This document shows positions 1 through 50,373 of a DNA stretch of 50,373 bases, one piece after another. The notes beneath the pieces are model-generated. The model did no database searches. It saw only the letters and a list, made by a program, of their open reading frames with translations, and had not been told where the DNA came from. Within the stretch, counting starts at the first letter, position 1; the number at the start of each line of letters is the position of its first letter. The translations under genes and the position numbers were made by a program. Source of the stretch: Candidatus Cloacimonetes bacterium HGW-Cloacimonetes-1 (GTDB lineage: Bacteria; Cloacimonadota; Cloacimonadia; Cloacimonadales; Cloacimonadaceae); contig PHBQ01000009.1 of NCBI GenBank assembly GCA_002841975.1, positions 1 through 50,373 on the forward strand. Direction: 5' to 3'.

Positions 1-897
1 ATCCAGCACATCATATGGCGGCAAGCTGTCCTGATCGGTGCAATATTTTTCATCTCGTGGACGGCAATATCCCTGCCTGCTACGATGAGCCTGGTCTCCT
101 CCGTCGTACCGGTGAACAAACGTTCCATGGGTATATCGATGAATTCGATAGTAAAGCGCATCCCCATGGCGATTGGCCCAATCATGGGTGGCTTTTTCAT
201 CATGCGTTATGGCAGGATTCAGGGTATCCGCTATGCATTTATCGTAGCCTTTATCTTTGCCTTGATCGCCTTGATCGTGCAGCATCGCTTTATCGAGGAG
301 AAACGGCCTCCCCGCAAAGCTGCATCTAAAACTAAGATCAAACTCTTTTCTCCCAATCTCTACAACCTCCTCGTCTCGGACATTTTGGTACGCTTTTGCG
401 AACAAATTCCCTATGCCTTTGTCGTGATCTGGGTCGTGGAAAATAACCATATCTCGGAGCTGAAATTCGGAGTCCTGACCGCGATCGAGATGGTGACGGC
501 GATGCTGATCTACATCCCGGTGGCATACCTGGCGGATAAAAGCACGCGCAAGCCTTATGTCGCCATTACTTTCCTCAATTTTACCCTCTTCCCGCTGGTG
601 CTATCCTTCAGTCGTAGCTTTACGGTATTGGTGATCGCCTTTATCATCCGTGGACTCAAGGAATTTGGCGAACCCACCCGCAAGGCGATGATCATGGATA
701 TTGCACCGGAAGACGCCAAGGCAAAGACCTTTGGTACCTACTATTTGATCCGTGACGTGATCGTTTCCATCGCCGCTTTTGGAGGTGCGTTCCTCTGGAA
801 AAGCAGCCCCCAGCTCAATTTCTATATCGCCAGTGGATTTGGCGTATTGGGCACGATCTACTTCATCCTGATGGTAAAGCAATCGAAACCAGCATAG
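1..897 (+). CDS. MFS transporter, C-terminal part (5' end outside window)
   Basis: The reading frame is open from base 1 without a start codon, so this is the 3' part of a longer gene; about 298 residues are visible. It is very hydrophobic, with about eight membrane segments alternating with short basic loops such as NKRSMG and DKSTRKPY. The layout (membrane pairs around a cytoplasmic loop at about residues 95-120, then a second bundle) fits the C-terminal two thirds of a 12-helix major facilitator permease. A methionine at position 85 opens a shorter frame, but the coding continues upstream of it with the same character. The substrate cannot be told from the sequence. It ends 71 bp before the rrf2 gene, which has its own promoter, so the two are probably separate transcripts. 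Confidence 0.8.
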   Translation: MQHIIWRQAVLIGAIFFISWTAISLPATMSLVSSVVPVNKRSMGISMNSIVKRIPMAIGPIMGGFFIMRYGRIQGIRYAFIVAFIFALIALIVQHRFIEEKRPPRKAASKTKIKLFSPNLYNLLVSDILVRFCEQIPYAFVVIWVVENNHISELKFGVLTAIEMVTAMLIYIPVAYLADKSTRKPYVAITFLNFTLFPLVLSFSRSFTVLVIAFIIRGLKEFGEPTRKAMIMDIAPEDAKAKTFGTYYLIRDVIVSIAAFGGAFLWKSSPQLNFYIASGFGVLGTIYFILMVKQSKPA

Positions 898-907
898 CAG
901 ATTTTCC

Positions 908-937
908 TTGCCAAGAATAGCATACCAAATTAGTATG
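908..937 (+). promoter_or_regulatory. Promoter of the rrf2-isc operon with an overlapping palindrome
   Basis: TTGCCA (908-913) and TAGTAT (931-936) are 17 bp apart and form a good sigma-70-like promoter. The perfect inverted repeat CATAC-N7-GTATG (921-937) covers the -10 box. A repressor bound there would block initiation. The adjacent downstream gene is an Rrf2 regulator with three cysteines, so autoregulation is the natural guess. The site is seen in the sequence; the factor that binds it is inferred. Confidence 0.5.
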
Positions 938-968
938 TATTCAAGAATAATGAAAAGGAAGCTAAGTT

Positions 969-1388
969 GTGGCAATCAATACACGTACTGAATACGCTCT
1001 GAGAGCACTTCTAGAGATACTGAACAGCGACGGTGAAGCGGTGTCGGCAGCAGAGATATGCCGCCGTCAGATGCTTCCCAAGAAATATATTGAACATTTA
1101 TTGGCTGGACTCAAGGCTGCCGCACTGGTGAGCAGTACAGCCGGGGCACGGGGTGGCTATATCCTGGCACGTACTCCGGACCAGATCCGCCTGCACGACA
1201 TCATGCAAGCAGTGGATGATACATCCTGGGAACTGGGTTGCAACGGCAAAGACGACAAATATTGCCTCGGTGCCGATTGCGGCTTGCACGGGATCTGGAA
1301 TGAGATCGCCGAGAAACTGCACAACACCCTGCAAGAATACACACTAGCCTATATCTTTGAACAGAATAAAACGAGGGAGACTACATGA
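969..1388 (+). CDS. Rrf2 family transcriptional regulator, probably Fe-S sensing
   Basis: 139 residues, typical for the family. The N-terminus INTRTEYALRALLEI matches the Rrf2 winged-helix start, and RGGYILAR near residue 61 is the usual wing. Three cysteines at 91, 99 and 104 (spacing C-x7-C-x4-C) sit where IscR carries its cluster ligands, although IscR has C-x5-C-x5-C. A [2Fe-2S]-sensing repressor is therefore likely. The start is GTG at 969, preceded by an AGGAAG ribosome site. Its stop overlaps the next start (ATGA), so it is translationally coupled to the cysteine desulfurase gene. This is the same regulator-then-iscS-iscU order as in isc operons, and it probably controls that operon through the palindrome at 921-937. 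Confidence 0.88.
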   Translation: MAINTRTEYALRALLEILNSDGEAVSAAEICRRQMLPKKYIEHLLAGLKAAALVSSTAGARGGYILARTPDQIRLHDIMQAVDDTSWELGCNGKDDKYCLGADCGLHGIWNEIAEKLHNTLQEYTLAYIFEQNKTRETT

Positions 1389-2560
1389 AACCCGGAAGAA
1401 TATATATGGACAATTGCATCACGACAAAGCCCGCACCGGAAGTATTGGCTGCCATGAAACCTTTTATGGAAGAGCAATTCTGGTTCCCCGGCTCCTTTGT
1501 CTCGACTGCTGAAATCATCAATAGTGCGATCGATCAATATCGCTTCACAATCGCCCAGAGCATCTTTGCCAAGCCTTCGGAACTACACTTTACTTCTGGC
1601 GGGACATTGGCAAACAACATCGCCATCAAGGGTCTGGTCACTGCTCATGCCGACAAGGGTTCACACATCATCTGTTCCGTTGTGGACTATCCGGATTTAC
1701 TCACTAATGCCGCCTTCTTTGAACAGAGCGGTTTTGACGTGACCTACTTGCCTGCCAATAGTGAAGGCTTTGTAGATCTGGACGAACTAAAAGCAGCGAT
1801 CCGCCCGGACACCATCCTCTTTATGACCACGATCGTCAATCATGTGGTGGGCACGATTCAGCCTATGCACGAGATTCGGGATATCCTGGCAGCCGCAGAT
1901 CATAAGATCTATTTTCATGCCGATGCCGGGCAAGCCTATGGCAAAATGCTATTGGACGTCAAAGATCTGGCCGTCGATACCATGTCTATCAGTGCCCACA
2001 AGATTCACGGCCCTCAAGGTATCGGTGCCCTCTATGTAAAGAGCGGAACCAAGCTGGGGCAGTTAATTCACGGCGTACGCAGAATCGACGACTTGCAAAC
2101 CGGTGGACTCAATATCGCCCTCATCGCAGGATTTCACAAGGCTGTGGAGCTGACCTTTGCGGATTTGGATGCCACTGTGGCGCATTTGCGCGAACTCTCC
2201 AATTACCTGATCGAGCGGATCGAAGCTACTATCCCGGAGGTCGAACTCAATGGTCCCCGTGGAGCCGGAAGAGCCTGTCACAACGTCAATATCACGATCG
2301 GTTTCATCGAAGGTGAAGCTATCACCATGATGCTCGATATGCATGGAATCACGGTAGCAACCGGTAGTGCTTGCGCCTCCCAAGGCTTGCAGGCAAATTA
2401 CATTTTGATGGCAATCGGAAAGAACCACATGCAATCGCATGGTTCAATGAAATTTACACTGTGTAAATACAACACCAAAGCAGAGATCGACGAAGTGGTC
2501 GGGAAATTGGCTGAAATAGCGATCGAACTGCGTAAACGTAGCCCTCTCTACCAGGGATAG
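1385..2560 (+). CDS. Cysteine desulfurase, NifS/IscS family
   Basis: 391-residue class V PLP enzyme that removes sulfur from cysteine for Fe-S cluster building. Visible landmarks are HFTSGGTLANN (about 68-78), HADAGQ with D180 and Q183 for cofactor binding, the Schiff-base lysine K206 in SAHKIHGPQG, and the mobile-loop cysteine C340 in TGSACAS. The numbering of D180, Q183 and K206 equals that of E. coli IscS. One oddity is that the usual S-hydrophobic-RFS-hydrophobic-G stretch after the loop reads SMKFTLCKYN, so the conserved arginine is a lysine and an extra cysteine is present. It overlaps rrf2 by 4 bp and lies 9 bp before the scaffold gene. A role in the housekeeping Fe-S pathway is inferred from this context. 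Confidence 0.92.
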   Translation: MKPGRIYMDNCITTKPAPEVLAAMKPFMEEQFWFPGSFVSTAEIINSAIDQYRFTIAQSIFAKPSELHFTSGGTLANNIAIKGLVTAHADKGSHIICSVVDYPDLLTNAAFFEQSGFDVTYLPANSEGFVDLDELKAAIRPDTILFMTTIVNHVVGTIQPMHEIRDILAAADHKIYFHADAGQAYGKMLLDVKDLAVDTMSISAHKIHGPQGIGALYVKSGTKLGQLIHGVRRIDDLQTGGLNIALIAGFHKAVELTFADLDATVAHLRELSNYLIERIEATIPEVELNGPRGAGRACHNVNITIGFIEGEAITMMLDMHGITVATGSACASQGLQANYILMAIGKNHMQSHGSMKFTLCKYNTKAEIDEVVGKLAEIAIELRKRSPLYQG

Positions 2561-2569
2561 GAGATTATT

Positions 2570-3196
2570 ATGCAATACTCAGATAAGGTCATGGAACACT
2601 TTATGCACCCCCACAACGTTGGTAAAATGGAAAATCCGGATGCCACTGCCACCGAAGGCAGTCCCGCCTGTGGAGACCAGGTCACCGTCTATCTCAAAGT
2701 AGATGAAGAGTCACACACGATTAGTGACGTCAGCTTTCTCTCCTATGGCTGCGCTTCCAATATTGCCACCGCCTCGATGATCACCGATCTGGCCAAGGGC
2801 AAAACTCTCGAAGAAGCCAAAAAGATCACCTGGCGTGACGCGATGGAAGCCTTGGACGGGTTACCGCCCGTGAAAGTTCATTGCTCTGTATTGGCTGCGG
2901 ATACCCTCCTCACAGCGATTTCTAACTATGAGATCGCCAAAGGCCTGAAGGAAGTGCCGGACTTCACCAAAGAAACGATCGTTGAAGAGCTCAAAAAGAT
3001 CATCTACCCCAAAGTGGGTGAGGATATCGTGAGCCTCAAGATGGTGAAATATGTGGGATTTAACCACGGTGAAATCCTGATCGACCTCAATATCCCGTCT
3101 TTTGACCAGTGGCGCGGAAACGTCGCTGACGAAATACGGGAGCATTTGGAGAAATACCCGGATGTGAAAGACATCCAGATCAATTTCCCGGAATAG
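2570..3196 (+). CDS. IscU/NifU-type Fe-S scaffold fused to a MIP18/DUF59-like domain
   Basis: 208 residues, against about 130 for plain IscU. Residues 1-128 are a NifU N-terminal (IscU) domain with all three cluster cysteines: C34 in GSPACGDQ (with the neighbouring D36), C61 in YGCASNIATAS and C105 in KVHCSVLA. Residues of about 132-208 look like a MIP18/DUF59 Fe-S carrier domain: IVEELKKIIYPKVGEDIVSL, then a G-x-I-L-I-D-L strand and an amphipathic helix. Such domains are usually separate proteins (SufT-like). The fusion would join cluster assembly and delivery in one chain. AGGAG at 2560-2564 gives a good ribosome site. It is the last gene of the operon and is followed by a strong terminator. 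Confidence 0.85.
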   Translation: MQYSDKVMEHFMHPHNVGKMENPDATATEGSPACGDQVTVYLKVDEESHTISDVSFLSYGCASNIATASMITDLAKGKTLEEAKKITWRDAMEALDGLPPVKVHCSVLAADTLLTAISNYEIAKGLKEVPDFTKETIVEELKKIIYPKVGEDIVSLKMVKYVGFNHGEILIDLNIPSFDQWRGNVADEIREHLEKYPDVKDIQINFPE

Positions 3197-3260
3197 ATAA
3201 ACTTTATATGGGGCTTTGCCCCTGTCCTGATTGTGCAACTGACTAAGATCTATCTCTTCA

Positions 3261-3300
3261 AAGGCTGATACTCCGTGACAATGGGGGATCAGCCTTTTTT
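3261..3300 (+). terminator. Rho-independent terminator of the rrf2-isc operon
   Basis: A nine-base stem, AAGGCTGAT (3261-3269) with ATCAGCCTT (3288-3296), is followed by a run of seven T. It lies 65 bp after the scaffold gene stop. Confidence 0.8.
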
Positions 3301-3339
3301 TGCGGAGGATTGGCATCCTCCGGCTACGGACTGGACATT

Positions 3340-3428
3340 GGCAGATACGAAGATCTGCCATCCGAAGGACAACCGGATACAACACATTCCTGTGTCGGCA
3401 TGCACAGCGGGCGAACCGCCATTCGCCC
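3340..3428. repeat. Cluster of three hairpins, two of them dispersed repeats
   Basis: (1) GGCAGAT-ACGAAG-ATCTGCC at 3340-3359 has relatives at 24750-24769 and 31454-31473. (2) ACACA-TTCC-TGTGT at 3382-3395 recurs with a longer stem at 24703-24720. (3) GGGCGAA-N6-TTCGCCC at 3409-3428 was seen only here. None has a T-run, so they do not look like terminators. Confidence 0.65.
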
Positions 3429-3464
3429 CTACATTTACATCACAGATACCGCATGGAAACTCAG

Positions 3465-3546
3465 ATCCTAGCGAGGCACTACCCACCCGATCCGCAGGTC
3501 GTCACCCGGGATTCACAAGGGAATCACGAGGGGATCACCTCGGATT
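3465..3546. repeat. Dispersed CACGAGGG repeat, copy A
   Basis: This region contains GAGGCACT, then ACCCGGGATTCAC and the tandem units CACAAGGG, CACGAGGGG and ATCACCTCGGATTG. The same order of blocks is found at 35970-36044. The tail ATCACCTCGGATTG is identical to the one at 49097-49110. It is one of four copies in the window. Confidence 0.6.
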
Positions 3547-3780
3547 GCAGCATGGGCCATGTATGAAAGCCCAAACTCTGGCAATTCAAACGTAAACAAC
3601 TGTTCAATCCCCATTCTGAACCAATAAAAGCAATAGTATGCACCACTATCTACTACGTTGTTAACTCATTACGTACATATTCATCAATTTTTCTATGGAC
3701 AAACATGCAACGTTTCCTTTTTTTGAACTCCATTGGTCACTGGGACGTTTTTTACCTGTGACAAAGAGGAATAAATCATT

Positions 3781-5892
3781 ATGAAGAGCGAATCCGACAG
3801 TAGTCTTTCAAGGATCCGAAATATCGGGATCATTGCACATATCGATGCGGGTAAAACCACAACAACCGAGCGCATCCTGTTTTATACAGGGTTTTTGCAC
3901 AAAATGGGTGAAGTCCATGATGGCAATACCTTTACGGACTGGATGGATCAGGAGCGGGAACGTGGCATCACGATCACGTCTGCAACTGTGTCCTGCTTTT
4001 GGAAAGAACATCAGATCAATATTATCGATACCCCCGGACATGTGGATTTTACTGCGGAAGTGGAGCGCTCTTTGCGCGTCTTGGACGGAGCTGTTGGCAT
4101 ATTTTGCGGTGTGAGCGGGGTAGAGCCCCAATCCGAAACTGTATGGCATCAGGCAGATCGTTACAAGGTTCCTCGCATGGCTTTTATCAACAAACTCGAT
4201 CGCAGTGGAGCGGATTTTGATCAGGTAGTCAGCATGATCCATGACCGACTCACGACCAAAGCGGTCCCCGTCAATATCCCGATCGGAAAAGAAGACCAGT
4301 TTGAAGGCGTGATCGACCTCATCACGATGACAGTGTGGCGTTTTGATGCGCTGACCCAAGGTTCCGAAGCTCATGAATCCATGATTCCCGAAGAAATGCG
4401 GGATCAGGCTGAATATATGCGGGAAGAACTGCTGGAAAAGATCTCGGAATTTGACGACGAACTGATGATGAAATTCCTGGAGGGTGAAGAAATCTCACCC
4501 CAATTGATCCGTAAAGCCATCCGTAAGGGTACTCTGGATAATCACTTCATTCCCGTGTTGTGCGGTAGCTCTCTCAAAAATAAGGGTGTTCAGCTTTTGC
4601 TGGATGCCATATGTGACTTTTTACCGGCTCCTACCGATATCGAGACCACGACAGGGTTTGATCCCGTCTCTCATGAACCTATTGTGATCTATAACGATCC
4701 GCTCAAGCCCTTTGTGGCAATGGCATTTAAGGTGCAGATCGATAAATATGTGGGCAAACTGGTCTATATTCGCGTCTATGCAGGCACCCTGCGAAAAGGT
4801 GACACTTTTATCAACCAAACCAATGGCAAGCGGGAACGCGTGAATCGCATTTTGCAGATGATGTCCAATCGTAAAAACGATATGGATGCCTTGCATGCCG
4901 GTGACATCGGTGCGGTGGTTGGCCCCAAATTCCTGGTGACCGGTGATACCATTACCGATGCCAATATCAGCGTAATCCTTTCCAAAATGCATTTCCCGGA
5001 TACCGTGATCTCGATGGCAATCGAGCCAAAGACGAAGGCGGATCAGGATGCATTGACGGACGCTCTGGCACGCTTGGAAGAAGAAGATCCTACTTTCCGC
5101 GTCAGAATCGACAAAGAAACAGGCCAGACTCTGATCTCCGGGATGGGAGAACTGCATCTGGACATTATCTTTGATCGTCTGAAGCGAGAATTTAATGTGG
5201 CCGCCAATCGGGGTAATCCCCAAGTCTCCTACAAAGAGACTATTACCAGTGTCAGCGTAGCCGAAGACACCTTTATGCGGGATCTCAATGGCAAGGGCAG
5301 CTTTGCGCAGGTGAAAGTGAGATTGTCTCCGCTCAGTGCCGCTGAATTGCCTGATGATGCCAAAAACCTCTATGTAAATAACGTAAATCCCAGCCAGATT
5401 CCGGCAGAATACTGGAAAGCCATCGAAGAATCCGCTCTGAATTCGCTGAATGACGGAGCCTTGATCAATGGCAATGTGGAACGCGTCAAGATTGAAGTCA
5501 TAGATGGAGCACACAATCCCGTGGACTCCAACGAAGCGGCTTTCCGGATTTCTGTCTCGATGGCGATCAACAAAGCGCTGCGTCATGCTTCGCCGGTGAT
5601 CATGGAACCGATCATGCTGTTGACAGTGCTATGCCCCGAAGATTTTGTGGGAGACGTCATTGCAGATATCAATTCGAAACGTGGCAAGATAGATATCGTG
5701 CGCAGACACAATGATTTCTTGCAGGAAATTGTATCGGAAACACCACTTAGTGAATTGTTTGGCTATGCCACACGAGTACGCTCCATCAGCCAGGGTCGAG
5801 CCAATTATACGCTTGAATTCAAAAAGTACGACATCTGTCCTGTTAATATCCAGAATGTCGTGTTAAAAAGAATTCGTGGCTATGCAGATTAA
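3781..5892 (+). CDS. Elongation factor G-like GTPase (divergent EF-G paralogue)
   Basis: 703 residues, full EF-G length. The GTPase motifs are intact: [13 protein letters not shown] (G1, about 19-31), [10 protein letters not shown] (G2), DTPGHVDF (G3, 83-90) and NKLDRSGAD (G4). Domains II-V follow, with [10 protein letters not shown] in domain III and [16 protein letters not shown] in domain V. Domain IV is unusual: the loop that normally reads DGSYHDVDS reads DGAHNPVDS (575-583), so the translocation histidine (E. coli His583) is replaced by Asn579, with a His one position earlier. The usual RQSGGRGQYG of domain IV is [12 protein letters not shown]. The gene is not beside tufA, rpsL or rpsG, which suggests a second EF-G copy. 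Translocase, ribosome recycling and stress roles are all possible. Start ATG has GAGG upstream. Confidence 0.85.
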
Positions 5893-5959
5893 ATACTTGA
5901 CAAATGTAAACAGGCAACGACTGATGAAAACTGGTTTAAATAACATAGAGGAGATCAAG

Positions 5960-6268
5960 ATGAACATTGAGCTGACATATAACGGCAATGTTGCTGCCAT
6001 GAGTATAGAAGGCATTCTGAACAGTGAGAATGCACATGTTCTTCAGGAAAAGTTGGTAGAGGTACTTGCCTCGAGTGCAACTCTCCTGGAGCTGGATCTA
6101 TTTGAATGTAAGAACATTAGCAGTACCGGCATCGGCAAAATTCTTTTATTTTACAAAGACTTCATCGGCAGAAGTGGAGAAATCGAAGTGGTTCGCAGTT
6201 CAAACAGCGTTTACGAACTATTTTCTATGCTCAAACTTAACCAATTGTTCACAGTGAATCTTGGATGA
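5960..6268 (+). CDS. STAS-domain anti-sigma factor antagonist
   Basis: 102 residues forming a single STAS domain. ELDLFECKNISSTGIGKIL matches the phosphorylation segment of SpoIIAA/RsbV proteins; threonine stands where the phosphorylated serine usually is (SST-G instead of DSS-G). The start at 5960 is chosen because GAGGAG lies just upstream and the domain begins there; a longer frame from 5876 would overlap EF-G and adds only unconserved residues. The next gene overlaps its end and encodes an RsbW-like ATPase, the expected partner kinase. Together they form a partner-switching pair. The controlled target (a sigma factor or other protein) is not in the window. Confidence 0.85.
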   Translation: MNIELTYNGNVAAMSIEGILNSENAHVLQEKLVEVLASSATLLELDLFECKNISSTGIGKILLFYKDFIGRSGEIEVVRSSNSVYELFSMLKLNQLFTVNLG

Positions 6269-6269
6269 G

Positions 6270-7205
6270 ATGAGTTCAGAATTATTCAAAATCCTAGTCG
6301 TTGATGATAGTGTAAGCATCGTCAACAGTCTTTCTCAGATTCTGAAAGTCAGTGGGTATCAGGTAGATCAGGCCTACAATGGTAATGAGGCATGGCGCAA
6401 AATGAGTGTCGCCAATTATGACCTCGTAATCAGTGATATCGATATGCCCGGCATTAGTGGCTTGGAGTTCCTCGCCAAAATCCGCGCAGAATATGGCCAG
6501 AAAGTAGCCGTAATCTTAATGACAGGATATGTAGATCAGGAATACTTTATCAATGCAATCCGCTTGGGTGCTTCCGATTTTATCCGCAAACCTATAGATG
6601 CGCGCCAGATAATCCGCTCTATCCAGACCATTATCTCCAAAAGAAAAGAACAGGACGATATGGGAATGTTCTTGTCTTACCTGGACCAAACAGAGATGGG
6701 TTTTATCATCGATCCACGCCATCTTGCCCGCTATAGCATCTCCAATGTCTTCAGCTTTATGCTGCTGCATCTCAACCTGAATAATTCGATCGCCAACGAA
6801 GTCCTGATTTGCATTGATGAAATGATCTATAATGCCTTTATCCACGGCACCTTAGGATTGCTCAAGCATGAACGTTTTATGGAGACAACAGCTTTTCGAG
6901 AGTTGGTCGATGCAAAGCTTCAGGAACCCGCCATCGCACAAAAGAGAATACACTTCAAAGTCAGTATCGAACGAATACAGAATCTACTAACCTTGGAAGT
7001 CGAAGATGATGGTGAGGGATTTGATTTTGAAGCTTGGCTTCATCGCATCAAAACCGACCAAACACTGAGTATCGAAGAAAATGGCAGGGGTCTTGCTTTG
7101 ATGTATCACCTCAGTGATGAGCTGGAGTTTTCCAAAGGCGGGAGGAAAATCAAAGTCGTCAAACATCTGAACTCCCCCGATTCTGAAAAGCTTGTTACTC
7201 ACTAA
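6270..7205 (+). CDS. Response regulator receiver fused to an RsbW-like histidine-kinase-type ATPase
   Basis: 311 residues. Residues 5-120 are a receiver domain: D12 and D13 acid pair, phospho-acceptor D56 in SDIDMPG, and K107 in IRKP. Residues of about 160-305 are a HATPase_c_2 (serine kinase) domain with N-box E174-x3-N178 in DEMIYNAFIHG, DDGEGF at 236-241 and NGRGLAL at 261-267. There is no HisKA dimerisation helix or phospho-accepting histidine box, so the kinase half should phosphorylate the STAS protein encoded just upstream. The receiver would let a two-component signal set the switch. ATG 6270 is preferred; a TTG at 6261 inside the STAS gene adds three residues. No PP2C phosphatase or sensor kinase is nearby. 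Confidence 0.85.
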   Translation: MSSELFKILVVDDSVSIVNSLSQILKVSGYQVDQAYNGNEAWRKMSVANYDLVISDIDMPGISGLEFLAKIRAEYGQKVAVILMTGYVDQEYFINAIRLGASDFIRKPIDARQIIRSIQTIISKRKEQDDMGMFLSYLDQTEMGFIIDPRHLARYSISNVFSFMLLHLNLNNSIANEVLICIDEMIYNAFIHGTLGLLKHERFMETTAFRELVDAKLQEPAIAQKRIHFKVSIERIQNLLTLEVEDDGEGFDFEAWLHRIKTDQTLSIEENGRGLALMYHLSDELEFSKGGRKIKVVKHLNSPDSEKLVTH

Positions 7206-8010
7206 TATCTTAGGTGATGCCCGTCAATTGGCGATCACCTATGGGATACCTTATCACAATTTTAAGCTCTTATTGGGCTATGTACTGGATTGCTCCGTGG
7301 TCGATCTTCGCCTCAAATACAATAGCCTCTCCGATTTTGAATACGAGATCTATCAAGGTTTTGTTGCCCGTTTGATCAAACATGAACCTTTGCAGTATAT
7401 CACGGGTATAACCGGGTTTTATGGCCTCGATTTCCGCGTCGATCCCACTGTCTTGATTCCCCGTCCCGAGACCGAAGGTTTGGTGGAATGGGTGCTTTCC
7501 TATTGCAACGGTTCCGAGAGCGTCCTGGACATCGGGACAGGTTCCGGAGCTATCGCTATTACTCTCAAAAAACAGCTCTTGTCATTGGATGTCTGTGCCA
7601 CGGATATCAGTGCTGATGCGATCGCAACAGCAAAGAAGAATGCAGCCTCCAATAAGTGCTCTATCGACTTTTTCAATAGCGATTTGTTCCCAGACTCCAA
7701 AGATGTTTACGACATCATCGTGAGTAATCCACCCTATATCAGTAGTGTGGACTATCTGACGTTGGCACCTGAAATCCTGGAATTTGAACCACGTAACGCT
7801 TTGGTCGCGGATGATAACGGATTGGCATACTACAGCCGAATACTCCAAATGGCGCATGATTACCTCAGCCCGGAAGGAATGATCTTTTTTGAAATCGGAT
7901 CCGAACAAGCCAAGCCAATCACGGGATTTGCCCATCAAGCCGGATTTTGCAAAGTCAAAGTCAAGCAAGACTTGAACGGGTTTGACCGCTATCTGATGAT
8001 CACACCATAG
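7192..8010 (+). CDS. prmC: Peptide chain release factor N5-glutamine methyltransferase
   Basis: 272 residues, usual length. An N-terminal helical domain that recognises the release factor (1-75) is followed by a Rossmann methyltransferase domain with LIPRPETE (88-95), the SAM-binding DIGTGSGAIAI (113-123) and the hallmark NPPY (179-182), which binds the substrate glutamine. It methylates the GGQ glutamine of RF1/RF2. The start is probably TTG at 7192, overlapping the previous gene by 14 bp, because the conserved N-terminal helix begins there and no ATG is near. Translational coupling to the upstream gene is likely. Genes from 3781 to 8010 run in one direction, but no functional link to the partner switch is apparent. 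Confidence 0.93.
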   Translation: MLLTNILGDARQLAITYGIPYHNFKLLLGYVLDCSVVDLRLKYNSLSDFEYEIYQGFVARLIKHEPLQYITGITGFYGLDFRVDPTVLIPRPETEGLVEWVLSYCNGSESVLDIGTGSGAIAITLKKQLLSLDVCATDISADAIATAKKNAASNKCSIDFFNSDLFPDSKDVYDIIVSNPPYISSVDYLTLAPEILEFEPRNALVADDNGLAYYSRILQMAHDYLSPEGMIFFEIGSEQAKPITGFAHQAGFCKVKVKQDLNGFDRYLMITP

Positions 8011-8038
8011 CTTTGTGTATTAGCATTTATCAAAGTGC

Positions 8039-8374
8039 TTAGCGCTTCAGCAGTGCCAGCATTCCCGCATACAAAATCAGCATCAGCACCGTGGCAATCA
8101 GCATCGACCACCCAAACGCAATCTGCTTGCGCAGCAGATAGGGAAATGCCAGGAAAAAAGATAGCGATGGCAGTACTAACCAAAAGATATCAATCGACAA
8201 GGCAGAGATCTTCTCTGTGTCGTGAGTCTCAAAATAGATCCACAAGATTGCCAAAAAGGACAAAAGTGGAATCGACGCAAACAAGCCACCCAGCAATCCA
8301 CTGCGCTTCGACACTTCGCTGATGATCACAATTAAGATACTGGATATCAGGACTTTGATGGCATAATACCACAT
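8039..8374 (-). CDS. DUF3147 family membrane protein
   Basis: 111 residues, four predicted membrane helices. SEVSKRSGLLGGLFASIPL and FWLVLPSLSFFLAFPYLLR fit the DUF3147 family, small inner-membrane proteins of unknown function. GGAGG lies at good distance before the ATG, inside the end of the upstream gene, so it is the last gene of the threonine aldolase/exporter operon. A helper role for the exporter is only a guess from position. It faces prmC tail to tail across 28 bp. Confidence 0.75.
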   Translation of the reverse strand: MWYYAIKVLISSILIVIISEVSKRSGLLGGLFASIPLLSFLAILWIYFETHDTEKISALSIDIFWLVLPSLSFFLAFPYLLRKQIAFGWSMLIATVLMLILYAGMLALLKR

Positions 8375-8376
8375 AA

Positions 8377-8832
8377 TTAAAACCTCCGAATCATCGTGTG
8401 AAACAGATTGGAAACAGAAGACACCACAGCGATTGCCACCGAGATCGTGCCGGCAATCAGTAAGGTCCGCCCCAAGAGAGATATTGCCTCGGCAGTATCG
8501 CCGGCAATATACTCCGTCATCGAATAAAACAATCCACTACCCGGCACCAGGGGGATGATTGAGCAGATCACAAAGATGGAAACCGGTACGTGAAACGCTC
8601 TGGCAGTGAGCTCTGAATAGAGACATCCGATACAGACACTCAGGAAGATCGAGAGTAACAGAGACGAAGTGAGTGGCAATATTATCAAATAACTGCCCCA
8701 GGTGAGAGCTCCCCCCAGACTGGTAAAGACCATCTTGCCGCCACGTACGTTGCTGGTAATCGAAAAGCCCAACATCGCCAAAAAGGAAAAGCCAAACTGC
8801 ATCAACCATTTATAATCTATCATACTACCCAT
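8377..8832 (-). CDS. ThrE/YjjB-type threonine/serine exporter, C-terminal subunit
   Basis: 151 residues, about five membrane helices, matching the ThrE_2 (DUF3815, YjjB) family: FLAMLGFSITSNVRGGK near the start and IIPLVPGSGLFYSM in the middle. In actinobacterial ThrE the two halves are one chain; here, as in E. coli yjjP-yjjB, they are two genes one base apart. They would form an inner-membrane exporter for threonine, serine or related small acids. A second ATG at 8823 is an alternative start. Confidence 0.85.
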   Translation of the reverse strand: MGSMIDYKWLMQFGFSFLAMLGFSITSNVRGGKMVFTSLGGALTWGSYLIILPLTSSLLLSIFLSVCIGCLYSELTARAFHVPVSIFVICSIIPLVPGSGLFYSMTEYIAGDTAEAISLLGRTLLIAGTISVAIAVVSSVSNLFHTMIRRF

Positions 8833-8833
8833 C

Positions 8834-9622
8834 TCAACTGATCAAGGACCACAATTTAAGCATGGTACCGGCACCCGTCGCAATCGCCACCGAGACAAAG
8901 AACGCCTCCATCATGCGGGCATTTCCTGCCACCAAATCCCCTGCCATAGTATCACGGATAGCGTTGGTGATTGCCAATCCCGGCACCAGTAACATGATAC
9001 CGCCAATGATGATCTTATCTGAATTCATAAGCCCGATATTGGTGACCGCCATCTTGGCAACCCAGACCAGAAAAGCAGCACCGAGAGCATTGAGTAAAAA
9101 GTTGTTTAAGCGCAGACGAATCAGAAAGAGGAGGAACATGCGGAGCAATATCCCGGCCGGTACAGCCACATAAAACTGCCGCCAACTACCCCCGAAAAGC
9201 ATCGTAAAGCATCCGCAAGACAATCCTCCACACAAGACTTTGGCCCACATGGGGTATTGCTTTTTGCGGGTAATCTCGATCAGATTTGCATTGTATTCAT
9301 CAAATGTCATGTGCCTTGCCGAATGGCTTTGGGAGTCATTTCGTTTAAGCAAGGTTTGGGTCAATTTGGTGATACGGCTGATCTTTTCCAGATCTGTAGA
9401 CCGATCTTCGATCCTTTTGATACTGGTACTCACATTTCCGGAGCTATCTTTGAGCGAAAGAAAGATCCCGGTCAAGGTCACATAACCTTCACTCTCGGCA
9501 TGACCAAAGCCACGGCACACATTGTGCATCACTTCTTCTGCTTTATGTGTTTCTGCACCGCTCTGAAGCATGATCTGTCCTGTCTCAATTGCCAGCTCCA
9601 GAACTCGATTAAAATCCTGCAT
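8834..9622 (-). CDS. ThrE/YjjP-type threonine/serine exporter, N-terminal subunit
   Basis: 262 residues. It has the DUF1212/ThrE N-terminal layout: a soluble region with LMLQSGAETHKAEEVM-like residues (about 16-34; the alanine-glutamate-rich helix is typical), then about five membrane helices from residue 125, ending in a segment with LLVPGLAITNAIRD that is a ThrE hallmark. GAGGTG precedes the ATG. It pairs with the YjjB-like gene directly downstream. The threonine aldolase gene lies 61 bp upstream on the same strand, so the operon both degrades and exports threonine-type amino acids. Confidence 0.87.
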   Translation of the reverse strand: MQDFNRVLELAIETGQIMLQSGAETHKAEEVMHNVCRGFGHAESEGYVTLTGIFLSLKDSSGNVSTSIKRIEDRSTDLEKISRITKLTQTLLKRNDSQSHSARHMTFDEYNANLIEITRKKQYPMWAKVLCGGLSCGCFTMLFGGSWRQFYVAVPAGILLRMFLLFLIRLRLNNFLLNALGAAFLVWVAKMAVTNIGLMNSDKIIIGGIMLLVPGLAITNAIRDTMAGDLVAGNARMMEAFFVSVAIATGAGTMLKLWSLIS

Positions 9623-9683
9623 TTCTCACCTCTGGAGTCATTTAGGAATACTATCTATTTTCGGCAACAAAAAAAGGGAAGCG

Positions 9684-10718
9684 TTATACATGGCTCAACA
9701 TTGCATGTAAGTCTGTCACAAAGGCATCGAGCTGCGCCTCGGTAGTACTGAAAGAACACATGAGGCGGACTTCGTGGCGCTCTTCATTCCAGACGTAAAA
9801 GAGGTATTTCTCTTGCAAGGGAGCGATGATGGCACGCGGTAAGATAGCAAAGAGGGCGTTTACTTCGACGTTCTGGGTGATTGTAACGCCGGGAATCCCG
9901 GTAAGCTTTGCGGCGAAGAGTTTCGCCATACGGTTGGCGTGTTCGGCATTGGTGTGCCACAAGTCGTTCTGCAGATAAGCCTGGAATTGGGCAGAAATAT
10001 AGCGCATCTTGGAATAAAGCTGGCTGGCTTGTTTGCGGTAATAGATGATATCAGGAGTCAGTTCCGGACGGAAGCTGATGATAGCTTCTCCAAACATCAG
10101 TCCGTTTTTGGTGCCGCCCAAGCTGATGATATCCGCTCCGACATCATAGGTCATGGCTTGTAAAGACACTCCCAATGCGACTGCAGCATTGGCAAGCCGA
10201 GCTCCATCGATATGCAAATACATGCCATGGGCATGGGCAAAATCTGCCAGGGCGCGCAGTTCATCAAGGCTGTAAAGCGTTCCATATTCGGTGCTTTGGG
10301 AAATGGAGATCACACGCTTTTGAGAGTGATGCTGATCGCCACGATCGTGCATCAAAGGGAGAATTACTTCAGGACGGAGTTTACCATCCGGAACATCGAG
10401 TGCCGTCAAACGGGCTTGTGTAAACTTTTGGACTGCTCCACATTCATCGACATTGATATGGGCGGTATTGGCACAGATCACGGAATGAAAGGAATTCATC
10501 AGGCTTTGGAGAGCCAGGACGTTGGCACCGGTTCCGGTAAGAGCAAACCAGCATTCACATTTCCCGCCAAACATGCTTTTGATGTCTTCGATCACCGATA
10601 AAGTGAGGGGATCGTCCCCATATCCAAAACAAAATCCGCTATTTGCACTGATCATCGAGTCTATAACTGTGGGATGGGCTCCACTGTGGTTATCGCTGCC
10701 AAAACTAACTGGGTACAT
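9684..10718 (-). CDS. Low-specificity L-threonine aldolase (beta-eliminating lyase family)
   Basis: 344-residue PLP enzyme of fold type I. It starts FGSDNHSGAHPTV, a family signature, and carries ALTGTGANV (phosphate site), HIDGARLANA with D171 and R174, and the Schiff-base lysine K204 in GGTKNG. It splits L-threonine or L-allo-threonine into glycine and acetaldehyde. AGGAGA stands 7 bp before the ATG. It is the first gene of a four-gene minus-strand operon with the split ThrE exporter and DUF3147. This suggests handling of excess threonine or serine, as an amino-acid-fermenting organism would need. The upstream 142 bp are shared with the divergent exonuclease gene. Confidence 0.92.
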   Translation of the reverse strand: MYPVSFGSDNHSGAHPTVIDSMISANSGFCFGYGDDPLTLSVIEDIKSMFGGKCECWFALTGTGANVLALQSLMNSFHSVICANTAHINVDECGAVQKFTQARLTALDVPDGKLRPEVILPLMHDRGDQHHSQKRVISISQSTEYGTLYSLDELRALADFAHAHGMYLHIDGARLANAAVALGVSLQAMTYDVGADIISLGGTKNGLMFGEAIISFRPELTPDIIYYRKQASQLYSKMRYISAQFQAYLQNDLWHTNAEHANRMAKLFAAKLTGIPGVTITQNVEVNALFAILPRAIIAPLQEKYLFYVWNEERHEVRLMCSFSTTEAQLDAFVTDLHAMLSHV

Positions 10719-10860
10719 TTGATTCTCTCCTTGTAGAGCTTAATAGAGCCTAATTAGCATCGGTACATTTGCGGTCAAGGGAAATTACCCATTGACGAAT
10801 TGTGCTGGTTTCTGTTTGTGGTAGAGTTATTCTTTAGTGATATCAGCAAAGGAGATCCAC

Positions 10861-11634
10861 ATGGAGCTTACACTTTGGTCTTGGAACGTCAACGGCTTAC
10901 GTGCCATTATGAATAAAAACTTCATCAATATAATCCTTCAAGAACAACCGGATATCGTGGGACTGCAAGAGACAAAACTCCAGGCTCACCAAATCCCGGA
11001 AGATATGAAAGATCTGAATAAGTATCACCAATACTGGTCACATGCCGTACGACGCGGGTATTCCGGCACAGCCTTGCTCTCCAAAGTGGAACCTCTCGAT
11101 GTGACTTATGGCTTTGGTGATCCCGTGTTTGATGGTGAAGGCAGGATCAACCGTGCTGAATATGAAGACTTTATCTTGTATAATATCTACTTTCCCAATG
11201 GCCAAATGGGTGAAGAACGCCTGAACTTTAAGCTCCGTTTTTACGACCGTTGTTTGGAAGAAATGGAGAAGAGCCGCAAGACAGGTAAAATGGTAATCGT
11301 GACCGGGGATTATAATACTGCTCACAAAGAAATAGACTTGGCGAATCCCAAAGAGAACTCCAAGTATTCCGGTTTTTTACCGATCGAAAGAGCGTGGCTG
11401 GACAAGATCGTAGCAAATGGCTGGGTGGATACCTTTCGGGTTTTTGATCCATCTCCGGAGCAATACTCGTGGTGGAGCTACCGGGTGGCAGCACGTCCCC
11501 GCAACATAGGCTGGCGGATAGATTATTTCTTTGTGGATCAGGAACATCTCGATCAGGTAGAGGCTGCAGGAATCAGACAGGATGTGGTCGGTTCGGATCA
11601 CTGTCCAGTCTATATCAAGATCAATTTACCTTAA
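10861..11634 (+). CDS. xth: Exodeoxyribonuclease III (AP endonuclease)
   Basis: 257 residues of the exonuclease-endonuclease-phosphatase fold. Motifs in order: SWNVNGLRA (7-15), GLQETKL with the metal-binding glutamate E37, GDYNTAHKEIDL, RIDYFFV and the C-terminal GSDHCPVYIKI with the catalytic Asp-His pair. It repairs abasic sites and trims 3' ends. The start at 10861 is preferred over an upstream in-frame ATG (10837) because AGGAG (10850-10854) is spaced correctly for it and the conserved strand begins at once. Its last 14 bases overlap, tail to tail, the end of the minus-strand CAP gene. Confidence 0.95.
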   Translation: MELTLWSWNVNGLRAIMNKNFINIILQEQPDIVGLQETKLQAHQIPEDMKDLNKYHQYWSHAVRRGYSGTALLSKVEPLDVTYGFGDPVFDGEGRINRAEYEDFILYNIYFPNGQMGEERLNFKLRFYDRCLEEMEKSRKTGKMVIVTGDYNTAHKEIDLANPKENSKYSGFLPIERAWLDKIVANGWVDTFRVFDPSPEQYSWWSYRVAARPRNIGWRIDYFFVDQEHLDQVEAAGIRQDVVGSDHCPVYIKINLP

Positions 11635-12397
11635 GCGTATATCCCAATAGATAGTTTTCTGCGGTCCCAAAACCCAGATGATAAATACCTTTACCGGCTT
11701 TGAAGCTGATCTGCAGCTCAAAAGTGCCATCGGTGTTCCAGCTTACCGGGATCGGCTCTGCTCCTACAACAATCTGTCCTGAAGGATCCAAATATTCTCT
11801 TTTGGGATCGGGGTAGCTCAGGATAGCCATAAAACCCTCCAGATCATTTTGTCCCAGGTAACTGAAGCGTAACACGAGATTTTCTTTGACGGATATCGAC
11901 TTTGGAATCTTGTCCAAGGCTACCGTGATCGGCGTTGCAAAGTTCTGGGTGGCAAGATAGTCCTTTCCCTTAACGACTACTCCGACTCCGAGGTATGTAT
12001 AATCCGGATGCAGGATATTGGCACGATGTCCGGGGGAATTCATCCATCCCTTTACATTGTCTGCAGCGACATTCTTCATCTCGGCGTTTTGATAGCGGGC
12101 AATGTTTTCGCCAATGGTTTGATACAGCATTTGGGGGTAATATTTGCGGGCTCTGCCATCGACATCCAGTCCCTCCCTGTCTGTATGTCCGGTGTAGCCT
12201 TGTCTGTACATATTTGCACTGTGATACCGAGCCAGATCTGCCAATCCTTCGTCATATTGAAGTGCCGGCAATCCATGAGCCAGGCGTTCCAGATTGGTCA
12301 GTTCCCAGATCTCCAGTTCCAGTTTATATGTATCGACTTCCGCAAAAGCCGGGAGCATGATCCACAGCAGGATCAGGGAAATCAGGAAGCCTTTCAC
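11621..12397 (-). CDS. Exported CAP-domain (SCP/PR1-like) protein
   Basis: 258 residues. A signal peptide (FLISLILLWIMLPAFA) ends near residue 19. Residues 28-150 form a bacterial CAP domain of the YkwD type: LTNLERLAHGLPAL, then YHSANM and GHT with the two metal-site histidines, GENIA, SPGHRANIL and YLGVG. The remaining 100 residues are beta-rich and unassigned. CAP proteins of bacteria are secreted and mostly of unknown activity. The start is GTG. It sits 7 bp after the DUF5683 gene and is the third of three co-directional exported-protein genes. Confidence 0.85.
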   Translation of the reverse strand: MKGFLISLILLWIMLPAFAEVDTYKLELEIWELTNLERLAHGLPALQYDEGLADLARYHSANMYRQGYTGHTDREGLDVDGRARKYYPQMLYQTIGENIARYQNAEMKNVAADNVKGWMNSPGHRANILHPDYTYLGVGVVVKGKDYLATQNFATPITVALDKIPKSISVKENLVLRFSYLGQNDLEGFMAILSYPDPKREYLDPSGQIVVGAEPIPVSWNTDGTFELQISFKAGKGIYHLGFGTAENYLLGYTLKVN

Positions 12398-12404
12398 AAA
12401 TCAC

Positions 12405-12857
12405 TCAAAAGCGCATTTGGAGCTGGAGTTTCTTGTCCTCGAAGCGCAAATGGACTTTGTTCTTTTCCGCATCAAAATTGTAGAGATGGGCATCGACAAA
12501 AGCATCAGCGACAGATAAAACAGCCGTGATCCCAATCCACCAATAGTCGTTACGCAGTTGTTCATAAGAGTCCACTTTCTTTGCTTCGTAATATGATTGC
12601 AGAGCAGTTCCAGCAGCGTCTCGCGCTTTATCGGCATATTTGTCCCGCTCCTGATCGTGATAGATGGCGGAACCCACCAGATATCCCTGCACACCAATGA
12701 TAATCCCGGCTTTGACGTATTGATGGTTATAAAGCTGTCCTCCTCCGGGGAATACCGTGGAATAGAGCATGGCGCTGGTGGGGCTTTTGGTGTCTTGGGC
12801 AGGCAGTACAGCCGTAAATATTAATAGTGCCAGTACAATGAGGATCTTTCTTTTCAT
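12405..12857 (-). CDS. DUF5683-like exported protein
   Basis: 150 residues. A clear signal peptide (ILIVLALLIFTAVLPAQ) is followed by SAMLYSTVFPGGGQLYNHQYVKAG, a glycine-rich turn typical of DUF5683 proteins in Bacteroidota and relatives, and by a hydrophobic segment IGITAVLSVADAFVDAHLYNF that is also usual there. The function is unknown; it is probably in the envelope. Its ATG overlaps the stop of the preceding gene (TAATG), so it is translationally coupled. Confidence 0.75.
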   Translation of the reverse strand: MKRKILIVLALLIFTAVLPAQDTKSPTSAMLYSTVFPGGGQLYNHQYVKAGIIIGVQGYLVGSAIYHDQERDKYADKARDAAGTALQSYYEAKKVDSYEQLRNDYWWIGITAVLSVADAFVDAHLYNFDAEKNKVHLRFEDKKLQLQMRF

Positions 12858-13426
12858 TATTCTTGGGGTTGATCTGCTTTCTTTGTGACCGGTACCCAGA
12901 TTTCCATGATGGAGTCTTCGCTATTGTGCTTGAACCGGGAGTCATAATACTCAAAAATGTCCTTTTGGACAACTTCATATCCCGATCTGGGGAGCCATTC
13001 ACCAAAGATGTAGCTGAAAGTAGTATCGACGCTATTGATCAACCCATGATGCTCAAATATGGCGTAGTAAGCTTCGGGAACTGTATGAGCGATCATATTC
13101 TTGGGGACGTTTTTGGTGTTTTTTACACGAGTTCCTACTATATATCGATATCCCATGTGAGTTTCAGGATCGTAGTTTTCCAGCATCGAAGTAATGCCAT
13201 ACTCTCCCTTACCTGTTTTAGCGGAGATCTTGTGTTTGTTTTTAAAAAAATTGATCCACAAATCCATAATAGCTTGAGATTCCATGGTATCTTCGATGTA
13301 CAACCCTACCACGTGAAATTCTGCGCGTGATTCAAAGCGGGGTTCCGAAAAAGTGTGTGAATTCGTCTGGGCAAACATTCCGCAGCAGAGGCAGAGTAAG
13401 GCGATCAATATAATTATCCATTTCAT
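12857..13426 (-). CDS. Exported GyrI-like (effector-binding) domain protein
   Basis: 189 residues. The N-terminus MKWIIILIALLCLCCGMFAQ is a signal peptide; the cysteines lie in the hydrophobic core, and cleavage after FAQ or a lipid anchor at C15-C16 are both possible. Residues of about 38-185 look like a GyrI/AraC effector-binding domain: FHVVGLYIEDT at the start, an ITSMLENYDPETHMGYRYIVGTRV middle, IAHTVPEAYYAIFEHHG, and the closing EYYDSRF and DSIMEIWVPV that are family hallmarks. Such domains are normally cytoplasmic; export is unusual. Start 13426 is chosen because AGGAG stands before it and the signal peptide begins there. Confidence 0.7.
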   Translation of the reverse strand: MKWIIILIALLCLCCGMFAQTNSHTFSEPRFESRAEFHVVGLYIEDTMESQAIMDLWINFFKNKHKISAKTGKGEYGITSMLENYDPETHMGYRYIVGTRVKNTKNVPKNMIAHTVPEAYYAIFEHHGLINSVDTTFSYIFGEWLPRSGYEVVQKDIFEYYDSRFKHNSEDSIMEIWVPVTKKADQPQE

Positions 13427-13909
13427 AATATACTCCTTGTGAGCAAGGATTGCACTCAAGCCGGGATAGGAAGGAATGTCAAGAATTATGTTCGGATGTT
13501 ATCTCCCTCACATCTGGTACGACCCATTTGCCCTTCCTTGAATCTGGGGTGACTCCCTCGTGCTTCCCTCGTGATGCCCTCGTGGCACCAGGGAACCGCA
13601 ACACAAGTATCTCCCCAAGATCTTGCAATCAATCAGGGGCTGTAGGTAATGAGTTTCCAGAGCTTATCTACGTGCCCCTTAGTCCTTGCTTACATCTCAA
13701 TCCTGCATAACTGCTCGGAATTTAAGAATGCAGAAAAGAAATCCTTGACGAGATTTGAAACTACAGAGAGCATATCTTCTTTAAAATTTGATGCCTTATA
13801 GCTCAAATAGACTGACACTTTCGGTTTTCAGGGCACTATAAACTGTCCCCCTTGATATGCCGATGTGATGGACGGAGATTTGTGCCACGGGCTGTATTGA
13901 GGATAGGAG
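13427..13909. other. 483-bp intergenic region upstream of the nine-gene catabolic operon
   Basis: No gene is supported here; frames in the region are short or lie opposite the DUF2877 gene. It holds one CACGAGGG repeat (13549-13593). TTGACG at 13745 and TATCTT at 13773 resemble promoter boxes, but the 22-bp spacing is too long for a normal promoter. The operon promoter and any operator must lie in 13600-13909. Confidence 0.5.
13549..13593. repeat. Dispersed CACGAGGG repeat, copy B (reverse orientation)
   Basis: Read on the minus strand this is GCCACGAGGGC, ATCACGAGGGA, AGCACGAGGGA, GTCACC: three tandem 11-bp units followed by a degenerate one. Copies A, C and D use the same unit. Confidence 0.6.
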
Positions 13910-14728
13910 ATGATGCCCCAGCTGACGTGTATTGGTGACCGCATACCTTGTGCCAGAATAGATGCAGTGCATTCTCGATATGAGAGAACTGTAAATTTTC
14001 TGCATCAAGAGTCTTTGATCTCCCTGCATACTTTCAGCGATCCCAGGACCGCTCTGAGTGTTCATCTCGAAGGGATTGACCTCCCGTCTATTCGCAGCAT
14101 CGAACGTACACCAGATTCCTCTTTGATCCTCAATGACCAGATCAAGCTGGATTTCGATGAGAGGCATATATATCCCGCATCTGCCTTTGAACACGCTGCC
14201 CGTCAGAGCTTTCCCACTGCTCTCGATGTTTCAGCTTTGCAAGCTCTCCTCCTGCGGCAGATCATTGACAATCCACTGCTGGTAACTTTATCCGGAGTAT
14301 TGTCCTGCTCCGGCATCTTTGACCGGGTTGTAGAACTGAAATTTAGAGCAGCATGGAATTATTGGCAACAAGGACAATACCTTACTACAGCTTTATCATT
14401 CAAGGGACGTGGCAAAGGCAGCAGTCCTGCCGGCGACGATTTTCTGTGTGGTTTATTACTGGGCCTGAAAACCCGTGAATATTCCGAAGGTGCCGATTTT
14501 TCAAATATCCGGACGGTTGTGTTTGAAGCTGCGTTGGGTAACAATCTGATCGTCAATACGCTACTAAATCATGCTTATCAGGGTTGGGCCGATAGCGATT
14601 TTGTGGCTTTGGTACAATCCTTGAACAACGACAGTAATGGCCTGCACTCCGCAGTTCAAAAGATCCTGATGCACGGCAGTAGTTCCGGAGCAGACAGTCT
14701 TTTGGGTTTCGTAGGTGCCTGGTCGTAA
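13910..14728 (+). CDS. DUF2877 protein (AllH/YlbF-like)
   Basis: 272 residues. Two family signatures are present: FKGRGKGSSPAGDDFLCGLL (about 163-182), matching the G-x-G-x-x-P-S-GDD core, and GSSSGADSLLGF near the C-terminus. In E. coli the DUF2877 protein AllH is one of three gene products required for oxamate carbamoyltransferase, together with FdrA (AllF) and a DUF1116 protein (AllG). Here the FdrA- and DUF1116-like genes follow directly. The start is uncertain: an in-frame stop (13904-13906) excludes upstream starts, and AGGAG (13905-13909) touches the first ATG, so ATG 13913 or a rarer codon downstream may be used. It is the first gene of a nine-gene operon. Confidence 0.82.
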   Translation: MMPQLTCIGDRIPCARIDAVHSRYERTVNFLHQESLISLHTFSDPRTALSVHLEGIDLPSIRSIERTPDSSLILNDQIKLDFDERHIYPASAFEHAARQSFPTALDVSALQALLLRQIIDNPLLVTLSGVLSCSGIFDRVVELKFRAAWNYWQQGQYLTTALSFKGRGKGSSPAGDDFLCGLLLGLKTREYSEGADFSNIRTVVFEAALGNNLIVNTLLNHAYQGWADSDFVALVQSLNNDSNGLHSAVQKILMHGSSSGADSLLGFVGAWS

Positions 14729-14741
14729 AATAGGAAGTAAT

Positions 14742-16280
14742 ATGTTTATTCAGACTCACATCTTGGACGGCAAATATCTCGATTCCGTCAAACTGATGCT
14801 CATCTCCAAAGAATTGCGAAAGCTATCCGGTGTCACCGAAGCAGTTGCCATCACGGCTACCGTAGAAAACAAAGACATCCTGGAAGCCACCGGAATGCTG
14901 ACTGCAGAGTTCCAAAATGCTACACCCGGTGCGATTTATATCGCAGTGCATGCAGACCTCGCAGATGATGCCAAGCAGGCTATCAACACAGCTATGGACT
15001 GGATCGAACACGGCATCCCGGGAGAACATCGGGCCAATAGTCAAAAGACTGCCCGTTCTCTCTCCGGTGCCTTGGATGCGCTGCCGGAGGCCAAGCTGGC
15101 CTTGATCTCCGTGGCGGGGAAATATGCCGCACGGGAGGCGATGAAAGCTCTGGAAGCAGGGCTGCACGTCATGCTCTTTTCCGATAATGTATCCCTGGAA
15201 CAGGAACTAAGCCTGAAACAATATGCCGTCACAAACGGCTTACTGATGATGGGACCGGACTGCGGAACCGCAATTATAGACGGTGTCCCTTTGGCATTTG
15301 CCAATGTGGTGCGGAGCGGCAAGATCGGTATGGTCTCTGCTGCCGGAACCGGATTGCAGGCCGTGAGCAGCGAAATCCACAACCTGGGTGGTGGAATCTC
15401 CCAAGCCTTTGGAACCGGAGGACGCGATGGTAAGGCAGAAATCGGTGGGCTAATGCTCCTGCAATGCTTAGATTATCTCATTCAGGACAATGATACGGAA
15501 GTGATAGTTTTGATCGCCAAGTTGCCTCATCAGGGGGTGATAGATCAGCTTTTGAAGAGAATTCAAAAAACCACAAAGCCGGTAGTGATAAACTTCCTGA
15601 AGCAGTGCAGTTTACCGGAATATCCCAATCTGTATGTTACGGAAAGTCTGACGCAAACTGCTGTTCAGGCATATAAATTGTGGAAAGCGGATGCCACGGC
15701 AACTCCTCCAGAGCTGAAAGCGGAAACGACGCTTCCGATGCCCACCTCGCCACTGCGTAAGTATTTGCGGGGACTTTACTCCGGTGGAACCCTGTGTTTT
15801 GAGGCTCAAGGTCTATTTGCTGCCGCTACCGGTATCACGTGTGAGAGCAATGCACCGATCGACGCTGCCAATACCATGGCAGACGTGTGGCATAGCAGTG
15901 GACACAGCATTATCGACGTCGGTGCCGATGAATTTACCGTGGGAAGACCACATCCGATGATAGATTATTCTTTGCGTCTCAAGATGTTGGAAGCGGAAGC
16001 ACAGCACAAAGATGTGGCAGTATTACTCTTTGATGTGGTACTGGGTTATGGAGCACACTCTGCGCCTCATCTGGAACTGATCCCCGTGCTCAAACAGATC
16101 AAACGTGATACCTGTATCGTGATGATTGCCAGCGTGATCGGAACGGACTTGGATCCCCAAAACAGGATGGAAGTCGTCACTGCCCTCCGCGATGCGGGAG
16201 CAGTGGTTTGCACCGGCAATGCCGAAGCGGTTGCTTTGGCTGCCACTGTCATAAATTATGTCTCAAGGAATTCACAATGA
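14742..16280 (+). CDS. FdrA-like protein (AllF-related, acyl-CoA-synthetase fold)
   Basis: 512 residues. The succinyl-CoA-synthetase-like Rossmann core carries GPDCGTAIIDGVPLAFAN (171-188), GMVSAAGTGLQAV (196-208) and GGGISQAFGTGGRD (216-229), all FdrA hallmarks. A second ligase-like domain follows with IIDVGADEFTVGRPHPMID, also typical. E. coli FdrA (AllF) acts with AllG and AllH as an oxamate carbamoyltransferase, which makes or uses carbamoyl phosphate. The same triad is present here. ATG 14742 is chosen because AGGAAG lies 6 bp upstream; the frame is open from 14715. It overlaps the next gene by ATGA. The exact carbamoyl acceptor in this organism is unknown. Confidence 0.88.
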   Translation: MFIQTHILDGKYLDSVKLMLISKELRKLSGVTEAVAITATVENKDILEATGMLTAEFQNATPGAIYIAVHADLADDAKQAINTAMDWIEHGIPGEHRANSQKTARSLSGALDALPEAKLALISVAGKYAAREAMKALEAGLHVMLFSDNVSLEQELSLKQYAVTNGLLMMGPDCGTAIIDGVPLAFANVVRSGKIGMVSAAGTGLQAVSSEIHNLGGGISQAFGTGGRDGKAEIGGLMLLQCLDYLIQDNDTEVIVLIAKLPHQGVIDQLLKRIQKTTKPVVINFLKQCSLPEYPNLYVTESLTQTAVQAYKLWKADATATPPELKAETTLPMPTSPLRKYLRGLYSGGTLCFEAQGLFAAATGITCESNAPIDAANTMADVWHSSGHSIIDVGADEFTVGRPHPMIDYSLRLKMLEAEAQHKDVAVLLFDVVLGYGAHSAPHLELIPVLKQIKRDTCIVMIASVIGTDLDPQNRMEVVTALRDAGAVVCTGNAEAVALAATVINYVSRNSQ

Positions 16281-17665
16281 AAGATTTTTCAGATCTCAAG
16301 GTTGTAAATATAGGACTCGAATCGTTTGCTCAAGATCTGGTGAAGCAGGGCGTTCCCGCCATTCAGGTCAAATGGTCTCCTCCGGCAGCTGTGCCCTCCG
16401 CTGCGTTGGACCGCATAACTGCCAGCCAGGATGTGATCGACATCGCCAACCGTAAAGTTATCGATATTATTCAAGCCGGTGCACCCGTGCTTTTGGGCTT
16501 GGACATTGCCCTCAAAGTGATCCCGGGAATGCACTCCAAGCTGATTTTGCATGCCGGACCTCCCATCACTTGGGAACGGATGTGTGGACCGATGCGTGGT
16601 GCCATCATGGGCGCCTTGATCTATGAAGGTTTGGCACCCGATGCCGATGCTGCCGAAGCTCTGGCCGCCTCCGGTGAGATCGAGTATTCCCCCTGTCACG
16701 AACACAACGCCGTGGGTCCCATGGCAGGGATCATCTCGGCTTCGATGCCGGTGTTTATCGTGCAGAACGAAAGCTCTGGCAATTATGCCTATTGCACCCA
16801 GAATGAAGGGCTGGGAAAGGTGCTCCGCTATGGCGCATTTTCCCCCGAAGTAGTATCCAAACTGAAGTGGATGCAGGACAGCCTCTACCCCATTCTGGAC
16901 AAAGCTATCCGCTCCCTCGGCAAGATCGATCTCAAAAGTTTGATTGCTCAAGCGCTGCACATGGGAGACGAGGTTCACAACCGTAACCGTGCCGGTACAT
17001 CGCTCCTGATCCGCCAGTTAGCTCCTGCTATTCTGCGTACATCGGATTCTATGGAGGAATCTGCCAAAGCACTGGAATTTATCAATGGTAACGACCACTT
17101 TTTCCTCAATCTTTCCATGCCTGCCGCAAAGTGCATTTTGGATGCCGCAGCAGGAATCGAACATAGCAGCATCCTCACGTGTATGGCTCGTAATGGCACA
17201 GACTTTGGCATCCGCCTCTCCGGCACCGGCAATGAATGGTTTACCGGCAAAGCCCTGGTTCCGGATGCGCTCTATTTCCCGGGCTACACAAAGGATGATG
17301 CCAATCCAGATATTGGCGATAGTGCTATCACAGAATCCGTGGGCTGGGGTGGTTTTGCCATCGCCGCCGCACCGGCAATCGTCCAGTTTGTGGGCGGAAA
17401 TGCTGCCGACGCTCTCTCTTATACGCAACAGATGTATGAGATTAGCGCGTCCGAACATCAAAATTATCAGATCCCGGCTTTGGACTTCCGTGGTACTCCG
17501 CTGGGAATCGACGTTGTAAAAGTAATCAATAACAATCTGACTCCCTTTATCGACACCGGTGTAGCTCACAAGAATCCAGGCATCGGACAGGTCGGAGCGG
17601 GAGTCGTATCTGCACCAATCGAGCCTTTTATCAAGGCTTTTGAAAAATTTGCCCACATATTATAG
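16277..17665 (+). CDS. DUF1116 protein (AllG/YlbE-like)
   Basis: 462 residues, family length. Recognisable segments are HAGPPITWERMCGPMRGAI (95-113), a conserved block with SPCHEHNAVGPMAG, and NGTDFGIRLSGTGNEWFTG followed by GDSAITESVGWGGFA, all characteristic of DUF1116. It is soluble, with no signal peptide. In E. coli the family member AllG is part of oxamate carbamoyltransferase with AllF and AllH. The start at 16277 uses AAGGAATT upstream and the ATGA overlap with the fdrA-like stop; the longer frame from 16208 lies inside that gene. Close coupling to the FdrA-like subunit suggests a complex with fixed stoichiometry. Confidence 0.88.
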   Translation: MKDFSDLKVVNIGLESFAQDLVKQGVPAIQVKWSPPAAVPSAALDRITASQDVIDIANRKVIDIIQAGAPVLLGLDIALKVIPGMHSKLILHAGPPITWERMCGPMRGAIMGALIYEGLAPDADAAEALAASGEIEYSPCHEHNAVGPMAGIISASMPVFIVQNESSGNYAYCTQNEGLGKVLRYGAFSPEVVSKLKWMQDSLYPILDKAIRSLGKIDLKSLIAQALHMGDEVHNRNRAGTSLLIRQLAPAILRTSDSMEESAKALEFINGNDHFFLNLSMPAAKCILDAAAGIEHSSILTCMARNGTDFGIRLSGTGNEWFTGKALVPDALYFPGYTKDDANPDIGDSAITESVGWGGFAIAAAPAIVQFVGGNAADALSYTQQMYEISASEHQNYQIPALDFRGTPLGIDVVKVINNNLTPFIDTGVAHKNPGIGQVGAGVVSAPIEPFIKAFEKFAHIL

Positions 17666-17673
17666 GAGATATT

Positions 17674-18486
17674 ATGAATTCACAAGATTTTATGCAACTC
17701 ATGAGCACAGTCAAGATCTATGATCTCACCCAAAGACTCAGCATTCACACTCCCCCCTGGCCATCTTATATGCCTCTGGGGATTCAATACTTCAAACGCC
17801 TTGCCGGTGCCCATCAAGGACAGGGTGCAAACGGCCAGATCATCCAGACCAGTAACCACGTGGGAACTCATATCGATGGTGAAATCCATTTCTTTGCCAG
17901 CGGCAGAACGATCGGTAACGTCCCTATCGAGGAATGGGTAGGAAACGGCGTGGTCGTCGATATCTCGGACAGCGTGGGTGATTATGATCTATATTCTCCG
18001 GAATTGCTGATGCAAAAGGCAGATATCCGTAAAGGTGATATCCTGATCATCAACACAGGCTATCACAGATACTCCTGGGATCAGCCGGAAAGTGACGAGA
18101 TTCGCTATTTTGTCAAACACCCCGGTCCCAATCGGGATTTCCATACCTGGGCTCTGGATATGCAGATCAAATGGATCGGAGTAGATTGCGGTTCTGCCGA
18201 TCACCCCATGAACACCATCATCCGCACCTGGCATCCCAAAGCATTTGTGGAAGCAGACAAAAAGCTGATGGAAACCTATGGCCAGAGCTGGGATGAGATG
18301 TTCCCTACCGAAGAATTTTATCAAGTGATGCACCTCAAACTCTTCCCCCAAAAGCTGGTGCATGCCGAGAACCTGGGTGGCGAGATTGCAAAACTGAGCA
18401 ACAAACGGGTTTGGATCGGACTCTTCCCCTTAAGAGGGATCGAGCTTGAATCCTCGATGTGCCGCATAGTGGCAATGGAGCCCTAA
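17674..18486 (+). CDS. Cyclase-family metal-dependent hydrolase
   Basis: 270 residues of PF04199, the family of kynurenine formamidase and isatin hydrolase. The metal motif HVGTHIDGEIHF gives ligands H62, H66, D68 and H72; the proline usually between D68 and H72 is replaced by glutamate. DILIINTGYHRY, GVDCGSADHP and the C-terminal FPLRGIELESSMCRI also match the family. Known members hydrolyse amide or lactam bonds, often opening a ring. In this operon it is the natural candidate for opening the product of the molybdenum hydroxylase or for splitting a formyl/carbamoyl amide. GGAG precedes the ATG, 9 bp after the previous stop. Confidence 0.88.
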   Translation: MNSQDFMQLMSTVKIYDLTQRLSIHTPPWPSYMPLGIQYFKRLAGAHQGQGANGQIIQTSNHVGTHIDGEIHFFASGRTIGNVPIEEWVGNGVVVDISDSVGDYDLYSPELLMQKADIRKGDILIINTGYHRYSWDQPESDEIRYFVKHPGPNRDFHTWALDMQIKWIGVDCGSADHPMNTIIRTWHPKAFVEADKKLMETYGQSWDEMFPTEEFYQVMHLKLFPQKLVHAENLGGEIAKLSNKRVWIGLFPLRGIELESSMCRIVAMEP

Positions 18487-19379
18487 TGGCATTCTCACAC
18501 AGCTTTGAATATTTCAGGCCGGGGACTCTTGCCGAGGCTCTGAGCCTGCTGGACCAGTACAAAGGTGATGCCCGACTGCTGGCTGGAGGTACCGATCTGG
18601 CCGTCCATATCAAGGAAAACATGGCTACACCTCCTGTAGTGATCGATGTTAAGCGAGTCACAGACTTCCCGGGTTCCCGGGTTTCTCCCAAAGCGCTTTA
18701 TCTGAATGCCAGTACCACATTTAGTGATATAGTCAATCATGCAGATCTGCGCAAGGCGTATCCGATGTTATGGGAAGCTGCACGCTCCGTAGCATCCGTC
18801 GGAATCCGTAATCGTGCCACGCTGGCAGGAAACATCTGCTCCGCTGTTCCATCCTTGGATGTTGCGCCTGCACTATTGTGTTACGATGCTATCGTGCATG
18901 TGGCTTCCTCCTCCGGAACCCGAGAGATTTCTATCCACGATTGGTTTATCTCCCCCCGCAAAACAGCTTGCTTGGGAACCGAGATCATGCTCGGAATCAG
19001 CATCACCGCTCCAGCAGTGAAGCATTCAGGGATATACCTAAAGCAGGGACGCTATCGGGGTGAAGACCTTGCTCAAGCCGGACTGGGTGTGCTGATTACA
19101 TCCGACCTGCAATATCGTTTGGCATATTGTGCAGTAGGACCGATACCATTTCGGGCTCGTGCTATCGAAGCAGTCCTCAATGGGAAAGTTCTCACTGCCG
19201 AGCTGATAAGCTCTGCCAAAGCAATGGTGCAGGACACTGTGCATCCGATCACGGATATCCGCTCCAGCAAAGAATATCGTCTGCACATCTGTGAAGTAAT
19301 GCTGGAACGTGGACTCAAGGCTGTGGAACAGCGTTTGAACGGTGCAGAATTTGACAGCGCTGAGATCTTGGGAGGATAA
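18486..19379 (+). CDS. Molybdenum hydroxylase, FAD-binding subunit (XdhB/CoxM type)
   Basis: 297 residues. LLAGGTDLAVHIK (about 34-46) and SVGIRNRATLAGNICSAVPS (about 105-124) are the two FAD-binding signatures of the xanthine dehydrogenase medium subunit; the C-terminal CO-dehydrogenase-flavoprotein domain follows. It passes electrons from the Fe-S subunit to an acceptor. The start codon overlaps the cyclase stop (TAATG). With the next two genes it makes a complete hydroxylase of the xanthine dehydrogenase family. Confidence 0.92.
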   Translation: MAFSHSFEYFRPGTLAEALSLLDQYKGDARLLAGGTDLAVHIKENMATPPVVIDVKRVTDFPGSRVSPKALYLNASTTFSDIVNHADLRKAYPMLWEAARSVASVGIRNRATLAGNICSAVPSLDVAPALLCYDAIVHVASSSGTREISIHDWFISPRKTACLGTEIMLGISITAPAVKHSGIYLKQGRYRGEDLAQAGLGVLITSDLQYRLAYCAVGPIPFRARAIEAVLNGKVLTAELISSAKAMVQDTVHPITDIRSSKEYRLHICEVMLERGLKAVEQRLNGAEFDSAEILGG

Positions 19380-19380
19380 T

Positions 19381-19845
19381 ATGGCAAAAGTAAAATTAAC
19401 TCTTAACAACGAAACCCGCACTATAGATGTAGAGCCTTGTGAGACCCTTCTGGACGTCCTGCGCGACAAGCTGGGGATGAAAAGCCCTAAATGCGGCTGT
19501 GATCGTGGTGATTGCGGTGCTTGTGCCGTCCTGATCGATGGCAAGAGCGTACGCAGCTGCCTGATCTTTGCTATCGAATGCGAAGGTCAACACATCACAA
19601 CCCTGGAGGGAATCTCCGGTGATCAGCTCAGTATCTTACAAGAAGCATTCATCGAGTTCAATTCCTTTCAATGTGGATATTGTGCACCCGGCGTCATCAT
19701 TTCCGCCACGGAACTGCTGAAAAGCAATCCCCATCCTAATCTGGAAGAGATCAAAGAAGCACTTTCCGGCAATCTGTGCAGATGCACGGGATATCAGCCG
19801 ATCTTTGATGCCATCCTCAAGGCCAGCAAGGAGACAAAGAAATGA
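19381..19845 (+). CDS. Molybdenum hydroxylase, [2Fe-2S] subunit (XdhC/CoxS type)
   Basis: 154 residues with both clusters intact. The plant-ferredoxin cluster uses C40, C45, C48 and C60 (CDRGDCGAC and RSC); the second cluster uses C98, C101, C133 and C135 (QCGYCAPG and NLCRCTG). It relays electrons from the molybdenum centre to the flavin. ATG 19381 has GGGAGG at 9 bp; the frame extends upstream into the previous gene without support. It ends with an ATGA overlap with the large subunit. Confidence 0.95.
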   Translation: MAKVKLTLNNETRTIDVEPCETLLDVLRDKLGMKSPKCGCDRGDCGACAVLIDGKSVRSCLIFAIECEGQHITTLEGISGDQLSILQEAFIEFNSFQCGYCAPGVIISATELLKSNPHPNLEEIKEALSGNLCRCTGYQPIFDAILKASKETKK

Positions 19846-22187
19846 CGGACTATCGTTACATAGGCAAATCCATCACCCGCATCGATGGCAGAGAAAAGAT
19901 CTCCGGTGCTGCAGTTTATACGGATGATATCGACTTTGGTGCCAACCTCCTGTATGCCGAAATCGTCTCCAGTACTGTAGCTCATGCCCTGATCCTGAAT
20001 ATCGACACCAGTGAAGCTGAAAAGCTCGAAGGAGTCGTCAAAGTATTCACCGGTAAGGACTTCCCCTACAAGTTTGGCCTCTATATGAAAGACCGCTACA
20101 TCTTTGCCCAGGATAAAGTCCGCTTTTATGGCGAGCAAGTCGCAGCCGTGGTGGCCAGAACACCTCAAATAGCCAAAATGGGCGCGGAACTGGTCAAGGT
20201 CGAATACCAGGAACTTCCCGCAGTTTTAGACCAAATGGAAGCTCTTGCCGAGGGTGCCACGATCTTACATCCGGATTTGGGGGATTATCCCCATGTCCCG
20301 TGGTTTTTCCCCAAACCCGGCACCAATGTGGCACACTGGCGTAAAACCCGCCGTGGCGACTTGGAAAACGGCTTTGCCGAAGCAGACCACATCTATGAAG
20401 AAACTTACGAAGTCCCCCGTTATGCCCATTGCGCCATCGAAACCCATGTCGCCATCGGAAAGTTCGACTACTCCGGACGCTTGACTGTCTGGAGCTCTTC
20501 CCAGTCTCCTCACACCCAGCGCAATCTCTTTGCCGAAGCCTTGGCTCCGATGGGGCTCAGTCAAAAGGACATCCGCGTCATCACTCCCCACGTAGGCGGT
20601 GGTTTTGGCGGAAAGGCCGGCGTCACGATGGAAATCCTGCCAGCTGCTCTGGCGACCAAACTGCGCGGTTATGCCGTGAAACTGCGTTGGACTCGGGAAC
20701 AAGAATTTATCAATACTTATCAGCGTCTTGGCGTAGTCGCCAAGCTGAAACTAGGCGTCAAAAAAGACGGCACTATCACCGCCCTCGATCACAAGATTTA
20801 TTGGGATGCCGGTGCTTATGTGGAATATGGTGCCAATGTCGTCAATGCTGTGGGACTCTCCGCCATCGGACCCTATCGCATCCCCAATGTGTCGATAGAT
20901 TCCGTATGTATCTACACCAATCTCCCGCCCGGCGGTGCATACCGTGGATTTGGTTATTCCGAAATGCTCTTTGGACTGGAATCTCATATCACCACTATCG
21001 CCAGACAGATTGGCATGGACGAGATCGAATTCCGCCGCAAGAATGCCATTCTCGAAGGGGACAAAACTGCCTATGGTGCAGCAATGAACCCCAACGGACT
21101 GTTGGAAGCCATCGATAAAGTTACCAAGGCCATCGAGTGGGACAAAGAATACAAGAGTACGGATCCCAACAAAGTAATAGGCAAGGGTTTCTCGCTCTTT
21201 TGGAAAGCTCCTGCCATGCCACCTAATGCCTCATCATCTGCCTTTTTAAAGTTCAATGAGGATGCCAGCATCAATCTCATCATCTCCGGCATGGATATCG
21301 GCCAGGGTTATCAGACCGTGATGGCTCAGATCGCCGCCGAAGTATTGGGTGTAGATCCCTCCAAGATCCGGGTCGAAACTCCGGATACCGATCGTAACCC
21401 CTACGAATGGCAGACCGTGGCATCCCACATCACTTGGAGCAGCGGTAATGCCGTCAAAAAAGCCGCCATCGATGCCCGGGACCAGATCCTGGCATTGGTG
21501 GAACGCGTCTATCACATGTCCCAGGACAGTCTCTATCTCGAAGATGAAGCAGTAAAATGCCACAATCAAGCCTCGTTCAATCTACCCTTGCGGAGCTTTG
21601 TCGTAGAAGGCATAGCCACCAAAGATGGCAGTTATCGGGGAGGTCCCATCAATGGCAGAGGCATGTTTATGCCGGAATTCTCTTCCGCCAGCGGAGATCC
21701 CGACACCAGTCAGGGCGGACACCCTAACGTCCATTATACCGTTGGTGCCGGTGCCTTGATCCTCGAGATCGATAAAGACACGGGAAAGATGAAAGTCCTG
21801 AAAGCAGCCGAAGCCATCGACGCCGGAAAAGCCCTGAACCCGGACCTGATCAAAGGTCAGATCACCGGCGGACTCCTGCAGGGACTGGCAACCGTGCTTT
21901 ATGAAGACATGCGTTACGACGACAAAGGCAGGCTGCTCAACCCCAATTTTACAGATTACAAGATTCCGACAGCTATGGATGTCCCGGACGAGATCATCCC
22001 GATCATCATCGAAGTTCCTCAGCCCGATGGCCCCTATGGAGCCCGGGGAGTAGGAGAGCACACGATGTTGCCGGCAGCACCGATGATTGCCAATGCCGTG
22101 GAGAATGCCCTGGGTATTCGCATCCGCAGCATGCCTATCACGGCAGAAAAGGTAGCCATGGCATATAAAAAGCACAGGGAGCAATAG
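19842..22187 (+). CDS. Molybdenum hydroxylase, molybdopterin-binding catalytic subunit (XdhA/CoxL type)
   Basis: 781 residues. It begins GKSITRIDGREKISGAAVYTDD, standard for the family. GGGFGGKAG (about 252-260) and PPGGAYRGFGYSEM (about 362-375) are cofactor-binding loops. ARGVGEHT contains the catalytic glutamate, E739, that starts hydroxylation. The AYRGFG loop is of the xanthine dehydrogenase/aldehyde oxidase type and is not the selanyl-cysteine loop of aerobic CO dehydrogenase. Substrates of such enzymes are N-heterocycles or aldehydes. No XdhC-type cofactor-insertion gene is in the cluster. The neighbours (cyclase, amidase, carbamoyltransferase-like triad) favour a nitrogen heterocycle, but the actual substrate is unknown. 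Confidence 0.93.
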   Translation: MTDYRYIGKSITRIDGREKISGAAVYTDDIDFGANLLYAEIVSSTVAHALILNIDTSEAEKLEGVVKVFTGKDFPYKFGLYMKDRYIFAQDKVRFYGEQVAAVVARTPQIAKMGAELVKVEYQELPAVLDQMEALAEGATILHPDLGDYPHVPWFFPKPGTNVAHWRKTRRGDLENGFAEADHIYEETYEVPRYAHCAIETHVAIGKFDYSGRLTVWSSSQSPHTQRNLFAEALAPMGLSQKDIRVITPHVGGGFGGKAGVTMEILPAALATKLRGYAVKLRWTREQEFINTYQRLGVVAKLKLGVKKDGTITALDHKIYWDAGAYVEYGANVVNAVGLSAIGPYRIPNVSIDSVCIYTNLPPGGAYRGFGYSEMLFGLESHITTIARQIGMDEIEFRRKNAILEGDKTAYGAAMNPNGLLEAIDKVTKAIEWDKEYKSTDPNKVIGKGFSLFWKAPAMPPNASSSAFLKFNEDASINLIISGMDIGQGYQTVMAQIAAEVLGVDPSKIRVETPDTDRNPYEWQTVASHITWSSGNAVKKAAIDARDQILALVERVYHMSQDSLYLEDEAVKCHNQASFNLPLRSFVVEGIATKDGSYRGGPINGRGMFMPEFSSASGDPDTSQGGHPNVHYTVGAGALILEIDKDTGKMKVLKAAEAIDAGKALNPDLIKGQITGGLLQGLATVLYEDMRYDDKGRLLNPNFTDYKIPTAMDVPDEIIPIIIEVPQPDGPYGARGVGEHTMLPAAPMIANAVENALGIRIRSMPITAEKVAMAYKKHREQ

Positions 22188-23378
22188 ATGCAAAAACCTT
22201 TGGAAAACATTCGTGTATTGGACCTCACCAGAGTTCTGGCAGGTCCTTTTTGCACGATGATAATGGCAGACCTTGGTGCCGAAATCATCAAGGTCGAAAT
22301 CCCCGGCAGTGGTGACGACTCCCGTGCCTTTGGCCCCTTTATCAACAAACGCAGCCTCTATTTTCTGAGTATTAACCGTGGGAAAAAGAGCATCTCCCTG
22401 AACCTGAAAAGCCAAAAGGGAAAAGACATCCTGCGGGACCTCGTCAAAGAGTGCGATGTAATAGTCGAAAACTATCGCCCCGGCACTATGGAAAAACTGG
22501 GCTTGGGCTATGAAGCCCTCAAAGAGATCAATCCCCGCCTCATCTATGCCGCCTCTTCCGGCTTTGGGCATAGCGGTCCCTATTCCACCAGACCTGCCTA
22601 CGACATCCTGGCTCAAGCCCTGGGTGGCGTGATGAGCATCACTGGCTGGCCGGAATGCGCCCCCACACGGGTCGGAATGTCTCTGGGTGATATCACGGCT
22701 TCCCTGTTTACAGCTATCGGAATCAATGCCGCGCTCTATCAACGGGAAAAGACCGGACTGGGGCAGAAGATCGATGTCTCCATGCTGGATTGCCAGGTTG
22801 CCATCCTCGAAAATGCGCTGGTGCGTTACCAGTCCGAGGGGACCAACCCCACCCCGATCGGGAATCGGCATCCTACAATCGCGCCCTTCCAAGCTTATGA
22901 AGCGCTGGACGACTTCTTTGTGATCGCCGTTGGTAACGACTCTCTGTGGGAGAGCTTTTGTACAGCTATGAAGCAACCGGATCTGGGACTGGACCCCCGC
23001 TTCAGTTCCAATAAACTGCGTTGTGACAATCTCAGCGAGTTAAACGACCTGCTGAATCCGCTTTTTGCCACAGAGCCATCAGAGCATTGGCTCCGGATCC
23101 TCGAGAATCATGGCATCCCCTGTGCCCCCATCAACAACGTTCAGAAAGTGATGGAAAACGAACAGATTCTCGCCCGCAATATGATCGTAGAGGTAGAAGA
23201 CAAGCTGGCAGGAACTATCAAGATTGCCGGTAACCCCATCAAAATGAGTACTTTGGCAGAAGAGCCCACCCGTCCTCCCATCCCGGAGATCGGCGAACAC
23301 AATTACGAAGTGTTTAGCACGATTTTGGGCATGAGCGCGGATGAAATCCAAAACTTGAAAGAAGAAGGAATCTGTTGA
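22188..23378 (+). CDS. CaiB/BaiF family (class III) CoA-transferase
   Basis: 396 residues. The start LENIRVLDLTRVLAGPFCTMIMADLGAE-type segment (5-32), VENYRPGTMEKLGLGY and the catalytic aspartate D139 in RPAYDILAQA are those of class III CoA-transferases (compare Asp169 of formyl-CoA transferase). It moves CoA between carboxylic acids. Its ATG follows the hydroxylase stop with no gap, so it belongs to the operon. It would activate an acid formed after ring opening, or remove CoA from one. Confidence 0.92.
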   Translation: MQKPLENIRVLDLTRVLAGPFCTMIMADLGAEIIKVEIPGSGDDSRAFGPFINKRSLYFLSINRGKKSISLNLKSQKGKDILRDLVKECDVIVENYRPGTMEKLGLGYEALKEINPRLIYAASSGFGHSGPYSTRPAYDILAQALGGVMSITGWPECAPTRVGMSLGDITASLFTAIGINAALYQREKTGLGQKIDVSMLDCQVAILENALVRYQSEGTNPTPIGNRHPTIAPFQAYEALDDFFVIAVGNDSLWESFCTAMKQPDLGLDPRFSSNKLRCDNLSELNDLLNPLFATEPSEHWLRILENHGIPCAPINNVQKVMENEQILARNMIVEVEDKLAGTIKIAGNPIKMSTLAEEPTRPPIPEIGEHNYEVFSTILGMSADEIQNLKEEGIC

Positions 23379-23379
23379 T

Positions 23380-24657
23380 ATGCTTGGCCCCAAAATCAAT
23401 CTCAAAGCCATCGCTCCCGACCGCGATTTGGCAGATTATATCTCGGTACTGTGCGAGCAGATTATTGAACTCGATCGTGATGTGCATGCACTACTGCCGG
23501 AACCGGAAAAAGCAGAGCGTATTCTGGACGATATCAACGAGCGTCCGGTGAACTCCGAATCGCCATTGCTTTTGGATGGATACGGTGTGGGGATCAAAGA
23601 CCTCTATAATGTACACGGACTTCCCACCCGAGCCGGATCACATTTGCCGCATCAGGTCTTTGCCGGTCTCGAGGCCAGCTCCGTGACCCGGCTCAAAGCT
23701 CAAGGTGCCATTGTCCTGGGTAAAACAGTCAGTACCGAATTTGCCTATTTTCAACCGGGCCCGACCACCAATCCCCTCTTCCCCGGTCATACTCCCGGCG
23801 GATCTTCCAGCGGTTCTGCCGCTGCCGTAGCTGCCGATATTTGCCCCATTGCACTGGGAACGCAGACCATTGCCTCTGTCATCCGTCCCGCTGCCTATTG
23901 TGGTGTGATCGGCTTCAAGCCCAGCCTGGGCAGGATCCCGATGGACGGAGTCTTCCCCTTTGCCCAATCTGTCGATACTATCGGCTATTTTGCCAAGGAA
24001 TTGGAGGAGATCATCAGTGTATCCAAGGTTTTGATCGAGGACTGGAATCCGGAAGCTGCTTCAACCGCAGGATTGCGTTTTGCTGTTCCATCTGATGAAT
24101 ATCTGGATCAATGCGAAGACGTGGTACGCGCACATTTTAATGCTACTATCGAACGACTCCAAGATGCAGGGATGCACGTCGTAGTAACTTCCATGTTTCA
24201 TGATATTGCGGAGATTAATAATTCGCACCGGCTAATCATTGCCCGGGAATTTGCCATCAATCACATGAAGCTTTTCCCCCAGTTCGATCACCTCTATGCT
24301 CCTCAGTCCATCGCACTTTACCATACGGGATCTGCCGTCACGGATCATGATTATCGGATGAATCTGGCGAAAATGGATGCCTATCGGGCACACATCGACA
24401 ATTTTACCACCACTCACAATATCAGCGCCTGGCTCAGTCCTGCCACTACCAGCCTTCCCCCCGAAGGATTGGAGTCCACAGGAAATCCACTTATGAGCCT
24501 GCCCTGGACCTACTGTGGCATGCCATCGCTCTGCCTGCCGTCCGGAAAAAGCCTCTCCGGACTGCCCCACGCCCTCCAGATCGTCTCTGCCAAAAACCGG
24601 GATGAACTGCTGCTCTACAGCGTGGCACCCGACCTGCTTCGGGTAATCTGCCAATAG
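23380..24657 (+). CDS. Amidase (amidase-signature family)
   Basis: 425 residues. The Ser-cisSer-Lys triad is visible: K73 in GVGIKDLYNV, the GGSSSGS loop at 140-146, and the nucleophile S166 in TQTIASVIRPAAYCG. The TQTIASVIRPA form, instead of the more common DTGGSIR, is shared by a subgroup that includes allophanate- and biuret-type hydrolases and malonamidase-like enzymes, but the substrate cannot be read from this. It starts one base after the CoA-transferase stop and closes the nine-gene operon. It probably hydrolyses an amide intermediate of the same pathway and releases ammonia. Confidence 0.92.
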   Translation: MLGPKINLKAIAPDRDLADYISVLCEQIIELDRDVHALLPEPEKAERILDDINERPVNSESPLLLDGYGVGIKDLYNVHGLPTRAGSHLPHQVFAGLEASSVTRLKAQGAIVLGKTVSTEFAYFQPGPTTNPLFPGHTPGGSSSGSAAAVAADICPIALGTQTIASVIRPAAYCGVIGFKPSLGRIPMDGVFPFAQSVDTIGYFAKELEEIISVSKVLIEDWNPEAASTAGLRFAVPSDEYLDQCEDVVRAHFNATIERLQDAGMHVVVTSMFHDIAEINNSHRLIIAREFAINHMKLFPQFDHLYAPQSIALYHTGSAVTDHDYRMNLAKMDAYRAHIDNFTTTHNISAWLSPATTSLPPEGLESTGNPLMSLPWTYCGMPSLCLPSGKSLSGLPHALQIVSAKNRDELLLYSVAPDLLRVICQ

Positions 24658-24702
24658 TATTTTAGCGTTGTCACCATAGCCTGCACAGGAGTCGCCGGAT
24701 TT

Positions 24703-24720
24703 CGACACATTCCTGTGTCG
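24703..24720. repeat. Small hairpin, second copy of the ACACA-TTCC-TGTGT element
   Basis: A perfect 7-bp stem CGACACA / TGTGTCG with loop TTCC. It is related to 3382-3395, where the outer part of the stem is imperfect. Confidence 0.55.
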
Positions 24721-24749
24721 ATGAGCAAACCTGGCTCTACACATGCTTA

Positions 24750-24769
24750 CGCAGATACGAAGATCTGCG
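24750..24769. repeat. GCAGAT hairpin, second copy
   Basis: CGCAGAT-ACGAAG-ATCTGCG. Compared with 3340-3359 the outermost pair has changed from G-C to C-G on both sides, so pairing is kept. GATCCG follows the hairpin here and at 31454-31473. Confidence 0.65.
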
Positions 24770-24840
24770 ATCCGAAATGGTGAGTTCCGAAGCATCGGCG
24801 TGCTGCTCTACATTCTATACTCTCATCTTCCTTACTTAGT

Positions 24841-24905
24841 TGTGGCTATGATGTGGCTATGCCGCCCCATGATTCATAGGGCGGCATAGCCACATCATAG
24901 CCACA
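24841..24905. repeat. Perfect 27-bp inverted repeat with 11-nt loop
   Basis: The left arm (24841-24867) and right arm (24879-24905) are exact reverse complements. Each arm contains TGTGGCTATGA in a near-duplicate tandem, and the loop contains the small palindrome ATGATTCAT. There is no T-run on either side. It lies between two converging transcription units and could act as a transcription or RNA-processing barrier in both directions. Confidence 0.75.
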
Positions 24906-25000
24906 TCTCATAAAGCAAGGCCTAAGAAAGCCAGTGGAAAAAACAGGATTCACTGACCGGATGAGCCGGTTAGATTGCAGATTGATTCAATTGGCTAGCA

Positions 25001-27601
25001 TCAATTGGACTCCATACCCTCTGTGACATGGATTACTGATCCTTGACCCCAGTCACATTCAGCGCTCAGAATGCCTGTCGGAGCGACAAAGATACGGACT
25101 CCCTCTTCCACTACGACCTTATCACCCAAACTCAAGGAAGCTCCGTCTCCAATATAGATCGATGCATTCTTCTTGATTCTGGTAGCATTTGTGAATGTTA
25201 CATTGATCCCCGGTTTAATAGTGATCTTGCCTTCTAATACCGCTTTGCCGGAGAGCACACAGTTTACCGATACATCCGGGGGAAGGGTTCCACACATTTC
25301 CAGCAGTTTACCATCACCGGGATTGATATCAATTCTGATTTGCGTGTCTTCTGGTCTATATATCTGCCCATCAAATGGATCATACAACCCGATGTGGGAC
25401 CCAAATATAGCTTCAGCTCCGAGAGACGGTACAAAAATCACGGTTTGGCTATCGGCGTCAATGAAGCTGTCATCTACGGGAAGTTGAACTACGGAGTTAT
25501 CTCCACCTGTTCTGAAAACTGCGCGGCGGTTGACCAGCATAAAACTGGGGGATAACTGATCATCACTGTAGTATCCGCACTGGACGTAGCCATTGTAATA
25601 GGGAGTTGGAGCACTCCCTGACGGCGCTGATGTATGCGGATCATGCACTCTCAGATCCTGCAAAAAATAGGGGCTCAGGTTTACTCCCTCAGTGCCACCG
25701 GATGTCATCAAGCAGTCAGCATCTTTCCAATTCTGCTGGCTCAAGTATGGCCCATAAACCGCAATCTTTTGATTGGCTACGCTCAGATGTTCAAAGGCAG
25801 AATCATCCTCGGGAGCGTGGATCCCGGTATAGTGGGATCCGTGCATCAGAGGTGCCAGTCTGTAATATTGCGCAGGGCTCGCTCCATACGGGTACGTCCC
25901 TGCGAGCAGCGCAAAATCCAAGATTCCATCGGCTGAATAGCAGAGCGGTAGCAGTTGGAGGCATTTATTCATACTCCGGGGAGGTTTGAAATATCTCCAC
26001 TGCAGAACGCCATTTGCAGTATCGGGGACATACTCCCCGAATGTTTGAGGTATGTAAATAATCTCGGTTTCTCTTACAGACAAGTCCTGGTTCAATCTCA
26101 CGGCTTGGGCAAGACTCTTATATGTCTTAGTTACAATCCGGTCTATTCTTTTCTGTACAGAAAGGGGATCAGAATCGTTATTCCAGCGGATTAAGTCTGT
26201 CGAGCCCCATTCTGCAAGCGGGTAGGCATCTACTGCTATGGCTCGGGGCTTTGCCTGTGCGAGGAAATTCAAGTAGTGTTCATAAATGTTGCCGTTGGGT
26301 TTTGTTATCCGCGCTCCCTCCAGGTTTATTGCAGTTAGCAACTGCGGACTGTCTTCCGATCCGTACACATTTTCCAGATAGCTTTCCACTTGATCATACA
26401 TCGCAAATTGGCCTTGGAAGGGCTCATCTTTGGTGTAATGATAGATTATATTGTCGCTGTTTGGCTGCGCTAGGATTTGATTCATTCTGGTTTCCAACAT
26501 AGTGAACACGTTGCTGCCGGATTTACTCAATCCCGCTTGGCGATGGTATTCATCTTCCAGCACTATGTAGTCCAGTTCCATCCGTCCATTTCCATGCCAA
26601 TAGATTTCGGGATTGATGTGAAGGAAGAAATCTCCAGCTCCATCTTTGCGTAGCAGATCGCTGGATGAAGCACTGGGAAACTCTATGTAGTATTCAAACA
26701 GTAGATTATTGCCATCTTGATCTGCATCTCTGGGGACGCTGCTATATTTATTGTTATAAATTGTAGTTCCTACTTCCGGATTCACAGGATGCAGATCAAG
26801 TTCTATGTAGTTGGCTGCGTCTTTGGTGTAGTCCATGAATTCGTGTTTACTTGCAATACCCTTCAGTACTTTGAGCTTGATGGTAGCGACTTCCGCCCCC
26901 ACTGTGAGGTCGCTATACTTCATGGCAACTGTGAAGTAAAGCTTGTTGTTTTTTATGTCGGATGGGAGGAATTTCAGATCATACCCGATTGACCGCGGAT
27001 AGGTATGTCCGGGTATTCTCCAGCGAAATCTGGGATTAGATAATGCCAAGCCCGGTTTGTGACCCAAAGCCTCATCACATTCCCACGTATATTGGTTGGA
27101 ATGGTTTCCGGGGCCTCTTCGTTTTCCGCAGGAAGGAGCATGGGCAAATACATAGTTGTACACGTCTCCCAAGCCGGTGGGATCCAGAGCGGTAGTGAGA
27201 TCATCCACAATAAACGTAAACAGGGTGTCATCCGGAGGGGTAAGATCATCAATATAGCGGTACATATACTCTGCTTCCAGTTTCAGATAGTTGCCATATG
27301 TGAGGCTGTGGATGCCCACCTGACCGGATGAAGGATCCCAATATCGGTCTTCCAAAATGGTTTTCACGTCACTTCCCAAAACTGTTAAGGCGGTACCAAG
27401 TCCATTGAGGTCTTGATCTTTGATCGACATTTTTACAGCATTGAAATGACCATCTAAGAGCTTGGTTTTCAGTGTGCTAATATTCGTCCCGGCGCCGGGA
27501 TTCCAGAGATCATACTGCGCGTATGCACCAATCATGAATTCAGTTGCCTGGCAGCTAAGCCATATCAAGGTTAGAAGTACTGCCAAACATACTTTTTTCA
27601 T
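25001..27601 (-). CDS. Large exported protein of unknown function
   Basis: 866 residues. The signal peptide is MKKVCLAVLLTLIWLSCQA; GGAGG stands 6 bp before this ATG, so the longer frame from 27634 is not used. Residues of about 230-330 are beta-rich with WHGNGRMELDY. The middle (about 390-560) has IIYHYTKDEPF, IAVDAYPLAEWG and IIYIPQTFGEYV, strands ending in acidic or aromatic residues that resemble a TIM-barrel glycosidase-like domain; this is only an impression. The C-terminal 100 residues have short repeated strands (GKAVLEGKITIKPGINVTF, then SIYIGDGASLSLGDKVVVEE) typical of a left-handed or bactofilin-like beta-helix. No Por sorting domain is visible. It stands alone. Confidence 0.7.
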   Translation of the reverse strand: MKKVCLAVLLTLIWLSCQATEFMIGAYAQYDLWNPGAGTNISTLKTKLLDGHFNAVKMSIKDQDLNGLGTALTVLGSDVKTILEDRYWDPSSGQVGIHSLTYGNYLKLEAEYMYRYIDDLTPPDDTLFTFIVDDLTTALDPTGLGDVYNYVFAHAPSCGKRRGPGNHSNQYTWECDEALGHKPGLALSNPRFRWRIPGHTYPRSIGYDLKFLPSDIKNNKLYFTVAMKYSDLTVGAEVATIKLKVLKGIASKHEFMDYTKDAANYIELDLHPVNPEVGTTIYNNKYSSVPRDADQDGNNLLFEYYIEFPSASSSDLLRKDGAGDFFLHINPEIYWHGNGRMELDYIVLEDEYHRQAGLSKSGSNVFTMLETRMNQILAQPNSDNIIYHYTKDEPFQGQFAMYDQVESYLENVYGSEDSPQLLTAINLEGARITKPNGNIYEHYLNFLAQAKPRAIAVDAYPLAEWGSTDLIRWNNDSDPLSVQKRIDRIVTKTYKSLAQAVRLNQDLSVRETEIIYIPQTFGEYVPDTANGVLQWRYFKPPRSMNKCLQLLPLCYSADGILDFALLAGTYPYGASPAQYYRLAPLMHGSHYTGIHAPEDDSAFEHLSVANQKIAVYGPYLSQQNWKDADCLMTSGGTEGVNLSPYFLQDLRVHDPHTSAPSGSAPTPYYNGYVQCGYYSDDQLSPSFMLVNRRAVFRTGGDNSVVQLPVDDSFIDADSQTVIFVPSLGAEAIFGSHIGLYDPFDGQIYRPEDTQIRIDINPGDGKLLEMCGTLPPDVSVNCVLSGKAVLEGKITIKPGINVTFTNATRIKKNASIYIGDGASLSLGDKVVVEEGVRIFVAPTGILSAECDWGQGSVIHVTEGMESN

Positions 27602-27761
27602 CTTGCCTCCATCGACGTTTGTGGATGATAACATGCCAGATCTGGTATATCGCAGGCACTATGCCCGGTTTTATTGCGTTCAAGTCCTACAATAGTACTT
27701 TATACACTTCACTATTTTGGTCAAGTACGATTTTCCCCCTCTCCCGTACTGAATTTTGCAT

Positions 27762-27791
27762 TTGACAAAATATGGCTGTAGTGGATATACT
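27762..27791 (+). promoter_or_regulatory. Promoter of trmFO, implying a leaderless transcript
   Basis: TTGACA (27762-27767) and TATACT (27786-27791) are separated by 18 bp, the best sigma-70-like promoter in the window. Transcription should start near 27797-27800, and the trmFO ATG is at 27800. No ribosome binding site stands before the ATG. Confidence 0.65.
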
Positions 27792-27799
27792 GACTTTCT

Positions 27800-29119
27800 A
27801 TGAATGAAAACACTATTAACATTATTGGAGCCGGTCTTGCCGGTTCGGAAGCTGCTCTGCAATTTGCAGCACGGGGCTGGAAAGTCAATCTCTTTGAGAT
27901 GCGTCCCACTGTGACTACAGAGGCGCATGAGACCGGTTTCTGTGCAGAATTGGTGTGTAGCAATTCGCTCAAATCCACCCGTCTGGATACCGGTGCCGGG
28001 CTCTTGAAAGGGGAGATCAATCGTATGGGCTGCCTGCTCCTGGGTATCGCCGCGGAATGCAGCGTTGCCGCCGGACATGCCCTGGCAGTGGATCGCCTGC
28101 TCTTTGCCCAGCGCGTTACCGAAATCATTACAGCCCACCCATCTATCAGTTATATCACAGAGGAAGTGAGTGCACTGCCGGCAGGAAAAACGATCATCGC
28201 CACCGGACCTCTCTCCTCGGATGCCATTATGGAATCGATCCGAGCGCTAATTGGCGCAAATCATCTCTATTTCTTTGATGCCATCGCCCCGATTGTGAGC
28301 ACGGATAGTATAGATTTTTCCAAAATATACAGTAAAGACCGCTACGACAAAGGTGAGCCGGATTATCTGAATAGCCCGTTTGAAAAGACGGATTATCTAG
28401 AATTCGTGGAAGCCTTGAGCAGTGGTGAAAAGCACGAAGCTCACGAGTTTGAAGACAAGTTTTTCCAGAAAGTGGACTTTTCCTTTTATGAGAACTGCAT
28501 CCCGGTCGAGGAAATCGCCCGTCGGGGAGTTGACACCCTGCGTCATGGAGTGATGCGTCCCATGGGGTTGGAAGATCCCAAAACCGGCAGAAAACCTTAT
28601 GGTGTGATGCAATTACGAGCGGAAAATGCCGATCGCACTGCTTATAACATCGTAGGCTGCCAGACCATGCTGCGCTATCCGGAACAAAAGCGCATCTTCC
28701 GCATGATTCCGGGGCTGGAAAATGCCGAGTTCCTGCGCTATGGCTCCATCCATCGTAATTCCTTTCTCGATGCGCCCAAGGTCTTTAACCAAGATTTCAG
28801 TTTAAAAGCCGATCCCGATATCTATGTGGCGGGACAGTTAAGCGGAGTCGAGGGCTATGTCGAATCCATCGCTTCCGGGATGATGATCGCCATGATCATC
28901 TGTGGAGAGATCGAGATTTTACCACCCGAAACGATACTGGGACAGTTGCAACGCCGCTTACTGGATACCGAAGCAAAGCGGATGCAGCCTGTGAATGCAA
29001 ACTTCGGACTGCTCCCGGAGCTGGAGAACACAATCCGGGATAAAAAGAAGAAACGGGAAGCGCTCGCAGAGCGTAGCCTTGCAAGTTTAGAAACCTATTT
29101 ACATACAAGGAGTATATAA
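27800..29119 (+). CDS. trmFO: Folate-dependent tRNA (uracil-54-C5) methyltransferase TrmFO
   Basis: 439 residues, family length. The FAD-binding start is NIIGAGLAGSEAALQFAARG (GAGLAG at 10-15). HETGFCAELVCSNSLKS holds C48 and C53; C53 has the same number as the cysteine bound to flavin/substrate in B. subtilis TrmFO. VGCQTMLRYPEQKR and IPGLENAEFLRYGSIHRN are further family blocks. It makes m5U54 in the tRNA T-loop with methylene-tetrahydrofolate and FAD. The mRNA appears leaderless. Its stop overlaps the next ATG (TAATG), which links it to the two DUF3795 genes. Confidence 0.96.
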   Translation: MNENTINIIGAGLAGSEAALQFAARGWKVNLFEMRPTVTTEAHETGFCAELVCSNSLKSTRLDTGAGLLKGEINRMGCLLLGIAAECSVAAGHALAVDRLLFAQRVTEIITAHPSISYITEEVSALPAGKTIIATGPLSSDAIMESIRALIGANHLYFFDAIAPIVSTDSIDFSKIYSKDRYDKGEPDYLNSPFEKTDYLEFVEALSSGEKHEAHEFEDKFFQKVDFSFYENCIPVEEIARRGVDTLRHGVMRPMGLEDPKTGRKPYGVMQLRAENADRTAYNIVGCQTMLRYPEQKRIFRMIPGLENAEFLRYGSIHRNSFLDAPKVFNQDFSLKADPDIYVAGQLSGVEGYVESIASGMMIAMIICGEIEILPPETILGQLQRRLLDTEAKRMQPVNANFGLLPELENTIRDKKKKREALAERSLASLETYLHTRSI

Positions 29120-29454
29120 TGGCAAAGTTATTATCCGCATGTGGCTTGGATTGCCCCACCTGTGAATGTTACCTGGCGACTATCAGCAATGATCCTGAAC
29201 AGAAAGCGGATATCGCAAAGCGTTGGTCTACCAATTATCATGCCGAGATCAAAGCCGAAGACATTAATTGCGAAGGGTGCATGAGCACCGGTAAGCGTTT
29301 TTCATGGACCGAGCAATGCCCTATCCGCGCTTGTGTCGTAGCCAAAGGCTATGAGAACTGCTCGCAATGTGCAGATTTCCCCTGTCCTACCAATCAGTTT
29401 TTATATGATGCAGTTCCAGCCGCAAAGCTGAACATTGAAGAACTGCGTAAGTAA
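29119..29454 (+). CDS. DUF3795 cysteine-rich protein (first copy)
   Basis: 111 residues with many cysteines in the DUF3795 pattern: CGLDCPTCECYLA at the start, CEGC near 54, CPIRAC, and YENCSQCADFPC. The spacing suggests metal (zinc or Fe-S) binding; the function is unknown. It overlaps trmFO by one base and is followed by a paralogue, with about 35-40% identity by eye. Confidence 0.85.
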   Translation: MAKLLSACGLDCPTCECYLATISNDPEQKADIAKRWSTNYHAEIKAEDINCEGCMSTGKRFSWTEQCPIRACVVAKGYENCSQCADFPCPTNQFLYDAVPAAKLNIEELRK

Positions 29455-29476
29455 CATTCTCAAGAACGAGGTTTTT

Positions 29477-29824
29477 ATGAGTAAACATATGGGACCATGT
29501 GGAATAGATTGCGCCAAATGTGACGCCTTTATCTCCACCCAAACAGGAGACTTAGTCCTCAAGCAAGTGCTGGCCGAAAACTACAAAGCGAGCTTTAAGA
29601 AAGAAATCGCCCTGGAAGATCTGGACTGTGACGGATGTATGGCAGATGGACGCAAGATCGGCTTTTGTGCAGAGTGTACAATACGCGCCTGTGCAGATGG
29701 AAAAGGATATCGTACCTGTGCCGAATGCGGAGAATTTCCTTGCGAGACAGGGAGCTTTATCTGGACTGCAGAATCCAAATCAAAAGCGCTGTTAGAAGAT
29801 ATTCGGGATCAACTGAAGAAATAA
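29477..29824 (+). CDS. DUF3795 cysteine-rich protein (second copy)
   Basis: 115 residues. It has the same cysteine pattern as its neighbour: CGIDCAKCDAF, CDGC, CTIRAC and YRTCAECGEFPC. The start at 29477 is chosen because ACGAGG lies upstream and the first conserved cysteine block follows directly. A tandem duplication is likely. The next gene begins with no gap. Confidence 0.85.
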   Translation: MSKHMGPCGIDCAKCDAFISTQTGDLVLKQVLAENYKASFKKEIALEDLDCDGCMADGRKIGFCAECTIRACADGKGYRTCAECGEFPCETGSFIWTAESKSKALLEDIRDQLKK

Positions 29825-30883
29825 ATGAGTGAGCACGTTATGGACTTCACTGCAGATGATAAACTGTTCCATCTGACTTTCGACAGTATCTATGATGGCG
29901 TGTACATCGTAGATCGTGAACGCAAGATTGTGTTTTGGAACAAGGGAGCCGAAAAGCTCACCGGCTACACTGCGGATGAGGTAAGAGGCCATCGCTGTTC
30001 GGAAGGTATCCTCAATCATATTGATGCCAATGGCACTCTCCTCTGCAGAAATGCCTGTCCCATTGTGGAAGTCATGACCACGGGTATCGAAAACGGCTAT
30101 AAAGTCTATCCCAAGCATAAAAATGGGAAACGCTTTCCGGTCGAGACACACATCTCACCGGTCCGGGATGCTGAAGGCAACATCGTGGGAGCCATTGAGG
30201 TGTTTCGCGATGCCAGCGTGCATGAAGACTATCGCATCCTGCAAGAGAAATTTAATGCCCTGATCAAGAAATACGTATCAGAGCAGACTATGACAGAAGT
30301 GATCATGCGGCTCCACAGTGAGCATACCAGCTTTGATCCCCACCTGGTCGATGTCACTGTGATGTACCTCGATATCGTGCAATTTACCCGGTTCTCGGAG
30401 CATCATAACCCCGGGCAAGTGATTCAAATGCTGAATGATCTCTTTGGCATCTGCGAAGTGATCACCAAGGAAAGCTTGGGTGATATCGACAAATTTATCG
30501 GTGATGCCATCATGGCTGTTTTTGCCGACGCCAATGATGCCATCAACAGCGCACTCAAAATCATCTCTTACGGCTTACCGGAAATGAATAGACTCCGTAG
30601 GGAAAACAACGAACAAGAGATTCATATCCGCATCGGGATCAACAGTGGTATCGTCCTCAAAGGCGATATCGGTACTAGCGACCGCAAAGACCTCACCATT
30701 ATCGGAGATCCCGTTAATACTGCATCCCGCATCGAAAAGCTCGCTCCTCATGACCATATTTTGGTCTCAGAGGCAACTCTTTCACGTTGCAGCGATGTAA
30801 CTGCGAGCAATTTTGATTTCTTTCATGAGCTGGAGATCCGGGGCAAGAGCCAACCCATCAAATTGTTTGTAAACAAAGAATAG
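29825..30883 (+). CDS. PAS-domain class III adenylate/guanylate cyclase
   Basis: 352 residues, no membrane segments. Residues 13-130 form a PAS domain (FDSIYDGVYIVD, FWNKGAEKLTGY) with a cysteine cluster C58, C74, C78 (HRCSEG, LLCRNACP). A short coiled linker leads to the cyclase domain (170-350). Metal ligands D183 (YLDIVQFT) and D227 (DKFIGDAIM), substrate lysine K223, N298 and R302 (VNTASR) are present. The second purine-selecting position is T291 instead of Asp, as in class IIIb cyclases, so cAMP production is likely. The PAS cysteines may sense redox state or metal. It is the last gene of the trmFO operon. Confidence 0.88.
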   Translation: MSEHVMDFTADDKLFHLTFDSIYDGVYIVDRERKIVFWNKGAEKLTGYTADEVRGHRCSEGILNHIDANGTLLCRNACPIVEVMTTGIENGYKVYPKHKNGKRFPVETHISPVRDAEGNIVGAIEVFRDASVHEDYRILQEKFNALIKKYVSEQTMTEVIMRLHSEHTSFDPHLVDVTVMYLDIVQFTRFSEHHNPGQVIQMLNDLFGICEVITKESLGDIDKFIGDAIMAVFADANDAINSALKIISYGLPEMNRLRRENNEQEIHIRIGINSGIVLKGDIGTSDRKDLTIIGDPVNTASRIEKLAPHDHILVSEATLSRCSDVTASNFDFFHELEIRGKSQPIKLFVNKE

Positions 30884-31010
30884 ATCAGCCTTTCAGAGGT
30901 ACTGAAGGGACCATAGAAACAGTGATATATCGCATTTGTTCTATGCCCTTATCCTCTTTTTTCTTGACAAAATTCGTGCCTGCCTTTTTTTGGCTAAACT
31001 TAGTAAATGC

Positions 31011-31086
31011 TGGTCCAGTAACTCAGTGGTAGAGTATCTGCCTTTTAAGTAGAGAGTCGTTGGTTCGAGTCCAACCTGGATCACCA
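31011..31086 (+). tRNA. tRNA-Lys (anticodon TTT)
   Basis: A 7-bp acceptor stem pairs TGGTCCA with TGGATCA. The anticodon stem TCTGC/GTAGA encloses the loop CTTTTAA with anticodon TTT. The T-arm is GGTTCGAGTCC, and CCA is encoded at 31084-31086. TTGACA at 30964 upstream may be a -35 box, but I see no -10 at normal spacing. Confidence 0.93.
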
Positions 31087-31097
31087 TAAAAGTTTGC

Positions 31098-31172
31098 GAC
31101 CCCTTCGTCTATCGGTTAGGACTCAAGATTTTCATTCTTGCAAGAGGGGTTCGACTCCCCTAGGGGTCGCCA
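31098..31172 (+). tRNA. tRNA-Glu (anticodon TTC)
   Basis: The acceptor stem GACCCCT pairs with AGGGGTC, the discriminator is G, and CCA is encoded. The anticodon stem CAAGA/TCTTG encloses TTTTCAT with anticodon TTC. The T-arm is GGGGTTCGACTCCCC. Confidence 0.94.
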
Positions 31173-31200
31173 CTTTATTACTAAGAGCTTTTTTTAATGC

Positions 31201-31276
31201 GTCCTGTTCGTCTAGTGGCCTAGGACTCGTGATTCTCAGTCACGCAACAGGGGTTCGATTCCCCTACGGGATGCCA
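31201..31276 (+). tRNA. tRNA-Glu (anticodon CTC)
   Basis: The anticodon stem CGTGA/TCACG encloses TTCTCAG with anticodon CTC. The acceptor stem GTCCTGT pairs with ACGGGAT (two wobble pairs), then G and encoded CCA. Eight T follow at 31277-31284 and may end the tRNA transcript. With the TTC gene, both Glu codons are served. Confidence 0.93.
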
Positions 31277-31453
31277 TTTTTTTTGCCTACAATTCTGAAA
31301 TCTCAAATCCCCCCCCACATTTGCAAGGACTCCCTTTATGTATTCATATTGATGAGTTGTATGTGAACCGAACATAAATCCCTCCCATAAAGCGGGACAG
31401 TTGTGTTTACGCAAAATGACATCTATTGCTTCTTATAAAGTGTTCGTGTCGTA

Positions 31454-31473
31454 CGCAGATACGAAGGTCTGCG
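31454..31473. repeat. GCAGAT hairpin, third copy
   Basis: CGCAGAT-ACGAAG-GTCTGCG. Six Watson-Crick pairs are kept and the innermost A-T pair became a G-T wobble. It lies in the otherwise empty 277 bp between the tRNAs and the minus-strand terminator. Confidence 0.6.
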
Positions 31474-31483
31474 ATCCGGGCAA

Positions 31484-31509
31484 GAAAAAGGCCGTCGTAA
31501 TGACGGCCC
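31484..31509 (-). terminator. Rho-independent terminator of the minus-strand lipoprotein/ruvX/mltG operon
   Basis: A perfect stem GGCCGTC / GACGGCC (31490-31508) with a 5-nt loop is followed, reading the minus strand, by a run of five T. It lies 45 bp past the LPP20-like gene stop. Confidence 0.85.
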
Positions 31510-31553
31510 TAACAGTTTTATGTGATCCGCCTGTGGCGGGTCTTCAGCTATAT

Positions 31554-32111
31554 TTACTTTGTATTGGCATCCAATTCCTGGAAAGCTTGCGAAGCTTTGA
31601 ATTGATTGTAAAGAGCTTCTTCATTACGGATCTGGTTTGCCATGTTCTTGTTGATTTCTTTCTTGGGAATCCGCATTTGAATCCAAGTCTTAAAACGTTT
31701 TCCGCCTTCTTCTTCGACGATGCGTGTTTCCATCAGGCCAGGCATTACGCCGCTAAAACGAGCTGAAGATATAGCCTTGACCACTTTCTGAGATAGGGCA
31801 AGCACTTGAGGGTCTTTGACGCCGGCTTCTTCTTCATAGTTTTTGATCATGCCTTTGACTTCGGTTTCGACAAATTGAGCTGCTTCCAAGAGTGCGTTTG
31901 CCTTAGCTGCATCCATAGAGACGGTTTCACTCACTTTCGTAGCTTGACCGTAAGTGCATACATAGGCTTCGTCAGTTTGGCTAAACCACCAGGTGGGACG
32001 ATAGATAGTTTCTCCAGAGGGTTTCGCAGCAGTTTTATTTCCGCCACATCCGATCAAGGATATCAGCAAAAATGTAATGAACAGGGCCATAACAATCTTT
32101 GTTGTTTTCAT
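31554..32111 (-). CDS. LPP20-like lipoprotein
   Basis: 185 residues. The signal ends in the lipobox LIGC, so it is a lipoprotein. RPTWWFSQTDEAYVCTYGQATKVS followed by a long helix (DAAKANALLEAAQFVETEVKG) matches the LPP20 fold seen in Helicobacter Lpp20 and many envelope proteins. The function is unknown. The start at 32111 is preferred because GGAGG is spaced correctly for it; ATG 32114 and a frame from 32147 are alternatives. It follows the YfaP-like gene by 16 bp. Confidence 0.78.
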   Translation of the reverse strand: MKTTKIVMALFITFLLISLIGCGGNKTAAKPSGETIYRPTWWFSQTDEAYVCTYGQATKVSETVSMDAAKANALLEAAQFVETEVKGMIKNYEEEAGVKDPQVLALSQKVVKAISSARFSGVMPGLMETRIVEEEGGKRFKTWIQMRIPKKEINKNMANQIRNEEALYNQFKASQAFQELDANTK

Positions 32112-32127
32112 CATTTCCTCCATTGTT

Positions 32128-33291
32128 TTATTGCATCTTTTGTTCATCTTGAATCCATGTCACAGAGTTAATAGGATTGATTACGTGATTTTTGTCAATC
32201 TTAAAAACTTGCCACATATTTCCAGGATGATCTTTTGGCACTTTAAAAGTCTTCAATAACCTGTTTTCGGCATAGATCTGAACCGTGGCATCACTACGTG
32301 AGAGAGCTTTGGAACTGCTATTGCGACGGTTTGAATAATCGTGCACAGCATACAGATATTCCCCGATGGCTGGTTTGTAGATTGTGATAGTTTCTGGTCC
32401 ATAGCCCGTGGTTTTATCCCGATCCAAGAAATCTTTTCCACCGATCAGAACTCTATTTCGGTACCAAATATGAAACGAAGATCCTTCCGGAGTCGGTCCC
32501 AGAAGATGGGCATCCAGATCTGCCGGACGCGAACCCCAAGTCAATACTATCCGATATTCACGCGTTTCCGGAGCCAGGGCAATTACATATTCATGAGGGT
32601 TTTCATCAAAGTTCATCTCCACTGGAAAGCTGGTTCGGATGTAGCCGGGAAGTGAGATATTCATGTTGTAAGCACCAATTTCCACCGGAAATGCCGCATA
32701 ACCCATGCTATCGGTTGCAAAGGACGGAAACCGCTCTTCACCACCGCTGATTTCTACTGTCGCATCGGGAACAGGCTTGCCATTAAGCGCATCCACTACC
32801 ATCGCCAAAATCATCTTTGTGCGTGGATAAAACCGGATCTCCGGATCTATAGCTCCGGAGGCAGCATCAAGGCTAAATACTTTACAGGTAAGGCCATTGC
32901 CCTTTTCAATACTGAAACCACGCAATAGCTTTGTACCACGAAAGACTTCAATCTTGGGTTGGGACCTGCGAATCAAATCCCCATCAGGATTGATATCATC
33001 ATCCACAAATTTGTCCCTGATCCAAAAGCTGAAGTAACCCTCGGTAACATTAATATCAAATCTCTGTACACTTCCCAGGGCCATAGTCTCTCCCAAGGAC
33101 CGGAATTTGCCATCCATGGCGCTGGAAGCTGCGACACCTGATACCGAGGCACTATTTCCGGCGATCACACCGGTCAAGACACCATTGAGTTCTCCTTCCA
33201 TTTCGTCCCATGTTAATACAATATGATATTCTGCCGCGAAGCAGATTCCTAAAGCTGCCAACATTATCAGGATAATAGATAGTCTTTTCAT
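32128..33291 (-). CDS. Exported YfaP-like (DUF2135) protein with duplicated beta domain
   Basis: 387 residues. The signal peptide is LSIILIMLAALGICFA. Residues 22-145 and 246-380 look like two copies of one domain: both open with EY-x-IVLTW and contain an F-x-I/F-W-x-R segment. The second copy (LTWGSRPADLDAHLLGP) is close to DUF2135 of E. coli YfaP. Between them (about 161-235) lies a carboxypeptidase-regulatory-like domain: VVDALNGKPVPDATVEISGG. It is probably an envelope adhesion or assembly factor, but its function is unknown. The start at 33291 has GGAGAT upstream; the frame open from 33459 would run into mltG. Confidence 0.72.
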   Translation of the reverse strand: MKRLSIILIMLAALGICFAAEYHIVLTWDEMEGELNGVLTGVIAGNSASVSGVAASSAMDGKFRSLGETMALGSVQRFDINVTEGYFSFWIRDKFVDDDINPDGDLIRRSQPKIEVFRGTKLLRGFSIEKGNGLTCKVFSLDAASGAIDPEIRFYPRTKMILAMVVDALNGKPVPDATVEISGGEERFPSFATDSMGYAAFPVEIGAYNMNISLPGYIRTSFPVEMNFDENPHEYVIALAPETREYRIVLTWGSRPADLDAHLLGPTPEGSSFHIWYRNRVLIGGKDFLDRDKTTGYGPETITIYKPAIGEYLYAVHDYSNRRNSSSKALSRSDATVQIYAENRLLKTFKVPKDHPGNMWQVFKIDKNHVINPINSVTWIQDEQKMQ

Positions 33292-33308
33292 AATATCTCC
33301 AATATCGG

Positions 33309-33337
33309 GTATAAATTTTCCAGAAACTCTTTTACAA
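33309..33337 (-). promoter_or_regulatory. Putative promoter of the YfaP-like gene
   Basis: On the minus strand TTGTAA (33332-33337) and TTATAC (33309-33314) are 17 bp apart in the 82-bp gap between mltG and the YfaP-like gene. This would give the last two genes their own transcript. Confidence 0.4.
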
Positions 33338-33373
33338 TTCGGACATGTAGCACACACTACTACTACGGATGTG

Positions 33374-34366
33374 TCAAGATCCTTTGCGATAGCTCCGCTG
33401 CTTTGCCAGGTGTTCTTCATAACTGCCGGAAAACACATTATTCCCTTGACGATCTGCAAAGAAATAGAGGTAACTGTGCTTTTGAGGGGCAGACGCCGCT
33501 TGTAGCGCTGATAGCGAGGGATTACAGATCGGAGTGGGAGGTAAACCCGCCACCAGATAAGTATTGTATGGAGATGGAGTGCCGGTATCCCGATAGCTAA
33601 GCACGACTTTGCGAATACCTTTCCGCTCTAACACATAGTCCACAGTGGGGCAAGATTCCATCTTCATCCCAAGGCGCAAACGATTATGAAAGACTCCGGC
33701 AATCTGCGGCATTTCTTCTCTGCTGCCGGCTTCTTTTTCCACGATCGATGCCAGAATCAAGGTTTGATAAAAATCTGTGGTATCGCTGATGCTATACCCT
33801 GCCGCTTTGGTACGGCGCTGAAACTCCGTGATCATCAAGACGAGGATAGAATCCGGACTGGCATCGATATCAAAGCGATAGGTCTCCGGATAGAGAAATC
33901 CTTCCACACTGGAAAGCGGTAGCCCGATATGCCGGCGCACAAATGCAGTATCAGTTGCCACTTTGTAGAGGCTGTCATATTTTGCCAGGCCACTTTGGTC
34001 GATCAAACGTAAAGTACGATAGAGGGACAGGCCTTCCGGAAAAGTGATGTTGATGCCGGTGCTTTTACCTTGACGCAAACGCTTTACTGCTTCCAGCATG
34101 CCGGCATTGCCTTCAAAGACATAGGATCCGGCTTTCAGAAAACGATCTGAACCGCTGAGCTTGACCAATTGCACAAAGATAAAACGGTTACGGATCAAAC
34201 CCAGATCATACAATTTATTTGCAATGATGCGGGCATTATCTCCTCTACGAACGTGCAACATCCGTGTTTCGGAGGTCATCGGAGCAAAGATCAGCCATGC
34301 CAGTACAGCGATTGCTACTATACTCATGGCGGTTAGAGCTATCAATATTTTGTGTATAGACTTCAT
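33374..34366 (-). CDS. mltG: Endolytic murein transglycosylase MltG
   Basis: 330 residues. One N-terminal membrane anchor (about 8-28) precedes a LysM-like region (MLHVRRGDNARIIANKLYDLGLI) and the YceG catalytic domain. The catalytic glutamate is E210 in LASIVEKEAG (E. coli Glu218). SSVEGFLYPETYRF and PSPYNTYLVAGLPPTPICNPS are further hallmarks. It cuts nascent glycan strands at the inner membrane. It overlaps ruvX by ATGA, a common pairing in bacteria. Confidence 0.95.
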   Translation of the reverse strand: MKSIHKILIALTAMSIVAIAVLAWLIFAPMTSETRMLHVRRGDNARIIANKLYDLGLIRNRFIFVQLVKLSGSDRFLKAGSYVFEGNAGMLEAVKRLRQGKSTGINITFPEGLSLYRTLRLIDQSGLAKYDSLYKVATDTAFVRRHIGLPLSSVEGFLYPETYRFDIDASPDSILVLMITEFQRRTKAAGYSISDTTDFYQTLILASIVEKEAGSREEMPQIAGVFHNRLRLGMKMESCPTVDYVLERKGIRKVVLSYRDTGTPSPYNTYLVAGLPPTPICNPSLSALQAASAPQKHSYLYFFADRQGNNVFSGSYEEHLAKQRSYRKGS

Positions 34367-34764
34367 ATATTAGATTCCATAAAACTTTTCAAGATCATAC
34401 AGGCTGCCATAGCATCAATGTGTTCCCGTGCCTCTTTCCAGCCATAGCCCATCTTTTTCAGGTTGTTGTTTGCTTCCACGGTGGAAAGGCTTTCGTTCCA
34501 TTCGTACAAAGGGATATCCATGGCTTCGGCGAGGGTGGTGCGAAAGATAAATACTTCCTCGGTCTTGGCGGTAATCTCGCCCTCCAAACTGTAGGGAATA
34601 CCCAGCACTATTGCTGCTACCTGTTGCTCTGTGATAATCACTTTCAAGGCAGCTATGACTTCCGGAATTGAGGTATTGGAGAGCGTAGTAAAGGGCTTGG
34701 CAAATAAATGTAAAGGATCAGAGAGTGCAATCCCGATCCTTTTGGTGCCAAAGTCGATGGCCAT
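34363..34764 (-). CDS. ruvX: RuvX/YqgF family Holliday-junction resolvase-like nuclease
   Basis: 133 residues from the ATG at 34764. The RNase-H-like fold shows MAIDFGTKRIGIALSD with the first catalytic aspartate, IVLGIPYSLEG, YEWNESLSTVEA with the glutamate, and HIDAMAACMIL with the last aspartate. Family members process pre-16S rRNA ends and/or resolve junctions. The frame is open to an ATG at 34806, which would add 14 residues and overlap the lipoprotein gene; neither start has a clear ribosome site, and the shorter form matches family length. Confidence 0.9.
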   Translation of the reverse strand: MAIDFGTKRIGIALSDPLHLFAKPFTTLSNTSIPEVIAALKVIITEQQVAAIVLGIPYSLEGEITAKTEEVFIFRTTLAEAMDIPLYEWNESLSTVEANNNLKKMGYGWKEAREHIDAMAACMILKSFMESNI

Positions 34765-34781
34765 AATTCGTTTGTATTTTT

Positions 34782-35366
34782 CTATAAATTCGATTCGTCC
34801 CACCATTCCATGATGTACCAGGAGTTGTTGAAGGGTGCCAGATAAAACCTTGCTGTACCTGTGGCGGAGAGGGTGCCGCTCCCGTTGTTGATAGACATGC
34901 TGAGCGTAAATGTACAGGGAATGATGACCCAGCTTTCATGACCTTCGCGCATATCGACCTCCCAGATTTCCTGGGGAGGAACGTTCAGTCGCAGAGCGAT
35001 TGCATCCGGAACGGAATAAGCAGGATTGCTGGATCCATATTCAAATATATTCCTCGTGATTTCCAGTTCCTTGTCCCGATCCCAATAACCATCCCGGATT
35101 CCATCGCCATTAGCATCGATGCCGATCTGATTTGTTTCACTGGAGATCAGATAAAAGCGGAAATCCGTATGCAACAAAGCACTGTAGGTATCTATATTCT
35201 TTTGCAAGTAAGCCTGTTCCAATGTGTTCAATACTTCCTCGGGACTCCGGTTCCGCAGCACATCCGAAGAATTGTCCCACATTTTGGGATGAAAGGGGTT
35301 TGTGCATGCACTAAGCAGCAACATACTGAAGAGTATTAGAATTGCTTGTTTACGAATAGTAGTCAT
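34782..35366 (-). CDS. NTF2-like lipoprotein (second of a tandem pair)
   Basis: 194 residues. The signal QAILILFSMLLLSAC ends in the lipobox LSAC. The mature part begins an NTF2/SnoaL-like pattern: SPEEVLNTLEQAYLQKNIDTY, LLHTDFRFYL, and a closing WYIMEWWDES strand. The DANGDGIRDG stretch resembles a calcium-binding or solvent loop. It is clearly related to the preceding lipoprotein in layout. It overlaps that gene by 17 bp. The function is unknown. Confidence 0.72.
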   Translation of the reverse strand: MTTIRKQAILILFSMLLLSACTNPFHPKMWDNSSDVLRNRSPEEVLNTLEQAYLQKNIDTYSALLHTDFRFYLISSETNQIGIDANGDGIRDGYWDRDKELEITRNIFEYGSSNPAYSVPDAIALRLNVPPQEIWEVDMREGHESWVIIPCTFTLSMSINNGSGTLSATGTARFYLAPFNNSWYIMEWWDESNL

Positions 35367-35901
35367 ACTTCAGTTTTCCCCAGGTAGGTGATAGGCTATT
35401 TCGATAATCATACCATTTATAAATCCGCCAGATACCATTTACTTGGCGGAAGTGTAATTCGATATCGCCTTTGTATATTGTTTCACCGGAGCCTTTTAAC
35501 ACCCGTAAGATGTAACTGCGATAGATTATTGCTTCCGTAGCTTGCACCTGATCTTGGCTGCCGCTGTTGACCTGAAACTCCAGTTGCATACCTTCGACGT
35601 CGTTTTGCAGGCTAAAGAGCATATCGCGCTCGGTGTTTAAATTCCATTGTCCATTGATATTATAATCATTAACGTCCTGTGCCGCAAAGTGAAAACTAAA
35701 ATTCTCGGTAAACAGGCTGGAGTATTTTACGAAGTTGCGGCTGTCCGTATAGCTGTATTGGAGGTTTTGCAAGCTGAGTTCCCAGGAAGTACAAAAGTCA
35801 TTCCAGTCCGGCGGTTTGGCCGGATCTTGTGCATCGCGTACCTTAAAAAGGTCGCATCCGCACAATAGTAGTAGGCACGCCAAGATTACAATATTCCTCA
35901 T
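35350..35901 (-). CDS. NTF2-like lipoprotein (first of a tandem pair)
   Basis: 183 residues from the ATG at 35901; the frame extends to 35964 without support. The signal NIVILACLLLLCGC ends in a lipobox. The mature part has WELSLQNLQYSYTDSRNFVKYSSLFTENFSF-like helix and strand (about 38-66) and ends with IWRIYKWYDYRN, the same closing pattern as its neighbour. A tandem duplication is likely. It is the first gene of the minus-strand run to mltG. Confidence 0.7.
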   Translation of the reverse strand: MRNIVILACLLLLCGCDLFKVRDAQDPAKPPDWNDFCTSWELSLQNLQYSYTDSRNFVKYSSLFTENFSFHFAAQDVNDYNINGQWNLNTERDMLFSLQNDVEGMQLEFQVNSGSQDQVQATEAIIYRSYILRVLKGSGETIYKGDIELHFRQVNGIWRIYKWYDYRNSLSPTWGKLKYDYYS

Positions 35902-36249
35902 AAGGGCAATGTGAATAGCGAACTGATATGTGTCAATAGAAACATGCAAGCGGCACCTGAACATAGTCCGGCTAACGCCGAGGCACTCCCCTCGTGATCC
36001 CCTCGTGGGACCCGGGAATCACGAGGGGGTCACGAGGGCATCTCCTGAGATTGGGCTTACGGGTGGAGAACTTGGATCGGGTTGACCTGCAAGTTTTTGG
36101 CTGTAGTAGCTATTAGCTTGACAAAATTAGTCAAATTTGAGACCTGATAATCGTCCCATAAAATTGATATATTGTGCAGGGATTCCCCTGTATACAAGTA
36201 ATAAGATATAGAAAGCGGCTTACATGCCACATATTCGTGCAGAGGAAGT
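35902..36249. other. 348-bp divergent intergenic region
   Basis: It holds the promoters of the minus-strand lipoprotein operon and of the plus-strand efflux operon, and repeat copy C (35985-36044). The inverted repeat TTGAC-N7-GTCAA at 36118-36134 may be an operator. Its core ACAAAATTAGT is nearly the same as ACCAAATTAGT in the rrf2 promoter palindrome. No gene is supported. Confidence 0.5.
35985..36044. repeat. Dispersed CACGAGGG repeat, copy C (long hairpin)
   Basis: CCCTCGTGATCCCCTCGTGG on the left is matched on the right by ATCACGAGGG and GTCACGAGGG units around a GGGACCCGGGA centre. The whole element can fold into a hairpin of more than 20 bp with few mismatches. Confidence 0.65.
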
Positions 36250-37485
36250 ATGAAAAAAATCATTTTCTTGTTGATGCTGGTGCCGGCTTTACTGCTGGCA
36301 AAAGAGTATAGCCTTGATGAATTGATCGATCATGGAATGAAGAGTAGCTTCAATACACAAAAGACAGAACTCACGTTCCAAAGTTCTGTTTCCAATCTCA
36401 ATACCGCAAAATGGAATCTCTTACCTGAAGCAGGCGTAAACTTTAATACCGTCAAAAAACTCTATGATCCCATGGATGTAAACAGTTCCCTGAACTTCTC
36501 GGTGAGCAAGTCCATTAGCCTCAATGACCCCTCGTGGTACAATTACCGCTATGCCAAGCTCAATCAGGAAACTGCCCTGATCCGCAGAGATAGCAACCTC
36601 AGCAGTTATGCCTATAGTGTTTTCACAGCATATCTGGATGTCTTGAATGCCGAACGTCAGCTCAAGTCGCTCCAGGAGAATTTTCAGATTCAAAACAGAA
36701 TTTGGGAGCAGAGCAAAGCCTTGATGGCACAGGGGAAAACTACAGATTTTGATGTGAAGCAAAACGAAATAGCCGTCATGAACTCGCGGATTTCTATCCT
36801 CAAGATCAACAATTCCATCGAAACTAGCCGCAAAAACTTGTTTGGCCTCGTGCAAATGCAAGATGAGGGATTACCTTTGGCAGATCTGGAATTTAGCTCG
36901 GACTATAGTCTCCCCGCTTTTGACAGTTCAAATATCGAAAGCCTCCAGTTACTAAAGCAAGAAATAGCTTCCAGTGAGATCACGCAAAAGCGTGAAAAAC
37001 TGGACTACTTTCCGGTAGCTACTCTCAGCTACAATCTTTCACGCTCGGTGAGCGGAGCGGATTTTGACTTTGATCAATATGGCACTTCCCACACTCTGTC
37101 TCTGGGACTCTCATACTCGTTTTGGAATCAATTCCGCCAATCTGAATCTGTCAAACGTGCTAGGATCACCAGACAAATGAATCAATTGGAAATGTTGGAT
37201 CAGGAAGATGCTTTGAAACGTCAATATGCAAATTCTCGGGAAGAATTGAGCTATCTGACGCAGCTAGACCTCTTGTATGCCCAGAAATTGGAGCAAGCCA
37301 GACAGCAGATCAGAATCGCCGAAGAACGTTATAAATTGGGTATGATCGAGCAATTGGAACTGGATAAAACCCGTTCCGAATACATCTCGACGGATATAGA
37401 TTACAATACAAATCGCTATCAAATAATTGCCAAGCGTGAGAGCCTCAACAGTATGCTGTCACAAAAAATCCTCGGTAAATGGTAA
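36250..37485 (+). CDS. TolC-family outer-membrane efflux protein
   Basis: 411 residues. The signal peptide is KKIIFLLMLVPALLLA. The rest has the duplicated helical-hairpin layout of outer-membrane factors, with long helices rich in Q, E and K (for example 115-190 and 330-405) and beta segments near 70-110 and 255-290. Its C-terminal helix EERYKLGMIEQLELDKTRSEY is typical. It forms the outer-membrane channel for the adaptor and ABC pump encoded next, 19 bp downstream. AGAGGAAG precedes the ATG. Confidence 0.9.
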   Translation: MKKIIFLLMLVPALLLAKEYSLDELIDHGMKSSFNTQKTELTFQSSVSNLNTAKWNLLPEAGVNFNTVKKLYDPMDVNSSLNFSVSKSISLNDPSWYNYRYAKLNQETALIRRDSNLSSYAYSVFTAYLDVLNAERQLKSLQENFQIQNRIWEQSKALMAQGKTTDFDVKQNEIAVMNSRISILKINNSIETSRKNLFGLVQMQDEGLPLADLEFSSDYSLPAFDSSNIESLQLLKQEIASSEITQKREKLDYFPVATLSYNLSRSVSGADFDFDQYGTSHTLSLGLSYSFWNQFRQSESVKRARITRQMNQLEMLDQEDALKRQYANSREELSYLTQLDLLYAQKLEQARQQIRIAEERYKLGMIEQLELDKTRSEYISTDIDYNTNRYQIIAKRESLNSMLSQKILGKW

Positions 37486-37504
37486 AGTGAAGGAAACACA
37501 CTAA

Positions 37505-38968
37505 ATGAAGAAAATATTCAAACCCCTCATCATAATAGTCATCATTGTTATTGCCGTTTTTGCGTTCTTACACTATCGCAAAACCAAAAATAAACCGGAA
37601 TGGCGCACCGATAGTCCTTCCACCGGTACGATTCGCGAAGTGGTGACTGCCACGGGCTCGCTCAATCCCAACGTCTCGGTCAATGTCGGTACCGAAGTGT
37701 CCGGCACCATCCAGAAGATCTATGTCGATTTTAATTCTATCGTGCGCAAAGGCCAGTTGCTGGCAAAGCTCGATACCGAAATATTGGAAACCAATCTGGA
37801 AGCTACGAAGAGCGATGTGGCAAAATCTAAGGTTTCAATGGAAGATGCTAAGCTCGACCTCGATCTCTTGAAGGACTTGGTAAAAAAGAATATGGCTGCT
37901 TCCTACGACCTCCAAAAGGCACAATTCAAGTATGATCAAGCAGTGTTAACTCTCTCTAATAGCAGAATTTCGATGCAACGTGCCGAAAAGAACCTCCAGA
38001 ATGCTTCGATCAAGAGTCCGATCGATGGCGTGATCGTGTCACGTAGTATCGATGAAGGGCAGACCGTGGCTTCGAGCTTCAATTCCCCCACGCTGTTTAT
38101 AATTGCAAACAATTTGGAACAGATGCAGATTACGGCAAACGTCGATGAGGCAGATATCGGGAAAGTGCAGGTCAAAATGCCTGTGGAGTTTTCAGTGGAT
38201 GCCTATCCGGATCAAGCTTTTAATGGTAACGTCAAACAAATTCGGCTCAATCCTTCCACAGACTCCAATGTCGTGAGTTATGCAGTGATAATCGATGCTC
38301 ATAACCCCGATAAGATCCTCCTCCCGGGAATGACCGCCAATGTGACGATCGTGATCCAGGAAAAAGAAGGTGTTCTCCGGATCCCGGAAAGTGCCGGCAG
38401 ATTTAAACCAAGTAAAGAGGTTTGGACTCTATTTGGCCTGAAATGGGATGATAAATTGCTGGAAAACAAGTTCAAACGCAATGGACGTGGCATGGGACAA
38501 AACCAGGCACACGGAGCACAAACTCCAGCTGCTCCCGAAGCCGCAACCGCTGTAGCCAAGTCCGGCCGCCCCAACCTGCCCGATAGCATCAAAACCCGCC
38601 GACCTGCAATGGGCGACTCCGCAAAGTTTGCCATGCGCAAGGGTGGAAACAGAGGCGAGCCCGCAACCATGGAGCGTGGACAGAGACGAGGACAAGGCCA
38701 AGGGCAGAGTAGCTCCTATACTCCCCGAGCCGGTGTCTCCAAACGTGGCAGCAGAAAACGGATGGTCCAGGTTTGGATCCTCAAGAATGGTGTACCAAGT
38801 CCCAAGATGGTGCAGGTCGGATTGTCTGATGGTGCATTTGTAGAAGTTCTCGAAGGAATTGCGGAAGGTGATGTCATGGTCACAGGTGTGATCTACAAAA
38901 ACTTGAAGCAAGCAGGTAACGCTGCTTCTCCAATGTCTTCCGGCCCCGGAATGGGCAGAAGATTCTAA
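37505..38968 (+). CDS. MacA/HlyD-type periplasmic adaptor with Gly/Arg-rich insertion
   Basis: 487 residues, long for the family (about 370-400). After an N-terminal membrane anchor (about 7-25) come the usual blocks: VVTATGSLNPNVSVNVGTEVSG (lipoyl half), a helical hairpin (about 95-165), ASIKSPIDGVIVSRSIDEGQ (second lipoyl half), and a beta-barrel. Residues of about 320-420 are an insertion rich in G, R, Q, P and S (KRNGRGMGQNQAHG, GQRRGQGQGQSSS) placed inside the membrane-proximal domain, which resumes with MVQVWILKNGVP. It connects the ABC pump to the TolC-like channel. The insertion is unusual; it could be a flexible or nucleic-acid/peptidoglycan-binding linker. Confidence 0.9.
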   Translation: MKKIFKPLIIIVIIVIAVFAFLHYRKTKNKPEWRTDSPSTGTIREVVTATGSLNPNVSVNVGTEVSGTIQKIYVDFNSIVRKGQLLAKLDTEILETNLEATKSDVAKSKVSMEDAKLDLDLLKDLVKKNMAASYDLQKAQFKYDQAVLTLSNSRISMQRAEKNLQNASIKSPIDGVIVSRSIDEGQTVASSFNSPTLFIIANNLEQMQITANVDEADIGKVQVKMPVEFSVDAYPDQAFNGNVKQIRLNPSTDSNVVSYAVIIDAHNPDKILLPGMTANVTIVIQEKEGVLRIPESAGRFKPSKEVWTLFGLKWDDKLLENKFKRNGRGMGQNQAHGAQTPAAPEAATAVAKSGRPNLPDSIKTRRPAMGDSAKFAMRKGGNRGEPATMERGQRRGQGQGQSSSYTPRAGVSKRGSRKRMVQVWILKNGVPSPKMVQVGLSDGAFVEVLEGIAEGDVMVTGVIYKNLKQAGNAASPMSSGPGMGRRF

Positions 38969-38981
38969 AGGGTATAGATTT

Positions 38982-39731
38982 GTGGTAAAACCTCTAATAA
39001 TCACCAAAGACCTCGTGAAAACCTATATCATGGGAGATATCCATGTCCATGCGTTACGAGGCATAGATATTCAGATCAATGAAGGAGAATTCATTGCGAT
39101 CATGGGTGCCAGTGGCTCCGGAAAGACTACCTTTATGAATCTCTTGGGCTGTTTGGACAAGCCTACATCCGGATCCTACAGCCTGGATGGCATCGATGTC
39201 CACAGCATCAAAGAATCAGACTTGGCGCGGATCCGCAACGAAAAGATCGGCTATGTATTTCAGTCTTTCTATCTCCTGTCCCGTACCACTGCCTATGAAA
39301 ACGTTGAACTCCCGCTCTTGTATCGTACTAAGCTCAATCATGAAGAACGTAAAGCCAAGACTCTGCTGGCTCTGCGTACCGTAGCAATTGAAGATCGGGC
39401 TCATCATTATCCCAATCAGCTATCCGGTGGACAGCAACAACGCGTCGCCATCGCCCGTGCCATAGTCAACAGCCCCGTATTTTTATTGGCAGACGAACCC
39501 ACGGGAAACCTCGATACCAGAACCGGTGTAGAAGTGATGGCAGTGATGCAGGCGTTGCATAACCAGGGTAAAACTATAGTATTGGTAACACATGAAAACG
39601 ATATTGCAGCGTATGCAGACCGCTTGATCACTTTTCGGGATGGCAGAATAATAGCGGACCAAAAAAACACCAATCCCCGTAACGCAGCCGAAGACCTCAA
39701 GAAGCTGCCTATCATTGAAGATGAGGATTAG
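38982..39731 (+). CDS. MacB-type ABC transporter ATPase
   Basis: 249 residues. Walker [10 protein letters not shown] (42-50), Q-loop in [12 protein letters not shown], signature [15 protein letters not shown], Walker [12 protein letters not shown] and the switch histidine in VTHEND are all present. It belongs to the LolD/MacB branch. The start is GTG, with AAAGGG upstream. Its permease is encoded by a separate gene 2 bp downstream, whereas E. coli MacB is a fusion. Confidence 0.95.
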
Positions 39732-39733
39732 AA

Positions 39734-40951
39734 ATGTCCCTTTTTAGTATTATCAGAATAGCCATCAAGTCCTTGACTCGTAATACGACCAGGACTTTCC
39801 TGACCATGTTGGGTATCATCATCGGGGTTGCCGCCGTCATCACGATGCTGGCAATCGGCCAGGGTGCCAAAAAGATTGTTGATGAACAGATCAACAGCAT
39901 GGGAACAAACGTGATCATCGTCACCGTGAACTTTGCAGCCAGTAGCGGTTCTGCCCGGGGAGATGCCGGAAGTGGCTCTTTGCTGGAAGTAGCAGACGTG
40001 GAAGCTATCCGCAACAGCGTGGATGGCATTCTTTATGCTTCACCTGTTTACACAACAGGTGGACAGATCAAGTTTGAAGGTCAAAATTGGCGCGCCGGAA
40101 TCATGGGCGTCGATGTAGATTACTTTAATATTCGCGATATGCAGATTGAAAGTGGTGAACCTTTTTACCGCAGTGATGTCGTCTCCGGCAACAAAGTATG
40201 CGTGATCGGCCAGACTGTGGCGGCAAACCTCTTTAGCAATACCGACCCCGTGGGCAAGACCATCCGTATTCGCAACATCCCTTTCAAGGTTAACGGAGTC
40301 CTCAAAGCCAAAGGACAGAACGCAATGGGAAGTGACCAGGACGACGTGATCCTGGCTCCCTATACCACCACCTATGCCAGGCTGCTGGGCAATCACTGGC
40401 GCAGCATGATGATCCTAGTCTCTGCTGAGTCCAAGGAACGTATAGCCCTTGCTCAACAAGATATCCTGGATCTCTTGCAAAGCCGGCATCGGGGAACCAC
40501 CTCCGAACATTTTGTAGTCAGGACTCAAACCGATATTGCCCAAGCCGCAGATACCGTATCCAACACGCTTACAATTCTCCTGGCCAGTATTGCCGGGATC
40601 TCCCTTTTGGTCGGTGGTATCGGCATCATGAACATTATGCTGGTTTCAGTGACCGAACGCATCAAAGAGATCGGAATCCGCATGGCAGTAGGTGCCGGGA
40701 AACGCGATGTCTTGCTCCAATTTATCATCGAAGCCGTGATGATCAGCTTTATCGGTGGCATCATTGGGATCTTCCTGGGCTGGGGTGCAGCAAAAACAGT
40801 CGGCCATTACATGAAATGGAGTGTGGCAGTCACACCATGGTCGGTGATGCTATCCGTGAGTTTCTCGTGGATTATCGGTGTCTTTTTTGGTTGGTATCCT
40901 GCCAAAAAGGCTTCGACTCTCAATTTGATTGACGCTCTCCGTTACGAATAA
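39734..40951 (+). CDS. MacB-type ABC transporter permease
   Basis: 405 residues. A first membrane helix (TMLGIIIGVAAVITMLAIGQGA) is followed by a MacB periplasmic core domain (about 50-270) and by three helices near the C-terminus with the FtsX domain signature VGGIGIMNIMLVSVTERIKEIG-like region (about 294-315), ending in P-A-K-K-A-S-x-L-N-L-I-D-A-L-R-Y-E. It works with the preceding ATPase to drive export through the adaptor and TolC-like channel. Substrates of MacAB-type pumps are peptides, macrolides or lipids; none can be assigned here. Confidence 0.95.
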   Translation: MSLFSIIRIAIKSLTRNTTRTFLTMLGIIIGVAAVITMLAIGQGAKKIVDEQINSMGTNVIIVTVNFAASSGSARGDAGSGSLLEVADVEAIRNSVDGILYASPVYTTGGQIKFEGQNWRAGIMGVDVDYFNIRDMQIESGEPFYRSDVVSGNKVCVIGQTVAANLFSNTDPVGKTIRIRNIPFKVNGVLKAKGQNAMGSDQDDVILAPYTTTYARLLGNHWRSMMILVSAESKERIALAQQDILDLLQSRHRGTTSEHFVVRTQTDIAQAADTVSNTLTILLASIAGISLLVGGIGIMNIMLVSVTERIKEIGIRMAVGAGKRDVLLQFIIEAVMISFIGGIIGIFLGWGAAKTVGHYMKWSVAVTPWSVMLSVSFSWIIGVFFGWYPAKKASTLNLIDALRYE

Positions 40952-40971
40952 CAATATCTAATCCATTTTAA

Positions 40972-41019
40972 GAGCGCTACCTTGGAAGCATGTAGATTCT
41001 GAGTTAGCGCTTTTCTTTT
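40972..41019 (+). terminator. Probable terminator of the efflux operon
   Basis: AGCGCTA (40973-40979) pairs with TAGCGCT (41005-41011) around a 25-nt loop and is followed by TTTCTTTT. The loop is large, so confidence is moderate. Confidence 0.55.
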
Positions 41020-41081
41020 GGGCTTGAGAATGGAAATTGCAACATAGATGTCTCAAGAATGAGATTGTATGGAGTAATGCT

Positions 41082-43985
41082 ATGAATACACTAAAGAAAC
41101 ACTTGCTCATAGTTTTTATAATTTTGGGGATCAGCACTTTGCTGGCTGGTTCGAATGACGTCCTGCTCAAGCCTGAACATAAGGCCATAAGCCCCCTCAC
41201 GACTCGAATGACAGATGACGTCCTGCGCTGGACCTCGGCCCGTGCAGATTCTGCGCACGGCTTTGATGTCCAGAAATATGACCTGACTCTTTCCATCAAC
41301 GATCAGACTCACGTAATCACCGGTAACGTCATAGCTACGGTTATTGCCGAGACAAATTTGAGCTCCATCCAATACAATCTCAATTCCTTGACTGTCACCC
41401 AAGTCATGGTCGATAATCAACCCGTAACTTTCACGCATCAGAATGGATTAATAACCATCCCGCTCAATGTCACTACCGGACAAACCTTTACGACTCAAGT
41501 CTTTTACAATGGCATCCCCACACTGACTCCCAACTCCTATCAGATCGGAATGATCTTTTCTGCCAATACCGTATTCACAATCTCCGATCCCGATGCCACT
41601 CGTCAATGGATGCCCTGTTACGACTACCCCTGGGACAAGGCAATCATGGATCTCCATATCACGATGCGCTCGGATTGGAAAGTAGCTGCGAACGGTATCC
41701 GTACCGAGATCGTGAACAATGGGAATGGCACATCCACCACTCACTGGATCGGCTCAAACCCCATGACCACATACCTGGTGTGCATCACAGCCGGCCCCTA
41801 TGTCGAGATCAACCAGACAGCAGGCGCAGTTCCGATCCAAAACTTTGTGATGCAGAACCAATACAACAACGCTTTGATCGACTTTGCTCCCCTGCCCTCA
41901 ATCCTGAATTATTATTCCCAAATCTTTGGTGCCTATCCTTTTGAAAAATACGGGCAAGCCGCAGTTAGCATGTCCACTTATGGAGCCATGGAACACCAGA
42001 CTATGACGACTCTGGGGAATTACATCATCACCGGAAACCATGCCTATGAGCTGACCATTGCTCACGAACTGGCGCATCAATGGTTTGGCGATGCCGTTTC
42101 CTTTCTGACCTTCAAGGACGTATGGCTCTCCGAGAGCTTTGCTACTTACGCAGAACAACTATGGATGGACAAACGTGATGGCTGGGCAGCAGCCTGCAGC
42201 TATGTAAACAGTAGCTTTCACCAGTATTACCTGAACTATGAGAACAGCTATGGAGTACAGACCATCTACAACCCTGCATACAACAACTATTTTACTCCCC
42301 CCTCATACGAAAAGGGGGCATCAGTCTTGCATATGCTGCGTTACAAGATCGGGGATGCTGCTTTCTTTTCCCTGTTGCAAAACTGGTTTCAGACCTATCG
42401 GGATTCCAATGCGATCACTGCAGAGTTTCAGGCGATGGCAGAGCAGATTAGTGGCCAGAATCTCACTCAGTTTTTCCAGCAATGGATTTTTGCCCCGGGA
42501 ATACCCAGCGTGGAATACTCCCTCTTTACAAAGTCGAACCCGGCACAACTCAAAGTCTATGCCAAGACTACTTCACCAACAGCTACAGCTTTTTCTATAG
42601 AATTCCCCCTGCACGTACAGACTTCTGTCGGTGCAGATTCTCTTTATTGCAGTGCTTCTCCCACAGGAGTTGCGAGTACTTTTGACTTCCTCAGTCTGAG
42701 TTCAATCACATCTTCCAGTGTAGATCCCAATCATTGGATCTTATTGCGTGGTAAAACCGAGGTCAAACCCGTTGTGACCGAATGCCTCACCAGTTCCGGC
42801 GCTGTGCTTTTGTTCTGGGCAGCCTTTAACAACTGTGATAGCTACAATATATATCGTAGGATCGGTACCAATGGTCAGTGGCAACTGCTGAATACTACTC
42901 CCACTGTGGGACTCGATTTTCAGGATACTACCGTTAGCAACGGAACCAACTACCAATACGCCATCAAGGCAGTCGATGCCCAAGGTTTTGAATCCATGTT
43001 TTCAAATGTCATGACTGCCACTCCTGTAGCATTTTCATTTGCCCACAATCTTTTGGTAGTAGATGAAACCAAAGATGGAAACGGTGCCGCCATCAATCCC
43101 AATGATGTCATGGTAGATGATTTCTACAGCGGTGCTTTGGCTCCCATGAGCTTTGACACTTGGGACTATGCCACGCAAGGCGCATTACCACTGGAAGTTT
43201 TAGGACAATACAGAGTCGTCGTGTGGCACGATGATGATCTCACGCAACATTTTATCGCAGACAATCTCAGTGCCTTGGGAGGGTACATCCTGGGAGGTGG
43301 AAAGCTCGTGATCTCTGGATGGAAAACTCCTGCTTCGATTACCGGTGCCTGGCTCAATCGCTTTGCCGGAAATCCCACCCTAGTCTATGATAATGCCGCT
43401 GTGCTGATCTCCGCACAGTCTGATACCTATCCGACCTTAACGGTAGATCCCGCCAAACTCACCACCAGTTGGAACGGTCGATTACCAATGATCTATACTT
43501 TTAATGGAGCGGACACATCACTCTATACAGCGGACATGCTCGATGGCAGCTTGGGTGATGGCCTGCCCGCAGCCATCCGTAGCGACAACAATGGCAGCCT
43601 CGTAATGTTTGGCTTTCCTCTCTACTTTATGCAGGCGGACGGGGTTCGAGCCCTGCTGCAGCAGCTGTTGCCAGAGCTCAATTCCGCATTACCCATCGCC
43701 GATGAAGCAATTCCCAGCGTCGGGATCAAAGTTGGTATCTTCCCCAATCCTTTTTCCACAAGCCTTACAATCGATATACACAAAGAGCAGAGCACACCAC
43801 TCACCGCTGCTATCTATAACATCAAGGGACAATTGATCCGCACACTTCATGGCAACACCGAGTTACGCCAGCAATTGACTTGGGATGGACGCGATTATCA
43901 AGGATCTGCCGTTAGCTCCGGTATATACTTCGTCCAAATCAAAGATTCATACCATACTCACACCCAAAAGATAATCCATTGGTAA
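41082..43985 (+). CDS. Secreted M1 family aminopeptidase with FN3 and type IX secretion sorting domain
   Basis: 967 residues. Signal peptide LLIVFIILGISTLLAG. The M1 domain (about 55-530) has GAMEH (301-305; the classic motif is GAMEN) and the zinc site H328-E329-x2-H332-x18-E351 in TIAHELAHQWFGD and LSESFATY. Residues of about 570-650 form a fibronectin type III domain (YNIYRRIGTNGQWQLL, YAIKAVDAQGFES). A beta-rich region follows, and the last 80 residues (IFPNPFSTSLTI, YNIKGQLIRTL, WDGRDYQGSAVSSGIYFVQI) are a Por/FlgD-like C-terminal sorting domain. The protein should be exported by Sec and then released or anchored by a type IX system. GGAG precedes ATG 41082; the frame opens at 41037. Confidence 0.92.
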   Translation: MNTLKKHLLIVFIILGISTLLAGSNDVLLKPEHKAISPLTTRMTDDVLRWTSARADSAHGFDVQKYDLTLSINDQTHVITGNVIATVIAETNLSSIQYNLNSLTVTQVMVDNQPVTFTHQNGLITIPLNVTTGQTFTTQVFYNGIPTLTPNSYQIGMIFSANTVFTISDPDATRQWMPCYDYPWDKAIMDLHITMRSDWKVAANGIRTEIVNNGNGTSTTHWIGSNPMTTYLVCITAGPYVEINQTAGAVPIQNFVMQNQYNNALIDFAPLPSILNYYSQIFGAYPFEKYGQAAVSMSTYGAMEHQTMTTLGNYIITGNHAYELTIAHELAHQWFGDAVSFLTFKDVWLSESFATYAEQLWMDKRDGWAAACSYVNSSFHQYYLNYENSYGVQTIYNPAYNNYFTPPSYEKGASVLHMLRYKIGDAAFFSLLQNWFQTYRDSNAITAEFQAMAEQISGQNLTQFFQQWIFAPGIPSVEYSLFTKSNPAQLKVYAKTTSPTATAFSIEFPLHVQTSVGADSLYCSASPTGVASTFDFLSLSSITSSSVDPNHWILLRGKTEVKPVVTECLTSSGAVLLFWAAFNNCDSYNIYRRIGTNGQWQLLNTTPTVGLDFQDTTVSNGTNYQYAIKAVDAQGFESMFSNVMTATPVAFSFAHNLLVVDETKDGNGAAINPNDVMVDDFYSGALAPMSFDTWDYATQGALPLEVLGQYRVVVWHDDDLTQHFIADNLSALGGYILGGGKLVISGWKTPASITGAWLNRFAGNPTLVYDNAAVLISAQSDTYPTLTVDPAKLTTSWNGRLPMIYTFNGADTSLYTADMLDGSLGDGLPAAIRSDNNGSLVMFGFPLYFMQADGVRALLQQLLPELNSALPIADEAIPSVGIKVGIFPNPFSTSLTIDIHKEQSTPLTAAIYNIKGQLIRTLHGNTELRQQLTWDGRDYQGSAVSSGIYFVQIKDSYHTHTQKIIHW

Positions 43986-44062
43986 CCTGACGAATATTCG
44001 GCTACTTCCGGGCAAAACAAGCTATCGAAATCATGGCTAGTTCCCCGATTGCCAGAAATGTC

Positions 44063-44090
44063 TTGACAATCACGGCGCAAGCCATATCTT
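44063..44090 (+). promoter_or_regulatory. Promoter of the amino-acid-binding lipoprotein gene
   Basis: TTGACA (44063-44068) and TATCTT (44085-44090) are 16 bp apart, 37 bp before the ATG. The divergently read promoter at 46005-46032 has the same -10 box and spacing. Confidence 0.55.
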
Positions 44091-44126
44091 ATTGATATGC
44101 TGTTGAAAAGCAGCGGAGGAGGAATT

Positions 44127-44885
44127 ATGATTCCAAATTATAGATTCGTAGCTGCAGCCTTAATTTTTGTTTTGATCACCCCATTTTTACTTAGTTGCCA
44201 GCCCAAACCTATAGTCGTATTAAGAGTAGGAACCAATGCCGAGTATCCCCCCTTTGAATACAAAGAGAACAATCAGTTTGTAGGAGTTGACATCGATTTG
44301 ATCCGTCTACTGGCAAAGCGCCTGGATATGAAGATCGAAATCATGGATATGCAGTTCAATTCTTTAATCCCCGCTTTGACTTCCAACAAGATAGATCTTG
44401 CCATTTCTGCCATCTCTATTTCAGATGAACGTCAGCTGTTAGTCAATTTTTCCATTCCCTACTATATGGCAAATCAGGTGTTGATCGCTCCAAAATACTC
44501 AGCTGTAAAAGTGGAAAAACTCAACGACATGTCCAAATACAAGATCGGCACCCAGATGGGAACCACAGGTCAAACTTATCTCGAAGAGAACCTGATTGCC
44601 GGCAACATCCTGCGTCCAGAGCAGCTCAAAACATACGGCTCCAATCGCTTAGCCATTCAAGACATGATGGATGGCAATGTGGACATGGTCATCATTGATG
44701 ATAGTGCGGCGCAAGGTTATTCTACCCAGAAACCACTAAAGATCGTTTATGAAATCAGTACTCAAGAAAGCTATGGAATTGCCGTGTCCCAAAAATCACC
44801 CTATCTGAAGAAAATCAATACGGAGCTTGCCAAGATCATCAAGAGTGGTGAGATGGATAAGATTATTCAAGCCAACGGTATGTAA
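44127..44885 (+). CDS. Amino-acid-type ABC solute-binding lipoprotein (family 3)
   Basis: 252 residues. The signal ends in the lipobox LLSC. The mature domain has the family 3 pattern: LRVGTNAEYPPFEYKENNQF, GVDIDLIRLLAKRL, DLAISAISISDERQLLVNFSIPYY, and YKIGTQMGTTG. Such proteins bind polar amino acids or related compounds. No permease or ATPase gene is adjacent, so it is an orphan or serves a transporter elsewhere. GGAGGAGG precedes ATG 44127, which is preferred over 44097. Confidence 0.9.
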   Translation: MIPNYRFVAAALIFVLITPFLLSCQPKPIVVLRVGTNAEYPPFEYKENNQFVGVDIDLIRLLAKRLDMKIEIMDMQFNSLIPALTSNKIDLAISAISISDERQLLVNFSIPYYMANQVLIAPKYSAVKVEKLNDMSKYKIGTQMGTTGQTYLEENLIAGNILRPEQLKTYGSNRLAIQDMMDGNVDMVIIDDSAAQGYSTQKPLKIVYEISTQESYGIAVSQKSPYLKKINTELAKIIKSGEMDKIIQANGM

Positions 44886-45026
44886 ATCTAGAGCTTGCTC
44901 GACCCAAATCCCTCAGATGACCTGCCATATATTCGACATGGCATGATAAATTCTACGAACATCAATAATCCGACCTTCGGACAATGAGAACCGGAGTCCC
45001 GAGTGACCTGAAATATATAGATGTTT

Positions 45027-45971
45027 TTAGGGTGTGATAACCTTAACCGGTATCACCAATTTGCTATCTACAGTCTCTCCCTTCAACAATTTTACGGCAT
45101 ATTCTACGCCTATGTAACCTTGCTCCTCGGCTTGTTGGTCGATCGTGACATCCATATACCCTTCTGCAAGAAATGGCTTTACTTCATCCAGATTGTCAAA
45201 CCCGGCTACTTTGACACCCTTGATATTCTTGTCTTTGAGATATTGCATCGCACCCAGAGCCATCATGTCGTTGGCACAAAACAAGAGTTTGACGTCCCGA
45301 TACTGGCGGAAGATCTTGCTACACACTTCATAAGCCTCGTCGATCTTCCAATTGGCAGTCTCACTTGCCACTATTCGGACATAGGGATTTTCCTTGAAAG
45401 CCCTCTGTGCACCAGCTTTACGATCCTCTGCATTACCGGCTGTAGGGATACCTTCGATGATAACGGCAGAAGTAGCGGATTTGACATCTTTACAGATATA
45501 CTGCACTGCTAAGTAAGCTCCCTCCTCATTATCAACACTGATAAAAGGAACATTCGTCAAGCCCAGTCGTTGGGATTCCGCCTCATCTAGGCGATTGTCT
45601 ATATTGACAATTTTGATGCCTGAATCTTGCGCTTTTTTGAGAACTGCGACCAATTCTGATGATCCGGCAGGAGCGATCACAATGGCATCCACCCGGTCCA
45701 TAGTTAATTGTTCAACAATACCGATTTGTTGCTCAATTGATGTTTCCCTAGCGCCTGCCTTGACTACAAGATGAATATCAAAGTCCTTTTCGGCACGTCG
45801 CGCTCCTTTTTCCATCGTTACAAAGAAAGGATTTGTGAGAGTCTTCATCACCAACGCTATGTTGTATTTCTTTGGAGTAGCGTCACCGGAGTTTGCTTTT
45901 TTAGTTGTCTTACAGGACGTAAGTGATAGGAATAAAATAGTTAAAAACAAAACAAACAAAGTTCTTCGCAT
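45027..45971 (-). CDS. Sugar-type ABC solute-binding lipoprotein (RbsB-like)
   Basis: 314 residues. The signal LFVLFLTILFLSLTSC ends in a lipobox. The periplasmic-binding-protein type I fold is clear: IALVMKTLTNPFFVTMEKGARRAE, VDAIVIAPAGSSELVAVLKKAQDSGIKI-type strands, DNRLD, FCANDMMALGAMQYL and VKVAGFDNLDEV. It resembles ribose/galactose-binding proteins. No sugar permease is nearby. GGAGG before 45971 supports that start. It converges on the amino-acid-binding lipoprotein gene across 141 bp, which hold no clear terminator. Confidence 0.9.
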   Translation of the reverse strand: MRRTLFVLFLTILFLSLTSCKTTKKANSGDATPKKYNIALVMKTLTNPFFVTMEKGARRAEKDFDIHLVVKAGARETSIEQQIGIVEQLTMDRVDAIVIAPAGSSELVAVLKKAQDSGIKIVNIDNRLDEAESQRLGLTNVPFISVDNEEGAYLAVQYICKDVKSATSAVIIEGIPTAGNAEDRKAGAQRAFKENPYVRIVASETANWKIDEAYEVCSKIFRQYRDVKLLFCANDMMALGAMQYLKDKNIKGVKVAGFDNLDEVKPFLAEGYMDVTIDQQAEEQGYIGVEYAVKLLKGETVDSKLVIPVKVITP

Positions 45972-46004
45972 AACTAATACCTCCACAGGTGCTTGCTTCC
46001 GGAT

Positions 46005-46032
46005 AAGATACTTAATGCCGTCGAGTAGTCAA
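46005..46032 (-). promoter_or_regulatory. Promoter of the RbsB-like gene
   Basis: On the minus strand TTGACT (46027-46032) and TATCTT (46005-46010) are 16 bp apart, 34 bp before the ATG. Confidence 0.5.
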
Positions 46033-46168
46033 GACATTTTTTTACCCCTCTTCCTTAATCCGGAAAATATTAATACCGAACAGTCACAGCCAAAGCAGTC
46101 ACTTCAAACAATTCTCTTGACCACTGCGACATCCTTGTGATCATGGATGATTGTGAAAAGGAGAAACG

Positions 46169-47866
46169 ATGAGTTGGATTTACGGAAGCTTGTTCAAAGC
46201 TAAGCAACATGCACCACTGCCCGGGTACAAACTTCCTCTGGAAGAGTACCACTCTGATTTTATAGATATCTTTGCCGGAGGCAAGAGCCAAACCTTGCAG
46301 AGGATAGATCACCCCACGAAACCGAAGACTGTGGTCTTCTTACTGGGAAACCCGATCTTACGAGTACGGGACGATTATCGCTATCCTGATTCTGATGACT
46401 GGACACAGATTTTAGCATCCGAACAGAGCATTTGGGCATTGGATGGTCATTGGCTAATCCTCATTGTTGGTCCCGAGGGTGTGCTGGCATATAACGATTC
46501 GTTGTCCAAACGAACCATGTATTTTCATGAATCCCCCGACCGGGTGTTTTTTACCAACAATCTGCCCATCCTCCGCGACGAAGTTCATCCCCCGATCGAT
46601 TATGAACGCTTTGGGGCTTACTGGCATTCGATGTTCCCCCCATCTTTCGATCGCTATGCTCCCACCCAATCTTCTTACTATCAAGACATCGAGATGCTGG
46701 GTACGGGTGGTAAAGCCCAAATTTCAAAAACCGGAACTCTAACACTCTCAAACTGCCCCTGGACCCCTGTTTCGGAACCATATAACCTCAATACCCTGAT
46801 GGAAAATATGACACTGCTCCCCTACAGAGCCGGGAAAAGAGTCACTATTGGTCTTTCTGGCGGTATGGATTGTCGCCCACTGCTGGCACTATACCTAAAG
46901 CATAAGGTGCCGGTCAACGTTGTAAACTTGGGCTCGGACACATCTCAGGATCATCTGGTCGCCAAGAAAATCGCCTCTCACTTCGATCTCCCCTTCCGTC
47001 ATATCAGTTATGATGACGCCGGAGCTTCCTGGGACCAAGCGGTGGATTACGTACAAAACCGAGGTGTGGTTTTTAACCCCGCCAATAGTATCTTTATGGG
47101 TTATTACCCGATCCTGGCAGAGAATACGGATGTCTATATCAGTGGATATTTTGGCGAATTGTACCGGTTTCGCTTTATGGTGGCACATCTGAAGAGTTCC
47201 CTGCGCCAAGGTGCTCTGGACTATCATGCCATTGCAGACTATCTGTATGGCACTCCCCCTTCATTTTTCTCCACGGATACTACCCGCCGGATGCACCAAG
47301 GTTTTTGGCACAGTCTCAAATACGAGGTATCCAAAATGCCTTCCAGCCTGGATATGCCCAATGCAATGTGGATGAATTTGTTTTTAGTGCGCCACAGCCC
47401 CCGCTCTGTAAACATGCTCAATCTGGCATGGATCGATCAACACCTCGTGGATCACATGCCCTACCTGCAAAGTTCTATCATCAATGGACATTGGCGTTAT
47501 GGCTTTTGGAATCAGCTCAATGAAGGCTTGCATCGCAGCATTATTCGCGAGGCTTGCCCTGCCCTGGAGAACTTCCCGCTTGCCTTGGCAGATGCCAGTG
47601 CGCCCTATTACTATCGCCAATACGCCGTCAAAGTCAAGATGTGGCAATATTACCGCAAGAGACCCATGCGCATTACCAGCCGTTCCGATGCCTTTTTGGA
47701 GAAATACAAAGACCGCATCCTGGAAATTACTCAAGATCCATCCATCCGCAACGACAATGCCATCTCTACGGCAAAATTGGACGCCATAGTAAGTGCATAT
47801 TATCAGGGTGACAAATCTCTCACTGGGGCGATGACCGGATTTTTGGCTTTTGCCTTAGGAAAATAG
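46169..47866 (+). CDS. Asparagine-synthetase-like protein with degenerate glutaminase domain
   Basis: 565 residues. Residues of about 50-190 keep the shape of a class II glutamine amidotransferase domain (LDGHWLILIVGPEG, YNDSLSKRTMYFH in place of DRLG-x-x-PLYY), but there is no cysteine at position 2 (MSWIYG), so it cannot release ammonia from glutamine. Residues from about 215 form a PP-loop ATP-pyrophosphatase domain: GLSGGMDCRPLLALY (S220-D224; the usual last serine is cysteine) and ISGYFGELYRF. This combination is shared by beta-lactam synthetase-like and other amide-forming ligases. The substrate is unknown. AAGGAG precedes the ATG. The glycerate kinase gene begins 5 bp after it. Confidence 0.8.
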   Translation: MSWIYGSLFKAKQHAPLPGYKLPLEEYHSDFIDIFAGGKSQTLQRIDHPTKPKTVVFLLGNPILRVRDDYRYPDSDDWTQILASEQSIWALDGHWLILIVGPEGVLAYNDSLSKRTMYFHESPDRVFFTNNLPILRDEVHPPIDYERFGAYWHSMFPPSFDRYAPTQSSYYQDIEMLGTGGKAQISKTGTLTLSNCPWTPVSEPYNLNTLMENMTLLPYRAGKRVTIGLSGGMDCRPLLALYLKHKVPVNVVNLGSDTSQDHLVAKKIASHFDLPFRHISYDDAGASWDQAVDYVQNRGVVFNPANSIFMGYYPILAENTDVYISGYFGELYRFRFMVAHLKSSLRQGALDYHAIADYLYGTPPSFFSTDTTRRMHQGFWHSLKYEVSKMPSSLDMPNAMWMNLFLVRHSPRSVNMLNLAWIDQHLVDHMPYLQSSIINGHWRYGFWNQLNEGLHRSIIREACPALENFPLALADASAPYYYRQYAVKVKMWQYYRKRPMRITSRSDAFLEKYKDRILEITQDPSIRNDNAISTAKLDAIVSAYYQGDKSLTGAMTGFLAFALGK

Positions 47867-47871
47867 GCGGC

Positions 47872-49110
47872 ATGCAGCTGCTATCCCTGCTCCGCTCTGC
47901 CATTACTGACTATGCCGATTTCCCGGTTTTAAGAGAGCTACTCACGCAGCGGGAGTTCAGCCCCGTGGTGCATATCCTGGCTATCGGTAAAGCTGCTTCC
48001 GGCATGGCAGCGACGGCTTTGCATACCCTGAGCGGGATCCGTGGACAAGCCTGCGCAGATTTCTGTGATGGATTTGTCCTCACCAAGTATGGCCATCTGC
48101 TGCATAGCACCGCACCCTTGATACCACTGGAAGCGGGGCATCCACTCCCGGACGACAATTCTTTGGCACATACCAATGCCATTCTCACCTGGCTCCACAG
48201 CCTTCCTGCCCGGGAAGACCTGATCGTATTGCTGAGTGGTGGTGGATCTGCCTTATTCGAGTCCCCCCTGCCGGGGATGAGCCTTGACGATGTGATAGCA
48301 CGTGGTACAGCTCTCCTGCATAGTGGGCAAGATATTGCCGCTATGAATACAGAACGCAAGGCAATGTCTGCTGTCAAAGGCGGTAAAGCATTGGAGCGGA
48401 CTCCCTGCCACAGAGTGTATGTCTATGCCCTCTCGGACGTCGCGGGTAACGATCCTGCCGTCATTGCCTCCGGCCCTTTTACTCCCCCCATAGAGGGAAT
48501 AACCCGTGAAAAGTGCACAATCTACCAAAACTCCGCCCACAAGGTGTTTTACCACATCATCGGTGACAACGCTTCCTTTCTGCAGTTTTTAGCTCCGAAA
48601 TTGAGCCCCTGTGGCTGTCCCGTGCAGATCCTGCCGGGGTATCGCACCGAGACCGCAGAGATCGGCGCAGCAGATCTGGCAAATCGTGCTTTGCACGCAG
48701 CACCGGGAATTTATCTGCTGGGTGGGGAAATGCCTGTTACAGTCCGAGGTTCCGGCGCTGGTGGCAGATGCACCCACTTTGCCTTGTGTTTTGCCAAAGC
48801 CATCAGTGGCAGAGCGGAGATCGAGCTGATCGCCATTGCCAGCGATGGTAACGACAACCTCACTGCCTCAGCGGGAGCTATGGTAAACGGAAACTCGTGG
48901 ACAGAACTTGCTGTCCAAGGCATAGACGGAGATCTGGCGATTGCTGCAAACGACTCGTTTACAGCCCTGAGCGCTATCCATGCCATCATCCCGGGGTTTC
49001 CCTCCGGGCTCAATATCAATGACGTGCTGCTGCTCTGCTGCTCGCCTTGCGCTTCCCGTGTTCCGACAAGAGCTTCACGAGGGGATCACGAGGGAATCAC
49101 CTCGGATTGA
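47872..49110 (+). CDS. Glycerate 2-kinase (GckA/TtuD, MOFRL family) with repeat-derived C-terminus
   Basis: 412 residues. The DUF4147 domain carries HILAIGKAASGMAA, VLLSGGGSALFE and MNTERKAMSAVKGGKAL; the MOFRL domain carries IASDGNDNLTASAGAMVNG and a final strand GLNINDVLLLCC. It phosphorylates D-glycerate to 2-phosphoglycerate. Family members end about where NINDVLLL ends; the last 19 or so residues here (SRVPTRASRGDHEGITSD at the tip) are encoded by a dispersed CACGAGGG repeat at 49071-49110, which also supplies the stop codon. The core is complete, so the enzyme is probably active. It is probably co-transcribed with the upstream asparagine-synthetase-like gene. Confidence 0.9.
   Translation: MQLLSLLRSAITDYADFPVLRELLTQREFSPVVHILAIGKAASGMAATALHTLSGIRGQACADFCDGFVLTKYGHLLHSTAPLIPLEAGHPLPDDNSLAHTNAILTWLHSLPAREDLIVLLSGGGSALFESPLPGMSLDDVIARGTALLHSGQDIAAMNTERKAMSAVKGGKALERTPCHRVYVYALSDVAGNDPAVIASGPFTPPIEGITREKCTIYQNSAHKVFYHIIGDNASFLQFLAPKLSPCGCPVQILPGYRTETAEIGAADLANRALHAAPGIYLLGGEMPVTVRGSGAGGRCTHFALCFAKAISGRAEIELIAIASDGNDNLTASAGAMVNGNSWTELAVQGIDGDLAIAANDSFTALSAIHAIIPGFPSGLNINDVLLLCCSPCASRVPTRASRGDHEGITSD
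49071..49110. repeat. Dispersed CACGAGGG repeat, copy D, inside the glycerate kinase 3' end
   Basis: TTCACGAGGGG, ATCACGAGGGA, ATCACCTCGGATTG: two tandem units and the conserved tail, identical in the tail to copy A at 3533-3546. The TGA stop of the kinase gene is part of the element. Confidence 0.7.
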
Positions 49111-49125
49111 AGCAAGGAGTTTGAC

Positions 49126-49360
49126 AAGTTCCGTAGGAACGCCAGTTTAAGTAGAATTTGTCCCCCAGACGATCCTGAGAGTCTCGTCGGGACGACAGTT
49201 TAGGTAGAATACGCAATCCCTTCGTCGCAAGAGTCCCATCGGGACGCCAGTTTAGGTAGAATCGTGTGCATCATACGAGCCAGTGAGTTCCGTATGAACG
49301 TCAGTTTAGGTAGATAACGCAATCCCCTCGTCGCAAGAGTCCCATCGGGACGCCAGTTTA
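49126..49360 (+). repeat. Left array of REP-like hairpin repeats (five copies)
   Basis: Copies at 49126-49155, 49179-49208, 49231-49260, 49285-49314 and 49337-49360 (the last truncated 3 bp before the transposase stop). Each copy is a hairpin (GTCCC-N3-GGGAC or the variant GTTCC-N3-GGAAC), then CGCCAGTTTAGGTAGA or close to it. Spacers are 22-24 bp; the second and fourth are nearly identical (ACGCAATCCC-Y-TCGTCGCAA). The change of both stem sides between variants supports a conserved hairpin. Confidence 0.85.
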
Positions 49361-49363
49361 GAG

Positions 49364-49828
49364 TTATTCCCCAGGCTCATGAAATACGTATTTCATCTCA
49401 TAACTGATCTCGTATCTTTTGAGCAATGCCTCGAATTCATCCAAAAATCCATGTTTTGTGTGGTGTTCTTTTTGCCGTGAGATATATCCCCGAACCTCGT
49501 TTAGACCGTACTTGGACACTGAAAACGCTCCGTATCCTTCCTGCCATTGGAATTTCCCCATAGCCCAACCTTTCTCGTTTATAAAGCGTGAGGTATTGGC
49601 CTTTACCTTCTGCGCAAACTCGGATACCGATATTGTGGGGTTCAGACCAATTAAAAGGTGGACATGATCCTCTGCCCCGCCAATACACTGAGTGAAACAC
49701 TTGAGATCCCGCACAATGGCAGCCATATATTCATAGAGTGGTTGTTGCCTTTCTTCCGCCAAAAAACGCCAGCGTTTCTGGGTTGCGAATACATAATGAA
49801 TGTGTATCTGAGTGTAGGTATTTGCCAT
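49364..49828 (-). CDS. IS200-like (HUH/Y1) transposase, REP-associated type
   Basis: 154 residues, complete. The HUH metal motif is H55-V-H57 in EDHVHLLIGL. The catalytic tyrosine is most likely Y115 in GYISRQ, since Y-x3-Q (Q119) is the arrangement in the active helix of IS608 TnpA. WQEGYGAFSVS (95-105) and QKEHH are further signatures of this family. Such enzymes cut single-stranded DNA at the foot of hairpins. There is no TnpB. The gene looks intact, and the repeats that flank it are the obvious substrates. No strong ribosome site is seen; AGGGAGGAC at 49830-49838 (minus strand) could serve. Confidence 0.93.
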   Translation of the reverse strand: MANTYTQIHIHYVFATQKRWRFLAEERQQPLYEYMAAIVRDLKCFTQCIGGAEDHVHLLIGLNPTISVSEFAQKVKANTSRFINEKGWAMGKFQWQEGYGAFSVSKYGLNEVRGYISRQKEHHTKHGFLDEFEALLKRYEISYEMKYVFHEPGE

Positions 49829-49840
49829 TAGTCCTCCCTT

Positions 49841-50373
49841 TACCTAAACTGCCGTCCCGATGGGACTCATACATCCGAACCGATGCTTGCTACCTAAACT
49901 GCCGTCCCGATGGGACTCGCTGTTATCTCACACTCTTCGTTCTACCTAAACTGCTGTCCCGATGGGACTCGTATATCCGAACCGATGCTTGCTATCTAAA
50001 CTATCGTCACGATGGGACTCGTATATCCGAACCGATGCTTGCTATCTAAACTATCGTCCCGATGGGACTTTGTCAACGCCTGAGTTCCGTAAGAACGCAA
50101 GTTTAGGTAGAACCGACAACCACAGAGATATTCCTGAGTTCCGTAGGAACGGCACATCTCGCAGCAGATCATTCCGTTGTGTATCATTGTTTTATCAATA
50201 TATCGTCCCGCTGGGACTCGCATCTTCCTTCAATCTTTGTTATCTACCTAAACTGCCGTCCCGATGGGACTCGCATCTGCTTCAAGCCTTGTTATCTACC
50301 TAAACTGGCGTCCCGATGGGACTCGCTCTTATCTCACGCTCTTCCTTCTACCTAAACTATCGTCCCGATGGGA
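49841..50373 (-). repeat. Right array of REP-like hairpin repeats (eleven copies or fragments)
   Basis: Copies opening TACCTAAACT or TATCTAAACT, then GTCCC-N3-GGGAC: 49841-49868, 49891-49918, 49943-49970, 49993-50020, 50043-50070, 50245-50272, 50297-50324 and 50349 to the window end. A truncated copy lies at 50201-50219. Two opposite-orientation GTTCC-type copies lie at 50082-50111 and 50136-50152. Spacers of 22-25 bp fall into three families: CCGAACCGATGCTTGC (three times), a CTTATCTCAC-type (twice) and a TTCAA-N-CNTTGTTATC type (twice). The repeating unit is thus about 50-52 bp. Confidence 0.85.

Follow-up and report, generated by a model that had tools for sequence, protein, structure and literature searches.

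Four routes of pyrimidine degradation have been described: oxidative, reductive, Rut and URC (PMC12507026). In the oxidative route, uracil is converted to barbiturate, then to ureidomalonate, and finally to malonate and urea (PMC3758960). An anaerobic, reductive pathway for urate has been described in E. coli and C. difficile (PMC12507026). The oxamic transcarbamylase of E. coli, in which AllFGH acts on oxalurate, is encoded by the same family as three genes of the locus presented here (PMC11326118), a kinship that a first-pass annotation of this DNA had already proposed.

The window analyzed is a 50,373-nucleotide stretch of Candidatus Cloacimonetes bacterium HGW-Cloacimonetes-1 (contig PHBQ01000009.1). 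An ORF check placed nine co-directional genes, touching or overlapping, on the + strand at 13910-24657 (Table 1), and their coordinates and Pfam/NCBIfam matches bear out the arrangement and the families named in the first-pass annotation. The mechanical ORF starts too early in four genes, for which better ATGs lie downstream: FdrA (opening at 14715, preferred ATG at 14742 with a purine-rich stretch just upstream), AllG (16208, likely ATG at 16277), the FAD subunit (18459, ATG at 18486 overlapping the cyclase stop) and the 2Fe-2S subunit (19342, likely ATG at 19381, again just downstream of a purine-rich stretch). With these starts, the nine genes touch or overlap apart from gaps of at most 13 bases. 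No pathway with this gene set was found in the literature searched, in agreement with the first-pass annotation.

Table 1. Genes of the cluster, with corrected starts and supporting family matches.
Feature	Coordinates	Strand	Support
AllH/DUF2877 subunit, oxamate-carbamoyltransferase-like complex (predicted)	13910..14728	+	Pfam PF11392, 78.6 bits, 7e-22
FdrA/AllF-like subunit (succinyl-CoA synthetase-like domains)	14742..16280	+	Ligase_CoA + CoA_binding; NCBIfam PRK06091
AllG/DUF1116 subunit	16277..17665	+	Pfam PF06545, 332 bits, 2e-99
Cyclase-family metal hydrolase, proposed barbiturate ring opener	17674..18486	+	Pfam PF04199, 1.5e-32
FAD subunit, molybdenum hydroxylase	18486..19379	+	PF00941 (FAD_binding_5) + PF03450 (CO_deh_flav_C)
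2Fe-2S subunit, molybdenum hydroxylase	19381..19845	+	PF00111 (Fer2) + PF01799 (Fer2_2)
Molybdopterin subunit, proposed uracil (C6) hydroxylase	19842..22187	+	PF01315, PF02738, PF20256
Class III CoA-transferase, proposed malonate CoA-transferase	22188..23378	+	PF02515 (CoA_transf_3), 444 bits, 7e-133
Amidase-signature hydrolase, proposed malonamidase	23380..24657	+	Pfam PF01425, 4e-61

We consider it probable that the nine genes specify the oxidative degradation of a pyrimidine, most likely uracil, by an anaerobic pathway that conserves energy; its reactions and its substrate we infer from sequence. The three-subunit molybdenum hydroxylase would convert uracil and water to barbiturate, delivering two electrons to a carrier. 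The cyclase-family hydrolase, replacing the unrelated AtzD/Bar-type barbiturase, would then open barbiturate to ureidomalonate (3-oxo-3-ureidopropanoate), an acyl-urea that FdrA, AllG and AllH would phosphorolyse to malonamate and carbamoyl phosphate, i.e. the chemistry that turns oxalurate into oxamate and carbamoyl phosphate, on a chain longer by one CH2. ATP would come from carbamate kinase, whose gene lies elsewhere in the genome, while the amidase would convert malonamate to malonate and ammonia, and the CoA-transferase would convert malonate to malonyl-CoA. The general scheme proposed earlier (hydroxylation, ring opening, deamidation and phosphorolysis) is supported by the conservation of the unit and by the carbamate kinase, but its order probably has to change: deamidation more likely follows phosphorolysis, because malonamidase E2 is the amidase's nearest relative of known structure.

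The grouping of these genes is far above chance. Among ~123 genomes of the phylum, AllG is found in 34 and the cyclase gene in 35, with 33 genomes carrying both, 1 only AllG, 2 only the cyclase and ~87 neither (Fisher p ~2e-26, ignoring shared ancestry); the three exceptions all lie near contig ends. A search for the conserved neighborhood, suggested in the first-pass annotation, found the two genes almost never apart in the phylum, and no regular separation. The complete nine-gene order recurs in six loci (L130, L131, L133, L134, L136 and L137, of which L130 is the same genome as L002), and the AllH-FdrA-AllG-cyclase-FAD-FeS-Mo core forms a block in most of the 80 named loci, across many phyla; per-locus gene maps were read for recurring families only, since ORFs in GC-rich loci are partly spurious. 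That the nine genes are instead two or more unrelated catabolic units, adjacent by happenstance, could be suspected from the replacement of the CoA-transferase and amidase by other modules in other lineages, yet the seven-gene core across phyla, the nine-gene order across the phylum and above all the co-occurrence of AllG and cyclase largely refute this reading, which we regard as hardly credible. The earlier claim of a single unit is thus upheld. Around the Elusimicrobia loci, the recurrent genes c2, c3 and c6-c10 are, by eye, translation genes (rimP, nusA, infB, rbfA, truB, ribF-like) and mere neighbors of the cluster. A dihydropyrimidinase-like gene (c13) near the same loci lies on the opposite strand in most of them and was set aside as evidence.

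The three subunits of the carbamoyltransferase-like triad are all present and adjacent in the window, and the AllH/DUF2877 gene is the sole copy in the genome. FdrA scores 470 bits against NCBIfam FdrA (PRK06091; cut-off 433), and residues common to both E. coli paralogue sets are kept in the triad, many of them invariant. AllFGH is not the nearest paralogue set for the triad as a whole: FdrA (39% identity to YahF, 38% to AllF) and AllG (49% to YahG, 46% to AllG) are slightly nearer the uncharacterised YahF and YahG, and the AllH subunit alone is nearer its E. coli namesake, over a short stretch. The exact substrate of the transcarbamylase should therefore not be transferred from E. coli. The same genome has a carbamate kinase gene whose product scores over the family cut-off, and in L079 a carbamate kinase gene lies within the homologous operon.

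Substrate clues come from the hydroxylase and from neighboring permeases. The position of the substrate-binding Glu802 of XDH, after GGGFGGK, is occupied by Ala in all cluster members that were read, while the catalytic Glu and the Mo-side Gln of SSQSP are kept in the members spanning those sites. NCS2 permeases adjoin the cluster in 6 of the 80 loci, some beyond other genes, in Cloacimonadota and relatives, Spirochaetes, Bryobacterales and a Clostridiales genome. In a comparison with UraA, RutG, XanQ and UacT (XanP left out), the six permeases share 36-47% identity with UraA/RutG versus 22-31% with XanQ/UacT, and the pyrimidine-type Glu of TYxEN, a Gln in XanQ/UacT, is found in all five that span the site. 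These data bear on a purine route, with xanthine, urate or allantoin derivatives as substrates, to which we give a slim chance. The hydroxylase does belong to the XDH family, AllFGH is part of allantoin degradation, and L079 is flanked by PucR-like regulators, whose family is associated with purine genes. Against it, the genome carries a separate purine-type cluster (XDH subunits, YgeW and a hydantoinase-like gene) and another XDH that retains the substrate-binding Glu, and no allantoinase, uricase or allantoate hydrolase was matched in the nine-gene block by Pfam/NCBIfam. On the active-site Ala, the separate cluster and the permease type, we rejected a purine as main substrate. The N-heterocycle of the first-pass annotation can be narrowed to a probable pyrimidine, most likely uracil. 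No NCS2 permease was found in this genome itself, so either uptake differs here or the cell draws on pyrimidine of its own; the genome also encodes a pyrimidine nucleoside phosphorylase.

The putative ring opener is a Pfam Cyclase protein, and none of the nine proteins matched the AtzD/Bar barbiturase family in Pfam/NCBIfam. The HxGTHxDGxxH motif is kept across 54 cyclase members, and the predicted fold (mean pLDDT 75, interpreted at family level only) is nearest isatin hydrolase and kynurenine formamidase. Isatin hydrolase opens a lactam adjoining a ketone, a point in favor of the proposed opening of barbiturate. Parabanate resembles isatin, and here lies the nearest rival to the uracil reading: hydantoin (or 5-hydroxyhydantoin) would be oxidized to parabanate by the hydroxylase and opened to oxalurate by the cyclase, the triad would be a true oxamate carbamoyltransferase, as E. 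coli AllFGH acts on oxalurate (PMC11326118), and the amidase and CoA-transferase would take oxamate to oxalate and oxalyl-CoA. The CoA-transferase fits this route at least as well, its nearest solved relatives being two enzymes of short dicarboxylates, SUGCT and, nearest, the acetyl-CoA:oxalate CoA-transferase YfdE (44% identity; 391 bits to the YfdE family, cut-off 522). Nonetheless, we hold this route to be rather unlikely, given the pyrimidine type of the adjoining permeases, the resemblance of the amidase to malonamidase, and an oxalyl-CoA decarboxylase recognized neither by eye among neighbor genes nor among recurrent clusters; moreover, oxalyl compounds would offer no beta-carbonyl to the thiolase-fold end module found in other loci.

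The end of the cluster varies by lineage: amidase plus CoA-transferase, a nitrilase-family amidase, or a GNAT-fold protein with a cysteine-less thiolase and DUF35. The amidase kinship and the two alternative modules count among the clues for the uracil reading. The cluster amidase has malonamidase E2 as best solved relative (5e-42 over 350 residues), a distant kinship only. It bears the motifs of the amidase signature and also the SxxRPA Arg, which we take to have a role in amidases of the malonamidase E2 type; SxxRPA is present in 11 distinct cluster-linked amidases and absent from two unlinked ones, the malonamidase E2 site being SVIRPA. The nitrilase-family gene of the Elusimicrobia module is nearest PRK10438 (YafV-like; 142 bits, cut-off 249), an omega-amidase active on mono-amides of dicarboxylates. 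In ~20 other loci the end module has a thiolase in which Pro takes the place of the nucleophile Cys (18 of 18) and the His is kept, and a loss of this type is known from KSQ-type malonyl decarboxylases. The folded model of the accompanying GNAT-like c0 matches acetyltransferases in general, with no specific pointer to malonyl-CoA decarboxylase. Malonamidase E2 itself converts malonamate to malonate and ammonia (PMC8393822), and this similarity weakly favors an unsubstituted malonate chain over thymine or another 5-substituted or modified pyrimidine. Such a substrate, leading by the same enzyme logic to methylmalonate-type or other products, has a small chance of being the physiological one: the pyrimidine evidence fits thymine equally and, in the known oxidative pathway, one dehydrogenase (EC 1.17.99.4) handles both uracil and thymine, but methylmalonyl-CoA enzymes were not recognized by eye in the neighborhoods. 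No uracil dehydrogenase sequence was found in the literature searched, so the oxidation of uracil cannot be checked by homology.

The hydroxylase also raises the matter of its cofactor. MoaA (C-terminal domain), MoaC and MoeA (MoeA_N) were not detected in this genome, nor in any cluster-bearing genome of the phylum, one-contig genome included. The host of the L079 operon does have MoaC. By gene content, the known route to the molybdenum cofactor appears to be missing from the present host, whose hydroxylase may lack the cofactor unless it is salvaged; a literature search on Moco salvage, and on Cloacimonadota with Moco, gave nothing. The broader proposal of a widespread, undescribed anaerobic uracil route (Mo hydroxylase, cyclase-family barbiturase and ureidomalonate transcarbamylase), whose hosts in this phylum salvage the cofactor or make it in some unknown way, is tentative.

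If true, the uracil pathway would add one more route to the four described and explain a role outside allantoin use for a family of carbamoyltransferases whose range is largely unknown. It would also credit uncultured bacteria, Cloacimonadota and Elusimicrobia among them, with a testable way of saving energy. Independently of this, the lack of cofactor genes raises a second question, on molybdenum enzymes. Compared with E. coli AllFGH (PMC11326118), the three protein families are the same and carbamate kinase likewise takes part, but the context is a Mo hydroxylase and a cyclase instead of allantoin genes. The uncharacterised yahEFG-yahI-yahJ operon of E. coli encodes that species' nearest relatives of FdrA and AllG and has a carbamate kinase-like gene, but neither Mo hydroxylase nor cyclase, and YahJ is an amidohydrolase. 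The reductive urate pathway likewise breaks down a base anaerobically with the help of a Mo hydroxylase, and in E. coli YgeW makes carbamoyl phosphate for ATP, yet this carbamoyltransferase is of another family, and the present genome carries a cluster of that type at a separate locus. The first intermediates of the oxidative pyrimidine pathway (PMC3758960) are identical to those proposed here, but its ring is opened by an AtzD/Bar barbiturase where we propose a cyclase-family enzyme, and its ureidomalonase makes urea where the triad would release malonamate and carbamoyl phosphate by phosphorolysis.

The operon is real and widely conserved. All the families named by the first-pass annotation for its nine co-directional genes were recovered from the window's open reading frames with Pfam and NCBIfam, and four of the genes have a better start downstream of the mechanical one. 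A gene with a GyrI-like domain lies upstream in the opposite orientation. Promoter and terminator pattern counts were about the same as in shuffled sequences, and because of this we drew its limits from gene order and not from signals.

Operon, revised gene starts and unassigned reading frames in the window
Feature	Position	Strand	Remark
Nine-gene operon	13910-24657	+	
FdrA	start 14742	+	better start
AllG	start 16277	+	better start
FAD subunit	start 18486	+	better start
FeS subunit	start 19381	+	better start
ORF, 877 aa	25001-27634	-	downstream of operon, outside it; no Pfam or NCBIfam match
ORF, 565 aa	46169-47866	+	outside operon; no Pfam family

With the window AllG as query, a search of 84,980 species genomes yielded 235 relatives, and the best 80 were fetched. 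These 80 are 58-77% identical to the query and come from Cloacimonadota, Elusimicrobia, Eisenbacteria, Kiritimatiellae/Lentisphaerae, Bdellovibrio relatives, Spirochaetes, Acidobacteria, Bacteroidetes and others. The neighbourhood that the first-pass annotation proposed to look for is indeed conserved: the AllH-FdrA-AllG-cyclase-FAD-FeS-Mo block is kept in most of the 80 loci, contig ends often cutting it, and the full nine-gene order is repeated in six longer regions from Cloacimonadota genomes (one of them, L130, from the same genome as locus L002). According to the gene maps of the 80 loci, the hydroxylase part precedes the triad in many Elusimicrobia. Across phyla, identity to the window is mostly 70-87% for the cyclase and 64-84% for the Mo subunit, with a few more distant members, and the FAD subunit is less conserved than either. 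Within Cloacimonadota the cyclase is found in 35 of 125 genomes, AllG in 34 of 123, and both in 33; in the three genomes with only one of them, that gene is near a contig end. The general role first proposed, i.e. a pathway that hydroxylates and opens a ring and yields carbamoyl phosphate, is likely.

The end of the operon is interchangeable. Nine of the 80 loci have only a window-type CoA-transferase and/or an amidase (in two, L068 and L072, just an amidase, on the minus strand and apparently unlinked). A nitrilase-family gene is found in 13, at least one gene of a GNAT-fold/thiolase/DUF35 set in 20, and an amidase combined with this set in one. In L062 and L070 an isochorismatase-family gene adjoins the triad instead. 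This swapping of amide hydrolases suggests that amide removal follows the transcarbamylase.

Among solved structures, the window amidase is closest to malonamidase E2 (5e-42, aligned over 350 residues; next-best other enzyme, 1.5e-35), which hydrolyses malonamate, giving malonate and ammonia (PMC8393822). Where malonamidase has the segment SVIRPA, each of the 11 distinct cluster-linked amidases has SxxRPA, and two amidases outside the block have SVRVPA. The arginine of SVIRPA reportedly binds the substrate carboxylate in the malonamidase structure. In the thiolases of the alternative module, the nucleophile Cys is changed to Pro in 18/18 and both His motifs are retained; the same loss is known from decarboxylating ketosynthases that act on malonyl groups. 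The likeness of the amidase and the Cys-less thiolases point, each indirectly, to a malonyl rather than an oxalyl chain. Such Cys-less proteins (ENGPASG) occur at L031:5230-7511, L054:14718-16935 and at least 16 other loci, accompanied by a DUF35-type protein and by one with a GNAT fold that belongs to no Pfam family (c0-c1-c4 module).

An acyl-urea giving malonamate and carbamoyl phosphate would be ureidomalonate, which would place barbiturate and uracil upstream. Ureidomalonate is the ring-opening product of barbiturate, itself formed from uracil in the known oxidative pathway (PMC3758960). Six loci have an NCS2 permease adjoining the cluster. These permeases group with UraA/RutG, and the pyrimidine-type Glu is retained in all five whose sequence reaches that site. 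A search of the window's genome found no NCS2 permease; this genome encodes a pyrimidine nucleoside phosphorylase and a carbamate kinase. The latter (L083, G000:C75:1-14000) adjoins a set reading by eye as pyrB/pyrC/pyrK/pyrD, which suggests a link with pyrimidine metabolism. In the L079 operon a carbamate kinase lies inside the block, with PucR-like regulators beside it. The predicted route from uracil to malonyl-CoA is the best single hypothesis, and we hold it with moderate confidence.

In the open literature searched on FdrA/DUF1116, barbiturase, ureidomalonate and the oxidative pyrimidine pathway, we found the E. coli enzyme, the classic pathway and a nitrifier study mentioning allFGH beside triuret genes. 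No description of the cluster was found there; subscription papers were mostly outside this scope, and an earlier description is possible.

The molybdenum cofactor is puzzling. Our Moa/Moe searches gave matches in 11 of 14 control genomes. Among 123 Cloacimonadota genomes, the MoaA C-terminal domain was detected in two (weakly), MoaC in three and MoeA_N in two, all without the cluster, and none of the three in cluster-bearing genomes, including the window's own and one assembled as a single 2.25 Mb contig (L133). Outside the phylum, MoaC turned up in 16 of 30 genomes with related loci; all 30 are MAGs or drafts, and a few of them in fact belong to Cloacimonadota. Possible readings are salvage of the cofactor, genes too divergent for these models to recognise, or an enzyme that works in another way.

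The HxGTHxDGxxH metal motif of the cyclase is conserved in 54 members, and its fold model matches isatin hydrolases and kynurenine formamidases (mean pLDDT 75, the poorly predicted stretch including part of the active site). The window's genome has two other xanthine dehydrogenase-family loci. One (L129, G000:C42:1-8000) looks like an anaerobic purine cluster, with a hydantoinase-like gene, the knotted carbamoyltransferase YgeW (above its cut-off), a PLP enzyme and a MocA-like NTP transferase of low score. The closest solved relative of the operon's hydroxylase is 4-hydroxybenzoyl-CoA reductase, followed by xanthine dehydrogenases. The catalytic Glu and the Gln of SSQSP are retained in the cluster members covering those sites. 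The position following GGGFGGK, which is Glu in xanthine dehydrogenase, holds Ala in all the cluster members read.
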